Shown here: one piece after another, positions 1 to 64,000 of the stretch
Layout: each line of letters starts with the position of its first letter
Numbering within the stretch: the stretch's first letter is position 1
NCBI RefSeq assembly: GCF_019048065.1
Contig: NZ_CP077291.1
Span: forward strand, 2,976,001 to 3,040,000
Source of the DNA: Citrobacter farmeri
GTDB taxonomy: Bacteria; Pseudomonadota; Gammaproteobacteria; Enterobacterales; Enterobacteriaceae
Direction of reading: 5' to 3'
Length of the DNA: 64,000 bases
Position numbers and translations under genes: made by a program
The notes under the pieces: generated by a model
Told to the model about the DNA's origin: nothing
Database searches by the model: none
Seen by the model: the letters and a program-made list of their open reading frames with translations, nothing else

Positions 1-818
1 AACATACCAACCTGGAAACACATTTCATTGACTCCAGCGGCCTGATCTCCTGGGATCTGTTCAAGCAGGATGCCGACTATCCGTTCGTTGACTGGAGCTT
101 CTCTGGTACCACAGAAGAAGAGTTCGCCACCCTGATGGCGATCTTCAACGCGGAAGATAAAGAAGTGTACATCGCCGATTACGAACACCTGGGCGTTTAC
201 GCCTGCCGGATCATCGTTCCAGGGATGTCTGATATTTATCCCGCTGAAGATTTGTGGCTCGCCAATAACAGCATGGGCAGCCATCTGCGCGAGACCCTCC
301 TCTCACTGCCGAACAGTGCCTGGGATAAAGAAGACTATCTCAACCTGATTGAACAGTTAGATGAAGAAGGGTTTGATGATTTCACCCGCGTTCGTGAACT
401 GTTAGGTCTGGCAACCGGATCGGATAACGGCTGGTACACCCTGCGTATTGGCGAGCTGAAAGCAATGCTGGCGCTGGCAGGTGGCGATCTGGAACAGGCG
501 CTGATCTGGACTGAATGGACGATGGAATTTAATGCGTCGATCTTTAGCGCTGAACGGGCGAATTACTACCGTTGCCTGCAAACGCTGCTGCTTTTGTCGC
601 AAGAAGAAGAGCGTGAACCGCTGCAATATCTGAACGCGTTTGTCCGCATGTATGGCGCTGCTGCGGTCGAAGCCGCCAGCGCAGCGTTGAGCGGCGAAGC
701 GGCCTTTTATGGTCTTCAGCCGGTAGACAGCGATCTGCATGCTTTCGCGTCACACCAGTCGCTGCTGAAGGCCTATGAGAAGTTGCAGCGCGCAAAATCT
801 TCATTCTGGTCAAAATAA
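1..818 (+). CDS. ycaO: YcaO, C-terminal part (partial, 5' end outside window)
   Basis: The reading frame is open from the window edge (first full codon at base 3) to a TAA ending at 818, giving the last 271 residues of a protein that is about 586 residues in E. coli. YcaO is the founding member of the ATP-dependent YcaO family. In E. coli it is linked to RimO-dependent beta-methylthiolation of ribosomal protein S12. The ATP-binding core lies mostly outside the window. What is visible is the helical C-terminal region, which matches E. coli YcaO as I remember it. It lies directly upstream of focA in the same direction, as in E. coli, and is followed by a hairpin terminator. Confidence 0.93.
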   Translation, partial: HTNLETHFIDSSGLISWDLFKQDADYPFVDWSFSGTTEEEFATLMAIFNAEDKEVYIADYEHLGVYACRIIVPGMSDIYPAEDLWLANNSMGSHLRETLLSLPNSAWDKEDYLNLIEQLDEEGFDDFTRVRELLGLATGSDNGWYTLRIGELKAMLALAGGDLEQALIWTEWTMEFNASIFSAERANYYRCLQTLLLLSQEEEREPLQYLNAFVRMYGAAAVEAASAALSGEAAFYGLQPVDSDLHAFASHQSLLKAYEKLQRAKSSFWSK

Positions 819-869
819 AGACAATTAACCTGCGCTATGTAGGTTTAAATAATCGTCTGAGCTATATTA

Positions 870-896
870 CGGGGCGCTTTAAGTGCCCCGTTTTAC
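870..896 (+). terminator. Rho-independent terminator after ycaO
   Basis: A GC-rich inverted repeat (CGGGGC paired with GCCCCG, with a partly paired middle) is followed by TTTT. It starts about 50 bases after the ycaO stop and separates ycaO from the focA-pflB control region. Confidence 0.75.
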
Positions 897-1223
897 TTAT
901 TTTTGGCCATCCGAAAATAAATGTAATAACAAGGTTAAATATTGGTAGTTGATATTACGCATTTTAACAGCCAGTTGTTACTTTGCCTGCCAATTACTCC
1001 ATATTAATTAACTGGCCAGCAGACCCAGGAAGGAAAATTTTCAACTCATTTGCTAAATTTTAAAATTTATTTTTATCATATAAATCAATAAATTACACCG
1101 TAATTGCATAAAAACCATGCGCATTACGGGCCTATAAGCCAGGCGAGATATGATCTACATCAATTTCTCATCTATAATGCTTTGTTAGTATCTCGTCGCC
1201 GACTTAATAAAGAGAGAGTTAGT
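897..1223 (+). promoter_or_regulatory. focA-pflB upstream control region (no gene)
   Basis: These 327 bases hold no convincing gene. The DNA is AT-rich (for example 1035-1100), which suits the multi-promoter, IHF/ArcA/FNR-controlled pfl region known from E. coli. Clear elements are an FNR-type box at 1150-1163 and -10-like hexamers at 1173-1178 (TATAAT) and 1186-1191 (TAGTAT). Further pfl promoters cannot be placed by eye. Confidence 0.6.
1150..1163 (+). promoter_or_regulatory. FNR-type box upstream of focA
   Basis: ATGAT-CTAC-ATCAA matches the FNR consensus TTGAT-N4-ATCAA at 9 of 10 positions. If the TAGTAT hexamer at 1186-1191 is the -10, the start point falls near 1198 and the box centre at about -41.5, the classical class II activator position and the one known for E. 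coli pfl promoter 6. The binding is inferred from the match. Confidence 0.72.
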
Positions 1224-2081
1224 GTGAAAGCTGACAACCCTTTTGATCTTTTACTCCCTGCAGCAATGGCCAAAGTGGCCGAAGAGGCAGGCGTCTATAA
1301 AGCAACGAAACATCCGCTTAAGACTTTCTTCCTGGCAATTACTGCCGGTGTGTTCATTTCCATCGCCTTTGTTTTCTATATCACCGCAACGACCGGTACA
1401 GGTACGATGCCCTTTGGTATGGCGAAACTGATTGGCGGTATCTGCTTCTCTCTGGGGTTGATTCTTTGCGTCATCTGCGGTGCAGATCTCTTTACGTCAA
1501 CCGTGTTGATTGTCGTCGCCAAAGCCAGTGGTCGTATCACCTGGGGTCAGTTGGCGAAAAACTGGCTCAACGTCTATTTTGGTAACCTGGTTGGTTGCTT
1601 GCTCTTTGTGCTGTTGATGTGGCTTTCTGGCGAATATATGGTCGCCAACGGCCAGTGGGGAATGAACGTCCTGCAAACCGCCGACCACAAAATGCACCAT
1701 ACTTTTATTGAAGCCGTCAGTCTCGGTATCCTCGCAAACCTGATGGTCTGCCTGGCCGTATGGATGAGCTATTCAGGCCGTAGCCTGATGGATAAAGCGT
1801 TTATCATGGTATTACCGGTTGCGATGTTTGTTGCCAGCGGTTTTGAGCACAGTATCGCAAACATGTTTATGATCCCAATGGGTATTGTAATCCGTGATCT
1901 CGCAACACCGGAGTTCTGGAGCGCAGTTGGCTCGACGCCGGAAAATTTTTCTCACCTGACCGCGATGAACTTCATCACTGATAACCTGATTCCGGTTACG
2001 ATCGGCAACATTATCGGCGGGGGTTTGTTGGTTGGGTTGACATACTGGGTCATTTATCTGCGTGATAACGATCATCATTAA
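1224..2081 (+). CDS. focA: Formate channel FocA
   Basis: FocA is a pentameric inner-membrane formate/nitrite-transporter-family channel that moves formate made by pyruvate formate-lyase in and out during mixed-acid fermentation. The product has 285 residues, the E. coli length, and is nearly identical to E. coli FocA. Six membrane segments are apparent, and the SGFEHSIANMF stretch carries the conserved pore histidine (His209 in E. coli numbering). I chose the GTG at 1224 (MKADNPFDLL) because E. coli uses the same start and AGAGAG lies just upstream. The longer frame opening at 1104 has no family support. pflB follows 58 bases later in the same operon. Anaerobic induction by FNR and ArcA is expected. 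Confidence 0.96.
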   Translation: MKADNPFDLLLPAAMAKVAEEAGVYKATKHPLKTFFLAITAGVFISIAFVFYITATTGTGTMPFGMAKLIGGICFSLGLILCVICGADLFTSTVLIVVAKASGRITWGQLAKNWLNVYFGNLVGCLLFVLLMWLSGEYMVANGQWGMNVLQTADHKMHHTFIEAVSLGILANLMVCLAVWMSYSGRSLMDKAFIMVLPVAMFVASGFEHSIANMFMIPMGIVIRDLATPEFWSAVGSTPENFSHLTAMNFITDNLIPVTIGNIIGGGLLVGLTYWVIYLRDNDHH

Positions 2082-2139
2082 TCTCTGATGACCGCCACAC
2101 GCAGTAAATAAAAAATCCACTTAAGAAGGTAGGTGTTAC

Positions 2140-4422
2140 ATGTCCGAGCTTAATGAAAAGTTAGCCACAGCCTGGGAAGGTTTTACCAAAGGTGACTGGC
2201 AGAATGAAGTAAACGTCCGTGACTTCATTCAGAAAAACTACACTCCGTACGAGGGTGACGAGTCCTTCCTGGCTGGCGCGACTGATGCGACCACTGCACT
2301 GTGGGACAGCGTGATGGAAGGCGTTAAACAGGAAAACCGCACTCACGCGCCTGTTGACTTTGACACCTCTGTTGCTTCCACCATCACTTCTCACGACGCT
2401 GGCTATATCAACAAAGCCCTTGAGAAGATTGTTGGTCTGCAAACTGAAGCTCCGCTGAAACGTGCGATCATCCCGTTCGGTGGTATCAAAATGGTTGAAG
2501 GTTCCTGCAAAGCGTATAACCGCGAGCTGGACCCAATGCTGAAAAAAATCTTCACTGAATATCGTAAAACCCACAACCAGGGTGTTTTCGATGTTTACAC
2601 CAAAGACATTCTGAACTGCCGTAAATCCGGTGTTCTGACTGGTCTGCCAGATGCGTATGGCCGTGGTCGTATCATCGGTGACTACCGTCGCGTTGCGCTG
2701 TACGGTATCGACTTCCTGATGAAAGATAAATACGCTCAGTTCGTCTCTCTGCAGTCTGACCTGGAAAACGGCGTAAACCTGGAAGCGACTATCCGTCTGC
2801 GTGAAGAAATTGCTGAACAGCACCGTGCGCTGGGTCAGATCAAAGAGATGGCTGCTAAATATGGCTGCGATATCTCTGGTCCGGCAACCAACGCTCAGGA
2901 AGCTATTCAGTGGACTTACTTCGGCTACCTGGCCGCAGTTAAATCTCAGAACGGCGCTGCAATGTCCTTCGGTCGTGTCTCCACCTTCCTGGATGCATAC
3001 ATCGAACGTGACCTGAAAGCAGGTAAAATCACAGAGCAAGACGCTCAGGAAATGATTGACCACCTGGTCATGAAACTGCGTATGGTTCGCTTCCTGCGTA
3101 CTCCGGAATATGATGAACTGTTCTCCGGCGACCCGATTTGGGCAACCGAATCTATCGGTGGTATGGGCGTTGATGGCCGTACTCTGGTTACCAAAAACAG
3201 CTTCCGCTTCCTGAATACCCTGTACACCATGGGTCCGTCTCCGGAGCCGAACATCACCGTTCTGTGGTCTGAAAAACTGCCTCTGAACTTCAAGAAATTC
3301 GCCGCTAAAGTGTCCATCGACACCTCTTCTCTGCAGTATGAGAACGATGACCTGATGCGTCCGGACTTCAACAACGACGACTACGCTATCGCTTGCTGCG
3401 TAAGCCCGATGATCGTTGGTAAACAAATGCAGTTCTTTGGTGCGCGTGCAAACCTGGCGAAAACCATGCTGTACGCAATCAACGGCGGCGTTGATGAAAA
3501 ACTGAAAATGCAGGTTGGCCCGAAATCAGAACCGATCAAAGGCGACGTTCTGAAGTTCGACGAAGTAATGGATCGTATGGATCACTTCATGGACTGGCTG
3601 GCTAAGCAGTATGTCACCGCGCTGAACGTTATCCACTACATGCACGACAAGTACAGCTACGAAGCTTCTCTGATGGCGCTGCACGACCGTGACGTTATCC
3701 GCACCATGGCATGTGGTATCGCAGGTCTGTCCGTTGCGGCTGACTCCCTGTCTGCTATCAAATATGCGAAAGTTAAACCGATTCGTGACGAAGACGGTCT
3801 GGCTATCGACTTCGAAATCGAAGGCGAATACCCGCAGTTTGGTAACAACGATGCTCGCGTTGATGACATGGCGGTTGACCTGGTTGAACGTTTCATGAAG
3901 AAAATTCAGAAACTGAAAACCTACCGTGATGCTATCCCGACTCAGTCTGTTCTGACCATCACCTCTAACGTTGTGTATGGTAAGAAAACCGGTAACACCC
4001 CAGATGGTCGTCGTGCTGGCGCGCCGTTCGGACCAGGTGCTAACCCGATGCACGGTCGTGACCAGAAAGGTGCGGTTGCCTCTCTGACCTCCGTCGCTAA
4101 ACTGCCGTTTGCTTACGCGAAAGATGGTATCTCTTATACCTTCTCTATCGTTCCGAACGCACTGGGTAAAGACGACGAAGTTCGTAAGACTAACCTTGCC
4201 GGTCTGATGGATGGTTACTTCCATCATGAAGCGTCCATCGAAGGTGGTCAGCACCTGAACGTGAACGTAATGAACCGTGAAATGCTGCTGGACGCGATGG
4301 AACATCCGGAAAAATATCCGCAGTTGACCATCCGTGTATCCGGTTACGCAGTACGTTTTAACTCCCTGACGAAAGAACAGCAGCAGGACGTTATTACTCG
4401 TACCTTCACTCAGACCATGTAA
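2140..4422 (+). CDS. pflB: Formate C-acetyltransferase (pyruvate formate-lyase)
   Basis: PflB converts pyruvate and CoA to acetyl-CoA and formate in anaerobic glucose metabolism and acts in the cytoplasm as a glycyl-radical dimer. The product is 760 residues, the same as E. coli. The paired catalytic cysteines are seen in AIACCVSP (418/419 in literature numbering), and the radical-bearing glycine (Gly734) in RVSGYAVRF, 26 residues from the C-terminus. AAGAAGGT precedes the ATG. Codon use is strongly biased (CGT, CTG, GGT), as expected for a highly expressed gene. It is co-transcribed with focA, and its activator PflA is encoded just downstream. A terminator follows at 4462. Confidence 0.98.
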
Positions 4423-4461
4423 TGTGTTTTGACTGAAATCACGCGTTAAAAGGCGTACAAT

Positions 4462-4490
4462 AAAGGCTCCACGGAAGTGGGGCCTTTTTA
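4462..4490 (+). terminator. Terminator after pflB
   Basis: AAGGCTCCAC and GTGGGGCCTT pair (one internal mismatch) around a GGAA loop and are followed by a T run. This separates focA-pflB from pflA, which probably also has its own promoter in 4491-4626. Confidence 0.85.
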
Positions 4491-4626
4491 ACAGGTCGTT
4501 TCCCAAACACAGCCTGTTTTGTCAGCTATCTATACTCAATGGATAACCGCCAAAACAGACTCGACACAGCCAATGAGCTGTGCACCAACACGGCCCCGGA
4601 TGGGCCACACCTGGAGAAACACCGCA

Positions 4627-5367
4627 ATGTCAGTTATTGGTCGCATTCACTCCTTTGAATCCTGTGGTACCGTTGACGGCCCGGGCATCCGCTTTATTAC
4701 TTTCTTCCAGGGCTGCCTGATGCGCTGCCTGTATTGCCATAACCGCGATACGTGGGACACGCATGGTGGTAAAGAAGTCACCGTTGACGAACTGATGAAA
4801 GAGGTCGTGACCTATCGCCACTTTATGAACGCATCCGGCGGCGGCGTAACGGCATCTGGGGGGGAAGCTATCCTGCAAGCGGAATTTGTTCGTGACTGGT
4901 TCCGTGCCTGTAAGAAAGAAGGTATCCATACCTGTCTGGATACTAACGGTTTTGTTCGCCGCTACGACCCGGTCATTGATGAACTGCTGGAGGTCACCGA
5001 TCTGGTGATGCTCGACCTTAAACAGATGAATGATGAGATCCACCAGAATCTGGTCGGCGTGTCCAATCACCGTACGCTGGAGTTTGCCCGCTACCTGGCA
5101 AACAAAGATATCAACGTGTGGATCCGTTACGTCGTGGTGCCAGGCTGGTCCGACGATGATGACTCAGCGCACCGACTCGGTGAATTTACCCGCGACATGG
5201 GCAACGTTGAGAAAATTGAGCTCCTGCCCTATCACGAGCTGGGTAAACACAAATGGGTGGCGATGGGCGAAGAGTACAAACTGGATGGTGTGCATCCGCC
5301 GAAGAAAGAAACGATGGAACGCGTTAAAGGAATTCTTGAGCAGTACGGTCATAAAGTAATGTACTAA
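4627..5367 (+). CDS. pflA: Pyruvate formate-lyase activating enzyme
   Basis: PflA is a radical S-adenosylmethionine enzyme that abstracts hydrogen from the PflB glycine to make the active glycyl radical. The product has 246 residues, the E. coli length. The radical-SAM motif CLMRCLYC supplies Cys30, Cys34 and Cys37 for the 4Fe-4S cluster, and the glycine-rich SAM-binding stretch [10 protein letters not shown] follows. The start at 4627 ([10 protein letters not shown]) matches E. coli. An in-frame extension back to 4519 is open but lacks family support. A REP-type palindrome lies after the stop, between pflA and the convergent regulator gene. Confidence 0.97.
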
Positions 5368-5380
5368 GTTTCGCCGCCAG

Positions 5381-5406
5381 GCCTGATAAGCGCAGCGCTA
5401 TCAGGC
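5381..5406. repeat. REP-type palindrome between pflA and the rpiR-like gene
   Basis: GCCTGATAAGCGC and GCGCTATCAGGC form an imperfect inverted repeat typical of enterobacterial repetitive extragenic palindromes. It lies between two convergent genes and may stop transcription or protect 3' ends. That role is inferred. Confidence 0.7.
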
Positions 5407-5426
5407 CATAATTCACCCCAAATGCA

Positions 5427-6275
5427 TTACGACATAAAATATTCCGACAGCTTACTTGCCACACTCTCAATTGAGAAAATACTTTTCTGATGCGCTTTAC
5501 GGCACTCCGCGTAGCGCTCATCCTGCTCTTCCAGTGCCGTTAGCACCCGATCTGCCACCATCATCGCGCCAGCGATCTCAGCAAAGCCATATTCCCCTTC
5601 TCCCTTCAGCGCGACAGCTGCCTGTAAATTCCAGTCTGAAAGTCGGCTGAGCGGCGCAAACGTGCCTCGCGTCAGCGAAAGTATGCGCGTGCCCTGTTGC
5701 TTCGCGAGGGTGAGCGCCTGCATCATATCTGTGGAGGTCTGTTCGGTATGCACCACGATAATGCCTTGACTTTGCGCTTCAGCGTTCACTGAGGAGGTCG
5801 TGAGATAAAATCGATCGACAAAGCTCGCCGCTTTACCCATTTTTATCAGGTTCATCTGTAAAAAAAGCGCCACCGGTACAGCCGTTCCAACCGCGTAAAT
5901 CGCAACATTACTGACCTGATTTAACCAGGCTGCCGCGGCCTGCAATTCTTGCGAATTTATGATGGCATAGCTGTCACGGATACTCGCCACCACCGCTGAT
6001 ATTTCTTCATTGCCCTGCGCTTCAGGTCGTGCCGCACCTTGTTCCACGGCCAGTGCCGTTCTGAAATCGGAAAAACCTTTGAAACCAAACGCCCGGCAAA
6101 AACGCGTAATACTTCCTTCGCTGGTTTCGATTGAATCAGCCAACTCTGTAATGGTGTGCCGCATCACAAAGTCGGGATTCTCTGTCACGAAGCGACTCAC
6201 TTTTTCCAGGATCGGACTGAGACCGGAAGCTTCATTCCTGATATTTATCAGTAGGTTAGTATTAATCTGACTCAT
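5427..6275 (-). CDS. RpiR/MurR-family sugar-phosphate-responsive regulator
   Basis: The 282-residue product has the RpiR-family layout. Residues about 1-77 form the helix-turn-helix domain (TITELADSIETSEGSITRFCRAFGFKGFSDFR). Residues about 120-250 form a SIS sugar-phosphate-binding domain (AIYAVGTAVPVALFLQMNLIKMG and IIVVHTEQTSTDMMQAL). Members repress or activate adjacent sugar-catabolic genes in response to a phosphosugar. It is divergent from the PTS/transketolase genes across a 121-bp intergenic region and is very probably their regulator. I cannot assign a ligand or a symbol. The gene is not part of the E. coli K-12 arrangement here. Confidence 0.88.
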   Translation of the reverse strand: MSQINTNLLINIRNEASGLSPILEKVSRFVTENPDFVMRHTITELADSIETSEGSITRFCRAFGFKGFSDFRTALAVEQGAARPEAQGNEEISAVVASIRDSYAIINSQELQAAAAWLNQVSNVAIYAVGTAVPVALFLQMNLIKMGKAASFVDRFYLTTSSVNAEAQSQGIIVVHTEQTSTDMMQALTLAKQQGTRILSLTRGTFAPLSRLSDWNLQAAVALKGEGEYGFAEIAGAMMVADRVLTALEEQDERYAECRKAHQKSIFSIESVASKLSEYFMS

Positions 6276-6296
6276 TTTTAGCCTTTTTGCTCAAAA

Positions 6297-6312
6297 TGCA
6301 AACACAATCACA
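6297..6312. promoter_or_regulatory. Possible CRP half-site-type box in the PTS-operon promoter
   Basis: TGCAA-N6-TCACA resembles the CRP consensus TGTGA-N6-TCACA, with a perfect right half and 3 of 5 in the left half. It lies between the divergent regulator and the PTS operon, where catabolite control would be expected. The match is moderate. Confidence 0.3.
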
Positions 6313-6330
6313 TCTTTCTGCTCACGTAGA

Positions 6331-6377
6331 GATAATAATTTTTTTCACGTTACGCGCAACGGAAAATAATTATTTTT
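6331..6377. promoter_or_regulatory. Candidate operator for the RpiR-like regulator
   Basis: Two AT-rich arms face each other: GATAATAATTTTTTTC at 6331-6346 and GGAAAATAATTATTTTT at 6361-6377. The second arm contains the self-complementary AAAATAATTATTTT. The pair lies 19-66 bases before the IIB start codon, the usual place for an RpiR-family operator. The assignment is inferred. Confidence 0.4.
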
Positions 6378-6396
6378 ACACTTCAGGAGAAAGCAG

Positions 6397-6672
6397 ATGA
6401 AAGGTCTGATTGTCTGTCGTACCGGCATGGGCAGTTCCTTAATGCTCAAAATCAAAGCGCAAAAAATCATCGATAAGTATGGCTGGGATATCGAACTTGA
6501 ACACGATGTCTTGTCAGGGCTTGCTACCTGGCAAGGCATTGATTTTGTTCTTACCATGCGCGATCTCACCGATGAAATCGAGGCGGCTGGATTTCGGGCC
6601 ATCGGTATAACCGACTTGATGAATAGCGAAGAAATGGAAACCGCGCTCACCAGCGTAATTCAGGGCAACTAA
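6397..6672 (+). CDS. PTS system IIB component (UlaB/SgaB-like)
   Basis: This 91-residue cytoplasmic protein opens with KGLIVCRTGMGSSLMLK. That is the lactose/cellobiose-superfamily IIB loop with the phosphorylated cysteine, here Cys7. It would accept phosphate from the IIA encoded at 9744 and pass it to the sugar bound by the IIC encoded next. CAGGAGAAAG precedes the ATG. The IIC gene starts 17 bases after its stop. Small stand-alone IIB proteins of this kind accompany UlaA-type permeases. The substrate is unknown. Confidence 0.9.
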   Translation: MKGLIVCRTGMGSSLMLKIKAQKIIDKYGWDIELEHDVLSGLATWQGIDFVLTMRDLTDEIEAAGFRAIGITDLMNSEEMETALTSVIQGN

Positions 6673-6689
6673 CCTCTCCCGGAGGCAAC

Positions 6690-7955
6690 ATGGATCTCCT
6701 CAGGTTTATTGTATTCGACATTCTGGGTGTAACCCCACTTTTAGTTGGATTTATTGCACTCATTGGTTTGCTGATCCAACGTAAGCCAATTGAAAAAGTA
6801 CTATCCGGCACCTTCAAAACCATTGTCGGCTTCCTGGTCTTCGCGGGTGGCGCCGGACTGGCGGTCACCTCGTTGGGTAATTTTCAGACCTTATTCAGCG
6901 ATGGATTCGGACTAAAAGGTGTCATGCCTCTGGCGGAAGCATTAACGGGTCTGGCACAAACAAAGTTCGCCATGTGCGTTTCGTTGATCATGGTTATCGG
7001 CTTCGGCTGGAACCTGTTTTTTGCCCGGTTCACCCCTTTCAAGTACATCTTTTTGACCGGTCAACATAACCTGTATCTCTCCGCGCTGCTTACGGTAACG
7101 CTGAAAGCATTAGGTTACAGTGATGGCATTACGATTATCGTCGGTTCTGTGCTACTGGGGCTGGCCGCCTGTATCTATCCTGCCATCGCCCAACCGTGGA
7201 TGCGTAAGATTACCGGTAATGACGAAATTGCTATGGGCCATTACGTCACGCTGGCTTATGCCGCTTCTGGCTGGATCGGCTCGAAAGTGGGCGATCCCAA
7301 AGAATCGACGGAGAAACTTAACCTGCCGGGATGGCTGGGGATTTTTAAAGACTACATTGTCTCGGTTTCCATCTCAGTCAGTATTTTCTATTACATCGCA
7401 GCACTGGCAGCCGGGAAAACCGCAGTCACTGCAGTGGCTGGAGGAATGCACTGGCTGGTCTATCCCCTGTTTCAGTCACTGACCTTTACCGCTTCGCTTT
7501 ACATCATCATTACCGGGGTACGTTTGTTACTCTCAGAAATTGTTCCGGCCTTTCTTGGGATCTCGGAAAAATTTATCCCAAACGCTAAGCCGGCGCTCGA
7601 CTGTCCGGTCGTATTCCCCTATGCGCCAACCGCCACCGTACTCGGTTTTATTTCCTCATTTGTCGGCGGACTGGTGGTGATGGGCATACTCGCCCTGATT
7701 GGTCAGACGGTGATCATCCCGGTTGCCATCCCCTATTTCTTCATTGGGGCAACGGCCGCTGTATTCGGTAACGCATCAGGTGGCTGGAAAGGCGCGGTGG
7801 TAGGGAGTTTTATTACCGGCATTCTTATCGGAGTCGGTCCTGCGCTTATCTACCCCATTATGGAATCGGTCGGACTGTCCGGCACCAGCTTCCCGGAAAC
7901 TGACTTTGTTGTCCTCGGGCTCGCCGTGTATTACCTCGGCAAAATGCTGCCCTGA
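6690..7955 (+). CDS. PTS system IIC component, UlaA/SgaT family permease
   Basis: This 421-residue inner-membrane protein has about ten hydrophobic segments and the UlaA/SgaT signature features (FLVFAGGAGL, the FTPFKYIFLTGQHNLY stretch and the late PYFFIGATAAVFGNASGGWKGAV). In E. coli UlaA is the ascorbate permease of the PTS. This protein is shorter than UlaA (about 465) and its genomic partners differ, so ascorbate is not the likely substrate. It should bind and translocate a sugar while the IIB phosphorylates it. CCCGGAGGC precedes the ATG. Downstream are the two transketolase subunit genes. Confidence 0.9.
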   Translation: MDLLRFIVFDILGVTPLLVGFIALIGLLIQRKPIEKVLSGTFKTIVGFLVFAGGAGLAVTSLGNFQTLFSDGFGLKGVMPLAEALTGLAQTKFAMCVSLIMVIGFGWNLFFARFTPFKYIFLTGQHNLYLSALLTVTLKALGYSDGITIIVGSVLLGLAACIYPAIAQPWMRKITGNDEIAMGHYVTLAYAASGWIGSKVGDPKESTEKLNLPGWLGIFKDYIVSVSISVSIFYYIAALAAGKTAVTAVAGGMHWLVYPLFQSLTFTASLYIIITGVRLLLSEIVPAFLGISEKFIPNAKPALDCPVVFPYAPTATVLGFISSFVGGLVVMGILALIGQTVIIPVAIPYFFIGATAAVFGNASGGWKGAVVGSFITGILIGVGPALIYPIMESVGLSGTSFPETDFVVLGLAVYYLGKMLP

Positions 7956-7967
7956 TAAGGAGTAAAA

Positions 7968-8768
7968 ATGAATATTGATGAACTGAAATCGCATGCGCTG
8001 TCCGCTCGCCGCGATATTGTGAGCATGATATATGAATCCGGAATCGGCCATCCAGGTGGAGCGCTCTCCGTTGTCGATATCCTGACCTGGATTTACCACC
8101 AGGAAGTCGATCTGGACTCCACTCCACGCGCCAGAGTAGTCATGAGCAAAGGTCATGCTGTTGCTGCGCAATACGCGATGCTGTACCAGAAAGGGAAAAT
8201 AGACCGAAGTGAATTTAACACCTTTCGCCAGATTAATTCGCGCTTACAGGGGCACCCCAGCGTGAAATCGCTCCCGGAGGTTGATGCCACCACCGGGCTC
8301 CTGGGTCAGGGGCTCTCCGTCGCGCTGGGGATGGCGGCAGCAAAAAAGAAAGCTCAGGATCCGCACCGTGTCTTCGCCATAATTGGCGACGGCGAAATGC
8401 ATGAAGGTCAGATTTGGGAGTCATTGCAGCAGGCCAGCCACATGAAGATGGATAATCTGGTGGCCGTTATCGACTACAACGGCTTTTCCTCACACGATCC
8501 CGTCAACCAGGTCATCAATCTGGAACCCTTGGCCGATAAAATCCGCAGCTTCGGCTGGCATGTGCTTGAGATACAAAATGGCAACGATATGCACCAGGTT
8601 GCCGACACATTGATGCTTTCACGTCACCTCAAAGGCAAACCCGTGGCCATTGTTGCTCATACGGTCAAAGGCAGCGGCGTTAGCTATATGGAAAACAACG
8701 GTGACTGGCATTCAAAAACCCCAAGCGCAGAGCAATATCAGCAGGCAATGGAGGAGTTACAGTCATGA
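7968..8768 (+). CDS. Transketolase, N-terminal (thiamine-diphosphate) subunit
   Basis: This is the first half of a split transketolase, 266 residues. It carries the thiamine-diphosphate/Mg motif, with Gly140-Asp-Gly (IIGDGEMHEGQIWE) and Asn171 (VIDYNGFSS) about 30 residues later. The SGIGHPGGALSVVDIL and MSKGHAVAAQYA segments are also typical of transketolase. It needs the partner at 8765 to form an active site. The two genes overlap by an ATGA, which suggests translational coupling. Genes for the PTS IIB and IIC lie just upstream. Single-chain tktA and tktB supply housekeeping transketolase elsewhere in enterics, so this pair is probably a specialised catabolic enzyme. Confidence 0.93.
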   Translation: MNIDELKSHALSARRDIVSMIYESGIGHPGGALSVVDILTWIYHQEVDLDSTPRARVVMSKGHAVAAQYAMLYQKGKIDRSEFNTFRQINSRLQGHPSVKSLPEVDATTGLLGQGLSVALGMAAAKKKAQDPHRVFAIIGDGEMHEGQIWESLQQASHMKMDNLVAVIDYNGFSSHDPVNQVINLEPLADKIRSFGWHVLEIQNGNDMHQVADTLMLSRHLKGKPVAIVAHTVKGSGVSYMENNGDWHSKTPSAEQYQQAMEELQS

Positions 8769-9682
8769 GAGCACCACGTGATGAGATTGGCAATGCCCTG
8801 CTCGCCCTGAAAGAGAAAGGCTATCCGGTTGTCGTTATCGATAGCGATCTGGCAAGTTCGACTCGTACCGATCAATTTCAAAAATCCTGGCCCGATGCCT
8901 TCTTTGAAATGGGGATTGCTGAAGGTTCCGCCATGAGTTTCACCACGGGGCAAGCGCTGGAAGGGAACATCCCGTTCTATGTTAACTTCGCAATGTTTGT
9001 TACTGGCACGGCCTGGACCCAGTTGCGTCAGGCCTGCTATGCAAAAGCGAATATCAAGTTGGTGGGCAGTCATCCTGGTATGGATGATGGGCCGGACGGC
9101 GCATCCCATCACGCGCTGGAAGATCTGGCCTTAACGCGGGTTTTACCTGGGATCACGATTCTGACACCGGCCGACGCGGAGGAAATTGAAGCGGCTTTTG
9201 AACAGGCAGTCAATATTCACGGCCCGGTTTATATTCGTGTGGCACGGGAACCGATGCCTGTACGGGATAAATCCGCCGTTCCGCGCGTGACGGATATTGC
9301 CGCGGTAGAAGACGCTGGTGATGACTTTGCTATCCTCTATGAGGGAACGGTACTGGAACAAGCCAGTGCGGGATATGAACAGCTTTATTCAGCAGGTAAA
9401 CGAGGCAAACTTATTCATGTCGCCACGCTAAAACCGTTTAACCGCCAGCGCTTTCTGCAATTGATTTCGGGTTGTCCGCAGATCGTAACGATTGAAAATC
9501 ACACCATCACCGGTGGACTGGGTGGACAAGTCGCCGAAGTACTGGCAGAGGAAGGATTAGGGATAAGGCTGTCGCGACTTGGGACACAGGATACGTTTAC
9601 CGAATCAGGAAACAGTCGTCAGTTAAAAGAGAAATATGGCATTTCAGCGTCTGGCGTCTGTAAGGCGCTGAGTAAAGACTAA
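8765..9682 (+). CDS. Transketolase, C-terminal (pyrimidine-binding) subunit
   Basis: This is the second half of the split transketolase, 305 residues. The pyrimidine-binding domain includes FFEMGIAEGSAMSF, where Glu53 is the expected cofactor-activating glutamate. It is followed by the substrate-channel stretch SHPGMDDGPDGASHHALEDLAL. A transketolase C-terminal domain occupies about 190-300 (IVTIENHTITGGLGGQVAEVL). The ATG overlaps the TGA of the preceding gene. With its partner it would transfer a two-carbon ketol unit from a ketose phosphate to an aldose phosphate. The donor is probably the sugar phosphate made by the neighbouring PTS, which is an inference from context. Confidence 0.93.
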   Translation: MRAPRDEIGNALLALKEKGYPVVVIDSDLASSTRTDQFQKSWPDAFFEMGIAEGSAMSFTTGQALEGNIPFYVNFAMFVTGTAWTQLRQACYAKANIKLVGSHPGMDDGPDGASHHALEDLALTRVLPGITILTPADAEEIEAAFEQAVNIHGPVYIRVAREPMPVRDKSAVPRVTDIAAVEDAGDDFAILYEGTVLEQASAGYEQLYSAGKRGKLIHVATLKPFNRQRFLQLISGCPQIVTIENHTITGGLGGQVAEVLAEEGLGIRLSRLGTQDTFTESGNSRQLKEKYGISASGVCKALSKD

Positions 9683-9688
9683 TGAGGT

Positions 9689-9720
9689 ACCGGATGGCGA
9701 TTCCCGGAACGCCATCCGGT
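9689..9720. repeat. REP-like palindrome between transketolase and IIA genes
   Basis: ACCGGATGGCG and CGCCATCCGGT are perfect 11-base complementary arms around a 10-base spacer, the sequence style of enterobacterial REP elements. It sits inside the presumed operon, starting 6 bases after the transketolase stop, and could lower expression of the distal IIA gene. Confidence 0.75.
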
Positions 9721-9743
9721 AAAACAGACTACAAGGAACAACA

Positions 9744-10178
9744 ATGGCGCTCCCCCTCTTTTCCGCCTGCCAGTTTCGAGAACAATGCCATTCCTGGCAA
9801 GACGCGGTAAAAACGGCCTGTTTGCCGCTGGAAGAACAGAAAATAATTACTACTGAGTACGCACGGGCAATTATCTATGCCACAGAACAAACCGGCCCCT
9901 GGTATATTTTAAGTCCTGAGTTTGCCCTGCCGCACGCTCGTCCTGAAGAGGGCGTTCTCAGCAGCAAGTCGCATTTGTCGCTCTTGTGTCTGAAAGAGCC
10001 AGTCGCCTTTCCCGGTCACCCGGACGTGCGGCTGGTCATTGTTCTTGCCGCCGCCAGCAGCACTCAGCATATAGAAATGATTCAACAGTTGGTGTGCTGG
10101 CTCGATGACGCAGACCATTTACAAAAACTGAGCGATATCACCACCCCGGCGCAACTACGCTCCTGGCTTGATGCCTGA
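9744..10178 (+). CDS. PTS system IIA component, fructose/mannitol type
   Basis: This 144-residue cytoplasmic phosphocarrier has the EIIA type-2 motif FALPHARPEEGV, in which His64 is the residue expected to take phosphate from HPr. The second half (VKLVIVLAAASSTQHIEMIQQL-like, here VRLVIVLAAASSTQHIEMIQQL) is also typical. AAGGAACAACA precedes the ATG. It completes the IIA-IIB-IIC set, although it sits at the far end of the operon behind a REP-like hairpin, 61 bases after the transketolase stop. The substrate is unknown. Confidence 0.9.
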   Translation: MALPLFSACQFREQCHSWQDAVKTACLPLEEQKIITTEYARAIIYATEQTGPWYILSPEFALPHARPEEGVLSSKSHLSLLCLKEPVAFPGHPDVRLVIVLAAASSTQHIEMIQQLVCWLDDADHLQKLSDITTPAQLRSWLDA

Positions 10179-10325
10179 AATGATCGCGCTTTTCTGCACG
10201 GTAAAAGCGTCCATTTTGAGGAAAATCCCGGTTGGACAAGCAAACGCCGTAACAGCTATTTGATAGAGTAAAAAAGAGGCGAAGCATTATGCGCGGTAAT
10301 TGAGGACAGTGACATCATACATAAA

Positions 10326-10347
10326 CAGCATGCGATATCGCATGCTG
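10326..10347. repeat. Perfect 22-bp palindrome downstream of ycaD
   Basis: CAGCATGCGAT and ATCGCATGCTG abut as an uninterrupted palindrome 11 bases after the ycaD stop (minus strand). As RNA it would form a hairpin only with a strained loop, and it has no strong T run. It could be a weak terminator or a protein-binding site. The function is unknown. Confidence 0.6.
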
Positions 10348-10357
10348 CCTGTCCGGA

Positions 10358-11506
10358 TTAAACGTGGGCAACCGGATTCGGGGTATGCCCGGCATTGCGC
10401 AGCAGCATCAGTAAATAAATAAACGACACGCTGGCAATCATAATAAACAGAAGATTATCGGAATAATTCTGCATCAGCATGGCCGTGAAGGAAGGGCCCA
10501 ACAGGCTGCCTACGGTATAACTCAGCAGTAACGCCTGGTTCATCGCCACCAGTTGGTGATGTTCTACTTTTTCACAGGCCCACGCCATGGCAACCGGGTA
10601 GAGCGTAAAACCGGCCGCCCCGAGGATAAAGAGCGCCGGGGCCATCGCCGCCTGGCTTAACATCGCGATGCTGCCGAGGATCACGACGAACACCTGCACG
10701 CGCAATACCAGCAGTCGACCAAACTTATCCGCCAGTCGCCCGATTGGCCACTGACCAAGGATCCCTGCGCTTACCAGTACCGCCATCCAGAAACCAATAC
10801 TCGCGTTGCTCATTCCCTGGTGATTGAGATACAGCGGCATCAGGCCGTACAACGAGCCGAGGACAATCCCGGAAATGATACAGCCATTGACGCCCAGCCG
10901 TGCCTGACGCAGTTTCAGCATCGCAGCGATCGGTGTGTTACTGTGGTCTTCAGACTGCTGATTCAGGATGCGGGTAAACAGCAGCGGTAAAATCCCTGCC
11001 AAAATCAGTCCCGTGGCCCATGGCAGCACACTCATCAATTCCGTAGAGACTTTGCTGACCAGTAATTGCCCGAGAAACGTCCCCACATAGTAGATCATCA
11101 TATAGGCGGCCAGCAGGCGACCACGGTTGCGTGATGTCCCGCTGCACATCAGCGCACTCTCGACGACAACCCAGATCATGGCGCAGCCAACACCTGCGAC
11201 AAAGCGCCACGCCAGCCAACTCCAGAAACCAACCATCACACCGAGCCCCACACAACCAGCAGCAAAGATCAGCGAGGCAAGGTAGTAGCTTCGGTTAAAC
11301 CCAAGTCGCTTGATTAACTGTCCTGTCAGAAGCGTCCCCACCAGATTACCGGTGAAATAGGACGAACTAACCATACCCACCTGCCATGTCGGCAGGTTTT
11401 CCTGGGCGAGCCAAAGCGGGACGAGCGTGTTCAGCACCGCGATCGCCAGGGTCAGCAGAAGTAGACCAGCCAGCAAAAGCAAGACAGGTCGAGTATAGGT
11501 GGACAT
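10358..11506 (-). CDS. ycaD: MFS-type transporter YcaD
   Basis: This 382-residue major-facilitator-superfamily protein has the E. coli YcaD length. Twelve hydrophobic segments are apparent, with the loop motif [13 protein letters not shown] between segments 2 and 3 and the related loop [10 protein letters not shown] in the second half. The substrate of YcaD is not established. The gene stands alone on the minus strand, convergent with the PTS/transketolase operon and divergent from ycaC. It marks the point where core E. coli-type order resumes. Confidence 0.92.
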
Positions 11507-11819
11507 GAGTATAAACCGTGAGGAAGTTCAAATTTCACGCGCATCATGCCACTAACAAAAACATTGTCAATCGGCGCAAACCGTGGCGCGACGGCCCTTT
11601 TCAACCTTCGATTGAATTTATTGATTAAGAACATGAATTATTGCTGACTCGCGCATCCCATGCTGCTGTTTTCATTGATTTAACGCAAAAGAACTCCGTT
11701 TCGCTTAGTCGAAAAATCTCATAGTTCCGGCAACAATTTTTTTCCGTTCTATGCTTTGAATGAACCCTATGCACCTGAATAAATCTGGGCGCAGAGTTGA
11801 CTCAAGCAAGGAGAAGAGT

Positions 11820-12446
11820 ATGACCAAGCCTTATGTTCGTCTCGATAAAAACGACGCAGCCGTTCTTCTGGTGGATCACCAGGCAGGACTGCTCTCACTG
11901 GTCAGGGATATTGACCCCGATAAATTTAAAAACAACGTGCTCGCGCTGGGCGATTTAGCCAAATATTTTAAGTTACCAACCATCCTCACCACCAGTTTCG
12001 AAACCGGGCCAAACGGACCGCTGGTTCCCGAACTAAAAGCCCAGTTCCCGGATGCCCCGTACATTGCACGTCCAGGTAACATCAACGCCTGGGATAACGA
12101 AGACTTCGTGAAGGCCGTCAAAGCCACAGGGAAAAAGCAGCTAATTATTGCCGGCGTCGTGACTGAAGTTTGTGTAGCATTTCCGGCACTGTCAGCGATT
12201 GAAGAGGGATTTGACGTATTTGTGGTAACCGATGCTTCAGGGACGTTTAATGAAATTACCCGCCATGCCGCGTGGGACAGGATGTCGCAGGCTGGCGCAC
12301 AGTTGATGACATGGTTTGGCGTGGCGTGTGAATTGCACCGCGACTGGCGCAATGACATCGAAGGGCTGGCGACGCTGTTCTCCAACCATATTCCGGACTA
12401 CCGCAACCTGATGACCAGTTACGATACGTTGACTAAGCAGAAGTAA
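11820..12446 (+). CDS. ycaC: YcaC, cysteine-hydrolase (isochorismatase-like) family
   Basis: This 208-residue member of the isochorismatase-like hydrolase family is nearly identical to E. coli YcaC, which forms an octameric ring; its physiological substrate is unknown. The catalytic residues known for the family are visible: Asp19 (LLVDHQAG), Arg84 (YIARPG) and Cys118 (VVTEVCVAF). The start at 11820 (MTKPYVRLDK) follows AAGGAGAAGAGT and matches E. coli. The upstream in-frame ATG at 11760 would add 20 unsupported residues. A strong bidirectional terminator separates it from the convergent dmsC. Confidence 0.95.
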   Translation: MTKPYVRLDKNDAAVLLVDHQAGLLSLVRDIDPDKFKNNVLALGDLAKYFKLPTILTTSFETGPNGPLVPELKAQFPDAPYIARPGNINAWDNEDFVKAVKATGKKQLIIAGVVTEVCVAFPALSAIEEGFDVFVVTDASGTFNEITRHAAWDRMSQAGAQLMTWFGVACELHRDWRNDIEGLATLFSNHIPDYRNLMTSYDTLTKQK

Positions 12447-12474
12447 AAGACCGGGGCGAAAGCCCCGGTCTTTT
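12445..12474. terminator. Bidirectional terminator between ycaC and dmsC
   Basis: AAAAGACCGGGGC and GCCCCGGTCTTTT form a perfect 13-bp stem with a GAAA loop. The A and T tracts on the two sides make it work in both directions. It starts inside the ycaC stop codon and ends 4 bases before the last codon of dmsC. Confidence 0.95.
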
Positions 12475-12477
12475 CAC

Positions 12478-13341
12478 TTAACTGGCAACCGCCATACCGA
12501 CGGTCATATGAAGGCCATAGAATACGCCACGACCGATCAGTTCTCCCACCAGCAGCAGAATAAAGGCCACTGACAGCAGCGGAACCGCAGGCTGATAACC
12601 TTTCAACTGGGGGACAATCCAGCAGCACAGCGCCACAGCCAGTACCCCAATGCGCCAGGCCATCAGCGAACCATAGTCCGGTACCAGCGCTGTAGCCTGC
12701 TGGACAGAACTGTGAATGGTCGACAGTTCCGCGCCCTGCATCACCGCCATGATGGCACTAATCACCAGTGCCAACAGCGATATCGCAGGCAACAGACGCA
12801 TCGCCCAGCCGTCAACACCCGCCACACGCAGCAGCAGGTAGCCCAACAACGGTCCCCCCATCAGCAGCGTCAGGAAGAAGCCCAACGGCGTCCAGACGCT
12901 GTACCAGGTCGGTACGGTATCGATGCTGTTATAGACGCGCACCATCATCCAGACAAACAGCACGCCCAGCACCATCGTCAGCAGCAGCCACAGGTTACGC
13001 AGGGCCGGAGAGAGCTTTTTCAACACTGCCAACAGCCAGCCAATCCCGCCAACCGCAAAGAAAATCGAACCGCTGGCAATTTCATTACTCAGCGCCGACG
13101 ACCCTACGCGATTAAGCGAGTTAAAGGCCCGCATTGGCGAGCCGAGATGCAGCATGGAAGCGATAAAACCAATTCCCATCAGCACCCACAGAGCGAACAT
13201 GCAGGTAATCACGCGCTGTTGCGTTTCTGCCCGCAGGTCGCCTTTCATCAGCGCCAGCGCCAGAACAATAAAGCCACCAACCACACATTGTCCGAAGACC
13301 GTGAAGATCATCAGCGGCCATTCATGCCATCCACTTCCCAT
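12478..13341 (-). CDS. dmsC: DMSO reductase membrane anchor subunit DmsC
   Basis: DmsC anchors the DmsAB catalytic dimer to the membrane and oxidises menaquinol to feed electrons to it. The 287-residue product has eight hydrophobic segments and matches E. coli DmsC in length and sequence. The start at 13341 (MGSGWHEWPL) is preceded by GGAGGTGTAAG, which lies in the end of dmsB. The dmsB stop is 1 base away, so the two are tightly coupled. Upstream in-frame extension lies inside dmsB and is rejected. It is the last gene of dmsABC. Confidence 0.97.
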   Translation of the reverse strand: MGSGWHEWPLMIFTVFGQCVVGGFIVLALALMKGDLRAETQQRVITCMFALWVLMGIGFIASMLHLGSPMRAFNSLNRVGSSALSNEIASGSIFFAVGGIGWLLAVLKKLSPALRNLWLLLTMVLGVLFVWMMVRVYNSIDTVPTWYSVWTPLGFFLTLLMGGPLLGYLLLRVAGVDGWAMRLLPAISLLALVISAIMAVMQGAELSTIHSSVQQATALVPDYGSLMAWRIGVLAVALCCWIVPQLKGYQPAVPLLSVAFILLLVGELIGRGVFYGLHMTVGMAVAS

Positions 13342-13342
13342 C

Positions 13343-13960
13343 TTACACCTCCTTCGGATTCGCCAGATAACCGGTGGTATCCCCGGTCGGACGGCTGTTG
13401 GCATTGGGTTTGATCACAATACTCGGCTTCGTGAAGTGCGCGCCCGGCAGTGGCGCAACGGCCGCCAGCTCACCGTGTTTCTTACGCAGTTCGTCGATGG
13501 GGCCGAAATCCAGCGCGCGCAGCGGACAGGACTCGACACAGATCGGTTTCTTACCGTCAGCGACGCGGTCATGACAGCCGTCGCATTTGGTCATGTGGCC
13601 TTTGGCCGCGTTGTACTGCGGCGCGCCGTATGGGCAGGCCATGTGGCAGTAGCGGCAGCCAATGCAGACATCTTCATCCACGACCACAAAACCGTCTTCC
13701 CGCTTGTGCATCGCGCCGCTCGGACAGACCTTGGTACAGGCCGGGTCTTCGCAGTGGTTGCAGGCAATGGACAGATAGTAAGCAAAAACGTTCTGGTGCC
13801 AGACGCCGTTGTCTTCCTGCCAGTCGCCGCCCGCGTATTCATAGATACGGCGGAAGCTGACATCCGGGGTTAAATCTTTGTAATCTTTACAGGCCAGTTC
13901 GCAGGTTTTACAACCGGTGCAACGGCTGGAATCAATAAAAAATCCATACTGGGTTGTCAT
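13343..13960 (-). CDS. dmsB: DMSO reductase iron-sulfur subunit DmsB
   Basis: DmsB carries four 4Fe-4S clusters that wire DmsC to the molybdenum site in DmsA. The product has 205 residues, as in E. coli. Ferredoxin-type cysteine clusters are evident: CTGCKTCELACKDYK near residue 15, CNHCEDPACTKVCPSGA, CIGCRYCHMACPYGAP and CDGCHDRVADGKKPICVESCP. The third group has the arginine (CIGCRYC) found in E. coli DmsB. It starts 10 bases after dmsA, preceded by AAGGAGTAACCG. Confidence 0.97.
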   Translation of the reverse strand: MTTQYGFFIDSSRCTGCKTCELACKDYKDLTPDVSFRRIYEYAGGDWQEDNGVWHQNVFAYYLSIACNHCEDPACTKVCPSGAMHKREDGFVVVDEDVCIGCRYCHMACPYGAPQYNAAKGHMTKCDGCHDRVADGKKPICVESCPLRALDFGPIDELRKKHGELAAVAPLPGAHFTKPSIVIKPNANSRPTGDTTGYLANPKEV

Positions 13961-13970
13961 CGGTTACTCC

Positions 13971-16415
13971 TTACACCTTCTCAACCTGAACAAGGTTCGT
14001 ATGTGACGGGTTCCCCTTCGCCAGAGGAGACGGACGCTGGGTGGTCAATACGTTGATACAACCGCCCTGGTCAATGCGTTTTGTATCCGGGTCATACCAG
14101 GCCCCCTCACCTAACGCGACCACGCCGGGCATCATACGCGGCGTCACTTTTGCCTCAATATGTAGCTCTCCACGGCCGTTGAAAATACGAACTTTATCGC
14201 CGTTGTTGATACCGCGCTTTTGCGCATCGAGCGGGTTAATCCACATCTCCTGACGGCACGATGCTTTCAGAACATCCACGTTGCCATAGGTCGAGTGAAC
14301 GCGAGATTTATAGTGGAAGCCCGTAAGCTGTAGCGGGTAATCTTTGGTCAACGGGTCGTTGTAGTTCTCAAAGCCCGGCGTGTAGATCGGCAATGGATCG
14401 ATGACATCGCCTTCCGGCAATTCCCAGGTAGCAGCAATCTCTGCCAGCTCCTGCGAGTAGATCTCGATTTTACCCGACGGTGTCGTCAACGGGTTAGCCT
14501 GCGGATCGTCGCGGAATGCCTTATAGGCCACATGATGCCCTTGCGGATCGCGCTGCTTAAACAAACCCTGTTTGCGGAATTCCTCAAAGGTCGGCAGCTC
14601 CGGAATCGCTTTACGCGACTGTTCGTACAGATGACGCATCCACTCTTCCTGAGTGCGCCCTTCGGTAAACTGCTGCTCGACACCCAGGCGCTTCGCTAAC
14701 TCACTGGTCATTTCATAGATGGTTTTGCATTCGAAACGCGGCTTAATGGCCTGATCGGCGAAAATCACGTAAGACATATTCCCGCAAGAGGCGTCCAGCG
14801 CGAAGTCCATCTGCTCAGAAGCCGTGCAGTCGGGCAGCAGGATATCGGCATACTTCGCCGACGATGTCATGTGACAGTCGATGACGACAATCATTTCGCA
14901 CTTCTTGTCATCCTGCAGAATATCGTGCGTGCGGTTGATCTCTGAGTGCTGGTTGATCAGACAGTTACCGGCGTAGTTCCAGATCATCTTAATCGGCACG
15001 TCGAGTTTGTCTTTACCGCGCACCCCATCACGCAGCGCGGTCATTTCCGGACCACGTTCAATTGCATCGGTCCACATAAACATGGAGATACTGGTTTCCA
15101 CCGGGTTTTCCAGCGTGGGCATCCGAACAAACGGCAGATCGTAAGAGCCTTCACGTGCGCCGCTGTTGCCACCATGAATCCCGACGTTACCGGTCAGAAT
15201 TGCCAGCATAGAAATAGCCCGGGTGGCGATTTCGCCATTCGCATGACGTTGCGGTCCCCAGCCCTGACTGATATAGGCCGGTTTTGCACTGCCGATCTCA
15301 CGAGCCAGTTTGATAATGCGATCTGCCGGGATGCCGGTAATTTGCGCCGCCCATTCAGGCGTTTTTGGCGTACCGTCATTCCCCTGACCGAGGATATAGG
15401 CCTTATAGTGACCATTCTTCGGCGCGCTGGCAGGCAAGGTTTTCTCGTCGTAGCCCACACAGTACTTATCGAGGAACGGCTGATCGACCATATTCTCAGT
15501 GATCAGCACGTAAGCCAGTGCATTCACCAGCGCCGCATCGGTACCCGGACGAATCGGGATCCACTCGTCTTCGCGACCAGCCCCCGTATCGGTATAGCGC
15601 GGATCGATAATGATCATCCGGGCATTCGATTTCTGTCTCGCCTGCTCCAGATAGTAGGTAACCCCACCGCCGCTCATGCGGGTTTCACCAGGGTTGTTAC
15701 CGAACAGCACGACCAGCTTACTGTTTTCGATATCGGACGGGCTGTTACCATCCGCCCAGCCGCCGTAGGTGTAGTTCAGACCCGCTGCAATCTGTGCGGA
15801 GGAGTAGTCGCCATAGTGGTTCAGATAACCGCCGCAGCAGTTCATCAGGCGTGCCACCAGAGTATCTCCTGGCGGCCATGAGCGGGTCATTGTACCGCCC
15901 AGCGTACCGGTGCCGTAGTTCAGGTAGATAGACTCGTTGCCGTAATCCTTAATCAGACGCTGCATATTGCTGGTAATGATGTCGAAAGCCTCATCCCAAC
16001 TAATGCGTTCGAATTTACCTTCTCCGCGTTTACCCACGCGTTTCATCGGGTATTTCAGACGATCCGGATTATAGACGCGACGGCGCATAGAGCGGCCACG
16101 CAGACAGGCACGCACCTGATGCAAACCGTCATAGTTGTCATCACCGGTATTGTCGGTTTCAACGTATTTGATTTCGCCATCCACAACATGCATGCGCAAC
16201 GGGCAACGACTCCCGCAGTTCACTGTACATGCGCTCCAGATGACTTTTTCACTGACCTGTACCGGACTCAACGCTTCGGCAGCATTGGCAATTCGGGTAA
16301 ATGGCAGGGTAAACGCGCTGCTGGCCATCGCCAGTCCGCCTATGGCCGTCGTTTTGACTAAACCACGACGACTCACCTCCGCTGCCATCACGGCATCAGG
16401 GATCTTAGTATTCAT
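13971..16415 (-). CDS. dmsA: DMSO reductase catalytic subunit DmsA (Tat-exported)
   Basis: DmsA is the molybdopterin-guanine-dinucleotide subunit that reduces DMSO and various N-oxides in anaerobic respiration. The 814 residues equal E. coli length. A twin-arginine signal (SRRGLVK at 15-21) is followed by a hydrophobic stretch and a likely AxA cleavage site (ANA). Then comes CTVNCGSRC for the first iron-sulfur cluster and the molybdopterin oxidoreductase domains. dmsB and dmsC follow on the same strand. Anaerobic induction by FNR and repression by NarL are known in E. coli. The FNR-like site here is weaker than the E. coli one. Confidence 0.97.
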   Translation of the reverse strand: MNTKIPDAVMAAEVSRRGLVKTTAIGGLAMASSAFTLPFTRIANAAEALSPVQVSEKVIWSACTVNCGSRCPLRMHVVDGEIKYVETDNTGDDNYDGLHQVRACLRGRSMRRRVYNPDRLKYPMKRVGKRGEGKFERISWDEAFDIITSNMQRLIKDYGNESIYLNYGTGTLGGTMTRSWPPGDTLVARLMNCCGGYLNHYGDYSSAQIAAGLNYTYGGWADGNSPSDIENSKLVVLFGNNPGETRMSGGGVTYYLEQARQKSNARMIIIDPRYTDTGAGREDEWIPIRPGTDAALVNALAYVLITENMVDQPFLDKYCVGYDEKTLPASAPKNGHYKAYILGQGNDGTPKTPEWAAQITGIPADRIIKLAREIGSAKPAYISQGWGPQRHANGEIATRAISMLAILTGNVGIHGGNSGAREGSYDLPFVRMPTLENPVETSISMFMWTDAIERGPEMTALRDGVRGKDKLDVPIKMIWNYAGNCLINQHSEINRTHDILQDDKKCEMIVVIDCHMTSSAKYADILLPDCTASEQMDFALDASCGNMSYVIFADQAIKPRFECKTIYEMTSELAKRLGVEQQFTEGRTQEEWMRHLYEQSRKAIPELPTFEEFRKQGLFKQRDPQGHHVAYKAFRDDPQANPLTTPSGKIEIYSQELAEIAATWELPEGDVIDPLPIYTPGFENYNDPLTKDYPLQLTGFHYKSRVHSTYGNVDVLKASCRQEMWINPLDAQKRGINNGDKVRIFNGRGELHIEAKVTPRMMPGVVALGEGAWYDPDTKRIDQGGCINVLTTQRPSPLAKGNPSHTNLVQVEKV

Positions 16416-16552
16416 AAAGGCTCACTCTGCTTGCTTACAGTAAAAAAAAGAAATTAATGTTATTTTTTGTGTAGTTAAGTAGCGGTATATAGATATATAT
16501 ACATCGACTTTATAGGATAACAGTGCAAAATGCTGAGTTTCATTCAAAGGTA

Positions 16553-16593
16553 ATCTTACCCCCAAGGGAGTAATGATTATTGTCCGGTGTCAA
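16553..16593 (-). promoter_or_regulatory. dmsA promoter with degenerate FNR-like box
   Basis: On the minus strand TTGAC-ACCG-GACAA (16580-16593) aligns with the E. coli dmsA FNR site and keeps 7 of the 10 consensus bases. A TAAGAT hexamer (16553-16558) could be the -10, placing the box near -41. The flanking text is recognisably related to the E. coli dms promoter as I remember it. Confidence 0.55.
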
Positions 16594-16601
16594 ACAGGCA
16601 T

Positions 16602-16627
16602 AAAAAAAGCGCCCAAAGGCGCTTTTT
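16602..16627 (-). terminator. serS terminator
   Basis: AAAAAGCGCC and GGCGCTTTTT pair perfectly around a CAAA loop. On the minus strand the stem is followed by a run of U, 20 bases after the serS stop. It separates serS from the dmsA promoter. Confidence 0.9.
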
Positions 16628-16647
16628 AGAAAGGGATGAAGCGGGGA

Positions 16648-18015
<1,368 letters not shown>

Positions 18016-18032
18016 TTACCGCAACGCCTGCG

Positions 18033-19376
18033 CTAACGGTAGCGTTTTATAGGGCTATTTTGATCCTGTCCGGCGAGCCAGGCGAGCTTTTCGCCAATCT
18101 TCCCCTCAAGACCTCTGTTTGTGGGATGATAATAGCGCGTTTGTGCCATCTCCTGAGGGAAATATTCCTCGCCGGCGGCATAGGCATTCGGTTCATCATG
18201 CGCGTAGCGATACTCCTGACCGTAGCCCATCTCTTTCATCAACTTCGTTGGCGCATTGCGCAGATGGACTGGCACGTCATAGTCCGGACGTTCACGGGCA
18301 TCAGACATCGCCGCTTTGAATGCGGTATACACCGCATTGCTTTTCGGCGCGCAGGCCAGATAGACGATCGCCTGCGCGATAGCCCGCTCTCCTTCTGCAG
18401 GCCCCACTCGCGTGAAGCAGTCCCAGGCGGAGATCGCCACCTGCATCGCGCGCGGATCGGCATTGCCCACATCCTCGGAGGCGATTGCCAGGCAACGACG
18501 CGCAACGTACAGCGGATCGCCCCCCGCCGTAATGATGCGCGCATACCAGTAAAGTGCCGCATCCGGCGCGCTACCCCGAACCGATTTATGCAAAGCGGAA
18601 ATGAGATCGTAGAAGCGGTCACCTTTGTTATCGAAACGCGCGCTACGCTCACCGGCAATTTCGGTCAACAGCGCAGGCAGGAGTACCCGCTTGCCGCTGT
18701 CATCCACTTCCGCCATGTCGGCCATCATTTCCAGCGTATTCAGTGCCCGACGCGCATCGCCGTTGACCAGCTCAGCGATGGCTCTGCGGGTATCATCGGG
18801 CAGAACGATATCCTGTCCACCGTACCCCCGCGCCTTGTCTTCCATCGCCTGACGCAGTACCTGCTCGATATCTTCCGTCGTCAGCGACTTGAGCAGATAG
18901 ACGCGCGCACGCGACAACAACGCGGAATTTAGCTCAAACGATGGATTCTCGGTGGTTGCCCCGATAAAGGTGATTGTGCCGTCTTCAATGTGCGGCAGGA
19001 ACGCATCCTGCTGGCTTTTGTTGAAGCGATGAACTTCGTCTACAAACAGGATGGTACGACGTCCGGCATTTCGATTCTGCCGCGCGCGTTCGATGGCTTC
19101 ACGGATCTCTTTCACACCGGAGGTGACCGCTGAAATTCGCTCAACGTCGGCATCAGCGTAGCGGGCAATCACTTCAGCAAGCGTCGTTTTTCCGGTGCCT
19201 GGCGGGCCCCACAAAATCATGGAATGCAGGTGTCCGGCTTCAATCGCACGCGGCAACGGTTTACCCGCAGCCAACAGGTGCTGCTGACCAATATACTGCG
19301 CTAAATTTTCTGGCCGCATCCGCGCGGCCAGTGGCTGAAAGGTATTATCAGAAAAATCGAGCGACAGGTTGCTCAC
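18033..19376 (-). CDS. rarA: Replication-associated recombination protein A (MgsA/RarA)
   Basis: RarA is a clamp-loader-like AAA+ ATPase that acts at stalled replication forks and interacts with single-strand-binding protein. The product has 447 residues, as in E. coli. Walker A is GPPGTGKT at residues 57-64, and Walker B is FVDEVHRF. The sensor arginine region (LSRARVYLL) and the C-terminal tetramerisation part are present. It starts 9 bases after lolA on the same strand, so lolA and rarA are probably co-transcribed. Confidence 0.96.
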
Positions 19377-19384
19377 GCATGCCT

Positions 19385-19996
19385 CTACTTACGTTGGTCG
19401 TCTACCGTTACGCCTTGCGGTGGAGTAAAGGTGAACTTCGATGCGTCAACGGTGCCATTCTGCTGTGATTTCAGCTGATAGCTGCTGCGCTGGTCATCCT
19501 GTTCCACGGCGCTAAACTGATGAATGGTCCCGTCACGGCCCACGTTGATAGTGAACTGTTTCAGGTTGCCGTTGCTGGTTTTCGGCGTCAGGACGAAGTC
19601 GTCACCGTTCTGCTTGATGTTGTACTGCTGCCAGTCGCTGGACTGGTTACGGGCAATCAGCATAAACGGCGTATTACCGGTGGCGTCTTTCAGCCAGGTC
19701 GCGGTAGCTTGCTCAACAAACGGGTTAAAGAACCACAGCGTTTTACCATCAGAAACCAGAATGCTTTCGTCAGGCTGCGTCATGTGCCAGTTAAACAGGT
19801 TCGGACGCTTTACCCACAAATCACCCTGGCCTTCCTGAACGGCGGCCCCGCTGCCATCGGTCACTTTCTGCGTGAAGCTGGCGTGGAAGCTACTCACTTT
19901 ATCCAGACGACTTTTCAGATCGCTGGCGGCATCCGCCCAAACGCTGCTTACCACGAACCCTGAGAGTAATGCACAGGTGATTGCGATTTTTTTCAT
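19385..19996 (-). CDS. lolA: Outer-membrane lipoprotein carrier protein LolA
   Basis: LolA is the periplasmic chaperone that takes lipoproteins released by LolCDE to LolB at the outer membrane. The 203-residue precursor equals E. coli length. The first 21 residues (positively charged MKK, hydrophobic core, SVWA end) form a Sec signal peptide. The rest fits the LolA barrel fold. GAGGAATAACA precedes the ATG. It lies between ftsK and rarA on one strand. Confidence 0.96.
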
Positions 19997-20107
19997 TGTT
20001 ATTCCTCAAAATACGTCACTCCCGATGGGGAGATCCCTCTGCTATCCATTCCAGGCCAAAAATCAGCGTGAGGAAAGAAGACAATACTGAATTACGTAAC
20101 TTTGCAC

Positions 20108-23100
20108 TTAGTCAAACGGCGGAGGAGCCAGCACTTCGCGATTGCCGTTATGGCCCTGTTCGCTGACGATCCCTTGCGCTTCCATCTGTTCGATGATGCG
20201 CGCCGCTCGGTTGTAACCAATACGGAACTGGCGCTGTACGCCGGAGATGGACGCTTTGCGTTTCTCCGTCACAAAGTTGACCGCCTGATCGAATAACGGA
20301 TCCAGCTCTTCGCCACCATCAAAGCCACCGCCACCGCCTTCACTTTCGCTGTCGGAGGTGATGCCATCCACATACTGCGGACGCCCACGCGCCTTCCAGT
20401 CCTGAACCACCGCATGCACTTCCTGGTCGCGGACAAACGCGCCGTGAACACGCACCGGCATAGTGGAGTTCGGCCCGGAGTAGAGCATATCGCCCATCCC
20501 CAGCAGCGATTCTGCCCCCCCCTGATCGAGGATGGTACGCGAGTCAATCTTACTGGACACGGTGAACGCAATACGGGTTGGAATGTTGGCTTTGATCAGA
20601 CCGGTAATGACGTCAACCGACGGACGCTGCGTCGCCAGCACCAGGTGGATCCCTGCCGCACGGGCTTTTTGCGCCAGTCGGGCAATCAACTCTTCCACTT
20701 TCTTACCAACGGTCATCATCAGGTCGGCAAATTCGTCCACCAGTACAACGATATACGGCAGTTTTTCCAGTACCGGATGTTGTGCATCCATACTGTCACC
20801 CGGCTTCCAGTACGGATCCGGAATCGGACGCCCCATTCGCGCGGCTTCGGCAATCTTTTCGTTGTAGCCTGCCAGATTACGCACGCCCAGAGCAGACATC
20901 AGCTTGTAACGACGCTCCATCTCGTTAACGCTCCAGCGCAGCGCATTGGCGGCGTCTTTCATATCTGTCACGACTTCTGTCAGCAGATGCGGAATACCTT
21001 CGTAAACCGACAGCTCCAGCATTTTCGGGTCGATCATGATGAAGCGAACGTCTTCCGGTTGCGCCTTGTAAAGCATGCTGAGGATCATGGCATTCACCCC
21101 AACCGATTTACCTGAACCGGTCGTACCTGCAACCAGAAGGTGCGGCATTTTCGCCAGATCGGCCACGACCGGATCGCCAGCAATATCTTTACCCAGCACC
21201 ACGGTCAGTGGCGATGGGTTTTCACGGAACTTCGCGTTATCCAGCACTTCACGCAGATAAACGGTCTGCCGTTTTTTGTTCGGCAATTCCAGGCCCACGT
21301 AAGGTTTACCAGGAATCACTTCCACCACGCGCACCGCGACGGTGGAAAGCGAACGCGCCAGGTCACGGGAGAGGTTGGAAATACGGGCAGCCTTCACGCC
21401 CGGCGCCAGATTCAGCTCAAACCGCGTGATAACCGGACCCGGAGAGTAGTTCACCACATCAGCCTTGATGCGGAAGTCTGCCAGACGGGCTTCAACCAGG
21501 CGCGCCATTTGCTCCAGCGCAAAGGTATCAACCGGCTCAACTTCGCTCGGTGGCTGCGTCAGCAGATCCAACGAAGGCAACGGCGTCGTCGGTCTTTGCA
21601 GTGGACGACTGTCGCCATTGCGCATCAGCAGCGGGTGAATCAGGCTTTCCTGCGGCTGTGGAGCCACCGGCTGCTGCGGTTGCTGATACTGCGGCTGCGG
21701 AGCCACCGGTTGCTGCGGCTGCTGATACTGCGGCTGCGGAGCCACCGGTTGCTGCGGCTGCTGATACTGCGGCTGTGGGGCTACCGGCTGCTGCGGTTGT
21801 TGATACTGCGCCTGCGGAGCCATCGGTTGTTGCGGCTGCTGCGGTTGCTGATACTGCGGCGGCTGAACAGGCGCAGATTCCGGCATCACACCTGGCGTAA
21901 ACAACGGCTCATGCGGACCATCATCCACCAGCGTTTTCATCGGTGAAAACTCAAAATCATCCAGCGAGAACGGATTCCCCCCCGCAGGCTGCTCACCGGC
22001 GTAACGCTGCTGCTGTGAAGAGACAAACTGTCGCGCCAGTTCAGCTTCTGCAGCAGCATCCTCATCGTCGGCCTGCGTCGCATCGTGCTGATACTCATCG
22101 CCATAGCGACTTTGCTGCGACTGAGCAAACTGGCGAGCCAGTTCATCCTGTTGCATGGCGTCGATTTCATCATCGCTATATTGTGGCTCGTGCTGCCCGG
22201 CTTCACGCGCTCTCTCCTCAGCCATACGCTGAGACGGTAATTTAATACCATATGATGCCAGTTCACGGCGCGTCGGCACACGCACGCGATTTGGTCGAGG
22301 TAACTGCGGGCCAATCCCTTCTTTTACCTGCGGACGCGGCGATCCGCCGTTCGCAAGGCTGAAGATCGGCGCTGCCGCCGCAGTCGCGCCAGCGGATAAC
22401 GTCGCATCCTTCACGCCTGCGGCGATCGGCGCAATGCCCGCGACGGCGTCAACAGGCGGTATGGAAGGAGCCACAGATGGCGCGGGGGCCACCGGTTCCG
22501 GCGTGTTAACAGGCTCAGGAATCGGCTGATACCATGCCGCCAACTGCTCGCGTTCACGCGCGCGCTTCTCTTCCACTTCTTCAAAATAGTACAGAGGCGG
22601 ACGCGTCGGTTTTGCCTCTTCTACCGGTGGTTCAGCCTCTGCAGCTGACCCCTGCTGAACCACCGGTTCCTGCGGTTCCAGTGGCTCTGGCTGATAAGCC
22701 GGCTGATGATAATTCGGTTGCTGAGGCTCGGGTTGATAAGCCGGCTCAGGTTGCCAGGACTGTTCTGGCGCAGCCTGCGGTTGTTGCCACGGTTGCGGCG
22801 GTACGCCTGGCTGCGGATAGCCAGCTTCAGCGTTCACAGGCGCAGTGTACTGTGGTTCAGCGTGTTGCCAGGACTCATACTGTGCATGTTGCGGTTGCGC
22901 ATACTCAGTATGTGGTGAATAGCCTTCCGGCGCAGGCGCAATCACTGGCTCACCGGTTTGCGGACCCGGAACAGGCTGCCATTCAACGGCAGGTTGTACC
23001 GGAACCGTTTCCGGCATCGGCGGCATTTGCATAATGGGATCGACCGGAGCGGCCCAGGCCTGAGTCGCAGCCGTTGCTGCCGCCGCCGCTGCGATCGGTT

Positions 23101-24052
23101 CAGTCACCGAATGACCGTTTAACAGCGGATCGTATTCATCATACTCTGGCTGTGTCGCACGATGTCCGGAGAACAACACATCGCCAGGATCGGCTTCGAC
23201 GCCGCGCGCGCTGTATGCAATCTCATCATCGTCATCCATGCGCCTGCCGGAGAACAGCGCCGCATCGGTCTGGCGACCATGCGGGTTGATAAATTTTTCA
23301 GCCAGACGTTTACGGCGCGCCAGCGCACCGCGAAGAATACGCGCCCGACGAGATTCACGTCTCCCGCCCTCCGCATCATCTTCATACTCGTCATCATCTT
23401 CGTATTCGTCGTCTTCAACCCAGGTATCATCGCGACGAGTACGGTTGCTGGCAAAGGTCAGAATATTGAGCAGCCAGCCTCCGATTTTTTCGGCAATGCT
23501 GACCCACGACCAGCCGGTAAAGAGCGTCAGCCCCGCCGCCCACACGCATAAAAGCGTAATGGTGCCGCCACTGCTGTGCAGTAGTGGTTGCAGCGTGGTG
23601 CTCAACAGACTGCCAATCACCCCACCGGACGCGAAGTACCAGATGTCATCGGCATTGATTGCGGCCAGGCCACAGGACGTGAGGATAAGCGCCAGCACGC
23701 CAATGATGCGCAGTGAGACGGCGAAATAATCGATATAGTCATCGGTCGCCTGATGACGCCAGGCAAACCAGCAGCCACCCACAATGATGACTGGAATGGT
23801 GTACGCCATCACCCCAAAGATAAAGAACAGGGTATCTGCCAACCAGGCCCCCGGCGCACCACCCAAATTATGGATAGGTTCATGCCAGGCTGTTTGTGAC
23901 CAACTGGGATCAGAAGGATTAAAGCTCAGTAAGGCTGCCATCAGCCAGACGGCAAAAAGGGCAATAAGAATCAGCAACGCCTCCAGAAGTCGGCGCCCGC
24001 TGCTTAACTTTGTTAATGTGACTTCTTTGTCTTCAGTGTATTCCTGGCTCAA
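20108..24052 (-). CDS. ftsK: DNA translocase FtsK
   Basis: FtsK joins cell division to chromosome dimer resolution: it sits at the septum, pumps DNA and activates XerCD. I place the start at the TTG 24052 ([10 protein letters not shown]), which matches the E. coli start and follows CTGGAGAGCC. That gives 1314 residues (E. coli 1329). An in-frame ATG at 24109 would add 19 residues. The N-terminal membrane domain has four hydrophobic segments. A long acidic and Pro/Gln-rich linker follows, with a 13-residue tandem repeat (21655-21860 in DNA). The motor domain then has Walker [12 protein letters not shown] and Walker [13 protein letters not shown]. The C-terminal winged-helix gamma domain ends the protein. 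Confidence 0.95.
21655..21860. repeat. 39-bp tandem repeat inside ftsK
   Basis: A 39-bp unit (13 residues, [13 protein letters not shown]) recurs about four times with small differences. Matching points are GAGCCACCGG at 21661 and 21700. A shortened variant unit lies at the distal end. E. coli FtsK has a similar repeat in its linker. Copy number is likely to vary between strains. Confidence 0.85.
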
Positions 24053-24186
24053 AAAAGGCTCTCCAGGTTTCAGGCTTTTCCTGCCCGATGCTAAAACGGA
24101 CAACAGCACCGGGTCACCCCGGCACTGTTGCTGTATGGATTAACAGGAGTGTAATCAAAATACGCCGATTTTGCACCTGTTCCGTA

Positions 24187-24681
24187 TTAGCGCGTCTTAA
24201 TAACCAGACGATTACTCTGTTTGACTTCTTCCATTACCACATAGGTACGTGTGTCATTCACGCCAGGCAGACGCAGCAGGGTTTCCCCTAGCAGCTTACG
24301 GTACGCTGACATGTCCGGTACACGTGTTTTCAACAGGTAGTCAAAATCACCGGACACCAAATGACACTCTTGAATTTCTTCAAGTTTTTGTACAGCGGCG
24401 TTGAATTGTTCAAACACATCCGGAGCGCCACGATTCAGAGTAATCTCAACAAATACCAGAAGTGATGCATCCAGATAATGTGGGTTTAACAGAGCTGTAT
24501 AGCCCTGAATGAAACCCTGTCTTTCCAGTCGACGCACACGCTCAAGGCAGGGCGTCGGGGAAAGTCCCACTCGTTTAGAAAGCTCGACGTTAGAAATACG
24601 CCCATCCTTTTGCAACTCATTAAGAATGTTACGATCGATACGGTCGAGATCTTTGCCAGGGCGCTTCTTGCTATCTACCAT
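24187..24681 (-). CDS. lrp: Leucine-responsive regulatory protein
   Basis: Lrp is a global feast/famine regulator that controls amino-acid metabolism, fimbriae and transport, often in response to leucine. The 164-residue protein appears essentially identical to E. coli Lrp. Residues about 10-60 form the helix-turn-helix (NVELSKRVGLSPTPCLERVRRLE) and about 75-155 the ligand-binding RAM domain. The start at 24681 matches E. coli. The extension to 24729 adds 16 unsupported residues. ftsK lies downstream on the same strand and trxB is divergent across 546 bases. Confidence 0.97.
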   Translation of the reverse strand: MVDSKKRPGKDLDRIDRNILNELQKDGRISNVELSKRVGLSPTPCLERVRRLERQGFIQGYTALLNPHYLDASLLVFVEITLNRGAPDVFEQFNAAVQKLEEIQECHLVSGDFDYLLKTRVPDMSAYRKLLGETLLRLPGVNDTRTYVVMEEVKQSNRLVIKTR

Positions 24682-26196
<1,515 letters not shown>

Positions 26197-26220
26197 TTTT
26201 TACAAATCAGTAACAAAAGT

Positions 26221-26252
26221 AAATAAGGCGACTATAAGTCGCCTTTATTTTT
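26221..26252 (+). terminator. Terminator after trxB
   Basis: AAATAAGGCGACT and AGTCGCCTTTATTT pair around a short ATA loop and end in a T run, 25 bases after the trxB stop. cydDC then needs its own promoter or read-through. Confidence 0.9.
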
Positions 26253-26311
26253 GCTCCGTTGTAACATTGCCCTGCCAAAAAAACTCTGATAACTCACCTG
26301 CAAAGCGCGCA

Positions 26312-28078
26312 ATGAATAAAACTCGTCAACAAGAGCTAACCCGCTGGTTAAAACAACAAAGTATCATTTCCCCACGCTGGCTCATGATTTCCCGCCTGCT
26401 GGGGTTCGTGAGTGGTGTACTGATTGTCGCTCAGGCCTGGATCATGGCTCGCATTTTACAGCATATGATCATGGAGAATATCCCGCGCGAGGCATTGCTG
26501 TTGCCCTTTGTCGTGCTGGTGCTGATCTTTATCCTGCGTGCATGGGTGGTGTGGTTACGCGAACGCGTGGGATTCCATGCGGGACAACATATCCGGTTTG
26601 AGATCCGCCGCCAGGTCCTCAATCGCCTGCAACAGGCCGGTCCGGCGTGGATTCAGGGGCGGCCGGCAGGAAGTTGGGCCACGCTGGTGCTGGAACAAAT
26701 TGACGATATGCACGATTACTACGCACGTTATCTGCCGCAGATGGCGCTGGCAGTGTGTGTGCCCATCCTGATCGTAGCGGCAATTTTTCCGTCAAACTGG
26801 GCTGCGGCATTGATCCTGCTCGGCACCGCCCCGCTGATCCCCCTGTTTATGGCGATGGTTGGTATGGGCGCTGCCGATGCTAACCGTCGGAATTTCCTGG
26901 CGCTGGCCCGTCTGAGCGGGCATTTTCTCGATCGCTTACGCGGAATGGATACCCTGCGCATTTTTGGTCGCGGTGAAGCGGAAACGGAAAGCATCCGCGC
27001 CGCGTCGCAAGATTTCCGCCAGCGCACGATGGAAGTGCTGCGCCTCGCCTTTTTATCATCGGGCGTACTGGAGTTTTTCACCTCGCTTTCCATCGCGCTG
27101 GTCGCCGTTTACTTTGGCTTTTCCTACCTCGGCGAACTTAATTTCGGCCACTACGGTACGGGCGTTACGCTGGCGGCGGGCTTCCTGGCACTTATTCTGG
27201 CCCCTGAGTTTTTCCAGCCGCTGCGCGATTTAGGCACGTTTTATCACGCCAAAGCGCAGGCGGTAGGTGCGGCTGACAGTCTGAAAACGTTCATGGAAAC
27301 GCCGCTTGCCCACCCGGAACGCGGCGACGTTGAATTATCTACGCAAGAACCTGTATCCATTGACGCTGAAGATCTCATTATCACCTCCCCGGACGGTAAA
27401 ACGCTGGCAGGACCGCTGAACTTCTCGCTTCCTGCCGGGCAGCGCACCGTGCTGGTCGGTCGTAGCGGTTCAGGCAAGAGTTCATTGCTGAATGCGCTTT
27501 CCGGTTTCCTTTCTTATCAGGGCTCGCTGCGCATAAACGGTGTGGAACTGCGCGATTTGTCCCCTGAGTCCTGGCGTAAGCATCTCTCCTGGGTGGGGCA
27601 AAACCCACAGTTGCCCGCAGCAACGATACGGGAGAACGTTCTGCTGGCGCGCCCGAATGCCAGTGAGCAAGAACTACGCGCAGCGCTCGACAGCAGTTGG
27701 GTCAGCGAATTCCTGCCGCTGTTGCCGCAGGGAGTGGATACCCCCGTTGGCGATCAGGCCGGACGCCTGTCCGTCGGCCAGGCTCAGCGCGTGGCGGTAG
27801 CTCGTGCGCTCCTTAATCCCTGCAAGTTACTGCTGCTGGATGAACCGGCAGCCAGCCTGGATGCCCATAGTGAACAGCGAGTCATGCAGGCGCTGAAAGC
27901 AGCCTCAAAGCGCCAGACAACGCTGATGGTCACACATCAGCTTGAAGACCTTGCCGACTGGGACACGATTTGGGTGATGCAGGACGGACAGATTATCGAA
28001 CAAGGCTCCTGGGCCGAGTTGAGTAGCGCTGACGGCGCGTTTGCGATGCTGTTGGCCCATCGTCAGGAGGAGATCTAA
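26312..28078 (+). CDS. cydD: Heterodimeric ABC transporter CydDC, subunit CydD
   Basis: CydDC exports glutathione and cysteine to the periplasm (and has been linked to heme handling) and is needed to assemble cytochrome bd. The product has 588 residues, as in E. coli. An N-terminal membrane domain with six hydrophobic segments precedes the ATPase domain, with Walker A VGRSGSGKSS, signature LSVGQAQRV and Walker B LLLLDEPAASLD. The start at 26312 (MNKTRQQELT) matches E. coli. A longer frame from 26267 is unsupported. cydC begins at the next base after the stop. Confidence 0.96.
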   Translation: MNKTRQQELTRWLKQQSIISPRWLMISRLLGFVSGVLIVAQAWIMARILQHMIMENIPREALLLPFVVLVLIFILRAWVVWLRERVGFHAGQHIRFEIRRQVLNRLQQAGPAWIQGRPAGSWATLVLEQIDDMHDYYARYLPQMALAVCVPILIVAAIFPSNWAAALILLGTAPLIPLFMAMVGMGAADANRRNFLALARLSGHFLDRLRGMDTLRIFGRGEAETESIRAASQDFRQRTMEVLRLAFLSSGVLEFFTSLSIALVAVYFGFSYLGELNFGHYGTGVTLAAGFLALILAPEFFQPLRDLGTFYHAKAQAVGAADSLKTFMETPLAHPERGDVELSTQEPVSIDAEDLIITSPDGKTLAGPLNFSLPAGQRTVLVGRSGSGKSSLLNALSGFLSYQGSLRINGVELRDLSPESWRKHLSWVGQNPQLPAATIRENVLLARPNASEQELRAALDSSWVSEFLPLLPQGVDTPVGDQAGRLSVGQAQRVAVARALLNPCKLLLLDEPAASLDAHSEQRVMQALKAASKRQTTLMVTHQLEDLADWDTIWVMQDGQIIEQGSWAELSSADGAFAMLLAHRQEEI

Positions 28079-29800
28079 ATGCGTGCGCTTCTGCCTTATC
28101 TGACGCTCTATAAACGTCACAAATGGATGTTAACGCTGGGTATTGTGCTGGCAATCGTCACCCTGCTTGCCAGTATTGGCCTGCTGACGCTGTCCGGCTG
28201 GTTCCTCTCAGCGTCTGCCGTGGCGGGCTTTGCCGGTATTTACAGTTTTAACTATATGCTCCCTGCGGCGGGTGTGCGCGGCGCGGCTATCACCCGGACT
28301 GCCGGACGTTATTTCGAGCGGCTGGTCAGCCACGATGCGACCTTCCGCGTGCTGCAGCATTTGCGCATCCACACCTTCAGCAAGCTGTTGCCGCTCTCCC
28401 CTGCCGGACTGGCCCGTTATCGTCAGGGCGAACTGTTGAACCGCATTGTGGCGGACGTGGATACGCTGGATCACCTCTACCTGCGCGTCATATCGCCGCT
28501 GGTGGGTGCCTTTGTGGTGATTATGGTTGTGACAATCGGTCTGAGCGTGCTTGACGTCACCCTTGCCTGCACTCTCGGAGGTGTGATGCTGCTGACGCTG
28601 TTTATTATGCCGCCGGTATTTTATCGCGCCGGGAAAACCACCGGGCAAAACCTGACCCACCTGCGCGGACAGTATCGTCAGCAGCTAACCGCGTGGCTAC
28701 AGGGCCAGGCTGAACTGACTATTTTTGGCGCCAGCGACCGCTATCGCGCGCAAATGGAAACCACAGAATTACAGTGGCACGAAGCACAGCGCCGCCAGTC
28801 TGAACTGACGGCACTGTCGCAGGCGCTAATGTTGCTGATCGGCGCCGTTGCCATCTTGCTGATGCTGTGGATGGCGGCAGGCGGCGTGGGTGGGAACGCC
28901 CAGCCAGGCGCGCTGATTGCCCTGTTTGTCTTTTGCGCGCTGGCGGCGTTTGAAGCACTGGCTCCGGTTACCGGTGCATTTCAGCACCTGGGCCAGGTCA
29001 TCGCCTCCGCCGTGCGGATCACGGAACTGACCGAACAGAAGCCGGAAGTCACTTTCCCGACTGACGTGTCAGACGTCCCGGAACAAGTCACCCTGACGCT
29101 ACATGATGTTTCATTCAGCTATCCAGAGCAGGCGCAAAAGGCGCTGGATTCGCTCTCTCTACAGGTAAATCCCGGCGAACACATCGCCATTCTTGGACGC
29201 ACCGGGTGTGGGAAGTCGACATTACTGCAACTGCTCACGCGCGCGTGGGATCCGCAGCAGGGTGAGATCCTGCTTAACGACCGTCCGATAGCGGCATTGA
29301 ATGAAGCGACGTTGCGCAAGACCATCAGTGTCGTGCCTCAGCGCGTGCACTTGTTCAGCGCCACCCTTCGCGACAATTTGCTGCTTGCCGCGCCTGATGC
29401 CAGTGACGAGCAGCTGGCGGACACGCTGCGCCGTGTCGGACTGGAGAAACTCCTTGACGATACCGGCCTCAACAGTTGGCTGGGAGAAGGGGGTCGTCAG
29501 TTATCCGGTGGTGAACTACGTCGTCTGGCGATCGCCCGTGCACTGCTGCACGATGCGCCGCTGATGCTGCTTGATGAACCGACGGAAGGACTGGATGCGA
29601 CCACCGAAATCCAAATGCTTGAATTGCTGGCAGATGTGATGCGCGAAAAAACGTTACTGATGGTGACGCATCGCCTGCGCGGACTTGCTCGTTTTGATCA
29701 AATAATAGTGATGGACAACGGCCAAATTATTGAGCAAGGTAATCACGCAGATCTGTTAGCGCAGCAGGGTCGTTATTACCAGTTTAAGCAAGGTCTGTAA
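28079..29800 (+). CDS. cydC: Heterodimeric ABC transporter CydDC, subunit CydC
   Basis: CydC is the partner of CydD in the thiol-export ABC transporter. The 573-residue product equals E. coli length. It has six N-terminal hydrophobic segments and then the ATPase domain, with Walker A LGRTGCGKST, signature LSGGELRRL and Walker B LMLLDEPTEGLD. Its ATG directly abuts the cydD stop. The ribosome site AGGAGGAG lies inside the cydD end, which fits tight co-translation for 1:1 assembly. aat follows 44 bases later on the same strand, as in E. coli. Confidence 0.96.
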   Translation: MRALLPYLTLYKRHKWMLTLGIVLAIVTLLASIGLLTLSGWFLSASAVAGFAGIYSFNYMLPAAGVRGAAITRTAGRYFERLVSHDATFRVLQHLRIHTFSKLLPLSPAGLARYRQGELLNRIVADVDTLDHLYLRVISPLVGAFVVIMVVTIGLSVLDVTLACTLGGVMLLTLFIMPPVFYRAGKTTGQNLTHLRGQYRQQLTAWLQGQAELTIFGASDRYRAQMETTELQWHEAQRRQSELTALSQALMLLIGAVAILLMLWMAAGGVGGNAQPGALIALFVFCALAAFEALAPVTGAFQHLGQVIASAVRITELTEQKPEVTFPTDVSDVPEQVTLTLHDVSFSYPEQAQKALDSLSLQVNPGEHIAILGRTGCGKSTLLQLLTRAWDPQQGEILLNDRPIAALNEATLRKTISVVPQRVHLFSATLRDNLLLAAPDASDEQLADTLRRVGLEKLLDDTGLNSWLGEGGRQLSGGELRRLAIARALLHDAPLMLLDEPTEGLDATTEIQMLELLADVMREKTLLMVTHRLRGLARFDQIIVMDNGQIIEQGNHADLLAQQGRYYQFKQGL

Positions 29801-29844
29801 GCTATTATTGAACGATCCGACTCGCGTACTGGAGTTCTGCTGTC

Positions 29845-30549
29845 ATGCGCCTGGTTCAGCTTTCCCGACACTCTATCGCCTTCCCTTCGCCGGAGGGTGC
29901 TTTACGAGAGCCAAACGGCCTGCTGGCGCTTGGGGGCGATCTGAGCCCTGCGCGTCTGTTGATGGCCTATCAGCGGGGTATTTTCCCGTGGTTTTCGCCT
30001 GGCGATCCTATTCTCTGGTGGTCGCCAGACCCTCGGGCCATTCTGTGGCCTGACACTTTTCATATTAGCCGCAGCATGAAGCGCTTTCATAAGCGTTCCC
30101 CGTATCGTGTCACTCTGAACTATGCGTTTGGTCAGGTCATCGAAGGGTGCGCCAACGATCGCGATGAGGGGACATGGATCACTCAGGGTGTGGTGGAAGC
30201 CTATCACCGACTGCACGAACTGGGACACGCGCATTCCATTGAGGTCTGGCGCGAAAACGAGCTGGTTGGTGGGATGTATGGCGTTTCCCAGGGTGCCCTG
30301 TTTTGCGGAGAATCGATGTTCAGTCGGCAAGAGAACGCGTCAAAAACCGCGCTGCTGGTTTTTTGCGCAGAATTTGTCCGCCACGGCGGTAAATTAATGG
30401 ATTGCCAGGTGCTCAATAGTCATACCGAATCATTAGGAGCGATCGAAATTCCGCGCCGGGTGTATCTGGAACACCTCGATGCGTTGCGCCAGCAACGTTT
30501 ACCCCGTGATTTTTGGGTCCCTCGTACGTTATTTTTGCCCCAGAGGTGA
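29845..30549 (+). CDS. aat: Leucyl/phenylalanyl-tRNA-protein transferase
   Basis: Aat adds leucine or phenylalanine to N-terminal Arg or Lys of proteins and so creates N-degrons. Those are recognised by ClpS and degraded by ClpAP, whose genes are also in this window. The 234 residues match E. coli ([39 protein letters not shown]). Family-typical [20 protein letters not shown] and [19 protein letters not shown] are present. The C-terminal 25 residues differ more from E. coli than the rest. Confidence 0.96.
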
Positions 30550-31063
<514 letters not shown>

Positions 31064-31095
31064 TTGTTTTCACGCCCGAATGGCGTACAGATAAT

Positions 31096-31122
31096 AAAAG
31101 GTCGGTCTGTCCGGCCTTTTTT
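31096..31122 (+). terminator. infA terminator
   Basis: AAAAGGTCGG and CCGGCCTTTT pair (one mismatch) around TCTGT, followed by TT. It lies 32 bases after the infA stop. Confidence 0.88.
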
Positions 31123-31140
31123 GTTGCGTGAAAACCGCCG

Positions 31141-31437
31141 CTATTCTTCCGTCATCCGCGCGTATTCGTCCATCAGGAAATCTACCAGCGCTCTGACCGA
31201 CGGCAGCAATCCCCTGCGTGAAGGAAAACCGCAGGAATCACCTCGCTTCGGAGTTCCCATCCTTCCAGTAGTGCGACCAGTTCACCCGCAGCGAGCGGTT
31301 CTTTGACCATTAAGATGGGAAGTTGTACGACACTCGCGTAGTGCCAGCATATCGGTCTGCGATAAATCGCGGGTCGCTTTGGTCAAATCTGAGCGAGAGG
31401 AGGTCGTGAAGCACCGCGAAATACCGGATTCACAACG
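31141..31437 (-). pseudogene. Remnant of a LysR-type regulator gene (C-terminal end)
   Basis: Read on the minus strand, this segment encodes the end of a LysR-family effector domain in pieces. One frame gives QLPILMVKEPLAAGELVALL and then EGWELRSEVIPAVF. A one-base deletion then shifts to GLLPSVRALVDFLMDEYARM, ending at a TAG complementary to 31141-31143. Further upstream, TRDLSQTDMLALRE is visible in yet another frame. The DNA-binding N-terminus is absent. It is a decayed fragment with at least two frameshifts, lying between infA and serW. Confidence 0.7.
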
Positions 31438-31587
31438 CTAAATCGCTTCCCCAATGGCTGACGTAGGGGAAGGTGTACAATGCGTAACCAAACGAGAAGC
31501 AAAGCGTAAATACTGCTTGACCGTTTTAGCGCAACTCCCTATAGTAGCGCCCCGTTGCCCCCTGGTGGTAAGGCAGCAATACAATAT

Positions 31588-31675
31588 GGTGAGGTGTCCG
31601 AGTGGCTGAAGGAGCACGCCTGGAAAGTGTGTATACGGCAACGTATCGGGGGTTCGAATCCCCCCCTCACCGCCA
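31588..31675 (+). tRNA. serW: tRNA-Ser (anticodon GGA)
   Basis: This 88-base gene folds as a class II tRNA with a long variable arm. The acceptor pairs GGTGAGG with CCTCACC, the anticodon GGA is at 31622-31624, GGTTCGAATCC forms the T arm, and the CCA end is encoded. I recall the E. coli serW sequence as identical. serW is a known integration site for genomic islands in pathogenic E. coli. A copy of its 3' end occurs at 31783. Confidence 0.97.
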
Positions 31676-31679
31676 TATT
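31659..31679 (+). repeat. Candidate attachment repeat, copy 1 (in serW 3' end)
   Basis: These 21 bases run from the T-arm C run through the CCA end to ATATT beyond the tRNA. They are repeated exactly at 31783-31803. Exact duplication of a tRNA 3' end is the usual footprint of tyrosine-integrase-mediated insertion. Confidence 0.65.
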
Positions 31680-31685
31680 TGAAGA

Positions 31686-31716
31686 AGAGCTCGTACGCAA
31701 GTACGGGCTTTTTTTT
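31686..31716 (+). terminator. Terminator after serW
   Basis: AGCTCGTAC and GTACGGGCT pair around a GCAA loop and are followed by a run of eight T. It lies about 12 bases downstream of the tRNA. Confidence 0.9.
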
Positions 31717-31782
31717 CGCATATTGCACACCCCAGGGGGGATGAGAACACCCGACAGGGGTTCGACAACGGGCGAGCGAAGT

Positions 31783-31803
31783 TCCCCCCCTCACCGCCAT
31801 ATT
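31783..31803 (+). repeat. Candidate attachment repeat, copy 2
   Basis: This is an exact second copy of 31659-31679, starting 124 bases downstream. The bases before it (GGGGTTCGA at 31757-31765) also resemble the T arm, but with an inserted stretch, so this is a broken tRNA 3' half and not a working tRNA gene. Confidence 0.65.
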
Positions 31804-31903
31804 CACGTTTTGTCCGCTATTGAAGCCATCTGCAATTTTATCCAATACAGCGCACAACACGACTGGCATGCTGTCAGAAATGGTGCAAAAGGAGAAAATA
31901 TCA

Positions 31904-32563
31904 ATGCAGTTATGTTATGCCCCTGAAATGCATACGAGATTCGGACAACTTCGTACCGTGACGATGAGTATTAATGGGATCCACGCGAATGCCGATTCGA
32001 GTGCACACATCGCTCGGTTACTTGCGGTCGCCGATAAGCGACTGGCGACATGCCGCGAAGGTGAGTTTGCTGAAATAAAGGCCTGGCGTCGTGCGTTTTC
32101 CGAATTAGGTCTTAAGCCAACGCAGTATCGCTGTGCGTCGGAATCCCTGTTAAGGCGATATCGTAAGAGTGGTGAATTACCGACGCTACATCCGATGATT
32201 GACCTGTGCAATGCCGTTTCACTCGCCTTTGCCATACCGGTTGCCGTGTTTGATATCGACCAGATCAGTGGTGCGTTAACGGTACGCCCCGCCCGTGGGG
32301 ATGAGTTCTATGAGACCTTTTCCGGAGAGACTGAGCATCCTGAACCCGGTGAAATAATCTTTGCCGATGATTCCGGACGAGCCCATGCCCGACGCTGGAC
32401 CCATCGGCAAAGCGGCTGGTCGGCCGTTAAGCAAAGTACGTCCAGGGTGCTGATTGTCGCCGAAGCGTTACACGAAACCGCGCAGGATGACGTTGAACGA
32501 CTCATTTATACGCTCACGGACGCCATATCTCAGATCTGGCCCACCGCCACGCAAACGGACTGA
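31904..32563 (+). CDS. B3/B4 domain protein (phenylalanyl-tRNA synthetase beta-like)
   Basis: This 219-residue protein resembles the free-standing B3/B4 domain family (COG3382 type), related to the editing domain of the phenylalanyl-tRNA synthetase beta subunit. Seen features are KAWRRAFSELGLKPTQYRCASESLLRRYRKSGELPTLHPMIDLCNAVSLAFAIPVAVFDID and a later GDEFYETFSGETEHPEPGEIIFADDSGRAHARRWTHRQS. These match the family from memory. The substrate is unknown; editing of mischarged tRNA or free amino-acid binding is possible. I chose 31904 because AAGGAG sits 9-10 bases upstream; an in-frame ATG at 31820 adds 28 residues. It is absent from this place in E. coli K-12. Confidence 0.75.
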   Translation: MQLCYAPEMHTRFGQLRTVTMSINGIHANADSSAHIARLLAVADKRLATCREGEFAEIKAWRRAFSELGLKPTQYRCASESLLRRYRKSGELPTLHPMIDLCNAVSLAFAIPVAVFDIDQISGALTVRPARGDEFYETFSGETEHPEPGEIIFADDSGRAHARRWTHRQSGWSAVKQSTSRVLIVAEALHETAQDDVERLIYTLTDAISQIWPTATQTD

Positions 32564-33045
32564 CACTGAGTGCCAGTAAAAGCTTTTTACAGGTCTTGTC
32601 TTTCACGTCACGACGGTAAGTGATTAGCATGTTCTGGCTGCACATATTGTCTGAAGGAAAAGCCAGGTTGCTCAATTAGCTATATTACGCACATTCATTC
32701 AGGATTTGTGATTAAAAGGAAGCTCGGTATAAATACTTCCGTTCAAATACCTGAACATGCGCGGAAACAACTTAGGATATTTTCCACAACAGTAATTATC
32801 ACACTTTCTAATGTTAGATTGGGGACTAACGACCTGGTAATGTCTAATGTATTTGACGCGCTACCTGCCCTACCACACTTTTTTAGATCTATACTATTTT
32901 CAAGCGCCTGAGGGCATCTGCCGATTCATTAGCTTAATGAAACATTCAGGCACATTGCATGAATAAAAAAGTGCCAGAATGTTATATCGGTGTAGAAGTA
33001 AATATCACATTGTGGTAGGCCAGGATTAATACCGAAGACGACCCA
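32564..33045. other. Gene-free AT-rich stretch between B3/B4 and DUF4282 genes
   Basis: These 482 bases contain no recognisable gene. Base composition is clearly more AT-rich than the flanking core. Short inverted repeats occur (GTTAG at 32813 with CTAAC at 32826). A 67-codon frame at 32708-32911 has no recognisable homology. The stretch fits decayed island DNA, which is an inference. Confidence 0.5.
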
Positions 33046-33294
33046 TTATTCTGCTTTATTGGTACTCTGCGCAATCAGGCGCAGGTACTCATTGTTTTTA
33101 AAAGCAATCATAATAAGTTCAAACATGACGCGACAGCCAACCAGACTAAGCACTGTGCCAAATAATCCTGCAATGATTTGACCGTTAAATATAGAAATTA
33201 CGCCACCAACGACCACTAAGACCATAAAAATCCAGTATAAAAACACCATGATTTTAGGTGTCAGAAGACTATCGAAACCCAGAATTACTTTCAT
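33046..33294 (-). CDS. DUF4282-family small membrane protein
   Basis: This 82-residue protein has two long hydrophobic segments (about 15-33 and 38-60). The end VGCRVMFELIMIAFKNNEYLRLIAQ is the pattern of the DUF4282 family, whose function is unknown. I chose 33294 (MKVILGFDSLL) because AAGGAT lies 7-8 bases upstream; the longer frame to 33390 has an implausible N-terminus. The gene stands alone on the minus strand in AT-rich DNA downstream of serW and is not at this place in E. coli K-12. Confidence 0.7.
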   Translation of the reverse strand: MKVILGFDSLLTPKIMVFLYWIFMVLVVVGGVISIFNGQIIAGLFGTVLSLVGCRVMFELIMIAFKNNEYLRLIAQSTNKAE

Positions 33295-33626
33295 TTGGCT
33301 ATCCTTAATAAATAAAATTTGAAGAAAACTGCAAGGACAACATATATTATCTATTTCAAAATGTAAATACTGATTTATTAGCCTGACCACTATTCAACTT
33401 TGAAGTAATTGACGGTAAGAATTTTCCGTGAATAGCGCGATAATGATTTCAGAATCATAATATTAGCTTTGGATGATTCTTAATTAAGTGAAATAGATTC
33501 CAGAATTTATTGTTAAATAATTATTAATATCCTCGCCCTCTGCGGGTGAAGAATAATCTGAAATTAAAAAATATAGGCTCCTGGGGACGAAAACCGACGG
33601 TTGAGCTGAAGTTTGCTAACCTCATA
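33295..33626. other. AT-rich upstream region of the DUF4282 gene (no gene)
   Basis: No gene is supported. ATGATT at 33443, AATCAT at 33453 and ATGATT at 33474 form overlapping inverted repeats, with AGAATCAT/ATGATTCT arms at 33451-33458 and 33473-33480. They could be an operator or hairpin about 150-190 bases upstream of the DUF4282 start. The stretch ends at the clpA terminator. Confidence 0.4.
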
Positions 33627-33627
33627 C

Positions 33628-33656
33628 AAAAAAGAACCGGGCACGCGGCCCGGTTC
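33628..33656 (-). terminator. clpA terminator
   Basis: GAACCGGGC and GCCCGGTTC form a perfect 9-bp stem. On the minus strand it is followed by TTTTTT. It starts 27 bases after the clpA stop. Confidence 0.92.
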
Positions 33657-33682
33657 GTCAGTCAGCTAAGAGAGTGTGGAGA

Positions 33683-35959
33683 TTAATGTGCGGCTTCCGG
33701 CTTGTGCTTCTGCGCACTCTGGAAGCCATAGGTCAGTTCATTTTTCTCTTTATCCAGTGCCACGGTCACCTGTCCGCCGTCCACCAGCGAGCCAAACAGC
33801 AGTTCGTTCGCCAATGGTTTTTTCAGGTTATCCTGAATCACACGTGCCATTGGACGTGCGCCCATTGCCCGATCGTAGCCCTTCTCAGCTAACCAGTTAC
33901 GTGCTTCCTGGCTGACTTCCAGGGAGACACCTTTCTGATCCAGTTGAACCTGCAGCTCGACGATGAACTTATCGACAACCTGATGGATCACCTCAGTAGA
34001 CAGGTGTTCGAACCAGATAATATTGTCGAGACGGTTACGGAACTCCGGCGTAAACACTTTCTTGATTTCACTCATCGCGTCAGTGCTGTTGTCCTGATGA
34101 ATCAGGCCAATCGATTTACGTTCCGTTTCACGAACGCCGGCGTTGGTCGTCATCACCAGCACCACGTTGCGGAAATCGGCTTTACGTCCGTTATTGTCCG
34201 TAAGAGTGCCGTTGTCCATCACCTGCAACAGCAGGTTAAAGACGTCCGGGTGCGCTTTTTCGATTTCATCCAGCAGCAGTACCGCATGGGGATGCTTGAT
34301 GACCGCATCCGTCAACAGACCACCCTGATCGAAGCCCACGTATCCTGGAGGCGCGCCAATCAGGCGGCTGACGGTATGACGCTCCATATACTCGGACATG
34401 TCAAAACGCAGTAGTTCGATTCCCAGCGCTTTGGAAAGCTGCACGGTCACCTCGGTTTTCCCGACACCGGTCGGTCCGGCAAACAGGAAGGAGCCTACCG
34501 GCTTATGCTCGTGTCCCAGACCCGCGCGGCTCATCTTGATGGCTTCGGTCAGCGCCTCAATGGCTTTATCCTGTCCAAAGACCAGCATTTTCAGACGGTC
34601 GCCAAGGTTTTTCAGCGTATCGCGATCGCTTTGCGACACGCTCTTTTCCGGAATACGCGCAATACGCGCCACCACAGACTCGATATCCGCCACGTTGACG
34701 GTTTTCTTGCGCTTGCTGACCGGCATCAGACGCGCACGCGCCCCGGCTTCGTCAATAACGTCAATCGCTTTATCCGGCAGATGACGATCGTTGATGTATT
34801 TCACCGCCAGCTCAACCGCCGCTCGCACCGCTTTCGCGGTATAACGCACGTCGTGGTGCGCTTCGTACTTCGGCTTCAGACCATTGATGATCTGTACGGT
34901 CTCTTCCACCGACGGTTCAGTAATATCAATTTTCTGGAAGCGACGAGCTAACGCACGGTCTTTTTCGAAAATATTGCTGAATTCCTGATAGGTCGTAGAG
35001 CCGATCACGCGGATCTTACCGCCGGAAAGCAGGGGTTTAATCAGGTTTGCGGCATCCACCTGACCGCCCGAGGCCGCCCCCGCACCAATAATGGTGTGGA
35101 TCTCATCGATAAACAGGATGCTGTTGGTATCCTGTTCCAGTTGTTTCAGCAGCGCTTTGAAGCGTTTTTCAAAGTCACCGCGATATTTGGTGCCCGCGAG
35201 CAGCGAACCGATATCCAGCGAGTAGATGGTGCAATCCGCCATCACTTCCGGCACGTCACCCTGTACGATACGCCAGGCCAGGCCTTCGGCAATCGCCGTC
35301 TTCCCGACGCCGGATTCCCCCACCAACAGCGGGTTATTTTTACGCCGGCGGCACAGCACCTGAATGGCACGCTCCAGTTCTTTGTCACGACCGATCAGCG
35401 GATCAATACCGCCAACACGGGCAAGCTGGTTAAGGTTAGTCGTGAAGTTCTCCATACGTTCCTCCCCGCCAGCTTGCTCTTCGGTATTAGGCTGACTGCC
35501 GGAATCAGACGACTGACTCGGCTCATCTTTGCGCGTACCGTGAGAAATAAAGTTGACCACATCGAGACGGCTGACCTCATGCTTACGCAGCAGGTAGGCC
35601 GCCTGAGACTCCTGTTCGCTAAAGATGGCGACCAGCACGTTTGCGCCAGTCACTTCACTACGCCCGGAGGACTGAACGTGGAAAACCGCACGTTGCAGAA
35701 CGCGCTGAAAGCTCAGCGTCGGCTGCGTATCGCGTTCTTCTTCGCTGGCAGGCAGTACGGGTGTGGTTTGTTCAATGAAGGCTTCGAGTTCCTGACGGAG
35801 CGCCACGAGGTCCACGGAACACGCTTCCAGCGCTTCGCGGGCCGATGGGTTACTGAGCAGCGCCAGTAACAAGTGCTCGACGGTCATAAACTCATGACGG
35901 TGCTCGCGCGCTCTGGCGAAAGCCATGTTTAAACTGAGTTCCAGTTCTTGATTGAGCAT
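33683..35959 (-). CDS. clpA: ATP-dependent Clp protease ATPase subunit ClpA
   Basis: ClpA unfolds substrates and feeds them to ClpP. The 758 residues match E. coli. The N-domain (about 1-145) binds ClpS. A linker leads to two AAA+ modules, with Walker A motifs GESGVGKT and GPTGVGKT and Walker B motifs ILFIDEIHT and [13 protein letters not shown]. The ClpP-docking loop is [15 protein letters not shown], here [11 protein letters not shown]. The start at 35959 ([10 protein letters not shown]) matches E. coli; the frame extends five codons further without support. clpS lies 30 bases upstream on the same strand. Confidence 0.97.
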
Positions 35960-35989
35960 AGGCACCTCCCCCAATTTTTATGCCTGCAT

Positions 35990-36310
35990 TCAGGCTTTTT
36001 CCAGCGTACACAGCAACGGATGCTCGTTCTCCCTCGCATACGTGTTCACCATCGCCACTTTGGTCTCGGCGACCTCTGCGGTGAAAACGCCGCAGATGGC
36101 TTTACCGTGATAGTGAACCGCAAGCATCAGTTGCGTTGCACGTTCTACATCATAAGAAAAGAATTTTTGTAACACGTCAATAACAAACTCCATCGGAGTA
36201 TAATCATCATTGACTAATATCACTTTATACATAGATGGCGGTTTAAGCGCGTCACGCACTTTATCTGCCGCCAGCTGGTCAAAATCCAGCCAGTCGTTCG
36301 TCTTACCCAT
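35990..36310 (-). CDS. clpS: ClpAP adaptor protein ClpS
   Basis: ClpS recognises N-degron residues (Leu, Phe, Tyr, Trp) and hands substrates to ClpA. The 106 residues equal E. coli ClpS. The core [22 protein letters not shown] and [19 protein letters not shown] form the adaptor fold and the hydrophobic N-end pocket. It is the first gene of clpSA and is divergent from cspD. With aat in the same window the N-end-rule pathway is largely represented here. Confidence 0.97.
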
Positions 36311-36633
36311 TGTCAGTCGTCATCTTCAGTTACGGTTACCAGCAGAGCAGTCTGCCGCTGACAAGAGCGGATGTGCACAATCAATCTACCTCAATTAATA
36401 GATAACTATCATCTATCACTGGCATCCGCGACATCTGTCACATTCCCGTCAATAGCGTTAACTGCTTCAAATTTTTGATTCATTTTTACCCACCGACCCC
36501 CGTCAGATGCTTGACGCCCCGCCTGATTTCTCTAAATTGTAATTTCGAGAGTTGGCGAGGTTTTGAACAACCCCCACTCCACCACCGGTTCATTCCATCT
36601 TACTTATATAAGATTTACGAAGGATGTCGAAGC
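36311..36633. promoter_or_regulatory. clpS-cspD divergent promoter region (no gene)
   Basis: These 323 bases hold no supported gene. They contain the divergent promoters of clpSA and cspD. TCACA at 36437-36441 could be a CRP half-site, since E. coli cspD is activated by CRP, but the other half is poor. TATATAAG at about 36605-36612 is a possible -10 region for cspD. Confidence 0.4.
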
Positions 36634-36855
36634 ATGGAAACGGGTACTGTTAAGTGGTTCAATAATGCCAAAGGGTTTGGTTTCATCTGCCCTGAAGGCG
36701 GCGGCGAAGATATTTTCGCTCACTATTCCACCATTCAGATGGATGGTTACAGAACGCTAAAAGCCGGACAGTCTGTCCAGTTTGATGTTCACCAGGGGCC
36801 AAAAGGCAATCACGCCAGTGTCATCGTGCCTATCGAAGCAGAAGCTGTTGCATAG
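36634..36855 (+). CDS. cspD: Cold-shock-like protein CspD
   Basis: CspD is a stationary-phase, cold-shock-fold protein that binds single-stranded DNA and inhibits replication initiation or elongation. The 73-residue product (E. coli 74) has RNP1-like KGFGFICP and RNP2-like DIFAHYS. The start at 36634 (METGTVKWF) follows GAAGGATGTCGA. The longer frame from 36475 is not supported. A bidirectional terminator separates it from convergent macB. Confidence 0.96.
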   Translation: METGTVKWFNNAKGFGFICPEGGGEDIFAHYSTIQMDGYRTLKAGQSVQFDVHQGPKGNHASVIVPIEAEAVA

Positions 36856-36887
36856 CTCTTCTGTCTCATTGTGTACATCCCGCAGAT

Positions 36888-36917
36888 AAAATGCCAGCCC
36901 GATCGGCTGGCATTTTT
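36888..36917. terminator. Bidirectional terminator between cspD and macB
   Basis: AAAATGCCAGCC and GGCTGGCATTTT form a perfect stem with a 5-base loop. A and T tracts on both sides allow termination of both convergent genes. Confidence 0.92.
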
Positions 36918-36930
36918 ATTTCCAGGAACG

Positions 36931-38877
36931 CTACTCTCGCGCTAACGCATCCACCGGATCCAGTCGCGCCGCGTTGCGCGCCGGTAACCAGCCGAACAGG
37001 ATGCCGGTAAAGGTTGAGCACAAAAATGCCGTCAGCAGCGCCACTGGCGAGAAGCCAATCTCCCAACCGGGCAAGAACAGTTGCAGCGTGAAGGCGATCA
37101 GCATCGACAGGCTGATACCCAGCGCGCCCCCCACCAGACAGACCAGCACCGCTTCAATCAAAAATTGCTGCAACACATCGCTGGCGCGCGCGCCAACCGC
37201 CATCCGGATACCGATCTCACGCGTGCGCTCCGTGACAGACACCAGCATAATGTTCATCACGCCGATCCCGCCAACCACCAGTGAAATCACCGCCACCAGC
37301 GTCAGGAACAGTTGCAGAGTACGTGTGGTCTTTTCAGCGGTTTTCAAGACGCCATCCATATTCCAGGTGAAGAAATCTTTTTTGCCATGACGCAGCGTCA
37401 GCAGTCGGGTGAGTTGCTGTTCGGCCTGCGCGCTGTCAAAACCGTCCTTCACTCGCACGGTGATTGAGTTCAGCCACGACTGGCCCATAATGCGCCCGGA
37501 CATCGTGCTGTAAGGCAACCAGACGCGCAGAATTTTGCTACTGCCAAACATCGACTGCTTCTCTTCTGCCACGCCAATCACCGTCGCAGGCATGTTTCCC
37601 ACGAGGATCACCTCACCCACCACGTTCGCCTTATGCGGGAACAACTGACGTCGGGTGTTACTGTCGAGTACCACCACCTGCGCGCGACCATTAAGCTGTT
37701 CGCGATTAAAGGTGGTTCCTTCGCTGAAGGTCATGCCGTAGACGTTAAAATAGTCGCCGCTTACCCCGTTCGCGCTGGCGGCGACATCAGTATTGCCGTA
37801 GCGCAAGCGCAGATTCTGCGATACGGCAGGCGTAGCGGAGGTTACCCAGGGCTGTTTCTGGATCGCTGCGAGATCGTCGTATTTCAGCGCCTGTTGGTAC
37901 TGCGGATCGTCATCGCCAAAATCTTTGCCGGGATAGATATCAATGGTGTTGGTCCCGATGGCGCGGATGTCCGCCAGTACCAGCTGTTTTGCCGCATCAC
38001 CGACCACCACAATCGACACCACCGACGCGATGCCGATAATGATCCCAAGCATCGTGAGCAGCGTGCGCATTTTGTTGGCCGCCATCGCCAGCCACGCCAT
38101 GGTGAGTGCTTCACGGAATCCGCTAACAAACTGACTCCAGCCGGACGCCGCTTTCACCGTCGGTTCCTGAATACCCTGTCCTTGTGCGACACGCTTTGCA
38201 GGCGGATTACGCACAATTTCGCCATCATGAATCTCAATCACGCGCTCCGCCTGGGACGCAACCAGGGGGTCGTGGGTGACGATAATAACCGTGTGCCCAC
38301 GATCGCGCAGCTGGTGCAGAATCGCCATCACCTCTTCACCGGAACGGCTGTCGAGCGCGCCCGTCGGTTCGTCGGCAAGGATCACCTGTCCGCCGTTCAT
38401 CAGTGCGCGAGCAATACTGACGCGCTGCTGTTGACCACCGGAAAGCTGCGAGGGTTGATAATCAACACGATCGCCCAGACCAAGCCGCTGGAGCAGTTCC
38501 TGCGCGCGTACCAGACGCTGTTTCCGTTCCGTTCCGGCATACACGGCGGGTACTTCGACGTTCTGCGCCGCCGTCAGGTGAGACAGCAGATGATAGCGCT
38601 GGAAAATAAAGCCGAAATGCTCGCGACGCAGTTGCGCCAGCGCATCGCGGTCCAGCGTTGATACATCACGTCCTGCCACCCGGTAGGTGCCGCTGGTCGG
38701 TTTATCGAGGCACCCCAGAATATTCATCAGCGTGGATTTGCCCGAGCCAGACGCCCCCACGATCGCCACCATCTCGCCGGCATTGATCTGTAGCGTAATG
38801 CCTTTCAGCACCTCCACCTGTTCCTCTCCGGAGGGATAACTGCGGCGAATATTGCTCAGCTCAAGCAATGCCGTCAT
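36931..38877 (-). CDS. macB: MacB, ATPase/permease of the MacAB-TolC pump
   Basis: MacB is the inner-membrane ABC component of the macrolide and enterotoxin/lipopeptide exporter that works with MacA and TolC. The 648 residues equal E. coli length. The ATPase domain comes first, with Walker [10 protein letters not shown], signature LSGGQQQR and Walker [13 protein letters not shown]. One membrane segment follows near residue 275, then a periplasmic domain, then three C-terminal segments. It overlaps the end of macA by an ATGA. Confidence 0.96.
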
Positions 38878-39992
38878 TGCACAGCTCCCGGTTTACCCTC
38901 ACCCGTCACCACTTCATCACCGGCTTCCAGTCCTTTCACAATCTCTACGTCCGTGTCATTGCGCGCGCCAATTGACACCTCGCGTTCGCGGGTTTCGCCG
39001 TTACGCAGCAAGGTCACCTTGTAGCGATTATCCCCAACCGGATCGCCCAACGCGGAAAGCGGGATCGTCAGAACATTTTTCACGTCCGTTAGCTGAATAT
39101 GGACCTGTGCGGTCATCTCCAGTCGCAGAATGCCTTTTGGATTGGGCACTTCAAAACGGGCGTAATAGAAAATGGCATCATTAACCTTTTCCGGCGTCGG
39201 CAGCACATCTTTCAGCGTCCCTTCGTAACGGGTTTGCGGATCGCCAAGCACGGTAAACCAGGCTTTTTGCCCCGGTTTTAGGTGAATCACATCGGCTTCA
39301 GAAACCTGCGCTTTCACCAGCATTGTGCTCATGTCCGCCAGTGTCAGAATGTTCGGGGCTTGCTGCGCGGCGATCACCGTCTGCCCTTGCAGGGTGGTGA
39401 TCTGCGTGACTTCTCCGGCCATCGGCGCGACGATGCGGGTGTAGTCGAGGTTGGTTTTCGCGGTATCAAGAGAGGCCTGATTGCGTTTGATCTGCGCATC
39501 AATAGTGCCGATTTGCGCCTGCTTCACCGCCATCTCCGTGGCGGCGGTGTCCAGATCCTGTTGCGACACGGCCTGTGTTTTTGCCAGTTGTTGCTGGCGG
39601 GAGAGCGTCACCCGCGCCAGTTTCCACTCGGCTTCGGCCTGCTGGCGCTGAGCACGCAGTTCCATCAGCGTCGCTTCCACCTCTTTGATCTGGTTTTCCG
39701 CCTGCTCGGGGTCGATAACGCCCAGCAACTGGTCTTTCTTCACCTTATCGCCAATCGCCACTGACAGCGTTTTGAGCTGACCGCTCACCTGCGCACCCAC
39801 GTCAACTTTACGCAGCGCGTCGAGTTTGCCAGTTGCCAGGACGCTTTGCTGTAGATCTCCCGGACGCACAATCAGCGTCTGATAATTTGGCAACGGCGCA
39901 TTCAGCGTCCGCCAGAGAGCAAATGCCCCGAGGATAAGAATGACGATAAGCAGCAGATAGCGCTTTTTAATTTTATTTCCCTTAATACCCAT
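38874..39992 (-). CDS. macA: MacA, periplasmic adaptor of the MacAB-TolC pump
   Basis: MacA is the membrane-fusion protein that links MacB to TolC and stimulates its ATPase. The 372 residues are one more than E. coli. An N-terminal membrane anchor ([16 protein letters not shown]) is followed by a lipoyl half-motif, a long coiled-coil hairpin (about 100-190, [39 protein letters not shown]) and barrel domains. AGGATCGCT precedes the ATG. Only the first 20 residues differ notably from E. coli. A PhoP-type direct repeat lies 33-49 bases upstream. Confidence 0.96.
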
Positions 39993-40024
39993 AGCGATCC
40001 TGATGGTAAGTTTTCAGCTGAAAT

Positions 40025-40041
40025 TCAACAGTATCTAAACA
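40025..40041 (-). promoter_or_regulatory. Candidate PhoP box between macA and ybjX
   Basis: On the minus strand TGTTTA-GATAC-TGTTGA fits the PhoP consensus (T/G)GTTTA-N5-(T/G)GTTTA at 11 of 12 informative positions. It lies upstream of both divergent genes. PhoP is known to repress macAB in Salmonella and to activate ybjX in enterics. Confidence 0.6.
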
Positions 40042-40137
40042 AACCGCAAGCGGAAAGGACAGCGCTCAGGGCATTGACGATTGGTTAAGATTCAGCGTGT
40101 TTCAATTTTCGCAATCATCGCATTGCGGATTATGATC

Positions 40138-41088
40138 ATGTCACAGATTACTGATAATACCTTTTACACTTCAGACGTTGCGTCCCCTTTACAATTATTT
40201 ATGCGCCTGACGCGTGGTCAATTACTGCCAGGTAAATTCTGGCGGAAGGCCAGCTTTCGCCGTAAGTTTTTAATTCGCTCGCTGCTGATGCCGAGAGCCA
40301 CCCGTCAACTGCTGGAAAATCTGACCCAGTGGCCTGAGCTGAATACGTTACTGACACGGCAGCCCCGGTTACCTATCCGCCTGCACCGCCCGTATATGGC
40401 CGTGAATATTAAACGCGATACCGCGCTGACCGCGCTCTGTAGCCATTATGACCTGCTGCGTCAGTTATTCAGCCGCGAACAACTGGCTCGTTATTTAAGT
40501 CAGAACGGCCTCAACCTGGCAAAATTTGAGGCCAAAGACGGTGCATCATTCCAGCTGGATTTAGTCAGTCTGGTTTCGCTGGATAAAGAAGGTGAAAGTA
40601 CCGTCGTGATCCGCGACGATCGAATGCGTATTCTGGCAGAGATTACCTTCACATTCTGCACGTTAAACGGAAAACGCACCCTGTTTATTGGGGGCTTGCA
40701 GGGCGCGGCGAATGATGTTCCGCATGAGGTCATTCAGCAGGCCACCAAAGCCTGTTACGGCTTGTTCCCCAAAAGAGTGGTGATGGAGGCGCTGTGTCAG
40801 TTTGCGCATATCGCCAGAGCGGAGCAGATTCTGGCGGTCAGCAACGCTGTACATGTTTATCGCAGTTGGCGCTATATGGACAAAAAAACGCAAATGCATG
40901 CTGACTACGACGCCTTCTGGACGTCCCTGGGCGGTGAAATAACGGAGGGGGAATATTTTTCTCTACCGCTCACCATTGCGCGGAAAAGCGAGGCGGATAT
41001 CGCCAGTAAAAAACGGGCTGAATACCGCCGTCGCTACGCGCTGCTCGACAGCGTCGCCACACAGGTTCCCCAGCGCTTACAGGACTAA
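40138..41088 (+). CDS. ybjX: YbjX, VirK-family (DUF535) protein
   Basis: YbjX belongs to the DUF535/VirK family. Members are PhoP-regulated and have been connected to outer-membrane stress and antimicrobial peptide resistance; the biochemical activity is unknown. From the ATG at 40138 (MSQITDNTFYTSD) the product has 316 residues. In-frame alternatives are ATG 40132 and TTG 40081. I prefer 40138 because GCGGA lies 8 bases before it, but the start is uncertain. The conserved core is QLFMRLTRGQLLPGKFWRKASFRRKFLIRSLLMPRAT. Its TAA overlaps the convergent ybjD stop. Confidence 0.88.
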   Translation: MSQITDNTFYTSDVASPLQLFMRLTRGQLLPGKFWRKASFRRKFLIRSLLMPRATRQLLENLTQWPELNTLLTRQPRLPIRLHRPYMAVNIKRDTALTALCSHYDLLRQLFSREQLARYLSQNGLNLAKFEAKDGASFQLDLVSLVSLDKEGESTVVIRDDRMRILAEITFTFCTLNGKRTLFIGGLQGAANDVPHEVIQQATKACYGLFPKRVVMEALCQFAHIARAEQILAVSNAVHVYRSWRYMDKKTQMHADYDAFWTSLGGEITEGEYFSLPLTIARKSEADIASKKRAEYRRRYALLDSVATQVPQRLQD

Positions 41089-42743
41089 TCCGCTCTGCCG
41101 CGTGCCAGCCACAGCACCCGGGAGAACATTTTTCTCAGCAGCGTCGGCACCGCATCTACACCCCGCCGCCCGGCTTCCATCGCCACTTCGATGGCTAAGT
41201 CGGGCTTCGATGAGCGATGGATCGCCTTCGAAATGATTTTACGCATATTCATCGGCACATTTTCCGGGATTTGCGCCACCCGGTGAAAGACATCAGAAAA
41301 CCCCTGCCGGTACATAAAGTGTTCCATATCCAGGGCAGGCAACGCGGTCAGATGTTCACGCTCCTCCTCCCGGTCGTCATTCAGCAGACTTCGCACCGTG
41401 GCGGCGTATTTTTTCCCGGCTTCATCGCCATCCACCAGCACGTGCCACTCAATACCCATCCGTCGGGCGAATTTCACCAACGGCTTAAGACCGGACTGCG
41501 CAAATTCGATCACCTTAATCCCTTCGGCATCAAAGTGATGACCGCACTGGCGAGCCAGTTCGTTAATCACCCAGGTTTCTGTTTCTCCCTCTACCAGCAG
41601 CCAGCAGCGGGCAAATAGCGAAGAGGCGCGATTAAAGCGAATGTGAAACGCAATGCGTCGGCCATCCTCTGCGCTTAGTCCCCCCGGCCCAAGACGCCAG
41701 GCCGCCACGCGCGAAGACTCACGCACCAGACGACAGACATGTTCCACAGGGGTCAGCGAGAGCAGCTCGCCCGAGTTGGTGGTGGTGATGCGCTGAAGCG
41801 GCAGCAGATTCAGCAACTGCCACGCCACTGACAGCATGATGGGATGCAGACGCGTTTCCGGGTCTTCCACCAATAGCAACGGCCTGGCGTCTTTATGCAG
41901 TCTGACCGTCCCCTTCGCCTGCAACAGCGTGGAGAACAGCCCCAGCAGAATCACCCGATGAGTACGCCCGCCCGGTTTGTCAATCATCCGGTTGATGATA
42001 TCGAGATAACGCCAGCTTCGCTGTTCGTTGGTGGATCGTCGGCGCATTAAGCGGTGGCGGGACTGCGACGTGCCCTGCTCGGTAAAATAGTGCTCCAGCA
42101 GTTGCACCATCGCCGAGAGTCCCTGGCGAATCTGTCCATCGGTGAGATTCTGTGGGCGCATCGCCAGCTCGCGGGCGAGAAAATCCAGTTGCCGGGCAGT
42201 GACCTCAACGTCGTCGACCTCCGGCACGGTACCGTTACGGATGCGGCGCATAAACCGCGCATCACGTAAGCGCAGTACCGGCATCAGGCGCACCAGATGT
42301 CGCGCCTGCTCGTTGATATCGTCCACCGCCAGCGGATGCCCATCGCCATCGAGAAAACTGCGCAGCGTCATCACGCTGCCGTCTTCCCCGCTTTCGCCTT
42401 CAAGGCGATAAAAGATGCGCTGAAAACCATCGTGGCACGGTGCCCAGCATGCCTCCAGAGACCGGTAGCGGCGAACCCGGTAGCGCCCAGGTTGCGATTC
42501 GCGAAACGTCAGCACGATATGCAGGTGATGTTCACGGCCTTTCATATCGCCAGGGGGAAACCAGAAATCGTCACGGTCAAAATGATACAGTTCTGATTCG
42601 GGTGACAACAGCAGCGTTAACGCATCCAGTAAACTTGATTTACCCCAGGCATTCTCACCAATCAGGACGTTGTTCTGCTCGAGCATCAACGACAGTCGAT
42701 TGATACCGCGAAAACCCACTATCTCAACGCGTTCGAGAATCAT
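41085..42743 (-). CDS. ybjD: YbjD, OLD-family ATPase with TOPRIM domain
   Basis: YbjD is an OLD-family (overcoming-lysogenisation-defect) protein: an N-terminal ABC-type ATPase joined to a C-terminal TOPRIM nuclease domain. The 552 residues equal E. coli YbjD. Walker A is LIGENAWGKSSLLDAL near residue 32. The Walker B-like LLLVEDPETRLHP is mid-protein. TOPRIM residues are LLVEGETETWVI and later EWHVLVDGDEAGKKYA. The E. coli protein has no firmly established role; family members act in phage defence or DNA repair. It stands alone and its stop overlaps that of ybjX. Confidence 0.93.
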   Translation of the reverse strand: MILERVEIVGFRGINRLSLMLEQNNVLIGENAWGKSSLLDALTLLLSPESELYHFDRDDFWFPPGDMKGREHHLHIVLTFRESQPGRYRVRRYRSLEACWAPCHDGFQRIFYRLEGESGEDGSVMTLRSFLDGDGHPLAVDDINEQARHLVRLMPVLRLRDARFMRRIRNGTVPEVDDVEVTARQLDFLARELAMRPQNLTDGQIRQGLSAMVQLLEHYFTEQGTSQSRHRLMRRRSTNEQRSWRYLDIINRMIDKPGGRTHRVILLGLFSTLLQAKGTVRLHKDARPLLLVEDPETRLHPIMLSVAWQLLNLLPLQRITTTNSGELLSLTPVEHVCRLVRESSRVAAWRLGPGGLSAEDGRRIAFHIRFNRASSLFARCWLLVEGETETWVINELARQCGHHFDAEGIKVIEFAQSGLKPLVKFARRMGIEWHVLVDGDEAGKKYAATVRSLLNDDREEEREHLTALPALDMEHFMYRQGFSDVFHRVAQIPENVPMNMRKIISKAIHRSSKPDLAIEVAMEAGRRGVDAVPTLLRKMFSRVLWLARGRAD

Positions 42744-43155
42744 GTTTCCTCCAGAAAATCTTCACCTTCCCTTTATGCTCCTCGCAGTATAACTGCAAAA
42801 CCCGGCGCAGGACGTGATAGGGATATTATTACGCAGGCTAACTGTGCGAAGGGTGAACGATTTATTCTTTTTCTTTCATTCGTAATACACACCAGGCAAG
42901 TTTGGCAGGACGAAAATAAATCCGTTTGCGTCAACCCTCTTTCATATAACTATGCGCTACACTTTCCCCTAAGAGAAATCTATGGAAGGAATGACGCCGC
43001 ATTGCCCTAAATCAAACTAACCGGTTTTATTTGACTAGAGAACGGATGACGATCGTTTTTAAAATAGCGAGCTATTTATTTTGTCGTCATTCAGGCAGAC
43101 AATAAATATTGATTACCGCAATTCTTTTGTGGTTATTTTTTACATTGAGGTGGAT
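42744..43155. promoter_or_regulatory. ybjD-aqpZ divergent intergenic region (no gene)
   Basis: These 412 bases contain the divergent promoters of ybjD and aqpZ and no supported gene. The aqpZ frame extends upstream to 43081 without a plausible N-terminus. I see no well-matched operator. Confidence 0.45.
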
Positions 43156-43851
43156 ATGTTCAGAAAATTAGCAGCCGAATGTTTTGGTACATTCTGGCTT
43201 GTTTTTGGTGGCTGCGGCAGCGCCGTACTGGCAGCAGCGTTTCCGGAATTAGGTATTGGTTTTGCGGGTGTCGCACTGGCATTCGGCCTGACCGTATTAA
43301 CGATGGCCTTTGCCGTCGGTCATATTTCCGGCGGACATTTTAACCCGGCGGTGACATTAGGCTTATGGGCCGGCGGTCGTTTTCCGGCAAAAGAGGTCAT
43401 TGGCTACATTATTGCTCAGGTGGTGGGCGGTATTATTGCAGCAGCGGTACTGTATCTGATTGCCAGCGGTCAAGCAGGCTTTGATGCGACGGCCAGCGGT
43501 TTCGCCTCCAACGGTTACGGCGAGCATTCACCGGGCGGTTACTCCATGCTGTCGGCGATTGTTATCGAAATCGTGCTGACTGCCGGTTTCCTGCTGGTGA
43601 TCCACGGTGCCACTGACAAACACGCACCGGCAGGGTTTGCGCCAATCGCTATCGGTCTGGCATTGACTCTGATCCACCTCATCAGTATTCCGGTGACCAA
43701 TACGTCGGTTAACCCGGCACGTAGCACCGCGGTCGCCATCTTCCAGGGCGGTTGGGCGTTAGAACAACTGTGGCTGTTCTGGGTGATGCCGATTATTGGC
43801 GGTATTCTTGGTGGTCTTATTTACCGTACGCTGCTCGAAAAACGCGATTAA
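43156..43851 (+). CDS. aqpZ: Aquaporin Z
   Basis: AqpZ is the tetrameric inner-membrane water channel. The 231 residues equal E. coli AqpZ. Six membrane segments and both pore half-helices are present, with NPA motifs in [11 protein letters not shown] and [12 protein letters not shown]. The start at 43156 ([13 protein letters not shown]) follows TTGAGGTGGAT and matches E. coli. It is monocistronic, followed by hairpins and a REP-like element before lysO. Confidence 0.97.
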
Positions 43852-43897
43852 TGTCAGAAAGCCCGACGGCACATGTCCGCAGGGCTAAACACGCTTC

Positions 43898-43931
43898 AGC
43901 CGGATAAGGCATCGTCCCTGTCCGGCTTTTA
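43898..43931 (+). terminator. REP-like terminator between aqpZ and lysO
   Basis: AGCCGGA and TCCGGCT arms flank TAAGGCATCGTCCCTG and are followed by TTTT. The stem sequence is of REP type. A second, T-less hairpin (AGCCC at 43860 and GGGCT at 43882) lies closer to the aqpZ stop. Confidence 0.75.
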
Positions 43932-44008
43932 TTTTGCATCTTTACTGAACCCGCGTTATTGGGTAGTGTCATGGCGCTGTCTCGCTAATTCAAAGGACCC
44001 GGCTGTTC

Positions 44009-44908
44009 ATGTTTTCAGGACTTCTCATCATTCTGCTCCCGCTGATAGCAGGTTATCTCATTCCGCTTCGGCACACCGCGGCATTAAAACTGATCAATCG
44101 GCTCTTAAGCTGGATGGTGTATCTGATTCTCTTTTTTATGGGGATCAGCCTGGCTTTTTTAGATAATCTGGCGAGCAACCTGCTGGCGATATTTCACTAT
44201 TCTGCCGTCAGTATTACCGTTATTTTGCTGTGTAATATTGCTGCATTATTGTGGCTGGAACGCGCGTTACCCTGGCGGCATCATCACCAGCAGGAAAAAC
44301 TGCCCTCTCGTATCGCGATGGCGCTTGAATCGCTGAAGCTGTGCGGCGTGGTGGTGGTCGGCTTTTTGTTAGGGCTAAGCGGCCTGCCCATTTTGCAGCA
44401 CGCCACGGAAGCGAGCGAATATACGCTGATCCTGTTACTGCTGCTGGTGGGGATCCAGTTACGCAATAGCGGCATGACGTTAAAGCAGATCGTTCTGAAC
44501 CGGCGAGGCATGATTGTGGCGGTTGTGGTCGTCGCGAGTTCCATGATTGGCGGCCTGATTAATGCGCTGATTCTCGACCTGCCAATGAAAACCGCGCTGG
44601 CGATGGCGTCAGGTTTTGGCTGGTACTCCCTTTCTGGTATTTTGCTGACCGAAGCCTACGGTCCGGTGATCGGCAGCGCTGCATTCTTTAACGATTTGGC
44701 GCGCGAACTGCTTGCTATCATGCTGATTCCGGGTCTGGTTCGCCGCAGTCGTTCTACCGCACTGGGGTTGTGCGGGGCGACGTCGATGGATTTCACACTA
44801 CCGGTGTTACAGCGTACCGGTGGGCTGGAGATGGTTCCGGCGGCGATTGTCCACGGCTTTGTTCTCAGTTTGTTAGTGCCCATTTTGATGGCCTTTTTCT
44901 CCGCTTAA
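44009..44908 (+). CDS. lysO: L-lysine exporter LysO
   Basis: LysO (formerly YbjE) exports lysine and toxic analogues and is ArgP-regulated in E. coli. The 299-residue product equals E. coli length. It carries about eight hydrophobic segments and the family pattern SGFGWYSLSGILLTEAYGPVIGSAAFFNDLARE, with conserved acidic residues in the membrane part. The start is ATG 44009 (MFSGLLIILLPL). hcp follows 144 bases later with its own promoter. Confidence 0.95.
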   Translation: MFSGLLIILLPLIAGYLIPLRHTAALKLINRLLSWMVYLILFFMGISLAFLDNLASNLLAIFHYSAVSITVILLCNIAALLWLERALPWRHHHQQEKLPSRIAMALESLKLCGVVVVGFLLGLSGLPILQHATEASEYTLILLLLLVGIQLRNSGMTLKQIVLNRRGMIVAVVVVASSMIGGLINALILDLPMKTALAMASGFGWYSLSGILLTEAYGPVIGSAAFFNDLARELLAIMLIPGLVRRSRSTALGLCGATSMDFTLPVLQRTGGLEMVPAAIVHGFVLSLLVPILMAFFSA

Positions 44909-44942
44909 CTCCCTCTTTGGCGGTAGGCTTCTGCCGCCAAAA

Positions 44943-44956
44943 TTGCGCTAAATCAA
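44943..44956 (+). promoter_or_regulatory. FNR-type box upstream of hcp
   Basis: TTGCG-CTAA-ATCAA keeps 8 of 10 consensus bases of the FNR site. It lies about 110 bases before the hcp start codon. E. coli hcp is activated by FNR from an upstream site near -72.5, and the spacing here is compatible. Confidence 0.55.
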
Positions 44957-45015
44957 TCTCCCTGTAAATTGTATCAGAAATACCTTTTCTCCCTTTGCAC
45001 ACAGGCATAACCTTA

Positions 45016-45038
45016 AACATGCATATTAAATATAACTT
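45016..45038 (+). promoter_or_regulatory. NsrR-type operator upstream of hcp
   Basis: Two 11-base arms, AACATGCATAT and AAATATAACTT, separated by one T, resemble the NsrR palindrome (AAGATGCATTT, one base, AAATGCATCTT), with two and four mismatches. It overlaps the expected transcription start, which suits repression relieved by nitric oxide as known for E. coli hcp-hcr. Confidence 0.6.
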
Positions 45039-45052
45039 TAAAAGGTGTGATC

Positions 45053-46705
45053 ATGTTTTGTGTGCAATGTGAACAAACCATCCGTACTCCGGCAGGAAAC
45101 GGCTGCTCTTACGCGCAGGGTATGTGCGGTAAAACGGCTGAAACCTCTGATTTGCAGGATCTGCTGATTGCCTCCCTACAAGGTCTGTCTGCATGGGCGG
45201 CTAAAGCGCGTGAATATGGCATTATTAATCATGACGTTGATAACTTTGCGCCGCGTGCATTCTTCTCCACGCTGACCAACGTTAACTTCGATTCCCCACG
45301 TATCGTCGGCTATGCCCGCGACGCTATCGCGATGCGTGAAGCGCTGAAAGCCCAGTGCCTGAGCATTGACGCCAATGCGCACTGCGACAACCCAATGGCT
45401 GACCTGCAACTGGTCAGCGACGATCTGGGCGACCTGCAACGTCAGGCTGCCGAATTTACCCCAAACAAAGACAAAGCCGCCATTGGCGAAAATATTCTTG
45501 GCCTACGTTTGCTGTGCCTGTACGGCCTGAAAGGTGCCGCCGCTTATATGGAACACGCGCATGTTCTCGGTCAATACGACAACGACATCTACGCGCAGTA
45601 CCATAAAATTATGGCGTGGCTGGGCACCTGGCCTTCCGACATGAACGCTCTGCTGGAGTGCTCAATGGAAATCGGCCAGATGAACTTCAAAGTGATGAGC
45701 ATTCTGGATGCGGGCGAAACCACCAAATACGGTCACCCGACGCCAACCCAGGTCAATGTCAAAGCGACCGAAGGTAAATGCATTCTGATCTCCGGTCACG
45801 ACCTGAAAGATCTGTATAACCTGCTGGAACAAACTGAAGGCACCGGTGTTAACGTCTATACCCACGGTGAAATGTTACCGGCGCATGGCTACCCGGAACT
45901 GCGCAAGTTCAAACATCTGATTGGTAACTACGGCAGTGGCTGGCAGAACCAGCAGGTCGAATTTGCCCGCTTCCCGGGACCAATCGTGATGACCTCAAAC
46001 TGCATCATCGACCCGACCGTCGGCGCATACGATGACCGTATCTGGACCCGCAGCATTGTCGGTTGGCCGGGTGTAAGCCACCTGGAAGGCGACGACTTCG
46101 GTCCGGTTATCGCCCAGGCGCAGCAAATGGCAGGCTTCCCGTACAGCGAAATTCCGCATCTGATCACCGTCGGTTTTGGCCGTCAGACCCTGCTGGGTGC
46201 AGCGGACACGCTGATCGATCTGGTGAGCCGCGAAAAACTGCGTCATATCTTCCTTGTCGGCGGCTGTGACGGCGCACGTGGCGAACGTAACTACTTCACC
46301 GATTTCGCTACCAGCGTACCGGACGACTGTCTGATCCTGACCCTTGCCTGCGGTAAATACCGCTTCAACAAGCTGGAGTTCGGCGATATCGAAGGTCTGC
46401 CGCGTCTGGTGGATGCGGGTCAGTGTAATGATGCCTACTCCGCCATCATTCTGGCGGTGACGCTGGCAGAGAAACTGGGCTGCGGCGTGAATGACCTGCC
46501 ACTGTCTCTGGTGCTCTCCTGGTTCGAACAAAAAGCGATTGTCATTCTGCTGACCCTGCTCTCCCTGGGTGTGAAAAACATCGTGACCGGTCCAACCGCG
46601 CCAGGCTTCTTTACACCAGATCTGCTGGCGGTACTCAACGAGAAATTCGGTCTGCGTTCTGTGACCACCGTTGAAGAAGACATGAAGCAGTTGCTGAGCG
46701 CGTAA
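45053..46705 (+). CDS. hcp: Hydroxylamine reductase (hybrid-cluster protein)
   Basis: Hcp protects against nitrosative stress in anaerobic cells. It reduces nitric oxide (and hydroxylamine in vitro) and has been linked to protein S-nitrosylation. The 550 residues equal E. coli length. The N-terminal cysteine motif (Cys3, Cys6, Cys18, Cys25; CVQCEQ to GMCG) binds the cubane cluster. Hybrid-cluster ligands lie in the C-terminal half ([18 protein letters not shown] and DAGQCNDAY). I use ATG 45053, as in E. coli, preceded by AAAGGTGTG; a GTG at 45047 adds two residues. hcr follows after 11 bases. Confidence 0.97.
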
Positions 46706-46716
46706 GGAGTTAAGAC

Positions 46717-47685
46717 ATGACAATGCCAACTAATCAGTGCCCATGGCGGATGCAGGTTCATCACATCCATCAGGAAACGCCGGATGTATGGACAATTTCG
46801 TTGCTGTGCCACGACTATTATCCGTATCGCGCCGGGCAGTATGCACTGGTGAGCGTGCGTAATTCAGCGGATACACTGCGTGCCTACACCCTCTCCTCAA
46901 CGCCGGGCGTCAGTGAATACATTACGCTGACCGTTCGTCGGATTGATGACGGTGCAGGCTCACAGTGGTTAACCCGCGACGTGAAGCGCGGCGACTACCT
47001 CTGGTTGTCCGATGCGATGGGCGATTTCACCTGCGAAGATAAAGCCGATGATAAGTTCCTGATGCTGGCGGCCGGTTGTGGCGTCACACCGATCATGTCG
47101 ATGCGTCGCTGGTTGGCAAAGTACCGTCCGCATGCGGATGTCCAGGTTATCTTCAACGTGCGTTCGCCGCAGGATGTCATTTTCGCTGAAGAGTGGCGTC
47201 AGTATCCGGTTACACTGGTGGCGGAAAACAACGCCACTGACGGCTTCGTGGCCGGTCGCCTGACCACCGAGCTGCTACAGCAGGTACCGGATCTGACCTC
47301 CCGCACGGTGATGACCTGTGGCCCGGCGCCATATATGGATCTGGTTGAAGAGGAAGTGAAAGCGCTGGGCGTGACGCGCTTCTTTAAAGAGAAGTTCTTC
47401 ACCCCGGTGGCAGACGCGGCAACCAGCGGCCTGAAATTTACTAAACTGCAGCCGGCGAATGAATTTTACGCGCCGGTCGGTACGACGCTGCTGGATGCGC
47501 TGGAAAGCAACAAGGTACCGATCACCGTTGCCTGCCGCGCGGGCGTCTGTGGTTGCTGTAAAACCAAAGTGGTTTCCGGTGAGTATACCGTCAGCAGCAC
47601 CATGACGCTGACCGATAGCGAAATCGCCGAAGGCTACGTGCTGGCCTGTTCCTGCCATCCGCAGAGTGACCTGGTTCTCGCCTGA
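46717..47685 (+). CDS. hcr: NADH oxidoreductase Hcr (Hcp reductase)
   Basis: Hcr passes electrons from NADH to Hcp. The 322 residues equal E. coli. A flavin-binding barrel (RAYTLSSTPG) and NAD-binding domain (AAGCGVTPIMSM, MTCGPAPYM) are followed by a C-terminal 2Fe-2S ferredoxin domain (CRAGVCGCCKTKVVSGEY and a later CSC). The ATG at 46717 follows TAAGGAGTTAAG, within hcp-hcr. A REP/BIME element lies just after the stop. Confidence 0.97.
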   Translation: MTMPTNQCPWRMQVHHIHQETPDVWTISLLCHDYYPYRAGQYALVSVRNSADTLRAYTLSSTPGVSEYITLTVRRIDDGAGSQWLTRDVKRGDYLWLSDAMGDFTCEDKADDKFLMLAAGCGVTPIMSMRRWLAKYRPHADVQVIFNVRSPQDVIFAEEWRQYPVTLVAENNATDGFVAGRLTTELLQQVPDLTSRTVMTCGPAPYMDLVEEEVKALGVTRFFKEKFFTPVADAATSGLKFTKLQPANEFYAPVGTTLLDALESNKVPITVACRAGVCGCCKTKVVSGEYTVSSTMTLTDSEIAEGYVLACSCHPQSDLVLA

Positions 47686-47693
47686 TAGTAGAT

Positions 47694-47770
47694 TGCCGGA
47701 TGACGCTGCGCTTATCCCGCCTACGAGAGCCATTGTAGGCCGGATAAGGCGTTTACGCCGCCATCCGGCA
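47694..47770. repeat. REP/BIME element between hcr and the doxX-like gene
   Basis: Two REP-type units, one starting GCCGGATGACGCTG and the other running from GGCCGGATAAGG to CCATCCGGC, face each other. This is the classical BIME arrangement. It lies between convergent genes. Confidence 0.85.
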
Positions 47771-47775
47771 ATTCC

Positions 47776-48210
47776 TCACCGCCACGCCGAATTACCGGCA
47801 ACCGAAAACCGTCCCGCCCCTAAAAACGCCACTGCCAGCGCCCCGATAAAGAAATAGACCAGGCTTTCAATCGCCCATGCCCCGGTTTTATCCAGCGCCC
47901 AGGTTTCATTCATCCCGACCATCAGCCACGCTACAATCATGGTGAACGCCAGCACCAACGCCGCCGGACGCGTCAGGATCCCAAGAATAATCAGACAAGG
48001 CGCAATCACTTCCCCCACCAGCACACCGTATGCGATAAAGCCCGGTAGCCCTTTGGCAACCAGCATTCCGCTGATGCCATCAATGCCGGCAAACAGCTTA
48101 TGCAGCCCGTGAAACAACATCAATCCCCCAACCGCCAGGCGTAATAAAAACTTGCCAAAATCCTCGTGCGTCAGCATCCGATTCACTGCATTTAACAATG
48201 TTGTAAGCAT
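47776..48210 (-). CDS. DoxX-family inner-membrane protein
   Basis: This 144-residue protein has four hydrophobic segments and the DoxX family pattern (KFLLRLAVGGLMLFHGLHKLFAGI, PGFIAYGVLVGEVIAPCLIILGILTRPAALVLAFTMIVAW). Members are small membrane proteins with roles proposed in redox or quinone-linked processes; the function here is unknown. It stands alone on the minus strand between hcr and poxB, divergent from poxB. In E. coli K-12, as I recall it, these two genes are adjacent without it. AGGAGTAAACTCAG precedes the ATG. Confidence 0.85.
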   Translation of the reverse strand: MLTTLLNAVNRMLTHEDFGKFLLRLAVGGLMLFHGLHKLFAGIDGISGMLVAKGLPGFIAYGVLVGEVIAPCLIILGILTRPAALVLAFTMIVAWLMVGMNETWALDKTGAWAIESLVYFFIGALAVAFLGAGRFSVAGNSAWR

Positions 48211-48320
48211 CTGAGTTTACTCCTGGTTCGCCCTGATTTTTTTCACGCTACGCGTTATCCCCCCTGAAAGAAAGCTGCTGAAAATAAGGGGGTGCCACGC
48301 AGCGTAATCAGTATCTTCAT

Positions 48321-48329
48321 CTAAACTTG
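48321..48329 (+). promoter_or_regulatory. Possible sigma-S-type -10 of poxB
   Basis: CTAAACTTG resembles the sigma-S extended -10 (CTATACT). It lies about 35 bases before the poxB ATG. poxB of E. coli is strongly RpoS-dependent. Only one mismatch to the core is seen, but this is a short motif. Confidence 0.4.
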
Positions 48330-48362
48330 TAACCGGTATCACAATTAAGGAGATGGAAAACC

Positions 48363-50081
48363 ATGAAACAAACGGTTGCCGCTTTTATTGCTAAAACACT
48401 GGAACAGGCGGGTGTGAAACGTATCTGGGGCGTGACGGGCGATTCGCTGAACGGTCTGAGTGACAGTCTCAATCGCATGGGAACGATTGAGTGGATGTCG
48501 ACCCGTCATGAAGAGGTTGCCGCATTCGCAGCCGGTGCGGAGGCACAACTGACCGGCGAACTGGCGGTTTGTGCAGGTTCATGCGGACCCGGTAACCTGC
48601 ACCTGATCAACGGCCTGTTTGACTGTCATCGTAACCACGTCCCGGTGCTGGCCATCGCCGCCCACATCCCTTCCAGCGAAATTGGCAGCGGGTATTTTCA
48701 GGAAACGCACCCGCAGGAACTGTTCCGCGAATGCAGCCACTATTGCGAGCTGGTTTCCAGCCCTGAACAGATCCCTCAGGTACTGGCGATTGCTATGCGC
48801 AAAGCGGTGCTCAATCGTGGCGTCTCGGTGGTGGTCTTACCGGGCGACGTGGCCTTAAAACCCGCACCAGAAAGCGCCAGTAGCCACTGGTATCACGCGC
48901 CGTTACCGATCGTCACGCCCGCGGAAGAAGAGTTAAGAAAGCTGGCCCAACTGCTGCGCTATTCCAGCAATATCGCCCTGATGTGCGGTAGCGGCTGTGC
49001 GGGGGCGCATAAAGAACTGGTCGAGTTCGCCGCCAAAATTAAAGCCCCTATCGTCCACGCCCTGCGTGGCAAAGAGCATGTTGAATACGACAACCCATAC
49101 GACGTGGGCATGACCGGCCTTATCGGCTTTTCTTCCGGCTTCCATACCATGATGAACGCCGACACGCTGGTGCTGCTTGGAACGCAGTTCCCCTATCGCG
49201 CGTTCTATCCGACCGATGCCAAAATCATTCAGATCGATATCAACCCCGCCAGTCTCGGCGCGCACAGTAAGGTCGATATGGCACTGGTCGGCGATATCAA
49301 AGCCACTCTGAGCGCGCTCCTGCCGCTGGTGGAAGAGAAAACCGAGCGTAAATTCCTGGATAAGGCGTTAAGTGATTATCGCGATGCGCGCAAAGGCCTC
49401 GATGACCTCGCCAAACCCAGCGAAAAGGCAATTCATCCGCAGTACCTGGCGCAGCAAATCAGTCATTTCGCCGCCGATGACGCCATCTTCACCTGCGACG
49501 TGGGTACGCCGACGGTGTGGGCCGCTCGCTACCTGAAAATGAACGGCAAGCGCCGACTGCTGGGCTCGTTTAACCACGGCTCAATGGCTAACGCCATGCC
49601 GCAAGCGCTTGGCGCGCAGGCCACGGCGCCAGGACGTCAGGTGATCGCAATGTGCGGCGATGGCGGATTCAGTATGCTGATGGGAGATTTTCTGTCGGTG
49701 GTCCAGATGAAGCTCCCGGTTAAAATCGTGGTCTTTAACAACAGTGTGCTGGGTTTTGTGGCGATGGAAATGAAGGCTGGTGGTTATCTCACTGATGGTA
49801 CTGAACTGCATGACACCAACTTCGCGCGCATTGCCGAGGCATGTGGCATCACCGGCATTCGGGTTGAAAAAGCCGCCGACGTCGATGAAGCGCTACAGCG
49901 CGCCTTATCCATTGACGGTCCGGTGCTGGTGGATGTGGTTGTCGCAAAAGAGGAACTGGCCATCCCGCCGCAGATCAAACTGGAGCAGGCCAAAGGCTTC
50001 AGCCTGTACATGCTACGCGCCATCATCAGCGGTCGCGGCGATGAGGTGATCGAACTGGCAAAAACCAACTGGCTCAGGTAA
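48363..50081 (+). CDS. poxB: Pyruvate oxidase (ubiquinone-dependent)
   Basis: PoxB is a peripheral membrane flavoprotein that decarboxylates pyruvate to acetate and CO2 and reduces ubiquinone, mainly in stationary phase. The 572 residues equal E. coli. The thiamine-diphosphate motif is [31 protein letters not shown]. The catalytic glutamate is in [15 protein letters not shown]. The C-terminal amphipathic lipid-binding tail is present ([25 protein letters not shown]). AAGGAGATGG precedes the ATG. ltaE and ybjT follow on the same strand. Confidence 0.97.
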
Positions 50082-50119
50082 AACAATGCACATCGCCTTT
50101 CAAACAATAGGGATGTGCA

Positions 50120-51121
50120 ATGATAGATCTACGCAGTGATACCGTAACCCGTCCGGGTCGCGCCATGCTTGAAGAAATGATGGCCGCCCCGGTCGGAGAC
50201 GACGTGTACGGAGATGACCCTACCGTTAACGCCCTCCAGCAATACGCCGCTGACCTTTCTGGTAAAGAAGCGGCGTTATTTTTACCCACCGGCACCCAGG
50301 CAAACCTTGTGGCGCTACTCAGCCACTGCGAGCGCGGTGAAGAATATATTGCCGGTCAGGGGGCGCATAACTATCTGTATGAAGCGGGTGGCGCGGCGGT
50401 GCTTGGCAGCATTCAACCGCAGCCGATTGACGCCGCTGCCGACGGCACTTTGCCGCTGGATAAAGTCGCAGCCAAAATTAAGGCCGATGACATCCACTTT
50501 GCCCGTACCCGCCTGCTGAGCCTGGAAAATACTCACAACGGCAAAGTGCTGCCGCGCGAGTATCTGCGGGAGGCGTGGGAGTTTACCCGTGAGCGTGGTC
50601 TGGCGCTGCACGTTGACGGCGCGCGTATTTTCAACGCCGTCGTGGCCTACGGTTGTGAACTCAAAGAGATCGCTCAGTATTGCGACTCCTTTACTATCTG
50701 CCTGTCAAAAGGGCTGGGAACGCCGGTTGGCTCGCTATTGGTCGGTAGTCGCGACTATATCAAGCGTGCCACTCGCTGGCGCAAAATGACCGGCGGCGGA
50801 ATGCGTCAGGCCGGTATCCTGGCGGCAGCCGGACTGTATGCCCTGAAAAATAACGTTGCGCGTCTGCAGGACGATCACGACAACGCGGCATGGTTGGCAG
50901 AACAACTGCGGGAAGCCGGGGCAGACGTGATGCGTCACGACACCAACATGCTGTTTGTCCGCGTCGGGGAAGCCAACGCGGCGGCCCTGGGTGAGCACAT
51001 GAAGGCACAGGGGGTGCTGATCAACGCGTCACCGATTGTTCGTCTGGTAACCCATCTGGATGTCTCGCGGGAGCAGCTTACTGATGTCGTCGCCCACTGG
51101 CGCGCGTTCCTGAATCGTTAA
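50120..51121 (+). CDS. ltaE: Low-specificity L-threonine aldolase
   Basis: LtaE is a pyridoxal-phosphate enzyme that splits L-allo-threonine and L-threonine to glycine and acetaldehyde. The 333 residues equal E. coli. Lys197 in [12 protein letters not shown] is the expected cofactor-binding lysine, with the aspartate in [13 protein letters not shown]. It starts 38 bases after poxB and ends 10 bases before ybjT, so poxB-ltaE-ybjT is probably one transcription unit. Confidence 0.96.
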
Positions 51122-51131
51122 GGAGAGAGAT

Positions 51132-52568
51132 GTGCCGCAACGCATAGTGGTTCTTGGCGCCAGTGGTTACATTGGTCAGCATCTGGTGCAGGCGCTTAGC
51201 CAGCAAGGGCATCAGGTACTGGCTGCGGCACGTCGCATTGATCGACTGAAAAAGCAACAGTTGCCCAACGTCAGTTGTCATAAGGTCGACCTGAACTGGC
51301 CGACACATCTTTCTTCTCTGCTGACCAATGTCGATACCGTCTACTATCTGGTGCATGGTATGGGAGAAGGTGGCGATTTCATCGCCCATGAACGTCAGGT
51401 CGCGCTTAACGTCCGTGATGCCCTGCGTGAAACGCCGGTTGGGCAACTGATTTTTCTTAGTTCCTTACAGGCACCGGAACACGAGCAGTCCGACCATCTG
51501 CGGGCGCGGCAGATAACCGCCGATACCCTGCGCGAATCTGGTGTGCCAGTGACGGAACTGCGTGCCGGAATTATCGTCGGTGCCGGTTCTGCCGCTTTTG
51601 AAGTGATGCGCGACATGGTTTACAACCTGCCGGTGCTAACCCCGCCGCGCTGGGTTCGCTCGCGCACAACGCCCATCGCGCTGGAAAACCTGCTGTACTA
51701 TCTGGTAACGCTGCTGGATCATCCTTCCCCAACGCATCGGGTCCTCGAAGCTGCCGGGCCACAGGTGCTCAGCTACCAGGAGCAGTTTGAACATTTCATG
51801 GCGGTCAGCGGCAAGCATCGCTGGCTTATCCCTATCCCCTTTCCCACCCGTTGGATTTCAGTCTGGTTCCTGAACGTCATCACCTCGGTGCCGCCGACCA
51901 CTGCGAAAGCGCTGATACAGGGACTCAGACACGACCTGCTGGCCGATGACCGCGAGCTACGGGCATTGATACCCCAGAAGCTTATCGCCTTTGACGATGC
52001 CGTACGCAGCACGCTAAAGGAAGAGGAGGAACTGGTAAACTCCAGCGACTGGGGTTATGACGCGCAGGCCTTTGCCCGCTGGCGGCCTGAATATGGTTTC
52101 TTCGCCAAACAGGCCGGGTTTACCGTGAAGACGCACGCCAGTTTGCCGGCGTTGTGGCGAGTCGCGAACCGTCTCGGCGGCAAAGAGGGTTATTTCTTCG
52201 GCAATATTTTGTGGAAGATCCGCGCAGCGCTGGATCTCTTAGTCGGCCATCGGCTGGCAAAAGGGCGTCCTGAGTACGAATGGCTTCAACCGGGTGATAC
52301 GGTAGACAGCTGGAAAGTGATTATCGTCGAGCCGGAAAAACAGCTCACGCTGCTGTTTGGCATGAAGGCACCGGGACTGGGAAGGCTAAGCTTTACCCTT
52401 GAAGATAAGGGTGAGCATCGCGAAATTGACGTACGCGCCTGGTGGCATCCGCACGGTATGCCTGGGCTTTTCTACTGGCTGCTGATGATCCCGGCGCACC
52501 TGTTTATTTTCCGGGGGATGGCAAAGAAAATTGCCAGACTTGCAGAACAAATCACAGATAAATCGTAA
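51132..52568 (+). CDS. ybjT: YbjT, SDR-family protein with DUF2867
   Basis: This 478-residue protein (E. coli 476) starts with an NAD(P)-binding Rossmann fold ([17 protein letters not shown]), of the atypical short-chain-dehydrogenase type. Residues about 330-478 match DUF2867, with a final hydrophobic part ([18 protein letters not shown]). The function is not established. The start is GTG 51132, preceded by AAGGAGAGAGAT. It is the last gene of poxB-ltaE-ybjT. Confidence 0.93.
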
Positions 52569-52660
52569 AAACTTACTGTATTGTTTCACGTTTCCCATTG
52601 CATACCGACGTAATTCACGGAAGAATGCGCACGACGTTTTATTAAACACAGTGGACTGAT

Positions 52661-53674
52661 ATGAAGGTACTGGTTACCGGCGCGACCAGCGGCTTAGGAC
52701 GAAACGCGGTTGAGTTTTTGCGCAACAGAGGCATCAGCGTCAGAGCGACCGGTCGCAACGAAGCGATGGGTAAACTGCTCGAGAAAATGGGCGCGGAGTT
52801 TGTGCATGCGGATCTGACCGAGCTGGTCTCTGCGCAGGCGAAAGTCATGCTCGCCGGCGTCGATACGCTGTGGCACTGCTCAAGTTTCACCTCTCCATGG
52901 GGAACTCAGGAAGCCTTTGATCTGGCAAATGTTCGTGCGACCCGCCGTCTTGGCGAATGGGCCGTCGCATGGGGCGTGCGCAACTTTATCCATATCTCCT
53001 CCCCGTCGCTTTACTTCGATTATCACCATCATCGCGATATCAAAGAAGAATTCCGTCCGCACCGCTTTGCCAACGAGTTTGCCCGCAGCAAAGCCGCCGG
53101 AGAAGAGGTCATCAGCCTGCTGGCCCAGGCGAATCCACAGACCCGATTTACGGTGCTGCGCCCGCAAAGCCTGTTTGGTCCGCACGACAAAGTATTTATC
53201 CCCCGACTGGCGCACATGATGCACCACTATGGCAGCGTGCTGTTGCCGCACGGTGGCAGCGCGATGGTCGATATGACCTATTATGAGAACGCGATCCACG
53301 CCATGTGGCTGGCGAGTCAGGTACAGTGCGACAATCTACCTTCTGGTCGGGTGTACAACATCACCAACGGTGAGCCCAGAACCCTGCGCAGTATCGTGCA
53401 AAAACTGATTGATGAACTGAACATTCACTGTCGAATCCGTTCTGTGCCCTATCCGATGCTGGATATGATCGCCCGCAGCCTGGAACGCTTTGGTAGTAAG
53501 TCAGCCAAAGAGCCAGCGTTAACCCACTACGGGGTATCAAAGCTAAATTTCGACTTTACGCTGGATATCAGTCGCGCCCAAGAAGAACTGGGGTATAAGC
53601 CGATGGTGACGCTGGATGAGGGCATTGTGCAAACGGCCGCGTGGCTACGCGACCACGGAAAACTGCATCGCTAG
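52661..53674 (+). CDS. ybjS: YbjS, NAD-dependent epimerase/dehydratase-like protein
   Basis: This 337-residue extended short-chain-dehydrogenase-type protein equals E. coli YbjS. The N-terminal nucleotide motif is [16 protein letters not shown]. The serine/tyrosine/lysine region reads [20 protein letters not shown], and ARSKAAGEE follows. The substrate is unknown; resemblance to 3-beta-hydroxysteroid-dehydrogenase-like proteins does not settle it. The stop codon overlaps the stop of convergent amiD in a CTAG. Confidence 0.92.
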
Positions 53675-54501
53675 ACTTGCCCATACTTTTCCAGTAGTGC
53701 CTCAGCAATCGCCTGCGTTTCAGCATCGGCGACGCCGTTCCATAACGCCGGGCGGAAGTGCATCTGAAACGCCATCACCACGCGCTGTTGTTCACGCGCG
53801 GTCATATCAGGCTTCACCTCGTAGCCATAACGCGCCAGCAGATCCAGCAGTGACGTCATCTCTACAGGCGCGCGTGGTGCTCGTCCGGCAAGGTAGAAGG
53901 TTACCCGTTGCGCATCAGGCCAGGCGCCAATACCCTGTTCTGCCAGCACCTGCCAGGGAAACAGCGGGCCAGGGTCGTCTTTTCGCTGCGGGGCGATGTC
54001 CGCATGCGCAACCACGTTCTGCGGCTTGATGTCATAGCGGGCGATAATGTCTTTCGCCAGCGGAATCAGCGCCTGAATCTGCGAGGGCTCAAACGGGGCA
54101 AAATATTTTTCACCTGCCGATTTTTGCCAGCCGCGATTCTCCAGCTCAATGCCAATCGAGGTGTCGTTAATACGTGTCGCGCCGCGCCAGAAGCTGATGC
54201 CAGCATGCCACGCCAGATCCTGTTCCGGTACCAGTTGCCAGATACGCGGTTTCCCCCGATGCAAGGGCGGCACCGCCGGGATCAGATAATGCGAGCTGAC
54301 GTTTTTATCCGTCAGCGTTGCCAGCGAACCATCGAAATCATCCGCCGTATAGTGGATCACCAACACTTTGATGCGGGGATACGCCGCCTGCGCCTGATGA
54401 CGGGTATCGAGCTGGTAGCCTTCTCTGTCTATAATCCCTTTTTCACCCGCACACCCCGTTAACAATAGTGCCAGGGCCACCAGCCACAGCCATGTTTTCA
54501 T
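53671..54501 (-). CDS. amiD: N-acetylmuramoyl-L-alanine amidase AmiD (lipoprotein)
   Basis: AmiD is an outer-membrane-anchored zinc amidase that cleaves between muramic acid and L-alanine, including in anhydro-muropeptides. The 276 residues equal E. coli. A lipoprotein signal ends LLLTGC with the lipidated cysteine at 17. The amidase_2 fold follows ([44 protein letters not shown]) with zinc-binding histidines. A C-terminal peptidoglycan-binding domain (residues about 200-276) is present. Its start overlaps the end of ybjQ by ATGA. Confidence 0.95.
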
Positions 54502-54821
54502 CGGCGGGTTTTCACCGCTGTTCCACTCACGCTGACCATCAGCATGCTGCTATCCTTACCGACCGTTTCGTAATCAATATCAATACCGACCACCGCGTCG
54601 GCGCCAAGCGCTTTCGCCTGTTCACCCAGTTCCGCGAAGGCGATCTCACGCGCTTTGCGCAACTCTTTTTCATAAGCGCCCGAGCGACCGCCGACGATAT
54701 CGCGGATACCGGCAAAAAAATCCCGGAAAATGTTCGCGCCCAGAATGGCTTCACCCGTGACCACACCGCAGTATTCCACGATGCTCTGTCCTTCAAGCGT
54801 GGGGGTTGTCGAAAATTGCAT
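54498..54821 (-). CDS. ybjQ: YbjQ family protein (DUF74)
   Basis: YbjQ is a small cytoplasmic protein of the DUF74/YbjQ family, often labelled as a putative heavy-metal-binding domain and known to form pentameric or decameric assemblies in structures; its role is unsettled. The 107 residues equal E. coli YbjQ ([54 protein letters not shown]). The start at 54821 follows CAGGAGAGACATC. It overlaps amiD by 4 bases and is divergent from ybjP. Confidence 0.94.
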
Positions 54822-54949
54822 GATGTCTCTCCTGGTTACATTCAGCACATTATCAGCGCCATACACTATCATTGAAAGGATATAATTGATTATCGTAGAT
54901 GACTGTTATCTTAGAAGACTCATGGCAGAAAGCTTATAAGGAAATCACT

Positions 54950-55465
54950 ATGCGCTATTCGAAACTCTCCCTGCTCGTCCCTTGCGCGCTGCTGCTCAGC
55001 GCCTGCACCACCGTCACGCCAGCCTACAAAGACAACGGGCCGCGTACGGGTGCCTGTGTGGATGGCGGTCCGGACAGTGTGGCTCAACAATTCTATGACT
55101 ATCGTATCCAACACCGCAGTAATGACATCACCGCCCTGCGCCCTTACCTGAGCGACAACCTGGCGAAACTGCTGTCGGATGCCAGTCGTGACAGTGCGCA
55201 TCGTCAACTGATGAGTAGCGATCCGTTCTCCAGTCGCGCAACGCCGCCGGACAGCGCCAGCGTTGCCAGCGCCTCGACGATTCCGAATAGTGATGCACGC
55301 AATATTCCGCTGCGCGTTGCGCTGAAGCAAGGCGATCAAAACTGGCAGGATGAAGTGCTGATGATCCGCGAAGGTCAGTGCTGGGTTATTGATGACGTAC
55401 GTTATCTCGGCGGCAGCGTGCATGCCCCGGCCGGTACGCTTCGCCAGTCGGTAGAAAACCGTTAA
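54950..55465 (+). CDS. ybjP: YbjP lipoprotein
   Basis: This 171-residue lipoprotein equals E. coli YbjP. The signal peptide ends LLLSAC, with the lipidated cysteine at residue 19. The mature part (QQFYDYRIQHRSNDITALRPYLSDNLAKLL, WVIDDVRYLGG) matches the DUF3828-like family and has no known function. The start at 54950 follows TAAGGAAATCACT. An in-frame ATG at 54899 would destroy the signal peptide layout. It is monocistronic, upstream of artPIQM. Confidence 0.94.
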   Translation: MRYSKLSLLVPCALLLSACTTVTPAYKDNGPRTGACVDGGPDSVAQQFYDYRIQHRSNDITALRPYLSDNLAKLLSDASRDSAHRQLMSSDPFSSRATPPDSASVASASTIPNSDARNIPLRVALKQGDQNWQDEVLMIREGQCWVIDDVRYLGGSVHAPAGTLRQSVENR

Positions 55466-55623
55466 TCCCTCCGCTTTACCGCGCTAAAAAACATAACCCC
55501 CGTAAATTGTCCGGCATTCCGCATGGAATGCCGACAATTGTTCTTACCGGGCTTTGCCCTCGCTATTTTGTGCTATGTTTAATGGGAAATGCGCGCTATA
55601 TTTAACTTTTAAAGCATAAATAT

Positions 55624-55637
55624 TGCATAACTATTCT
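55624..55637 (+). promoter_or_regulatory. Candidate ArgR box upstream of artP
   Basis: TGCATAACTATTCT matches the ARG-box core TGAATAATTATTCA at 11 of 14 positions, about 65 bases before the artP ATG. A weaker partial box lies upstream at the expected 21-bp spacing (7 of 14). artPIQM is known to be repressed by ArgR with arginine in E. coli. Confidence 0.6.
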
Positions 55638-55694
55638 GTCAAAGGTACTATCTGCGGCTTCAATAGCTATCAGACGGCCAGTATACGAGTATCA

Positions 55695-56423
55695 ATGAGT
55701 ATTCAATTAAACGGCATTAACTGCTTCTACGGCGCGCATCAGGCGCTGTTCGATATCACGCTGGATTGCCCACAGGGTGAAACACTGGTGTTACTGGGCC
55801 CAAGTGGGGCCGGTAAAAGCTCACTGCTGCGGGTACTCAATCTGCTAGAGATGCCGCGTTCAGGTACGCTCAGCATTGCGGGAAACCACTTCGACTTCCG
55901 CAAAACGCCGTCAGATAAAGCGATTCGCGAACTGCGTCAGAATGTCGGAATGGTCTTTCAGCAATACAATCTGTGGCCGCACCTCACCGTGCAACAGAAC
56001 CTGATTGAAGCGCCCTGCCGCGTGCTGGGGTTGTCAAAAGATCAGGCGTTAGCCCGTGCAGAAAAATTGCTGGATCGCCTGCGTCTGAAACCTTACAGCG
56101 ATCGTTTTCCGCTGCATCTTTCCGGCGGTCAGCAACAGCGTGTGGCCATTGCCCGTGCGCTGATGATGGAGCCACAGGTGCTGCTGTTTGATGAGCCCAC
56201 CGCCGCGCTGGATCCGGAAATCACCGCGCAAATCGTCAGCATTATTCGTGAACTGGCTGAAACCAACATTACGCAAGTGATCGTGACGCACGAAGTGGAA
56301 GTGGCGCGTAAAACCGCCAGCCGTGTCGTGTATATGGAAAACGGTCATATCGTCGAGCAGGGTAATGCGAGTTGCTTTGCCGACCCGCAGACCGAAGCAT
56401 TTAAAAACTATCTCTCTCACTAA
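55695..56423 (+). CDS. artP: Arginine ABC transporter ATP-binding protein ArtP
   Basis: ArtP powers arginine uptake with ArtQ and ArtM. The 242 residues equal E. coli. Walker A is [14 protein letters not shown], the signature is [12 protein letters not shown] and Walker B is [13 protein letters not shown]. The start at 55695 ([13 protein letters not shown]) matches E. coli. A longer frame from 55623 overlaps the ArgR box and is rejected. It is the first gene of artPIQM. Confidence 0.96.
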
Positions 56424-56439
56424 GATTCGGGACAACACA

Positions 56440-57171
56440 ATGAAAAAAGTTCTGATTGCCGCGCTTATCGCAGGCTTTAGCCTTTCTGCTACAGCAGCCC
56501 AGACCATTCGTTTTGCGACCGAAGCGTCCTATCCTCCGTTTGAATCTATGGACGCTAATAACAAGATTGTCGGCTTTGATGTCGATCTGGCTAATGCGCT
56601 GTGTAAAGAGATCGACGCGACCTGTACCTTTACCAATCAGGCGTTCGACAGCCTGATCCCTAGCCTGAAATTCCGTCGTTTCGACGCGGTGATGGCCGGG
56701 ATGGATATCACGCCTGAGCGTGAAAAACAGGTGCTGTTCACCACCCCTTACTATGACAACTCCGCGCTGTTCATTGGTCAGCAGGGTAAATTCACCAGCA
56801 TTGATCAGCTGAAAGGCAAGAAAGTGGGCGTGCAGAACGGCACCACTCACCAGAAATTCATCATGGATAAACACCCGGAAATCACCACCGTTCCGTATGA
56901 CAGCTACCAGAATGCGAAACTGGATCTGCAAAACGGCCGCATCGACGGCGTGTTCGGTGATACGGCGGTGGTCACGGAGTGGCTGAAAGACAATCCGAAA
57001 CTGGCGCCGGTGGGCGACAAAGTGACGGATAAAGATTACTTCGGCACCGGCCTTGGCATCGCCGTACGCCAGGGCAACGCGGAACTGCAGCAGAAATTCA
57101 ACACTGCGCTGGAAAAAGTGAAGAAAGATGGGACTTACGAGACCATCTATAACAAATGGTTCCAGAAGTAA
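56440..57171 (+). CDS. artI: Arginine ABC transporter periplasmic binding protein ArtI
   Basis: ArtI is the periplasmic solute-binding protein of the art system. The 243 residues equal E. coli. The signal peptide MKKVLIAALIAGFSLSATAA covers about the first 20 residues. The family-3 solute-binding signature (GFDVDLANALCKEI) follows. It starts 16 bases after artP. Its paralogue artJ lies at 58732 with over 60% similarity by eye and strong conservation in the FESMDANN and NGTTHQK stretches. Confidence 0.96.
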   Translation: MKKVLIAALIAGFSLSATAAQTIRFATEASYPPFESMDANNKIVGFDVDLANALCKEIDATCTFTNQAFDSLIPSLKFRRFDAVMAGMDITPEREKQVLFTTPYYDNSALFIGQQGKFTSIDQLKGKKVGVQNGTTHQKFIMDKHPEITTVPYDSYQNAKLDLQNGRIDGVFGDTAVVTEWLKDNPKLAPVGDKVTDKDYFGTGLGIAVRQGNAELQQKFNTALEKVKKDGTYETIYNKWFQK

Positions 57172-57177
57172 GCCTTG

Positions 57178-57894
57178 ATGAACGAATTTTTCCCACTTGC
57201 AAGCGCCGCCGGGATGACCGTCGGCCTTGCCGTTTGTGCACTGATCCTCGGCCTGGCGCTGGCGATGCTGTTCGCCGTCTGGGAGTCAGTGAAATGGCGT
57301 CCTGTGGCGTGGACGGGGTCCGCGCTGGTCACCATTTTACGCGGCCTGCCGGAAATTCTGGTGGTGCTGTTTATCTATTTCGGCTCCTCTCAACTGCTGC
57401 TGATGCTCTCTGATGGCTTTACTGTCAACCTGGGCGTGGTGCAGATTCCGGTACAAATGGAGATCGAAAACTTCGACGTCAGCCCCTTCTTGTGCGGTGT
57501 GATAGCCCTTTCTTTGCTCTACGCGGCCTATGCGTCACAAACGCTGCGCGGTGCCCTGAAAGCCGTACCGCTGGGTCAGTGGGAGTCCAGCCAGGCGCTG
57601 GGGCTGTCGAAAACCGCCATTTTCTTCCGCCTGGTGATGCCGCAGATGTGGCGACACGCGCTGCCAGGACTGGGTAACCAGTGGCTGGTATTGCTGAAAG
57701 ATACCGCGCTGGTGAGCCTCATCAGCGTCAACGACCTGATGCTGCAAACGAAGAGCATTGCCACGCGAACCCAGGAGCCGTTTAACTGGTACATCATCGC
57801 GGCGGCGATCTACCTGGTGATTACGCTGGTAAGTCAGTACATTCTCAAACGCATTGACCTGCGCGCGACACGTTTTGAGCGGAGACCGGGCTGA
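57178..57894 (+). CDS. artQ: Arginine ABC transporter permease ArtQ
   Basis: ArtQ forms the channel with ArtM. The 238 residues equal E. coli. About five hydrophobic segments are present, with the ABC permease coupling loop (EAA-like) at [22 protein letters not shown] use ATG 57178; a TTG codon directly before it also opens the frame. It ends TGATG, overlapping the artM start by one base, which implies coupled translation. Confidence 0.95.
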
Positions 57895-58562
57895 TGTTTG
57901 AGTATTTACCTGAACTGCTTAAAGGGCTGCACACCAGCCTGACGCTGACGGTAGCGTCCATTGTGGTCGCCCTGATTCTGGCGCTGATTTTCACTATCGT
58001 TCTGACGCTGAAAACGCCGGTCGTGGTCTGGCTGGTTCGTGGCTATATCACGCTGTTTACCGGTACCCCGCTGCTGGTACAGATCTTCCTGATCTACTAC
58101 GGACCGGGTCAGTTTCCGTCCCTGCAAGAGTATCCGGTTCTGTGGCATCTGCTGTCGGAGCCGTGGCTGTGCGCACTGATTGCGCTGTCGTTAAACAGTG
58201 CAGCCTATACCACGCAACTGTTTTATGGCGCGATCCGCGCAATTCCGGAAGGTCAGTGGCAGTCCTGCGGCGCGCTGGGGATGAGCAAGAAAGACACACT
58301 GGCTATCCTGTTGCCGTATGCCTTTAAACGCGCGCTCTCCTCGTATTCCAATGAAGTGGTACTGGTGTTCAAGAGTACCTCTCTGGCTTATACCATTACC
58401 CTGATGGAAGTAATGGGATACGGTCAGTTGCTGTACGGTCGCACCTACGATGTGATGGTGTTCGGCGCAGCAGGCGTCATCTACCTGATCGTCAACGGAC
58501 TGTTGACGTTAATGATGCGTCTCATCGAGCGCAAAGCGCTGGCTTTCGAACGCCGCAACTAA
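57894..58562 (+). CDS. artM: Arginine ABC transporter permease ArtM
   Basis: ArtM is the second permease of the arginine importer. The 222 residues equal E. coli. It carries five hydrophobic segments and the coupling loop QSCGALGMSKKDTLAILLPYA. Its ATG shares one base with the artQ stop. A weak hairpin follows before artJ. Confidence 0.95.
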   Translation: MFEYLPELLKGLHTSLTLTVASIVVALILALIFTIVLTLKTPVVVWLVRGYITLFTGTPLLVQIFLIYYGPGQFPSLQEYPVLWHLLSEPWLCALIALSLNSAAYTTQLFYGAIRAIPEGQWQSCGALGMSKKDTLAILLPYAFKRALSSYSNEVVLVFKSTSLAYTITLMEVMGYGQLLYGRTYDVMVFGAAGVIYLIVNGLLTLMMRLIERKALAFERRN

Positions 58563-58588
58563 GCAGCTTATTGCATAAAACGCAATTC

Positions 58589-58625
58589 AAAAGACGGACA
58601 AGTTTATAACCTGCACGTCTTTTTT
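58589..58625 (+). terminator. Hairpin terminator after artM
   Basis: AAAAGACG and CGTCTTTT pair across a 19-base loop and run into a T tract (58619-58626). The stem is short for its loop, so it may be a partial terminator. Confidence 0.65.
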
Positions 58626-58633
58626 TATTTTTA

Positions 58634-58672
58634 ATAAAATAGTTACTCATTTTTATTGCATATAAATTCAAT
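58634..58672 (+). promoter_or_regulatory. Paired ArgR boxes upstream of artJ
   Basis: Two ARG-box-like cores, AAAATAGTTACTCA (58636-58649) and TGCATATAAATTCA (58657-58670), each match TGAATAATTATTCA at 10 of 14 positions. Their centres are exactly 21 bp apart, the spacing ArgR hexamers need. They end 60 bases before the artJ ATG. Confidence 0.72.
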
Positions 58673-58731
58673 TACTGGCATTGTAAATCCATGCCGCAGA
58701 AACGGCGCTTCATCATAACGGGAGTCCAACC

Positions 58732-59463
58732 ATGAAAAAGTTAGTTCTGGCCGCATTACTTGCCTCTTTTGCCGTCGGCGCCTCCGCCGCTGAAAAAATC
58801 AGCTTCGGCGTCTCTGCGACCTATCCACCGTTCGAATCTATGGATGCGAATAACCAAATCGTCGGTTTCGACCTCGATCTGGCAAAAGCCTTGTGCAAAC
58901 AGATGCAGGCAGAATGTACTTTTACCAACCATGCGTTTGACAGCCTGATTCCGGCACTTAAATTCAAGAAATATGATGCGGTCATTTCGGGTATGGACAT
59001 CACGCCGGAGCGGAGCAAACAGGTGGCGTTTACAACCCCCTACTATGCTAACTCGGCGCTGGTAATTTCGAAGAAAGATACCTACAAAACCTTTGCCGAT
59101 CTGAAAGGCAAACGCATTGGGATGGAAAACGGCACCACCCACCAGAAGTACTTGCAGGATAAGCATCCGGAAGTGAAAACGGTAGCCTATGACAGCTATC
59201 AGAATGCGTTTATCGACCTGAAAAATGGTCGTATTGATGGCGTGTTCGGTGATACCGCTGTGGTAAACGAGTGGCTGAAAACCAACCCACAACTGGGGCC
59301 AGCAACCGAGAAAGTGACCGATCCGCAATACTTTGGTACTGGCCTTGGCATCGCGGTACGCCCGGACAACAAAGTGCTGCTGGAAAAACTCAATGCTGCA
59401 CTGGCGGCCATTAAAGCCGACGGCACTTATCAAAAAATAAACGACCAGTGGTTCCCGCAATAA
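58732..59463 (+). CDS. artJ: Arginine-binding periplasmic protein ArtJ
   Basis: ArtJ is a high-affinity arginine-binding protein that works with ArtQMP. The 243 residues equal E. coli. The signal peptide (MKKLVLAALLASFAVGASA) spans about 19 residues. The solute-binding signature GFDLDLAKALCKQM and the shared NGTTHQKYLQDKHPEVKT stretch identify it as the artI paralogue. It has its own ArgR-controlled promoter and is followed by a BIME. Confidence 0.96.
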   Translation: MKKLVLAALLASFAVGASAAEKISFGVSATYPPFESMDANNQIVGFDLDLAKALCKQMQAECTFTNHAFDSLIPALKFKKYDAVISGMDITPERSKQVAFTTPYYANSALVISKKDTYKTFADLKGKRIGMENGTTHQKYLQDKHPEVKTVAYDSYQNAFIDLKNGRIDGVFGDTAVVNEWLKTNPQLGPATEKVTDPQYFGTGLGIAVRPDNKVLLEKLNAALAAIKADGTYQKINDQWFPQ

Positions 59464-59484
59464 GTCGAGTCGCTGGCGGTAGAA

Positions 59485-59566
59485 TGCCTGATGACGCTAC
59501 GCTTATCAGGCCTACACTATCTGCACCGTTCGTAGGCCGGATAAGGCGCCAGCGCCGCCATCCGGC
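59485..59566. repeat. REP/BIME element between artJ and rlmC
   Basis: Two REP-type units, from GCCTGATGACGC to TATCAGGC and from GCCGGATAAGGC to CCATCCGGC, lie between convergent artJ and rlmC. The sequence and spacing resemble the element after hcr (47694-47770). Confidence 0.85.
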
Positions 59567-59575
59567 AAACCGTGA

Positions 59576-60703
59576 CTAGTCCCTCAACAACAATGTCAGC
59601 ACTTCATAATGCGCGGTATGCGGGAACATATCGAACAGCTGTATCCGTGCAATACGGTAGCCTGGCAACGTGGAAATATCTTTTGCCATCGTCTTCGCAT
59701 TACAACTGGAATAAATAATGAACTGCGGCGCCATCTGCGTCAGGTAATCGCAGAGCGGTTTGCCGATGCCACGTCGCGGCGGATTCACCAGCACCAGTTC
59801 CGGCACCGCCCCTTGTTCCGTGGCAAATTGCGTCGAATCCAGCGCCTGAAAATGAAGATTGGTTAAACCCAGTTCCGCCGCAGACTGTCTGGCACAGGCG
59901 ATGGCTTCCGGCGCGATTTCGATGCCGGTCAACTGCATGTCTGGCGTCGCGCAGTGCAGGCCAAAACCACCGACACCACAGAACAGATCCCACATGTGAC
60001 TTACCGGCAGTTGTCGCACCCAGTCCCGTGCTGTTGCATACAGCTGGCTTGCCACCGCAGGATTGGTCTGGAAGAAACTTTGCGGACGGATCCACAGCGG
60101 CACGTCGTTAAACCGCTCCGCCAGCGCCTGCTGTTCGGTCAGGAAGATTTCCGTCTCCCCTTCCATAATCGCCATATGCACCGGCTGGAGATTGACGCTG
60201 ATGACCTTCAGTTGCGGCAGTTGCGCCTGCAACCACGGCAGTGCCGCCCGTAATTGTGCCAGTTTATGTTCAGAACGCAGAACAAAGCGCAGCATCATCG
60301 CGCCATTAAACTGACTTTCTGTCAGCAGGAGGAATTTCAGCTCCCCACGCTTGCGCGCCACGTTATAGGGGGTTAATCCGGCGCGCGCAATGAACGGCTT
60401 CAGCGCGGCAAACACGGGTGCAAACGAGGCAGGATAGAGCGGGCAATCGCACAGATCTTCCGGCGTCCCATCGCGATGAAGCATTCCCAGCAGCGGTTTC
60501 TCTACACTCCCACTGACAACCATTTTCGCTTTATTGCGAAACGCCTTTTCCGGGCCGCTGACCGGCGCACACCACTCACCAACCGGGAAATCGGCAAGCA
60601 GATGCTGCAGATCGGCGGTTTTAGCTGAGAGTTGATCGCGGATCGGTTGTGTTATCCACTGACAAGAGCGACAGCGATCGGCGTCATAGAGTGCGCACTG
60701 CAT
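59576..60703 (-). CDS. rlmC: 23S rRNA (uracil(747)-C(5))-methyltransferase RlmC
   Basis: RlmC (RumB) methylates U747 of 23S rRNA using S-adenosylmethionine. The 375 residues equal E. coli. N-terminal iron-sulfur cysteines are visible (Cys3, Cys11, Cys14, and the later CDCPLYP). The SAM-binding core is [16 protein letters not shown], with the family motif [12 protein letters not shown] and the catalytic cysteine in [11 protein letters not shown]. It lies 40 bases downstream of ybjO on the same strand. Confidence 0.96.
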
Positions 60704-60743
60704 ACAAAAACCTTCAGATGATCAGGGGCGACGATTATACACA

Positions 60744-61232
60744 TTATTGCAAACGGAAGAACCGCCGACTCGTGGCTGGCACATACAGCAACAGCAAAAC
60801 CAGCATATCAGGGAGTTTTTGCATCACCAGCGTATGCAGGATCTCACGCTTTGACGATCCGGCAATACTGAACAGTTCCGGATAGCCGTATCCCAGTGAG
60901 GCCGCCCACAAATAGCCTGCGGCAATCACCTGCGTGAGGAGATACACCCACCGCGCCCAGTTACGCCCTTTCACCAGCGAAAATGCGCAGCCGATCTCAA
61001 CAAACACCAGCACCAGACTACCCAGAAAAACCAGCGTCAAACTCCAGGTTTGTACACTGCGATGAATAAATTCAGCCAGTCCGCGAACACCAAGCGTGTT
61101 AAAGATCATCAGCAGGTCGAGCCCGCGGATCATAATAATGGCGAGCGCCGCCACCTGCACCAGCGCAGGTACATTCAGGCGGGCATGTGATGAGGATGAT
61201 TTTTTAAAAAATCCCAACGAATCGTCTTCCAT
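60744..61232 (-). CDS. ybjO: YbjO, DUF2593 inner-membrane protein
   Basis: This 162-residue membrane protein equals E. coli YbjO and belongs to DUF2593. Four hydrophobic segments are apparent (about 25-45, 62-85, 92-112 and 140-155). The function is unknown. It sits between the terminator of potGHI and rlmC, all on the minus strand. The start is ATG 61232 (MEDDSLGFFKKSSSSHARL). Confidence 0.93.
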   Translation of the reverse strand: MEDDSLGFFKKSSSSHARLNVPALVQVAALAIIMIRGLDLLMIFNTLGVRGLAEFIHRSVQTWSLTLVFLGSLVLVFVEIGCAFSLVKGRNWARWVYLLTQVIAAGYLWAASLGYGYPELFSIAGSSKREILHTLVMQKLPDMLVLLLLYVPATSRRFFRLQ

Positions 61233-61262
61233 GAAAACAATGCCGCGACGAGCGCGGCATTG
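61233..61262 (-). terminator. Terminator of the potGHI operon
   Basis: CAATGCCGCG and CGCGGCATTG form a perfect 10-bp stem around ACGAG. On the minus strand it is followed by TTTTC. It lies about 30 bases after the potI stop and directly before the ybjO ATG. Confidence 0.88.
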
Positions 61263-61291
61263 TGTAGCCAGGTTGGCAGATTTTAGTGCCT

Positions 61292-62137
61292 TCAGTCACG
61301 TCTTGCACGCTGGATATCGCGGATCCGCTGTTTTTCCGTACGTGCCATCAGATACCAGGCGATAAAACCGACAATTCCGACCACGCCGAGGATCAGCGTC
61401 GCCAGGGCGTTGATTTCCGGGTTAACGCCCATTCGCACGCTGGAGAAGACCAGCATGGGTAACGTCGTAGCGCCCGGCCCGGAGACAAAGCTGGCGATAA
61501 CCAGATCGTCCAGCGACAACGTAAACGCCAGCAGCCAGCCGGAAACCACCGCCGGCATAATCATCGGCAGTGTAATCACAAAGAACACCTTAAGCGGTGT
61601 CGCCCCCAGATCCATCGCGGCTTCCTCAATGGAGCGATCCAGTTCACGCAGGCGCGATGAAATGACCACAGCCACATACGCTGTACAAAAAGTGACGTGC
61701 GCCAGCCAGATGGTCAACATTCCACGATCTGACGGCCAGCCAATCGCGTGGCCCAGCGCAACAAAGAGCAGCAGCAAAGAGAGGCCGGTGATCACATCCG
61801 GCATGACCAGCGGCGCGGTGATCATAAAAGCAAACCCGTTCGACCCGCGAAAGCGGCCAAAGCGCACCATCACTACGGCGGCAATCGTGCCGAGTATCGC
61901 CGCCATGGTCGCTGCACAGGCCGCGATCGTCAGGCTCAGCCCCACCGCGCTCATCATCGCACTATCGCGGAACAGTTCACCGTACCAGCGCGTTGACCAT
62001 CCCGCCCACACCGTGACCAGCTTTGAACTGTTAAACGAGTAGATGACCAGCATCAGCATCGGCGCATACAGAAAAGTAAATCCGAGGACCAGAATCACAA
62101 TGCGCCAGGGCGAACGAATTACCGGTAAGTTGTTCAT
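61292..62137 (-). CDS. potI: Putrescine ABC transporter permease PotI
   Basis: PotI is one of the two permeases of the PotFGHI putrescine importer. The 281 residues equal E. coli. Six hydrophobic segments are present, with the coupling loop EEAAMDLGATPLKVFFVITLPMIMP. The start at 62137 (MNNLPVIRSPWRI) matches E. coli and overlaps the potH stop by ATGA. The frame opening at 62179 lies in potH and is rejected. Confidence 0.96.
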   Translation of the reverse strand: MNNLPVIRSPWRIVILVLGFTFLYAPMLMLVIYSFNSSKLVTVWAGWSTRWYGELFRDSAMMSAVGLSLTIAACAATMAAILGTIAAVVMVRFGRFRGSNGFAFMITAPLVMPDVITGLSLLLLFVALGHAIGWPSDRGMLTIWLAHVTFCTAYVAVVISSRLRELDRSIEEAAMDLGATPLKVFFVITLPMIMPAVVSGWLLAFTLSLDDLVIASFVSGPGATTLPMLVFSSVRMGVNPEINALATLILGVVGIVGFIAWYLMARTEKQRIRDIQRARRD

Positions 62138-63087
62138 CCGTGGACCCCTCCACTTTTTTGCTGATGTTTGTGGAACCACATAATCGGTACGATCAATAGC
62201 AATAGCATGACGATCGCGACCGCAGAGGCCACCGGCCAGTCGCGGTTGTTAAAGAACTCTTGCCATAGCACACGCCCAATCATGATGCTGTCTGGTCCGC
62301 CGAGCAGTTCCGGGATCACAAACTCCCCCACCGCCGGAATGAACACCAGCATGGAACCGGCAATAATGCCGCCTTTGGTCAGCGGGACAATCACGCTAAA
62401 GAAGGTTTTCAGCGGGCGCGCGCCCAGATCCAACGACGCTTCCACCAGCGAATAATCAATTCGCGTCAGGGCGGTATAAATCGGCAGCACCATAAACGGC
62501 AAATAGGCATAGACAATGCCGATATACACCGCCAGATTGGTGTGCAGAATGGTCAGCGGCTGGTCAATCACCCCCAGCCACAGGAGAAAGTTATTCAGCA
62601 CGCCGTTATTTTTCAGGATCCCCATCCAGGCATACACGCGGATCAGAAACGAGGTCCACGATGGCAGGATCACCAGCAACAGCAAAATATTACGCGTTGA
62701 CGGCTTGCTGTGCGCCACCGCCCACGCCAGCGGATAGCCCAACAGCAGACAGCAAAGCGTCGAAATCCCCGCCACCTGTAGCGACTGCAAATAGGCGTCA
62801 AAATAGAGCGGATCGTCCGTTAGCTGCAGGAAGTTACCGAGATTAAGGGTGATCGACAGTTGCCCATCAGCCCACGCCATCAGTTCGGTATACGGCGGGA
62901 TCGCCCGCGCCATCTCCGCGAGACTGATTTTAAAGACGATCAGGAAAGGCAGCAGGAACAGCAGGATCAACCAGACGTAAGGCAGCGCAATCACCAGTTT
63001 GCGCCCGTGTTTCATCTGCACACGCGCCAGCCAGAGCGTAAAGCCGCCCGGCTTTTCCACGCGTGCCGGAGGTTCAAGTGTACTCAT
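62134..63087 (-). CDS. potH: Putrescine ABC transporter permease PotH
   Basis: PotH is the partner permease of PotI. The 317 residues from ATG 63087 (MSTLEPPARV) equal E. coli; two codons further upstream a GTG opens the frame but is not needed. AAGGAG lies 5-7 bases before the start. Six hydrophobic segments and the coupling loop VEASLDLGARPLKTFFSVIVPLTKGG are present. It begins 9 bases after potG. Confidence 0.96.
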   Translation of the reverse strand: MSTLEPPARVEKPGGFTLWLARVQMKHGRKLVIALPYVWLILLFLLPFLIVFKISLAEMARAIPPYTELMAWADGQLSITLNLGNFLQLTDDPLYFDAYLQSLQVAGISTLCCLLLGYPLAWAVAHSKPSTRNILLLLVILPSWTSFLIRVYAWMGILKNNGVLNNFLLWLGVIDQPLTILHTNLAVYIGIVYAYLPFMVLPIYTALTRIDYSLVEASLDLGARPLKTFFSVIVPLTKGGIIAGSMLVFIPAVGEFVIPELLGGPDSIMIGRVLWQEFFNNRDWPVASAVAIVMLLLLIVPIMWFHKHQQKSGGVHG

Positions 63088-63096
63088 CTTCACTCC

Positions 63097-64000
63097 TTAA
63101 ACCGTCAACACCACACAGCTGTCCGCATCCCAGCACAAACGCACCTCATCGCCCCAGGTCGGCAGACCTTTGCGATAACGGTGAGCATTCTGCAACTGAG
63201 CACTGATCATCTGTCCGCTTTTCAGACGAACGTGATAAATGGAGAGATCGCCAAGATAGGCAATGTGCACCACTTCGCCAACGGCGAAGTTAAATCCGTC
63301 GGCAGGTGGCTCATCACACAGCATGATCTTTTCCGGGCGCAGCGCCACGTGAACTGGCACGTTGTCCACCACCGACGCATCCGGATCGACCTTCAGCGGA
63401 TGCACAAGTCCTGGGGAATACAGCACCAGACCGTCATCCTGACGCTCTTTGATAACTCCCTCAAACACGTTCACCGAGCCGATAAACTCTGCACTGTAGC
63501 GGGTGGTTGGATGCTCATAAATCTCTTCTGGCTCACCAATTTGCACGAACTTACCGCGGTTCATAATGGCAATGCGCCCGGCCATGGTCATCGCCTCTTC
63601 CTGATCGTGCGTCACCATCACGCAGGTCACGCCGACGCGCTCAAGGATATCGACCACTTCGAGCTGCATACGGTCGCGTAGCTTTTTATCCAGCGCGCCC
63701 ATCGGCTCGTCGAGTAACAGGAGTTTGGGCCGTTTTGCCAGGCTTCGCGCCAGAGCCACACGCTGACGCTGGCCGCCGGAAAGCTGATGCGGCTTGCGTT
63801 TGGCGAACTCTTGCATATGCACCAGACCCAGCATCTCTTCGACCCGGCTGGTGATTTCCGCTTTCGGCAATTTGTCCTGCTTCAGGCCAAAGGCGATATT
63901 CTGTTCGACCGTCATATGGGGAAACAGCGCATAGGACTGAAACATCATGTTGATGGGCCGTAAATAAGGCGGCACCTGGGACAGGTCAACACCGTCCAAC
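63097..64000 (-). CDS. potG: Putrescine ABC transporter ATP-binding protein PotG (partial)
   Basis: PotG is the ATPase of PotFGHI. The window shows the last 301 codons or so (E. coli 377 residues); the Walker A end lies outside. Visible are the Q loop (INMMFQSYALFPHMTVEQN), the signature LSGGQRQRVALARSLAKRP, Walker B LLLLDEPMGALDKK, the switch histidine VMVTHDQEEA and a C-terminal TOBE-type domain (HVALRPEKIML). potF would be expected beyond the window edge. Confidence 0.95.
   Translation of the reverse strand, partial: LDGVDLSQVPPYLRPINMMFQSYALFPHMTVEQNIAFGLKQDKLPKAEITSRVEEMLGLVHMQEFAKRKPHQLSGGQRQRVALARSLAKRPKLLLLDEPMGALDKKLRDRMQLEVVDILERVGVTCVMVTHDQEEAMTMAGRIAIMNRGKFVQIGEPEEIYEHPTTRYSAEFIGSVNVFEGVIKERQDDGLVLYSPGLVHPLKVDPDASVVDNVPVHVALRPEKIMLCDEPPADGFNFAVGEVVHIAYLGDLSIYHVRLKSGQMISAQLQNAHRYRKGLPTWGDEVRLCWDADSCVVLTV

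What the first reader, a model, noticed from the sequence alone, without database searches (positions are those of the whole stretch)
5427..10178. Import-and-cleave operon: PTS plus split transketolase under an RpiR-type regulator
The sequence shows genes for IIB, IIC (UlaA type), transketolase N and C subunits and IIA, divergent from an RpiR/SIS regulator. There is no kinase, isomerase or aldolase gene. Established knowledge: a PTS yields a phosphosugar, and transketolase moves a two-carbon unit from a ketose phosphate. Inference: the PTS makes a ketose phosphate that the split transketolase cleaves directly into the pentose phosphate pool, so the whole pathway would fit in five genes. The substrate is unknown. 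Split transketolases acting on unusual ketose phosphates (such as apulose 4-phosphate) are a precedent. I recall similarly built clusters in Salmonella but cannot verify the match here.
Basis: partly seen in the sequence, partly recalled or inferred. Interest (0 to 1): 0.72.

Follow-up and report, generated by a model that had tools for sequence, protein, structure and literature searches.

The report
Sugar-import and transketolase operon
A compact set of six bacterial genes appears to import a ketose sugar, phosphorylate it and feed it straight to its own transketolase; a gene set of the same layout was already described in streptococci, with a similar prediction that was never confirmed, so this is a useful but not new kind of system.

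Summary
A divergent RpiR/SIS regulator faces IIB, IIC (UlaA family), TKN, TKC and IIA, with all catalytic residues present and no kinase, isomerase or aldolase gene. It is a conserved module: all six genes sit at the same pflA/ycaD site in 16 of 31 fetched loci, and 7 of 7 Enterobacteriaceae IIC hits have RpiR, IIB, TKN and TKC beside them. IIB-IIC-TKN-TKC also recurs in spirochaetes, once with its own EI and HPr and no other enzyme. Best reading: the PTS makes a normal ketose phosphate, most likely D-xylulose 5-phosphate, which the transketolase uses directly. The transketolase keeps the phosphate ligands; most ascorbate ligands of UlaA are replaced by another conserved set; and the nearest transketolases outside the enterics, in Gilliamella, sit behind a mannitol-type PTS and a dehydrogenase, the layout of a polyol-phosphate route. 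The idea is not new: Bidossi 2012 predicted ketopentose transport for the pneumococcal operon of this layout (SP2127-2131) but could not test it, and Afzal 2015 found two- to threefold induction by ascorbate ('ula2'). The substrate is unproven.

The parts
5427..6275 (-). RpiR/SIS-type transcription regulator, divergent from the operon
   Evidence: PF01418 HTH_6 and PF01380 SIS; 78-92% identical in 5 and 59% in 1 of the 6 other IIC-bearing Enterobacteriaceae genomes
6297..6312 (.). CRP-like site (TGCAA-N6-TCACA) in the divergent promoter region; inferred
   Evidence: TCACA invariant in 12 of 12 and TGCAA in 11 of 12 aligned intergenic regions (window plus 11 chosen loci); identification as CRP is by resemblance only
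6331..6347 (.). second, imperfect AT-rich operator-like element, about 33 bp upstream of the palindrome; inferred
   Evidence: ATAAT-N-ATT invariant in 12 of 12
6364..6375 (.). perfect palindrome AAATAATTATTT, likely regulator operator; inferred
   Evidence: all 12 bases invariant in 12 of 12; single exact match in 64 kb, 0 of 100 shuffles had one
6397..6672 (+). PTS enzyme IIB, P-loop Cys-7 (CRTGMGSS)
   Evidence: PF02302; motif read from sequence
6690..7955 (+). PTS enzyme IIC, UlaA family (EIIC-GAT), distinct 421-424 aa subfamily
   Evidence: PF03611 402.7 bits; 29% identical to the genome's own UlaA, 64-80% to the 7 Vibrio, Streptococcus suis, Sneathia, Oceanotoga and spirochaete members aligned
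7968..8768 (+). Transketolase N-terminal subunit (ThDP domain)
   Evidence: PF00456; nearest solved relative 6yak split-TK N chain, E 1.7e-68
8765..9682 (+). Transketolase C-terminal subunit (pyrimidine + C domains)
   Evidence: PF02779/PF02780; nearest solved relative 6yaj, E 5.5e-62; phosphate ligands aligned to human TK
9744..10178 (+). PTS enzyme IIA, mannitol/fructose type (PTS_EIIA_2), His in ALPHARPEE; the least conserved subunit (56-75% at the shared site)
   Evidence: PF00359; motif read from sequence; identities

Best explanation
It is an import-and-cleave catabolic operon. EI/HPr phosphorylate IIA, then IIB; the IIC imports a free ketose and releases it as a ketose phosphate; the two-chain transketolase takes carbons 1-2 from it and passes them to an aldose phosphate of the pentose phosphate pool, so no dedicated kinase, isomerase or aldolase is needed. 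The most likely substrate is D-xylulose (product D-xylulose 5-phosphate). The RpiR protein probably binds the AAATAATTATTT palindrome, senses the sugar phosphate and controls the operon together with cAMP-CRP. Shown: gene content, conservation, intact catalytic and phosphate-binding residues, change of most ascorbate ligands, conserved promoter elements. Inferred: substrate, regulator ligand and sign, flux direction.
For: Module integrity: 7 of 7 IIC hits among 295 Enterobacteriaceae genomes carry RpiR-IIB-IIC-TKN-TKC. 5 of 5 spirochaete IIC hits (of 198 genomes) have IIB-IIC-TKN-TKC, though 3 of the 5 had first come in through TKN (G896 judged so by its contig length) and in one of these the IIC frame is broken; one (L098) is regulator-IIA-HPr-EI-IIB-IIC-TKN-TKC with no further enzyme. 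TK donor site: human R318, S345, H416, D424 and R474 align to R5, S32, H103, D111 and R161 of TKC (ligand roles recalled); H26, H66, H100, H261, E411, H473 in TktA numbering are kept. Gilliamella: related TK pair behind mannitol-type IICB + zinc-type medium-chain dehydrogenase, followed by IIA, in 5 of 5 loci, all of one genus, the layout of a polyol-phosphate to ketose-phosphate route such as PTS + arabitol-phosphate dehydrogenase to xylulose 5-P (PMC6685057, abstract and passages). IIC is kept at 93-98% where TKN is at 81-89%, and the 8 members aligned (window included) share one pocket signature that differs from UlaA, so one conserved substrate is likely. In the same genome two other UlaA-type PTS pair with PFK or PfkB + class II aldolase (L049, L050); here TK takes that place.
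Against: No substrate has been tested. Pneumococci, which carry the operon of the same layout, gave only unspecific acidification on xylulose, ribose, xylose and arabinose (PMC3302838), and the only inducer reported there is ascorbate (2-3 fold; PMC4324149; xylulose was not in that panel). D-xylulose 5-P could be used by TktA/TktB, so a dedicated TK is not strictly needed. The Gilliamella dehydrogenase's substrate is unknown (its best NCBIfam models are threonine-dehydrogenase-like and below cut-off), and its PTS is mannitol-like, which would equally fit fructose 6-P. One NCBIfam ascorbate-IIC model is passed.
Confidence: 0.55

Rival explanations
1. It is a second L-ascorbate (or ascorbate-breakdown product) system, as proposed for the streptococcal ula2 operon; the TK only helps downstream of the ascorbate pathway.
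For: Ascorbate induced pneumococcal ula2 2-3 fold and UlaR2 is needed (PMC4324149); the IIC belongs to the UlaA family and passes one NCBIfam ascorbate-IIC cut-off; part of the UlaA ligands (H194, D314, R288, F362) is kept.
Against: Other ligands named for ascorbate in UlaA (PMC6048161) are changed: H135 to Q, I136 to H, Q195 to Y and M410 to F in 8 of 8 subfamily members aligned, Q139 to Y in 7 and F in 1; only 29% identity to the genome's own UlaA. The same genome has a ula locus elsewhere (L048: UlaA by sequence, a UlaE-type AP_endonuc_2 protein by Pfam, IIB and IIA between by resemblance). No further gene lies inside the window operon or the spirochaete gene runs.
Confidence: 0.12
2. The imported ketose is a ketohexose or ketoheptose (for example fructose or sedoheptulose), whose 6- or 7-phosphate is also a normal TK donor.
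For: The donor site is generic for phosphorylated ketoses; Gilliamella's PTS is mannitol-type, and mannitol or sorbitol phosphate would give fructose 6-P.
Against: Fructose has its own PTS in these bacteria (recalled); free sedoheptulose is rare outside some plants (recalled). Nothing found here separates pentulose from hexulose.
Confidence: 0.18
3. The PTS product is an unusual (branched or rare) ketose phosphate such as apulose 4-phosphate, and the TK is specialised for it.
For: A dedicated TK beside TktA/TktB suggests a special substrate; apulose-4-phosphate TK is a recalled precedent of a split TK.
Against: The phosphate and hydroxyl ligands checked are all canonical, unlike the genome's other two split TKs: L045 (His461 to Asp, Asp469 to Asn) and L046 (His461 to Asn, Asp469 to Leu, Arg520 to Gly). 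No apulose-TK sequence was compared.
Confidence: 0.07
4. The TK is only a pentose-phosphate helper; the PTS product is metabolised by enzymes encoded elsewhere.
For: Pneumococcal PTS operons carry extra PPP genes (ula operon tkt; SP1615-1616; PMC3302838).
Against: TK is the only enzyme kept with this PTS, including in the otherwise self-contained L098 operon.
Confidence: 0.1

Closest known systems
Streptococcal SP2127-SP2131 / ula2 operon (Bidossi 2012 PMC3302838; Afzal 2015 PMC4324149; passages of both)
   Same: IIB-IIC-TktN-TktC order; a Streptococcus suis IIC is 68% identical to the window IIC with the same pocket signature, and S. suis is said to carry a ula2 operon; same functional guess (ketopentose import) in print
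   Different: multidomain PRD-type regulator that carries an EIIA domain there, RpiR/SIS regulator and free IIA here; the SP2127-SP2131 sequences themselves were not compared
Second cluster in the same genome (L045), taken from memory to be the Salmonella STM2340-2344 type (TktC; Shaw 2018, seen here only as a citation in PMC12651746)
   Same: UlaA-type PTS plus split TK
   Different: order IIA-IIB-IIC-TKN-TKC, LacI-like regulator; IIC 46% and TKN 37% identical; TK donor-site His and Asp replaced
L-ascorbate PTS UlaABC (TC 4.A.7)
   Same: IIC family
   Different: 29% identity, most ascorbate ligands replaced, no ula enzymes beside it
PTS + polyol-phosphate dehydrogenase routes (D-arabitol in Bacillus methanolicus, PMC6685057, abstract and passages)
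   Same: PTS delivers a pentose-phosphate-level ketose; the Gilliamella variant has a dehydrogenase
   Different: the window has no dehydrogenase and a different IIC
Split transketolase of Carboxydothermus hydrogenoformans (PDB 6yaj/6yak)
   Same: two-chain TK, nearest solved structure
   Different: gene context not examined

Membership tests
ula2/SP2127-2131-type PTS-transketolase operon | contiguous IIB-IIC-TKN-TKC | tested here: met
ula2/SP2127-2131-type PTS-transketolase operon | IIC of the same subfamily as the streptococcal one | tested here: met
   68% to a Streptococcus suis IIC, same pocket signature; SP2129 itself not compared
ula2/SP2127-2131-type PTS-transketolase operon | PRD-type regulator UlaR2 carrying EIIA | tested here: not met
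   RpiR/SIS regulator instead, with a separate IIA
ula2/SP2127-2131-type PTS-transketolase operon | induction by ascorbate | not testable with these tools
   needs expression data
L-ascorbate PTS (UlaABC) | ascorbate-binding residues of UlaA | tested here: not met
   H194, D314, R288, I358, F362 kept; H135, I136, Q139, Q195, M410 changed (M410 is outside the alignment); HP1 positions 86-87 align differently and are not counted
L-ascorbate PTS (UlaABC) | linked ascorbate-6-P catabolic genes | tested here: not met
   none between pflA and ycaD; a ula locus is elsewhere (L048)
Transketolase (split, two-chain) | ThDP and catalytic residues | tested here: met
   H26, H66, H100, D155, N185, H261, E411, H473 of TktA numbering (roles recalled)
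Transketolase (split, two-chain) | donor phosphate ligands | tested here: met
   human R318, S345, H416, R474 (and D424) equivalents in the HMMER alignment; the MAFFT alignments did not resolve R358/S385
Transketolase (split, two-chain) | enzyme activity | not testable with these tools
   needs purified subunits
Salmonella TktC cluster | orthologous TK and site | tested here: inconclusive
   L045, not the window, fits that cluster from memory, and the window TKN is in a separate clade from L045; no Salmonella sequence was compared
Apulose-4-phosphate transketolase | sequence clade of AptA/AptB | not tested
   no reference sequence compared; no paper with both terms held
Apulose-4-phosphate transketolase | linked apiose isomerase / apulose kinase (as recalled) | tested here: not met
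   no such gene between pflA and ycaD
Polyol PTS pathway | polyol-phosphate dehydrogenase in the operon | tested here: not met
   absent in the window; a medium-chain dehydrogenase of unknown substrate in 5 of 5 Gilliamella loci

The most novel reading that the evidence does not exclude
A widespread PTS subfamily (421-424 aa IIC with the FLTGQHNL(Y/F)L and GHY signatures) coupled to one two-chain transketolase is a one-enzyme catabolic route for a free ketose that has no recognised PTS (D-xylulose, or sedoheptulose or erythrulose released by other microbes or by ascorbate breakdown). The transketolase would be interchangeable between ketose-specific and polyol-specific PTS, as in Gilliamella, and shared by two PTS in Brachyspira.
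Probability: 0.35. Interest if true: 0.6.

Novelty: new member of a known kind. Interest (0 to 1): 0.4.

Why it matters
If true, transketolase is the first dedicated step of a sugar-import pathway, with no kinase, isomerase or aldolase. It would suggest a substrate for the unassigned streptococcal ula2 PTS and its relatives in enterics and spirochaetes that can be tested in a harmless host, and it would correct the 'ascorbate PTS' label that sources give to members of this IIC subfamily (names). It matters mainly for annotation and for understanding which rare sugars gut bacteria exchange.

Tried and rejected
Ascorbate as the substrate: weakened by the pocket comparison and by the separate ula locus (L048). 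Horizontal island: rejected for the enterobacterial copies at the shared site, which have ordinary G+C (47-54% in the window's six genes against 53.7% for the window); two Enterobacterales MAGs have the set elsewhere (L029, L030). The extra ~1.6 kb between IIA and ycaD in L023-L026 is an amino-acid permease gene, not a pathway gene (Pfam on L023 only). Lachnospiraceae relatives (L037, L040) sit beside cytidylyltransferase, HMGL-like, MptE-like and methyltransferase genes, a different use of a related TK; L044 has ORFs of similar sizes but was not scanned. E. coli: no match in 20,395 records by megablast. Paper searches for STM2340/STM2341, for apulose + transketolase and for 'split transketolase' + Salmonella found nothing held; further searches brought up the two pneumococcal papers but, from their listings, no test of the substrate; only open-licence PMC papers are searched, so one may exist elsewhere. 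PMC3875467 (passages) was not relevant. Shaw 2018 is not held. The first TKN tree contained 8 wrong-strand rows and was discarded; one search replaces it. MAFFT failed to place R358/S385 at the subunit junction, so the HMMER alignment to human TK is used. A plasmid search to name the organism gave no long match.
Full report
OBSERVATION. The five operon genes and the divergent regulator are present at the stated coordinates with the stated families. The order is RpiR (-), then IIB, IIC, TKN, TKC, IIA (+). TKN and TKC overlap by 4 bp. IIB has its P-loop cysteine and IIA its ALPHA histidine (read). pflB-pflA lie upstream and ycaD, ycaC and dmsCBA downstream (ycaD and ycaC by NCBIfam; pfl and dms names by my reading of the ORFs), so the site is an ordinary enterobacterial chromosome.

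CONSERVATION. A scan of named genomes with the TKN protein gave 31 loci. In 16 of them (Raoultella, Klebsiella, Kluyvera, Citrobacter, Enterobacter, Entomohabitans) all six genes lie in order between pflA and ycaD; in one of the 16 (L025) the RpiR, IIC and ycaD frames are broken. In two Enterobacterales MAGs the six genes sit elsewhere (L029, L030). The other 13 loci are 5 Gilliamella, 3 spirochaetes, 3 Lachnospiraceae and 2 other Clostridia. E. coli has no match in 20,395 records by megablast. Among 59 near relatives TKN is kept at 84% identity or more in 5, own genome included. A search with IIC alone found 7 of 295 family genomes (own included), and all 7 carry RpiR, IIB, TKN and the start of TKC beside it. 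In the six others IIC is 93-98% identical to the window's and TKN 81-89%. TKN at E<=1e-70 was found in 1 of 369 genomes drawn over the class (the window's own), and IIC at E<=1e-140 in 0 of 299 genomes of the phylum of the Roseburia-like MAG G425 (the tool warns that an empty answer without a positive control shows nothing).

DISTANT RELATIVES. IIC was found in 5 of 198 genomes of the Brachyspira phylum, all with IIB-IIC-TKN-TKC; in one (L100/L039) the IIC reads as two ORFs. One operon (L098) is regulator-IIA-HPr-EI-IIB-IIC-TKN-TKC, with IIA, HPr and EI verified by Pfam and the rest by BLAST to the window's proteins, and no further enzyme. In the three Brachyspira-type loci (L042, L099, L100) the TK pair is followed by IIA-IIB-IIC of the L045 class (IIC 57-58% identical to L045), so two PTS of different classes flank one TK.

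GILLIAMELLA. In 5 of 5 Gilliamella loci the closest relatives outside the enterics (TKN 69%, TKC 61-63%) lie behind a mannitol-type IICB (PF02378 + PF02302) and a zinc-type medium-chain dehydrogenase (PF08240) and are followed by a IIA; a GntR-type regulator is divergent in 4 of the 5, and the fifth contig (L033) starts too near to show one (Pfam run on L031, the others by BLAST to L031). These are five genomes of one genus, so one evolutionary event. The tree groups the Gilliamella TKNs with the enterobacterial ones and a long-branched Vibrio protein (support 86/94, below the 95 mark). A polyol PTS followed by a dehydrogenase makes a ketose phosphate; the published D-arabitol route ends in xylulose 5-phosphate (PMC6685057, abstract and passages). 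This is the strongest hint on the substrate class, but the dehydrogenase's substrate is unknown.

TRANSKETOLASE SITE. The HMMER alignment to human TK (4kxu) puts R318, S345, H416, D424 and R474 opposite R5, S32, H103, D111 and R161 in TKC. The ThDP and catalytic residues (H26, H66, H100, D155, N185, H261, E411, H473 in TktA numbering) are kept. The ligand roles are recalled. The genome's other two split TKs differ: L045 has Asp for His461 and Asn for Asp469; L046 has Asn, Leu and Gly for His461, Asp469 and Arg520. The window's TK is therefore the ordinary one of the three.

IIC POCKET. Ascorbate ligands of UlaA were taken from PMC6048161 (passages). In the window IIC, H194, D314, R288, I358 and F362 are kept, while H135, I136, Q139, Q195 and M410 become Q, H, Y, Y and F. 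The same set is found in the 8 subfamily members aligned (window, three spirochaetes and four proteins picked from the 120 listed: Streptococcus suis, Vibrio, Sneathia, Oceanotoga), with F for Y at 139 in one (L098) and V for I at 358 in three. Positions 86-87 align differently and are left out. A conserved substrate other than ascorbate is the simplest reading. The genome has a ula locus (L048: UlaA by sequence, UlaE-type protein by Pfam, IIB and IIA by resemblance) and two further UlaA-type PTS with PfkB or PFK plus class II aldolase (L049, L050).

REGULATION. Twelve intergenic regions aligned (window and 11 of the 16 same-site loci) share a perfect palindrome AAATAATTATTT (window 6364-6375; one match in 64 kb, none in 100 shuffles), an imperfect copy about 33 bp upstream, and a CRP-like TGCAA-N6-TCACA (TGCAA in 11 of 12, TCACA in 12 of 12). 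These are inferred sites; the promoter scan found no more promoter-like sites than shuffles do (6 against 5.0).

LITERATURE. [quoted passage not shown] Afzal 2015 (PMC4324149, passages) names it ula2, shows induction by ascorbate (2.3-3.2 fold in the array) through UlaR2 and reports no activation by the other 15 carbon sources tested; xylulose was not in the panel. Salmonella RNA-seq shows a putative transketolase (STM14_2886, 3.53) and ulaA_2 (3.48) up in biofilm at 40 against 5 mM L-arabinose (PMC8341724, passages). I take these from memory to be the L045-type cluster.

VERDICT. Import-and-cleave is the best reading (about 0.55 with D-xylulose as the lead substrate; about 0.75 for some ketose phosphate used directly by this TK). 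It is a new member of a known kind whose substrate I found no test of (open-licence papers only). What this work adds: the ascorbate label is unlikely, the TK donor site is canonical, the module is self-contained in one spirochaete, and a polyol-type variant exists in Gilliamella.

Noticed in passing
L046:7380-9138 and L083 (G000:C1:3320000-3346000): A third split transketolase in the same genome beside what read as entD/fepA, with a DeoR/SorC-type regulator, a glycerol-kinase-like FGGY kinase, a ribose-type ABC transporter and two short-chain-dehydrogenase-like genes; its TK has other residues at the usual donor-site His, Asp and Arg, which suggests a non-phosphorylated or odd ketose.
   Followed up: partly
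L045:2114-7415 (G000:C1:1444000-1456000): Paralogous UlaA-type PTS + split TK cluster with a LacI-like regulator next to what read as pta/yfcC; TK donor-site His461 to Asp and Asp469 to Asn, so a different ketose is likely.
   Followed up: partly
L099:5454-10955, L100, L042 (Brachyspira-type loci): One split TK flanked by two UlaA-type PTS of different classes (window-type IIC and L045-type IIC) in one run of genes.
   Followed up: partly
L102:4979-8449 (Gilliamella, G430): L045-type LacI regulator, IIA and IIC (77% identical) with no transketolase genes beside them.
   Followed up: no
L037, L040 (Lachnospiraceae; perhaps L044, not scanned): A related split TK sits among cytidylyltransferase, HMGL-like, MptE-like and methyltransferase genes: a possible role in making an activated sugar or cell-surface monosaccharide.
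   Followed up: no
L049:5113-9183 and L050:5057-9423: Two more UlaA-type PTS in the same genome pair with PfkB or PFK kinase plus class II aldolase, the conventional alternative to the transketolase route.
   Followed up: partly
L025 (Kluyvera genomosp. 3 YDC799): RpiR, IIC and ycaD read in several pieces in this copy, and dmsC/dmsA too; broken frames in several neighbouring genes look more like sequencing errors than decay.
   Followed up: no
P0029 (387 aa): A metagenomic protein carries both EIIC-GAT and transketolase N domains; either a real IIC-TKN fusion or a frameshift artefact.
   Followed up: no
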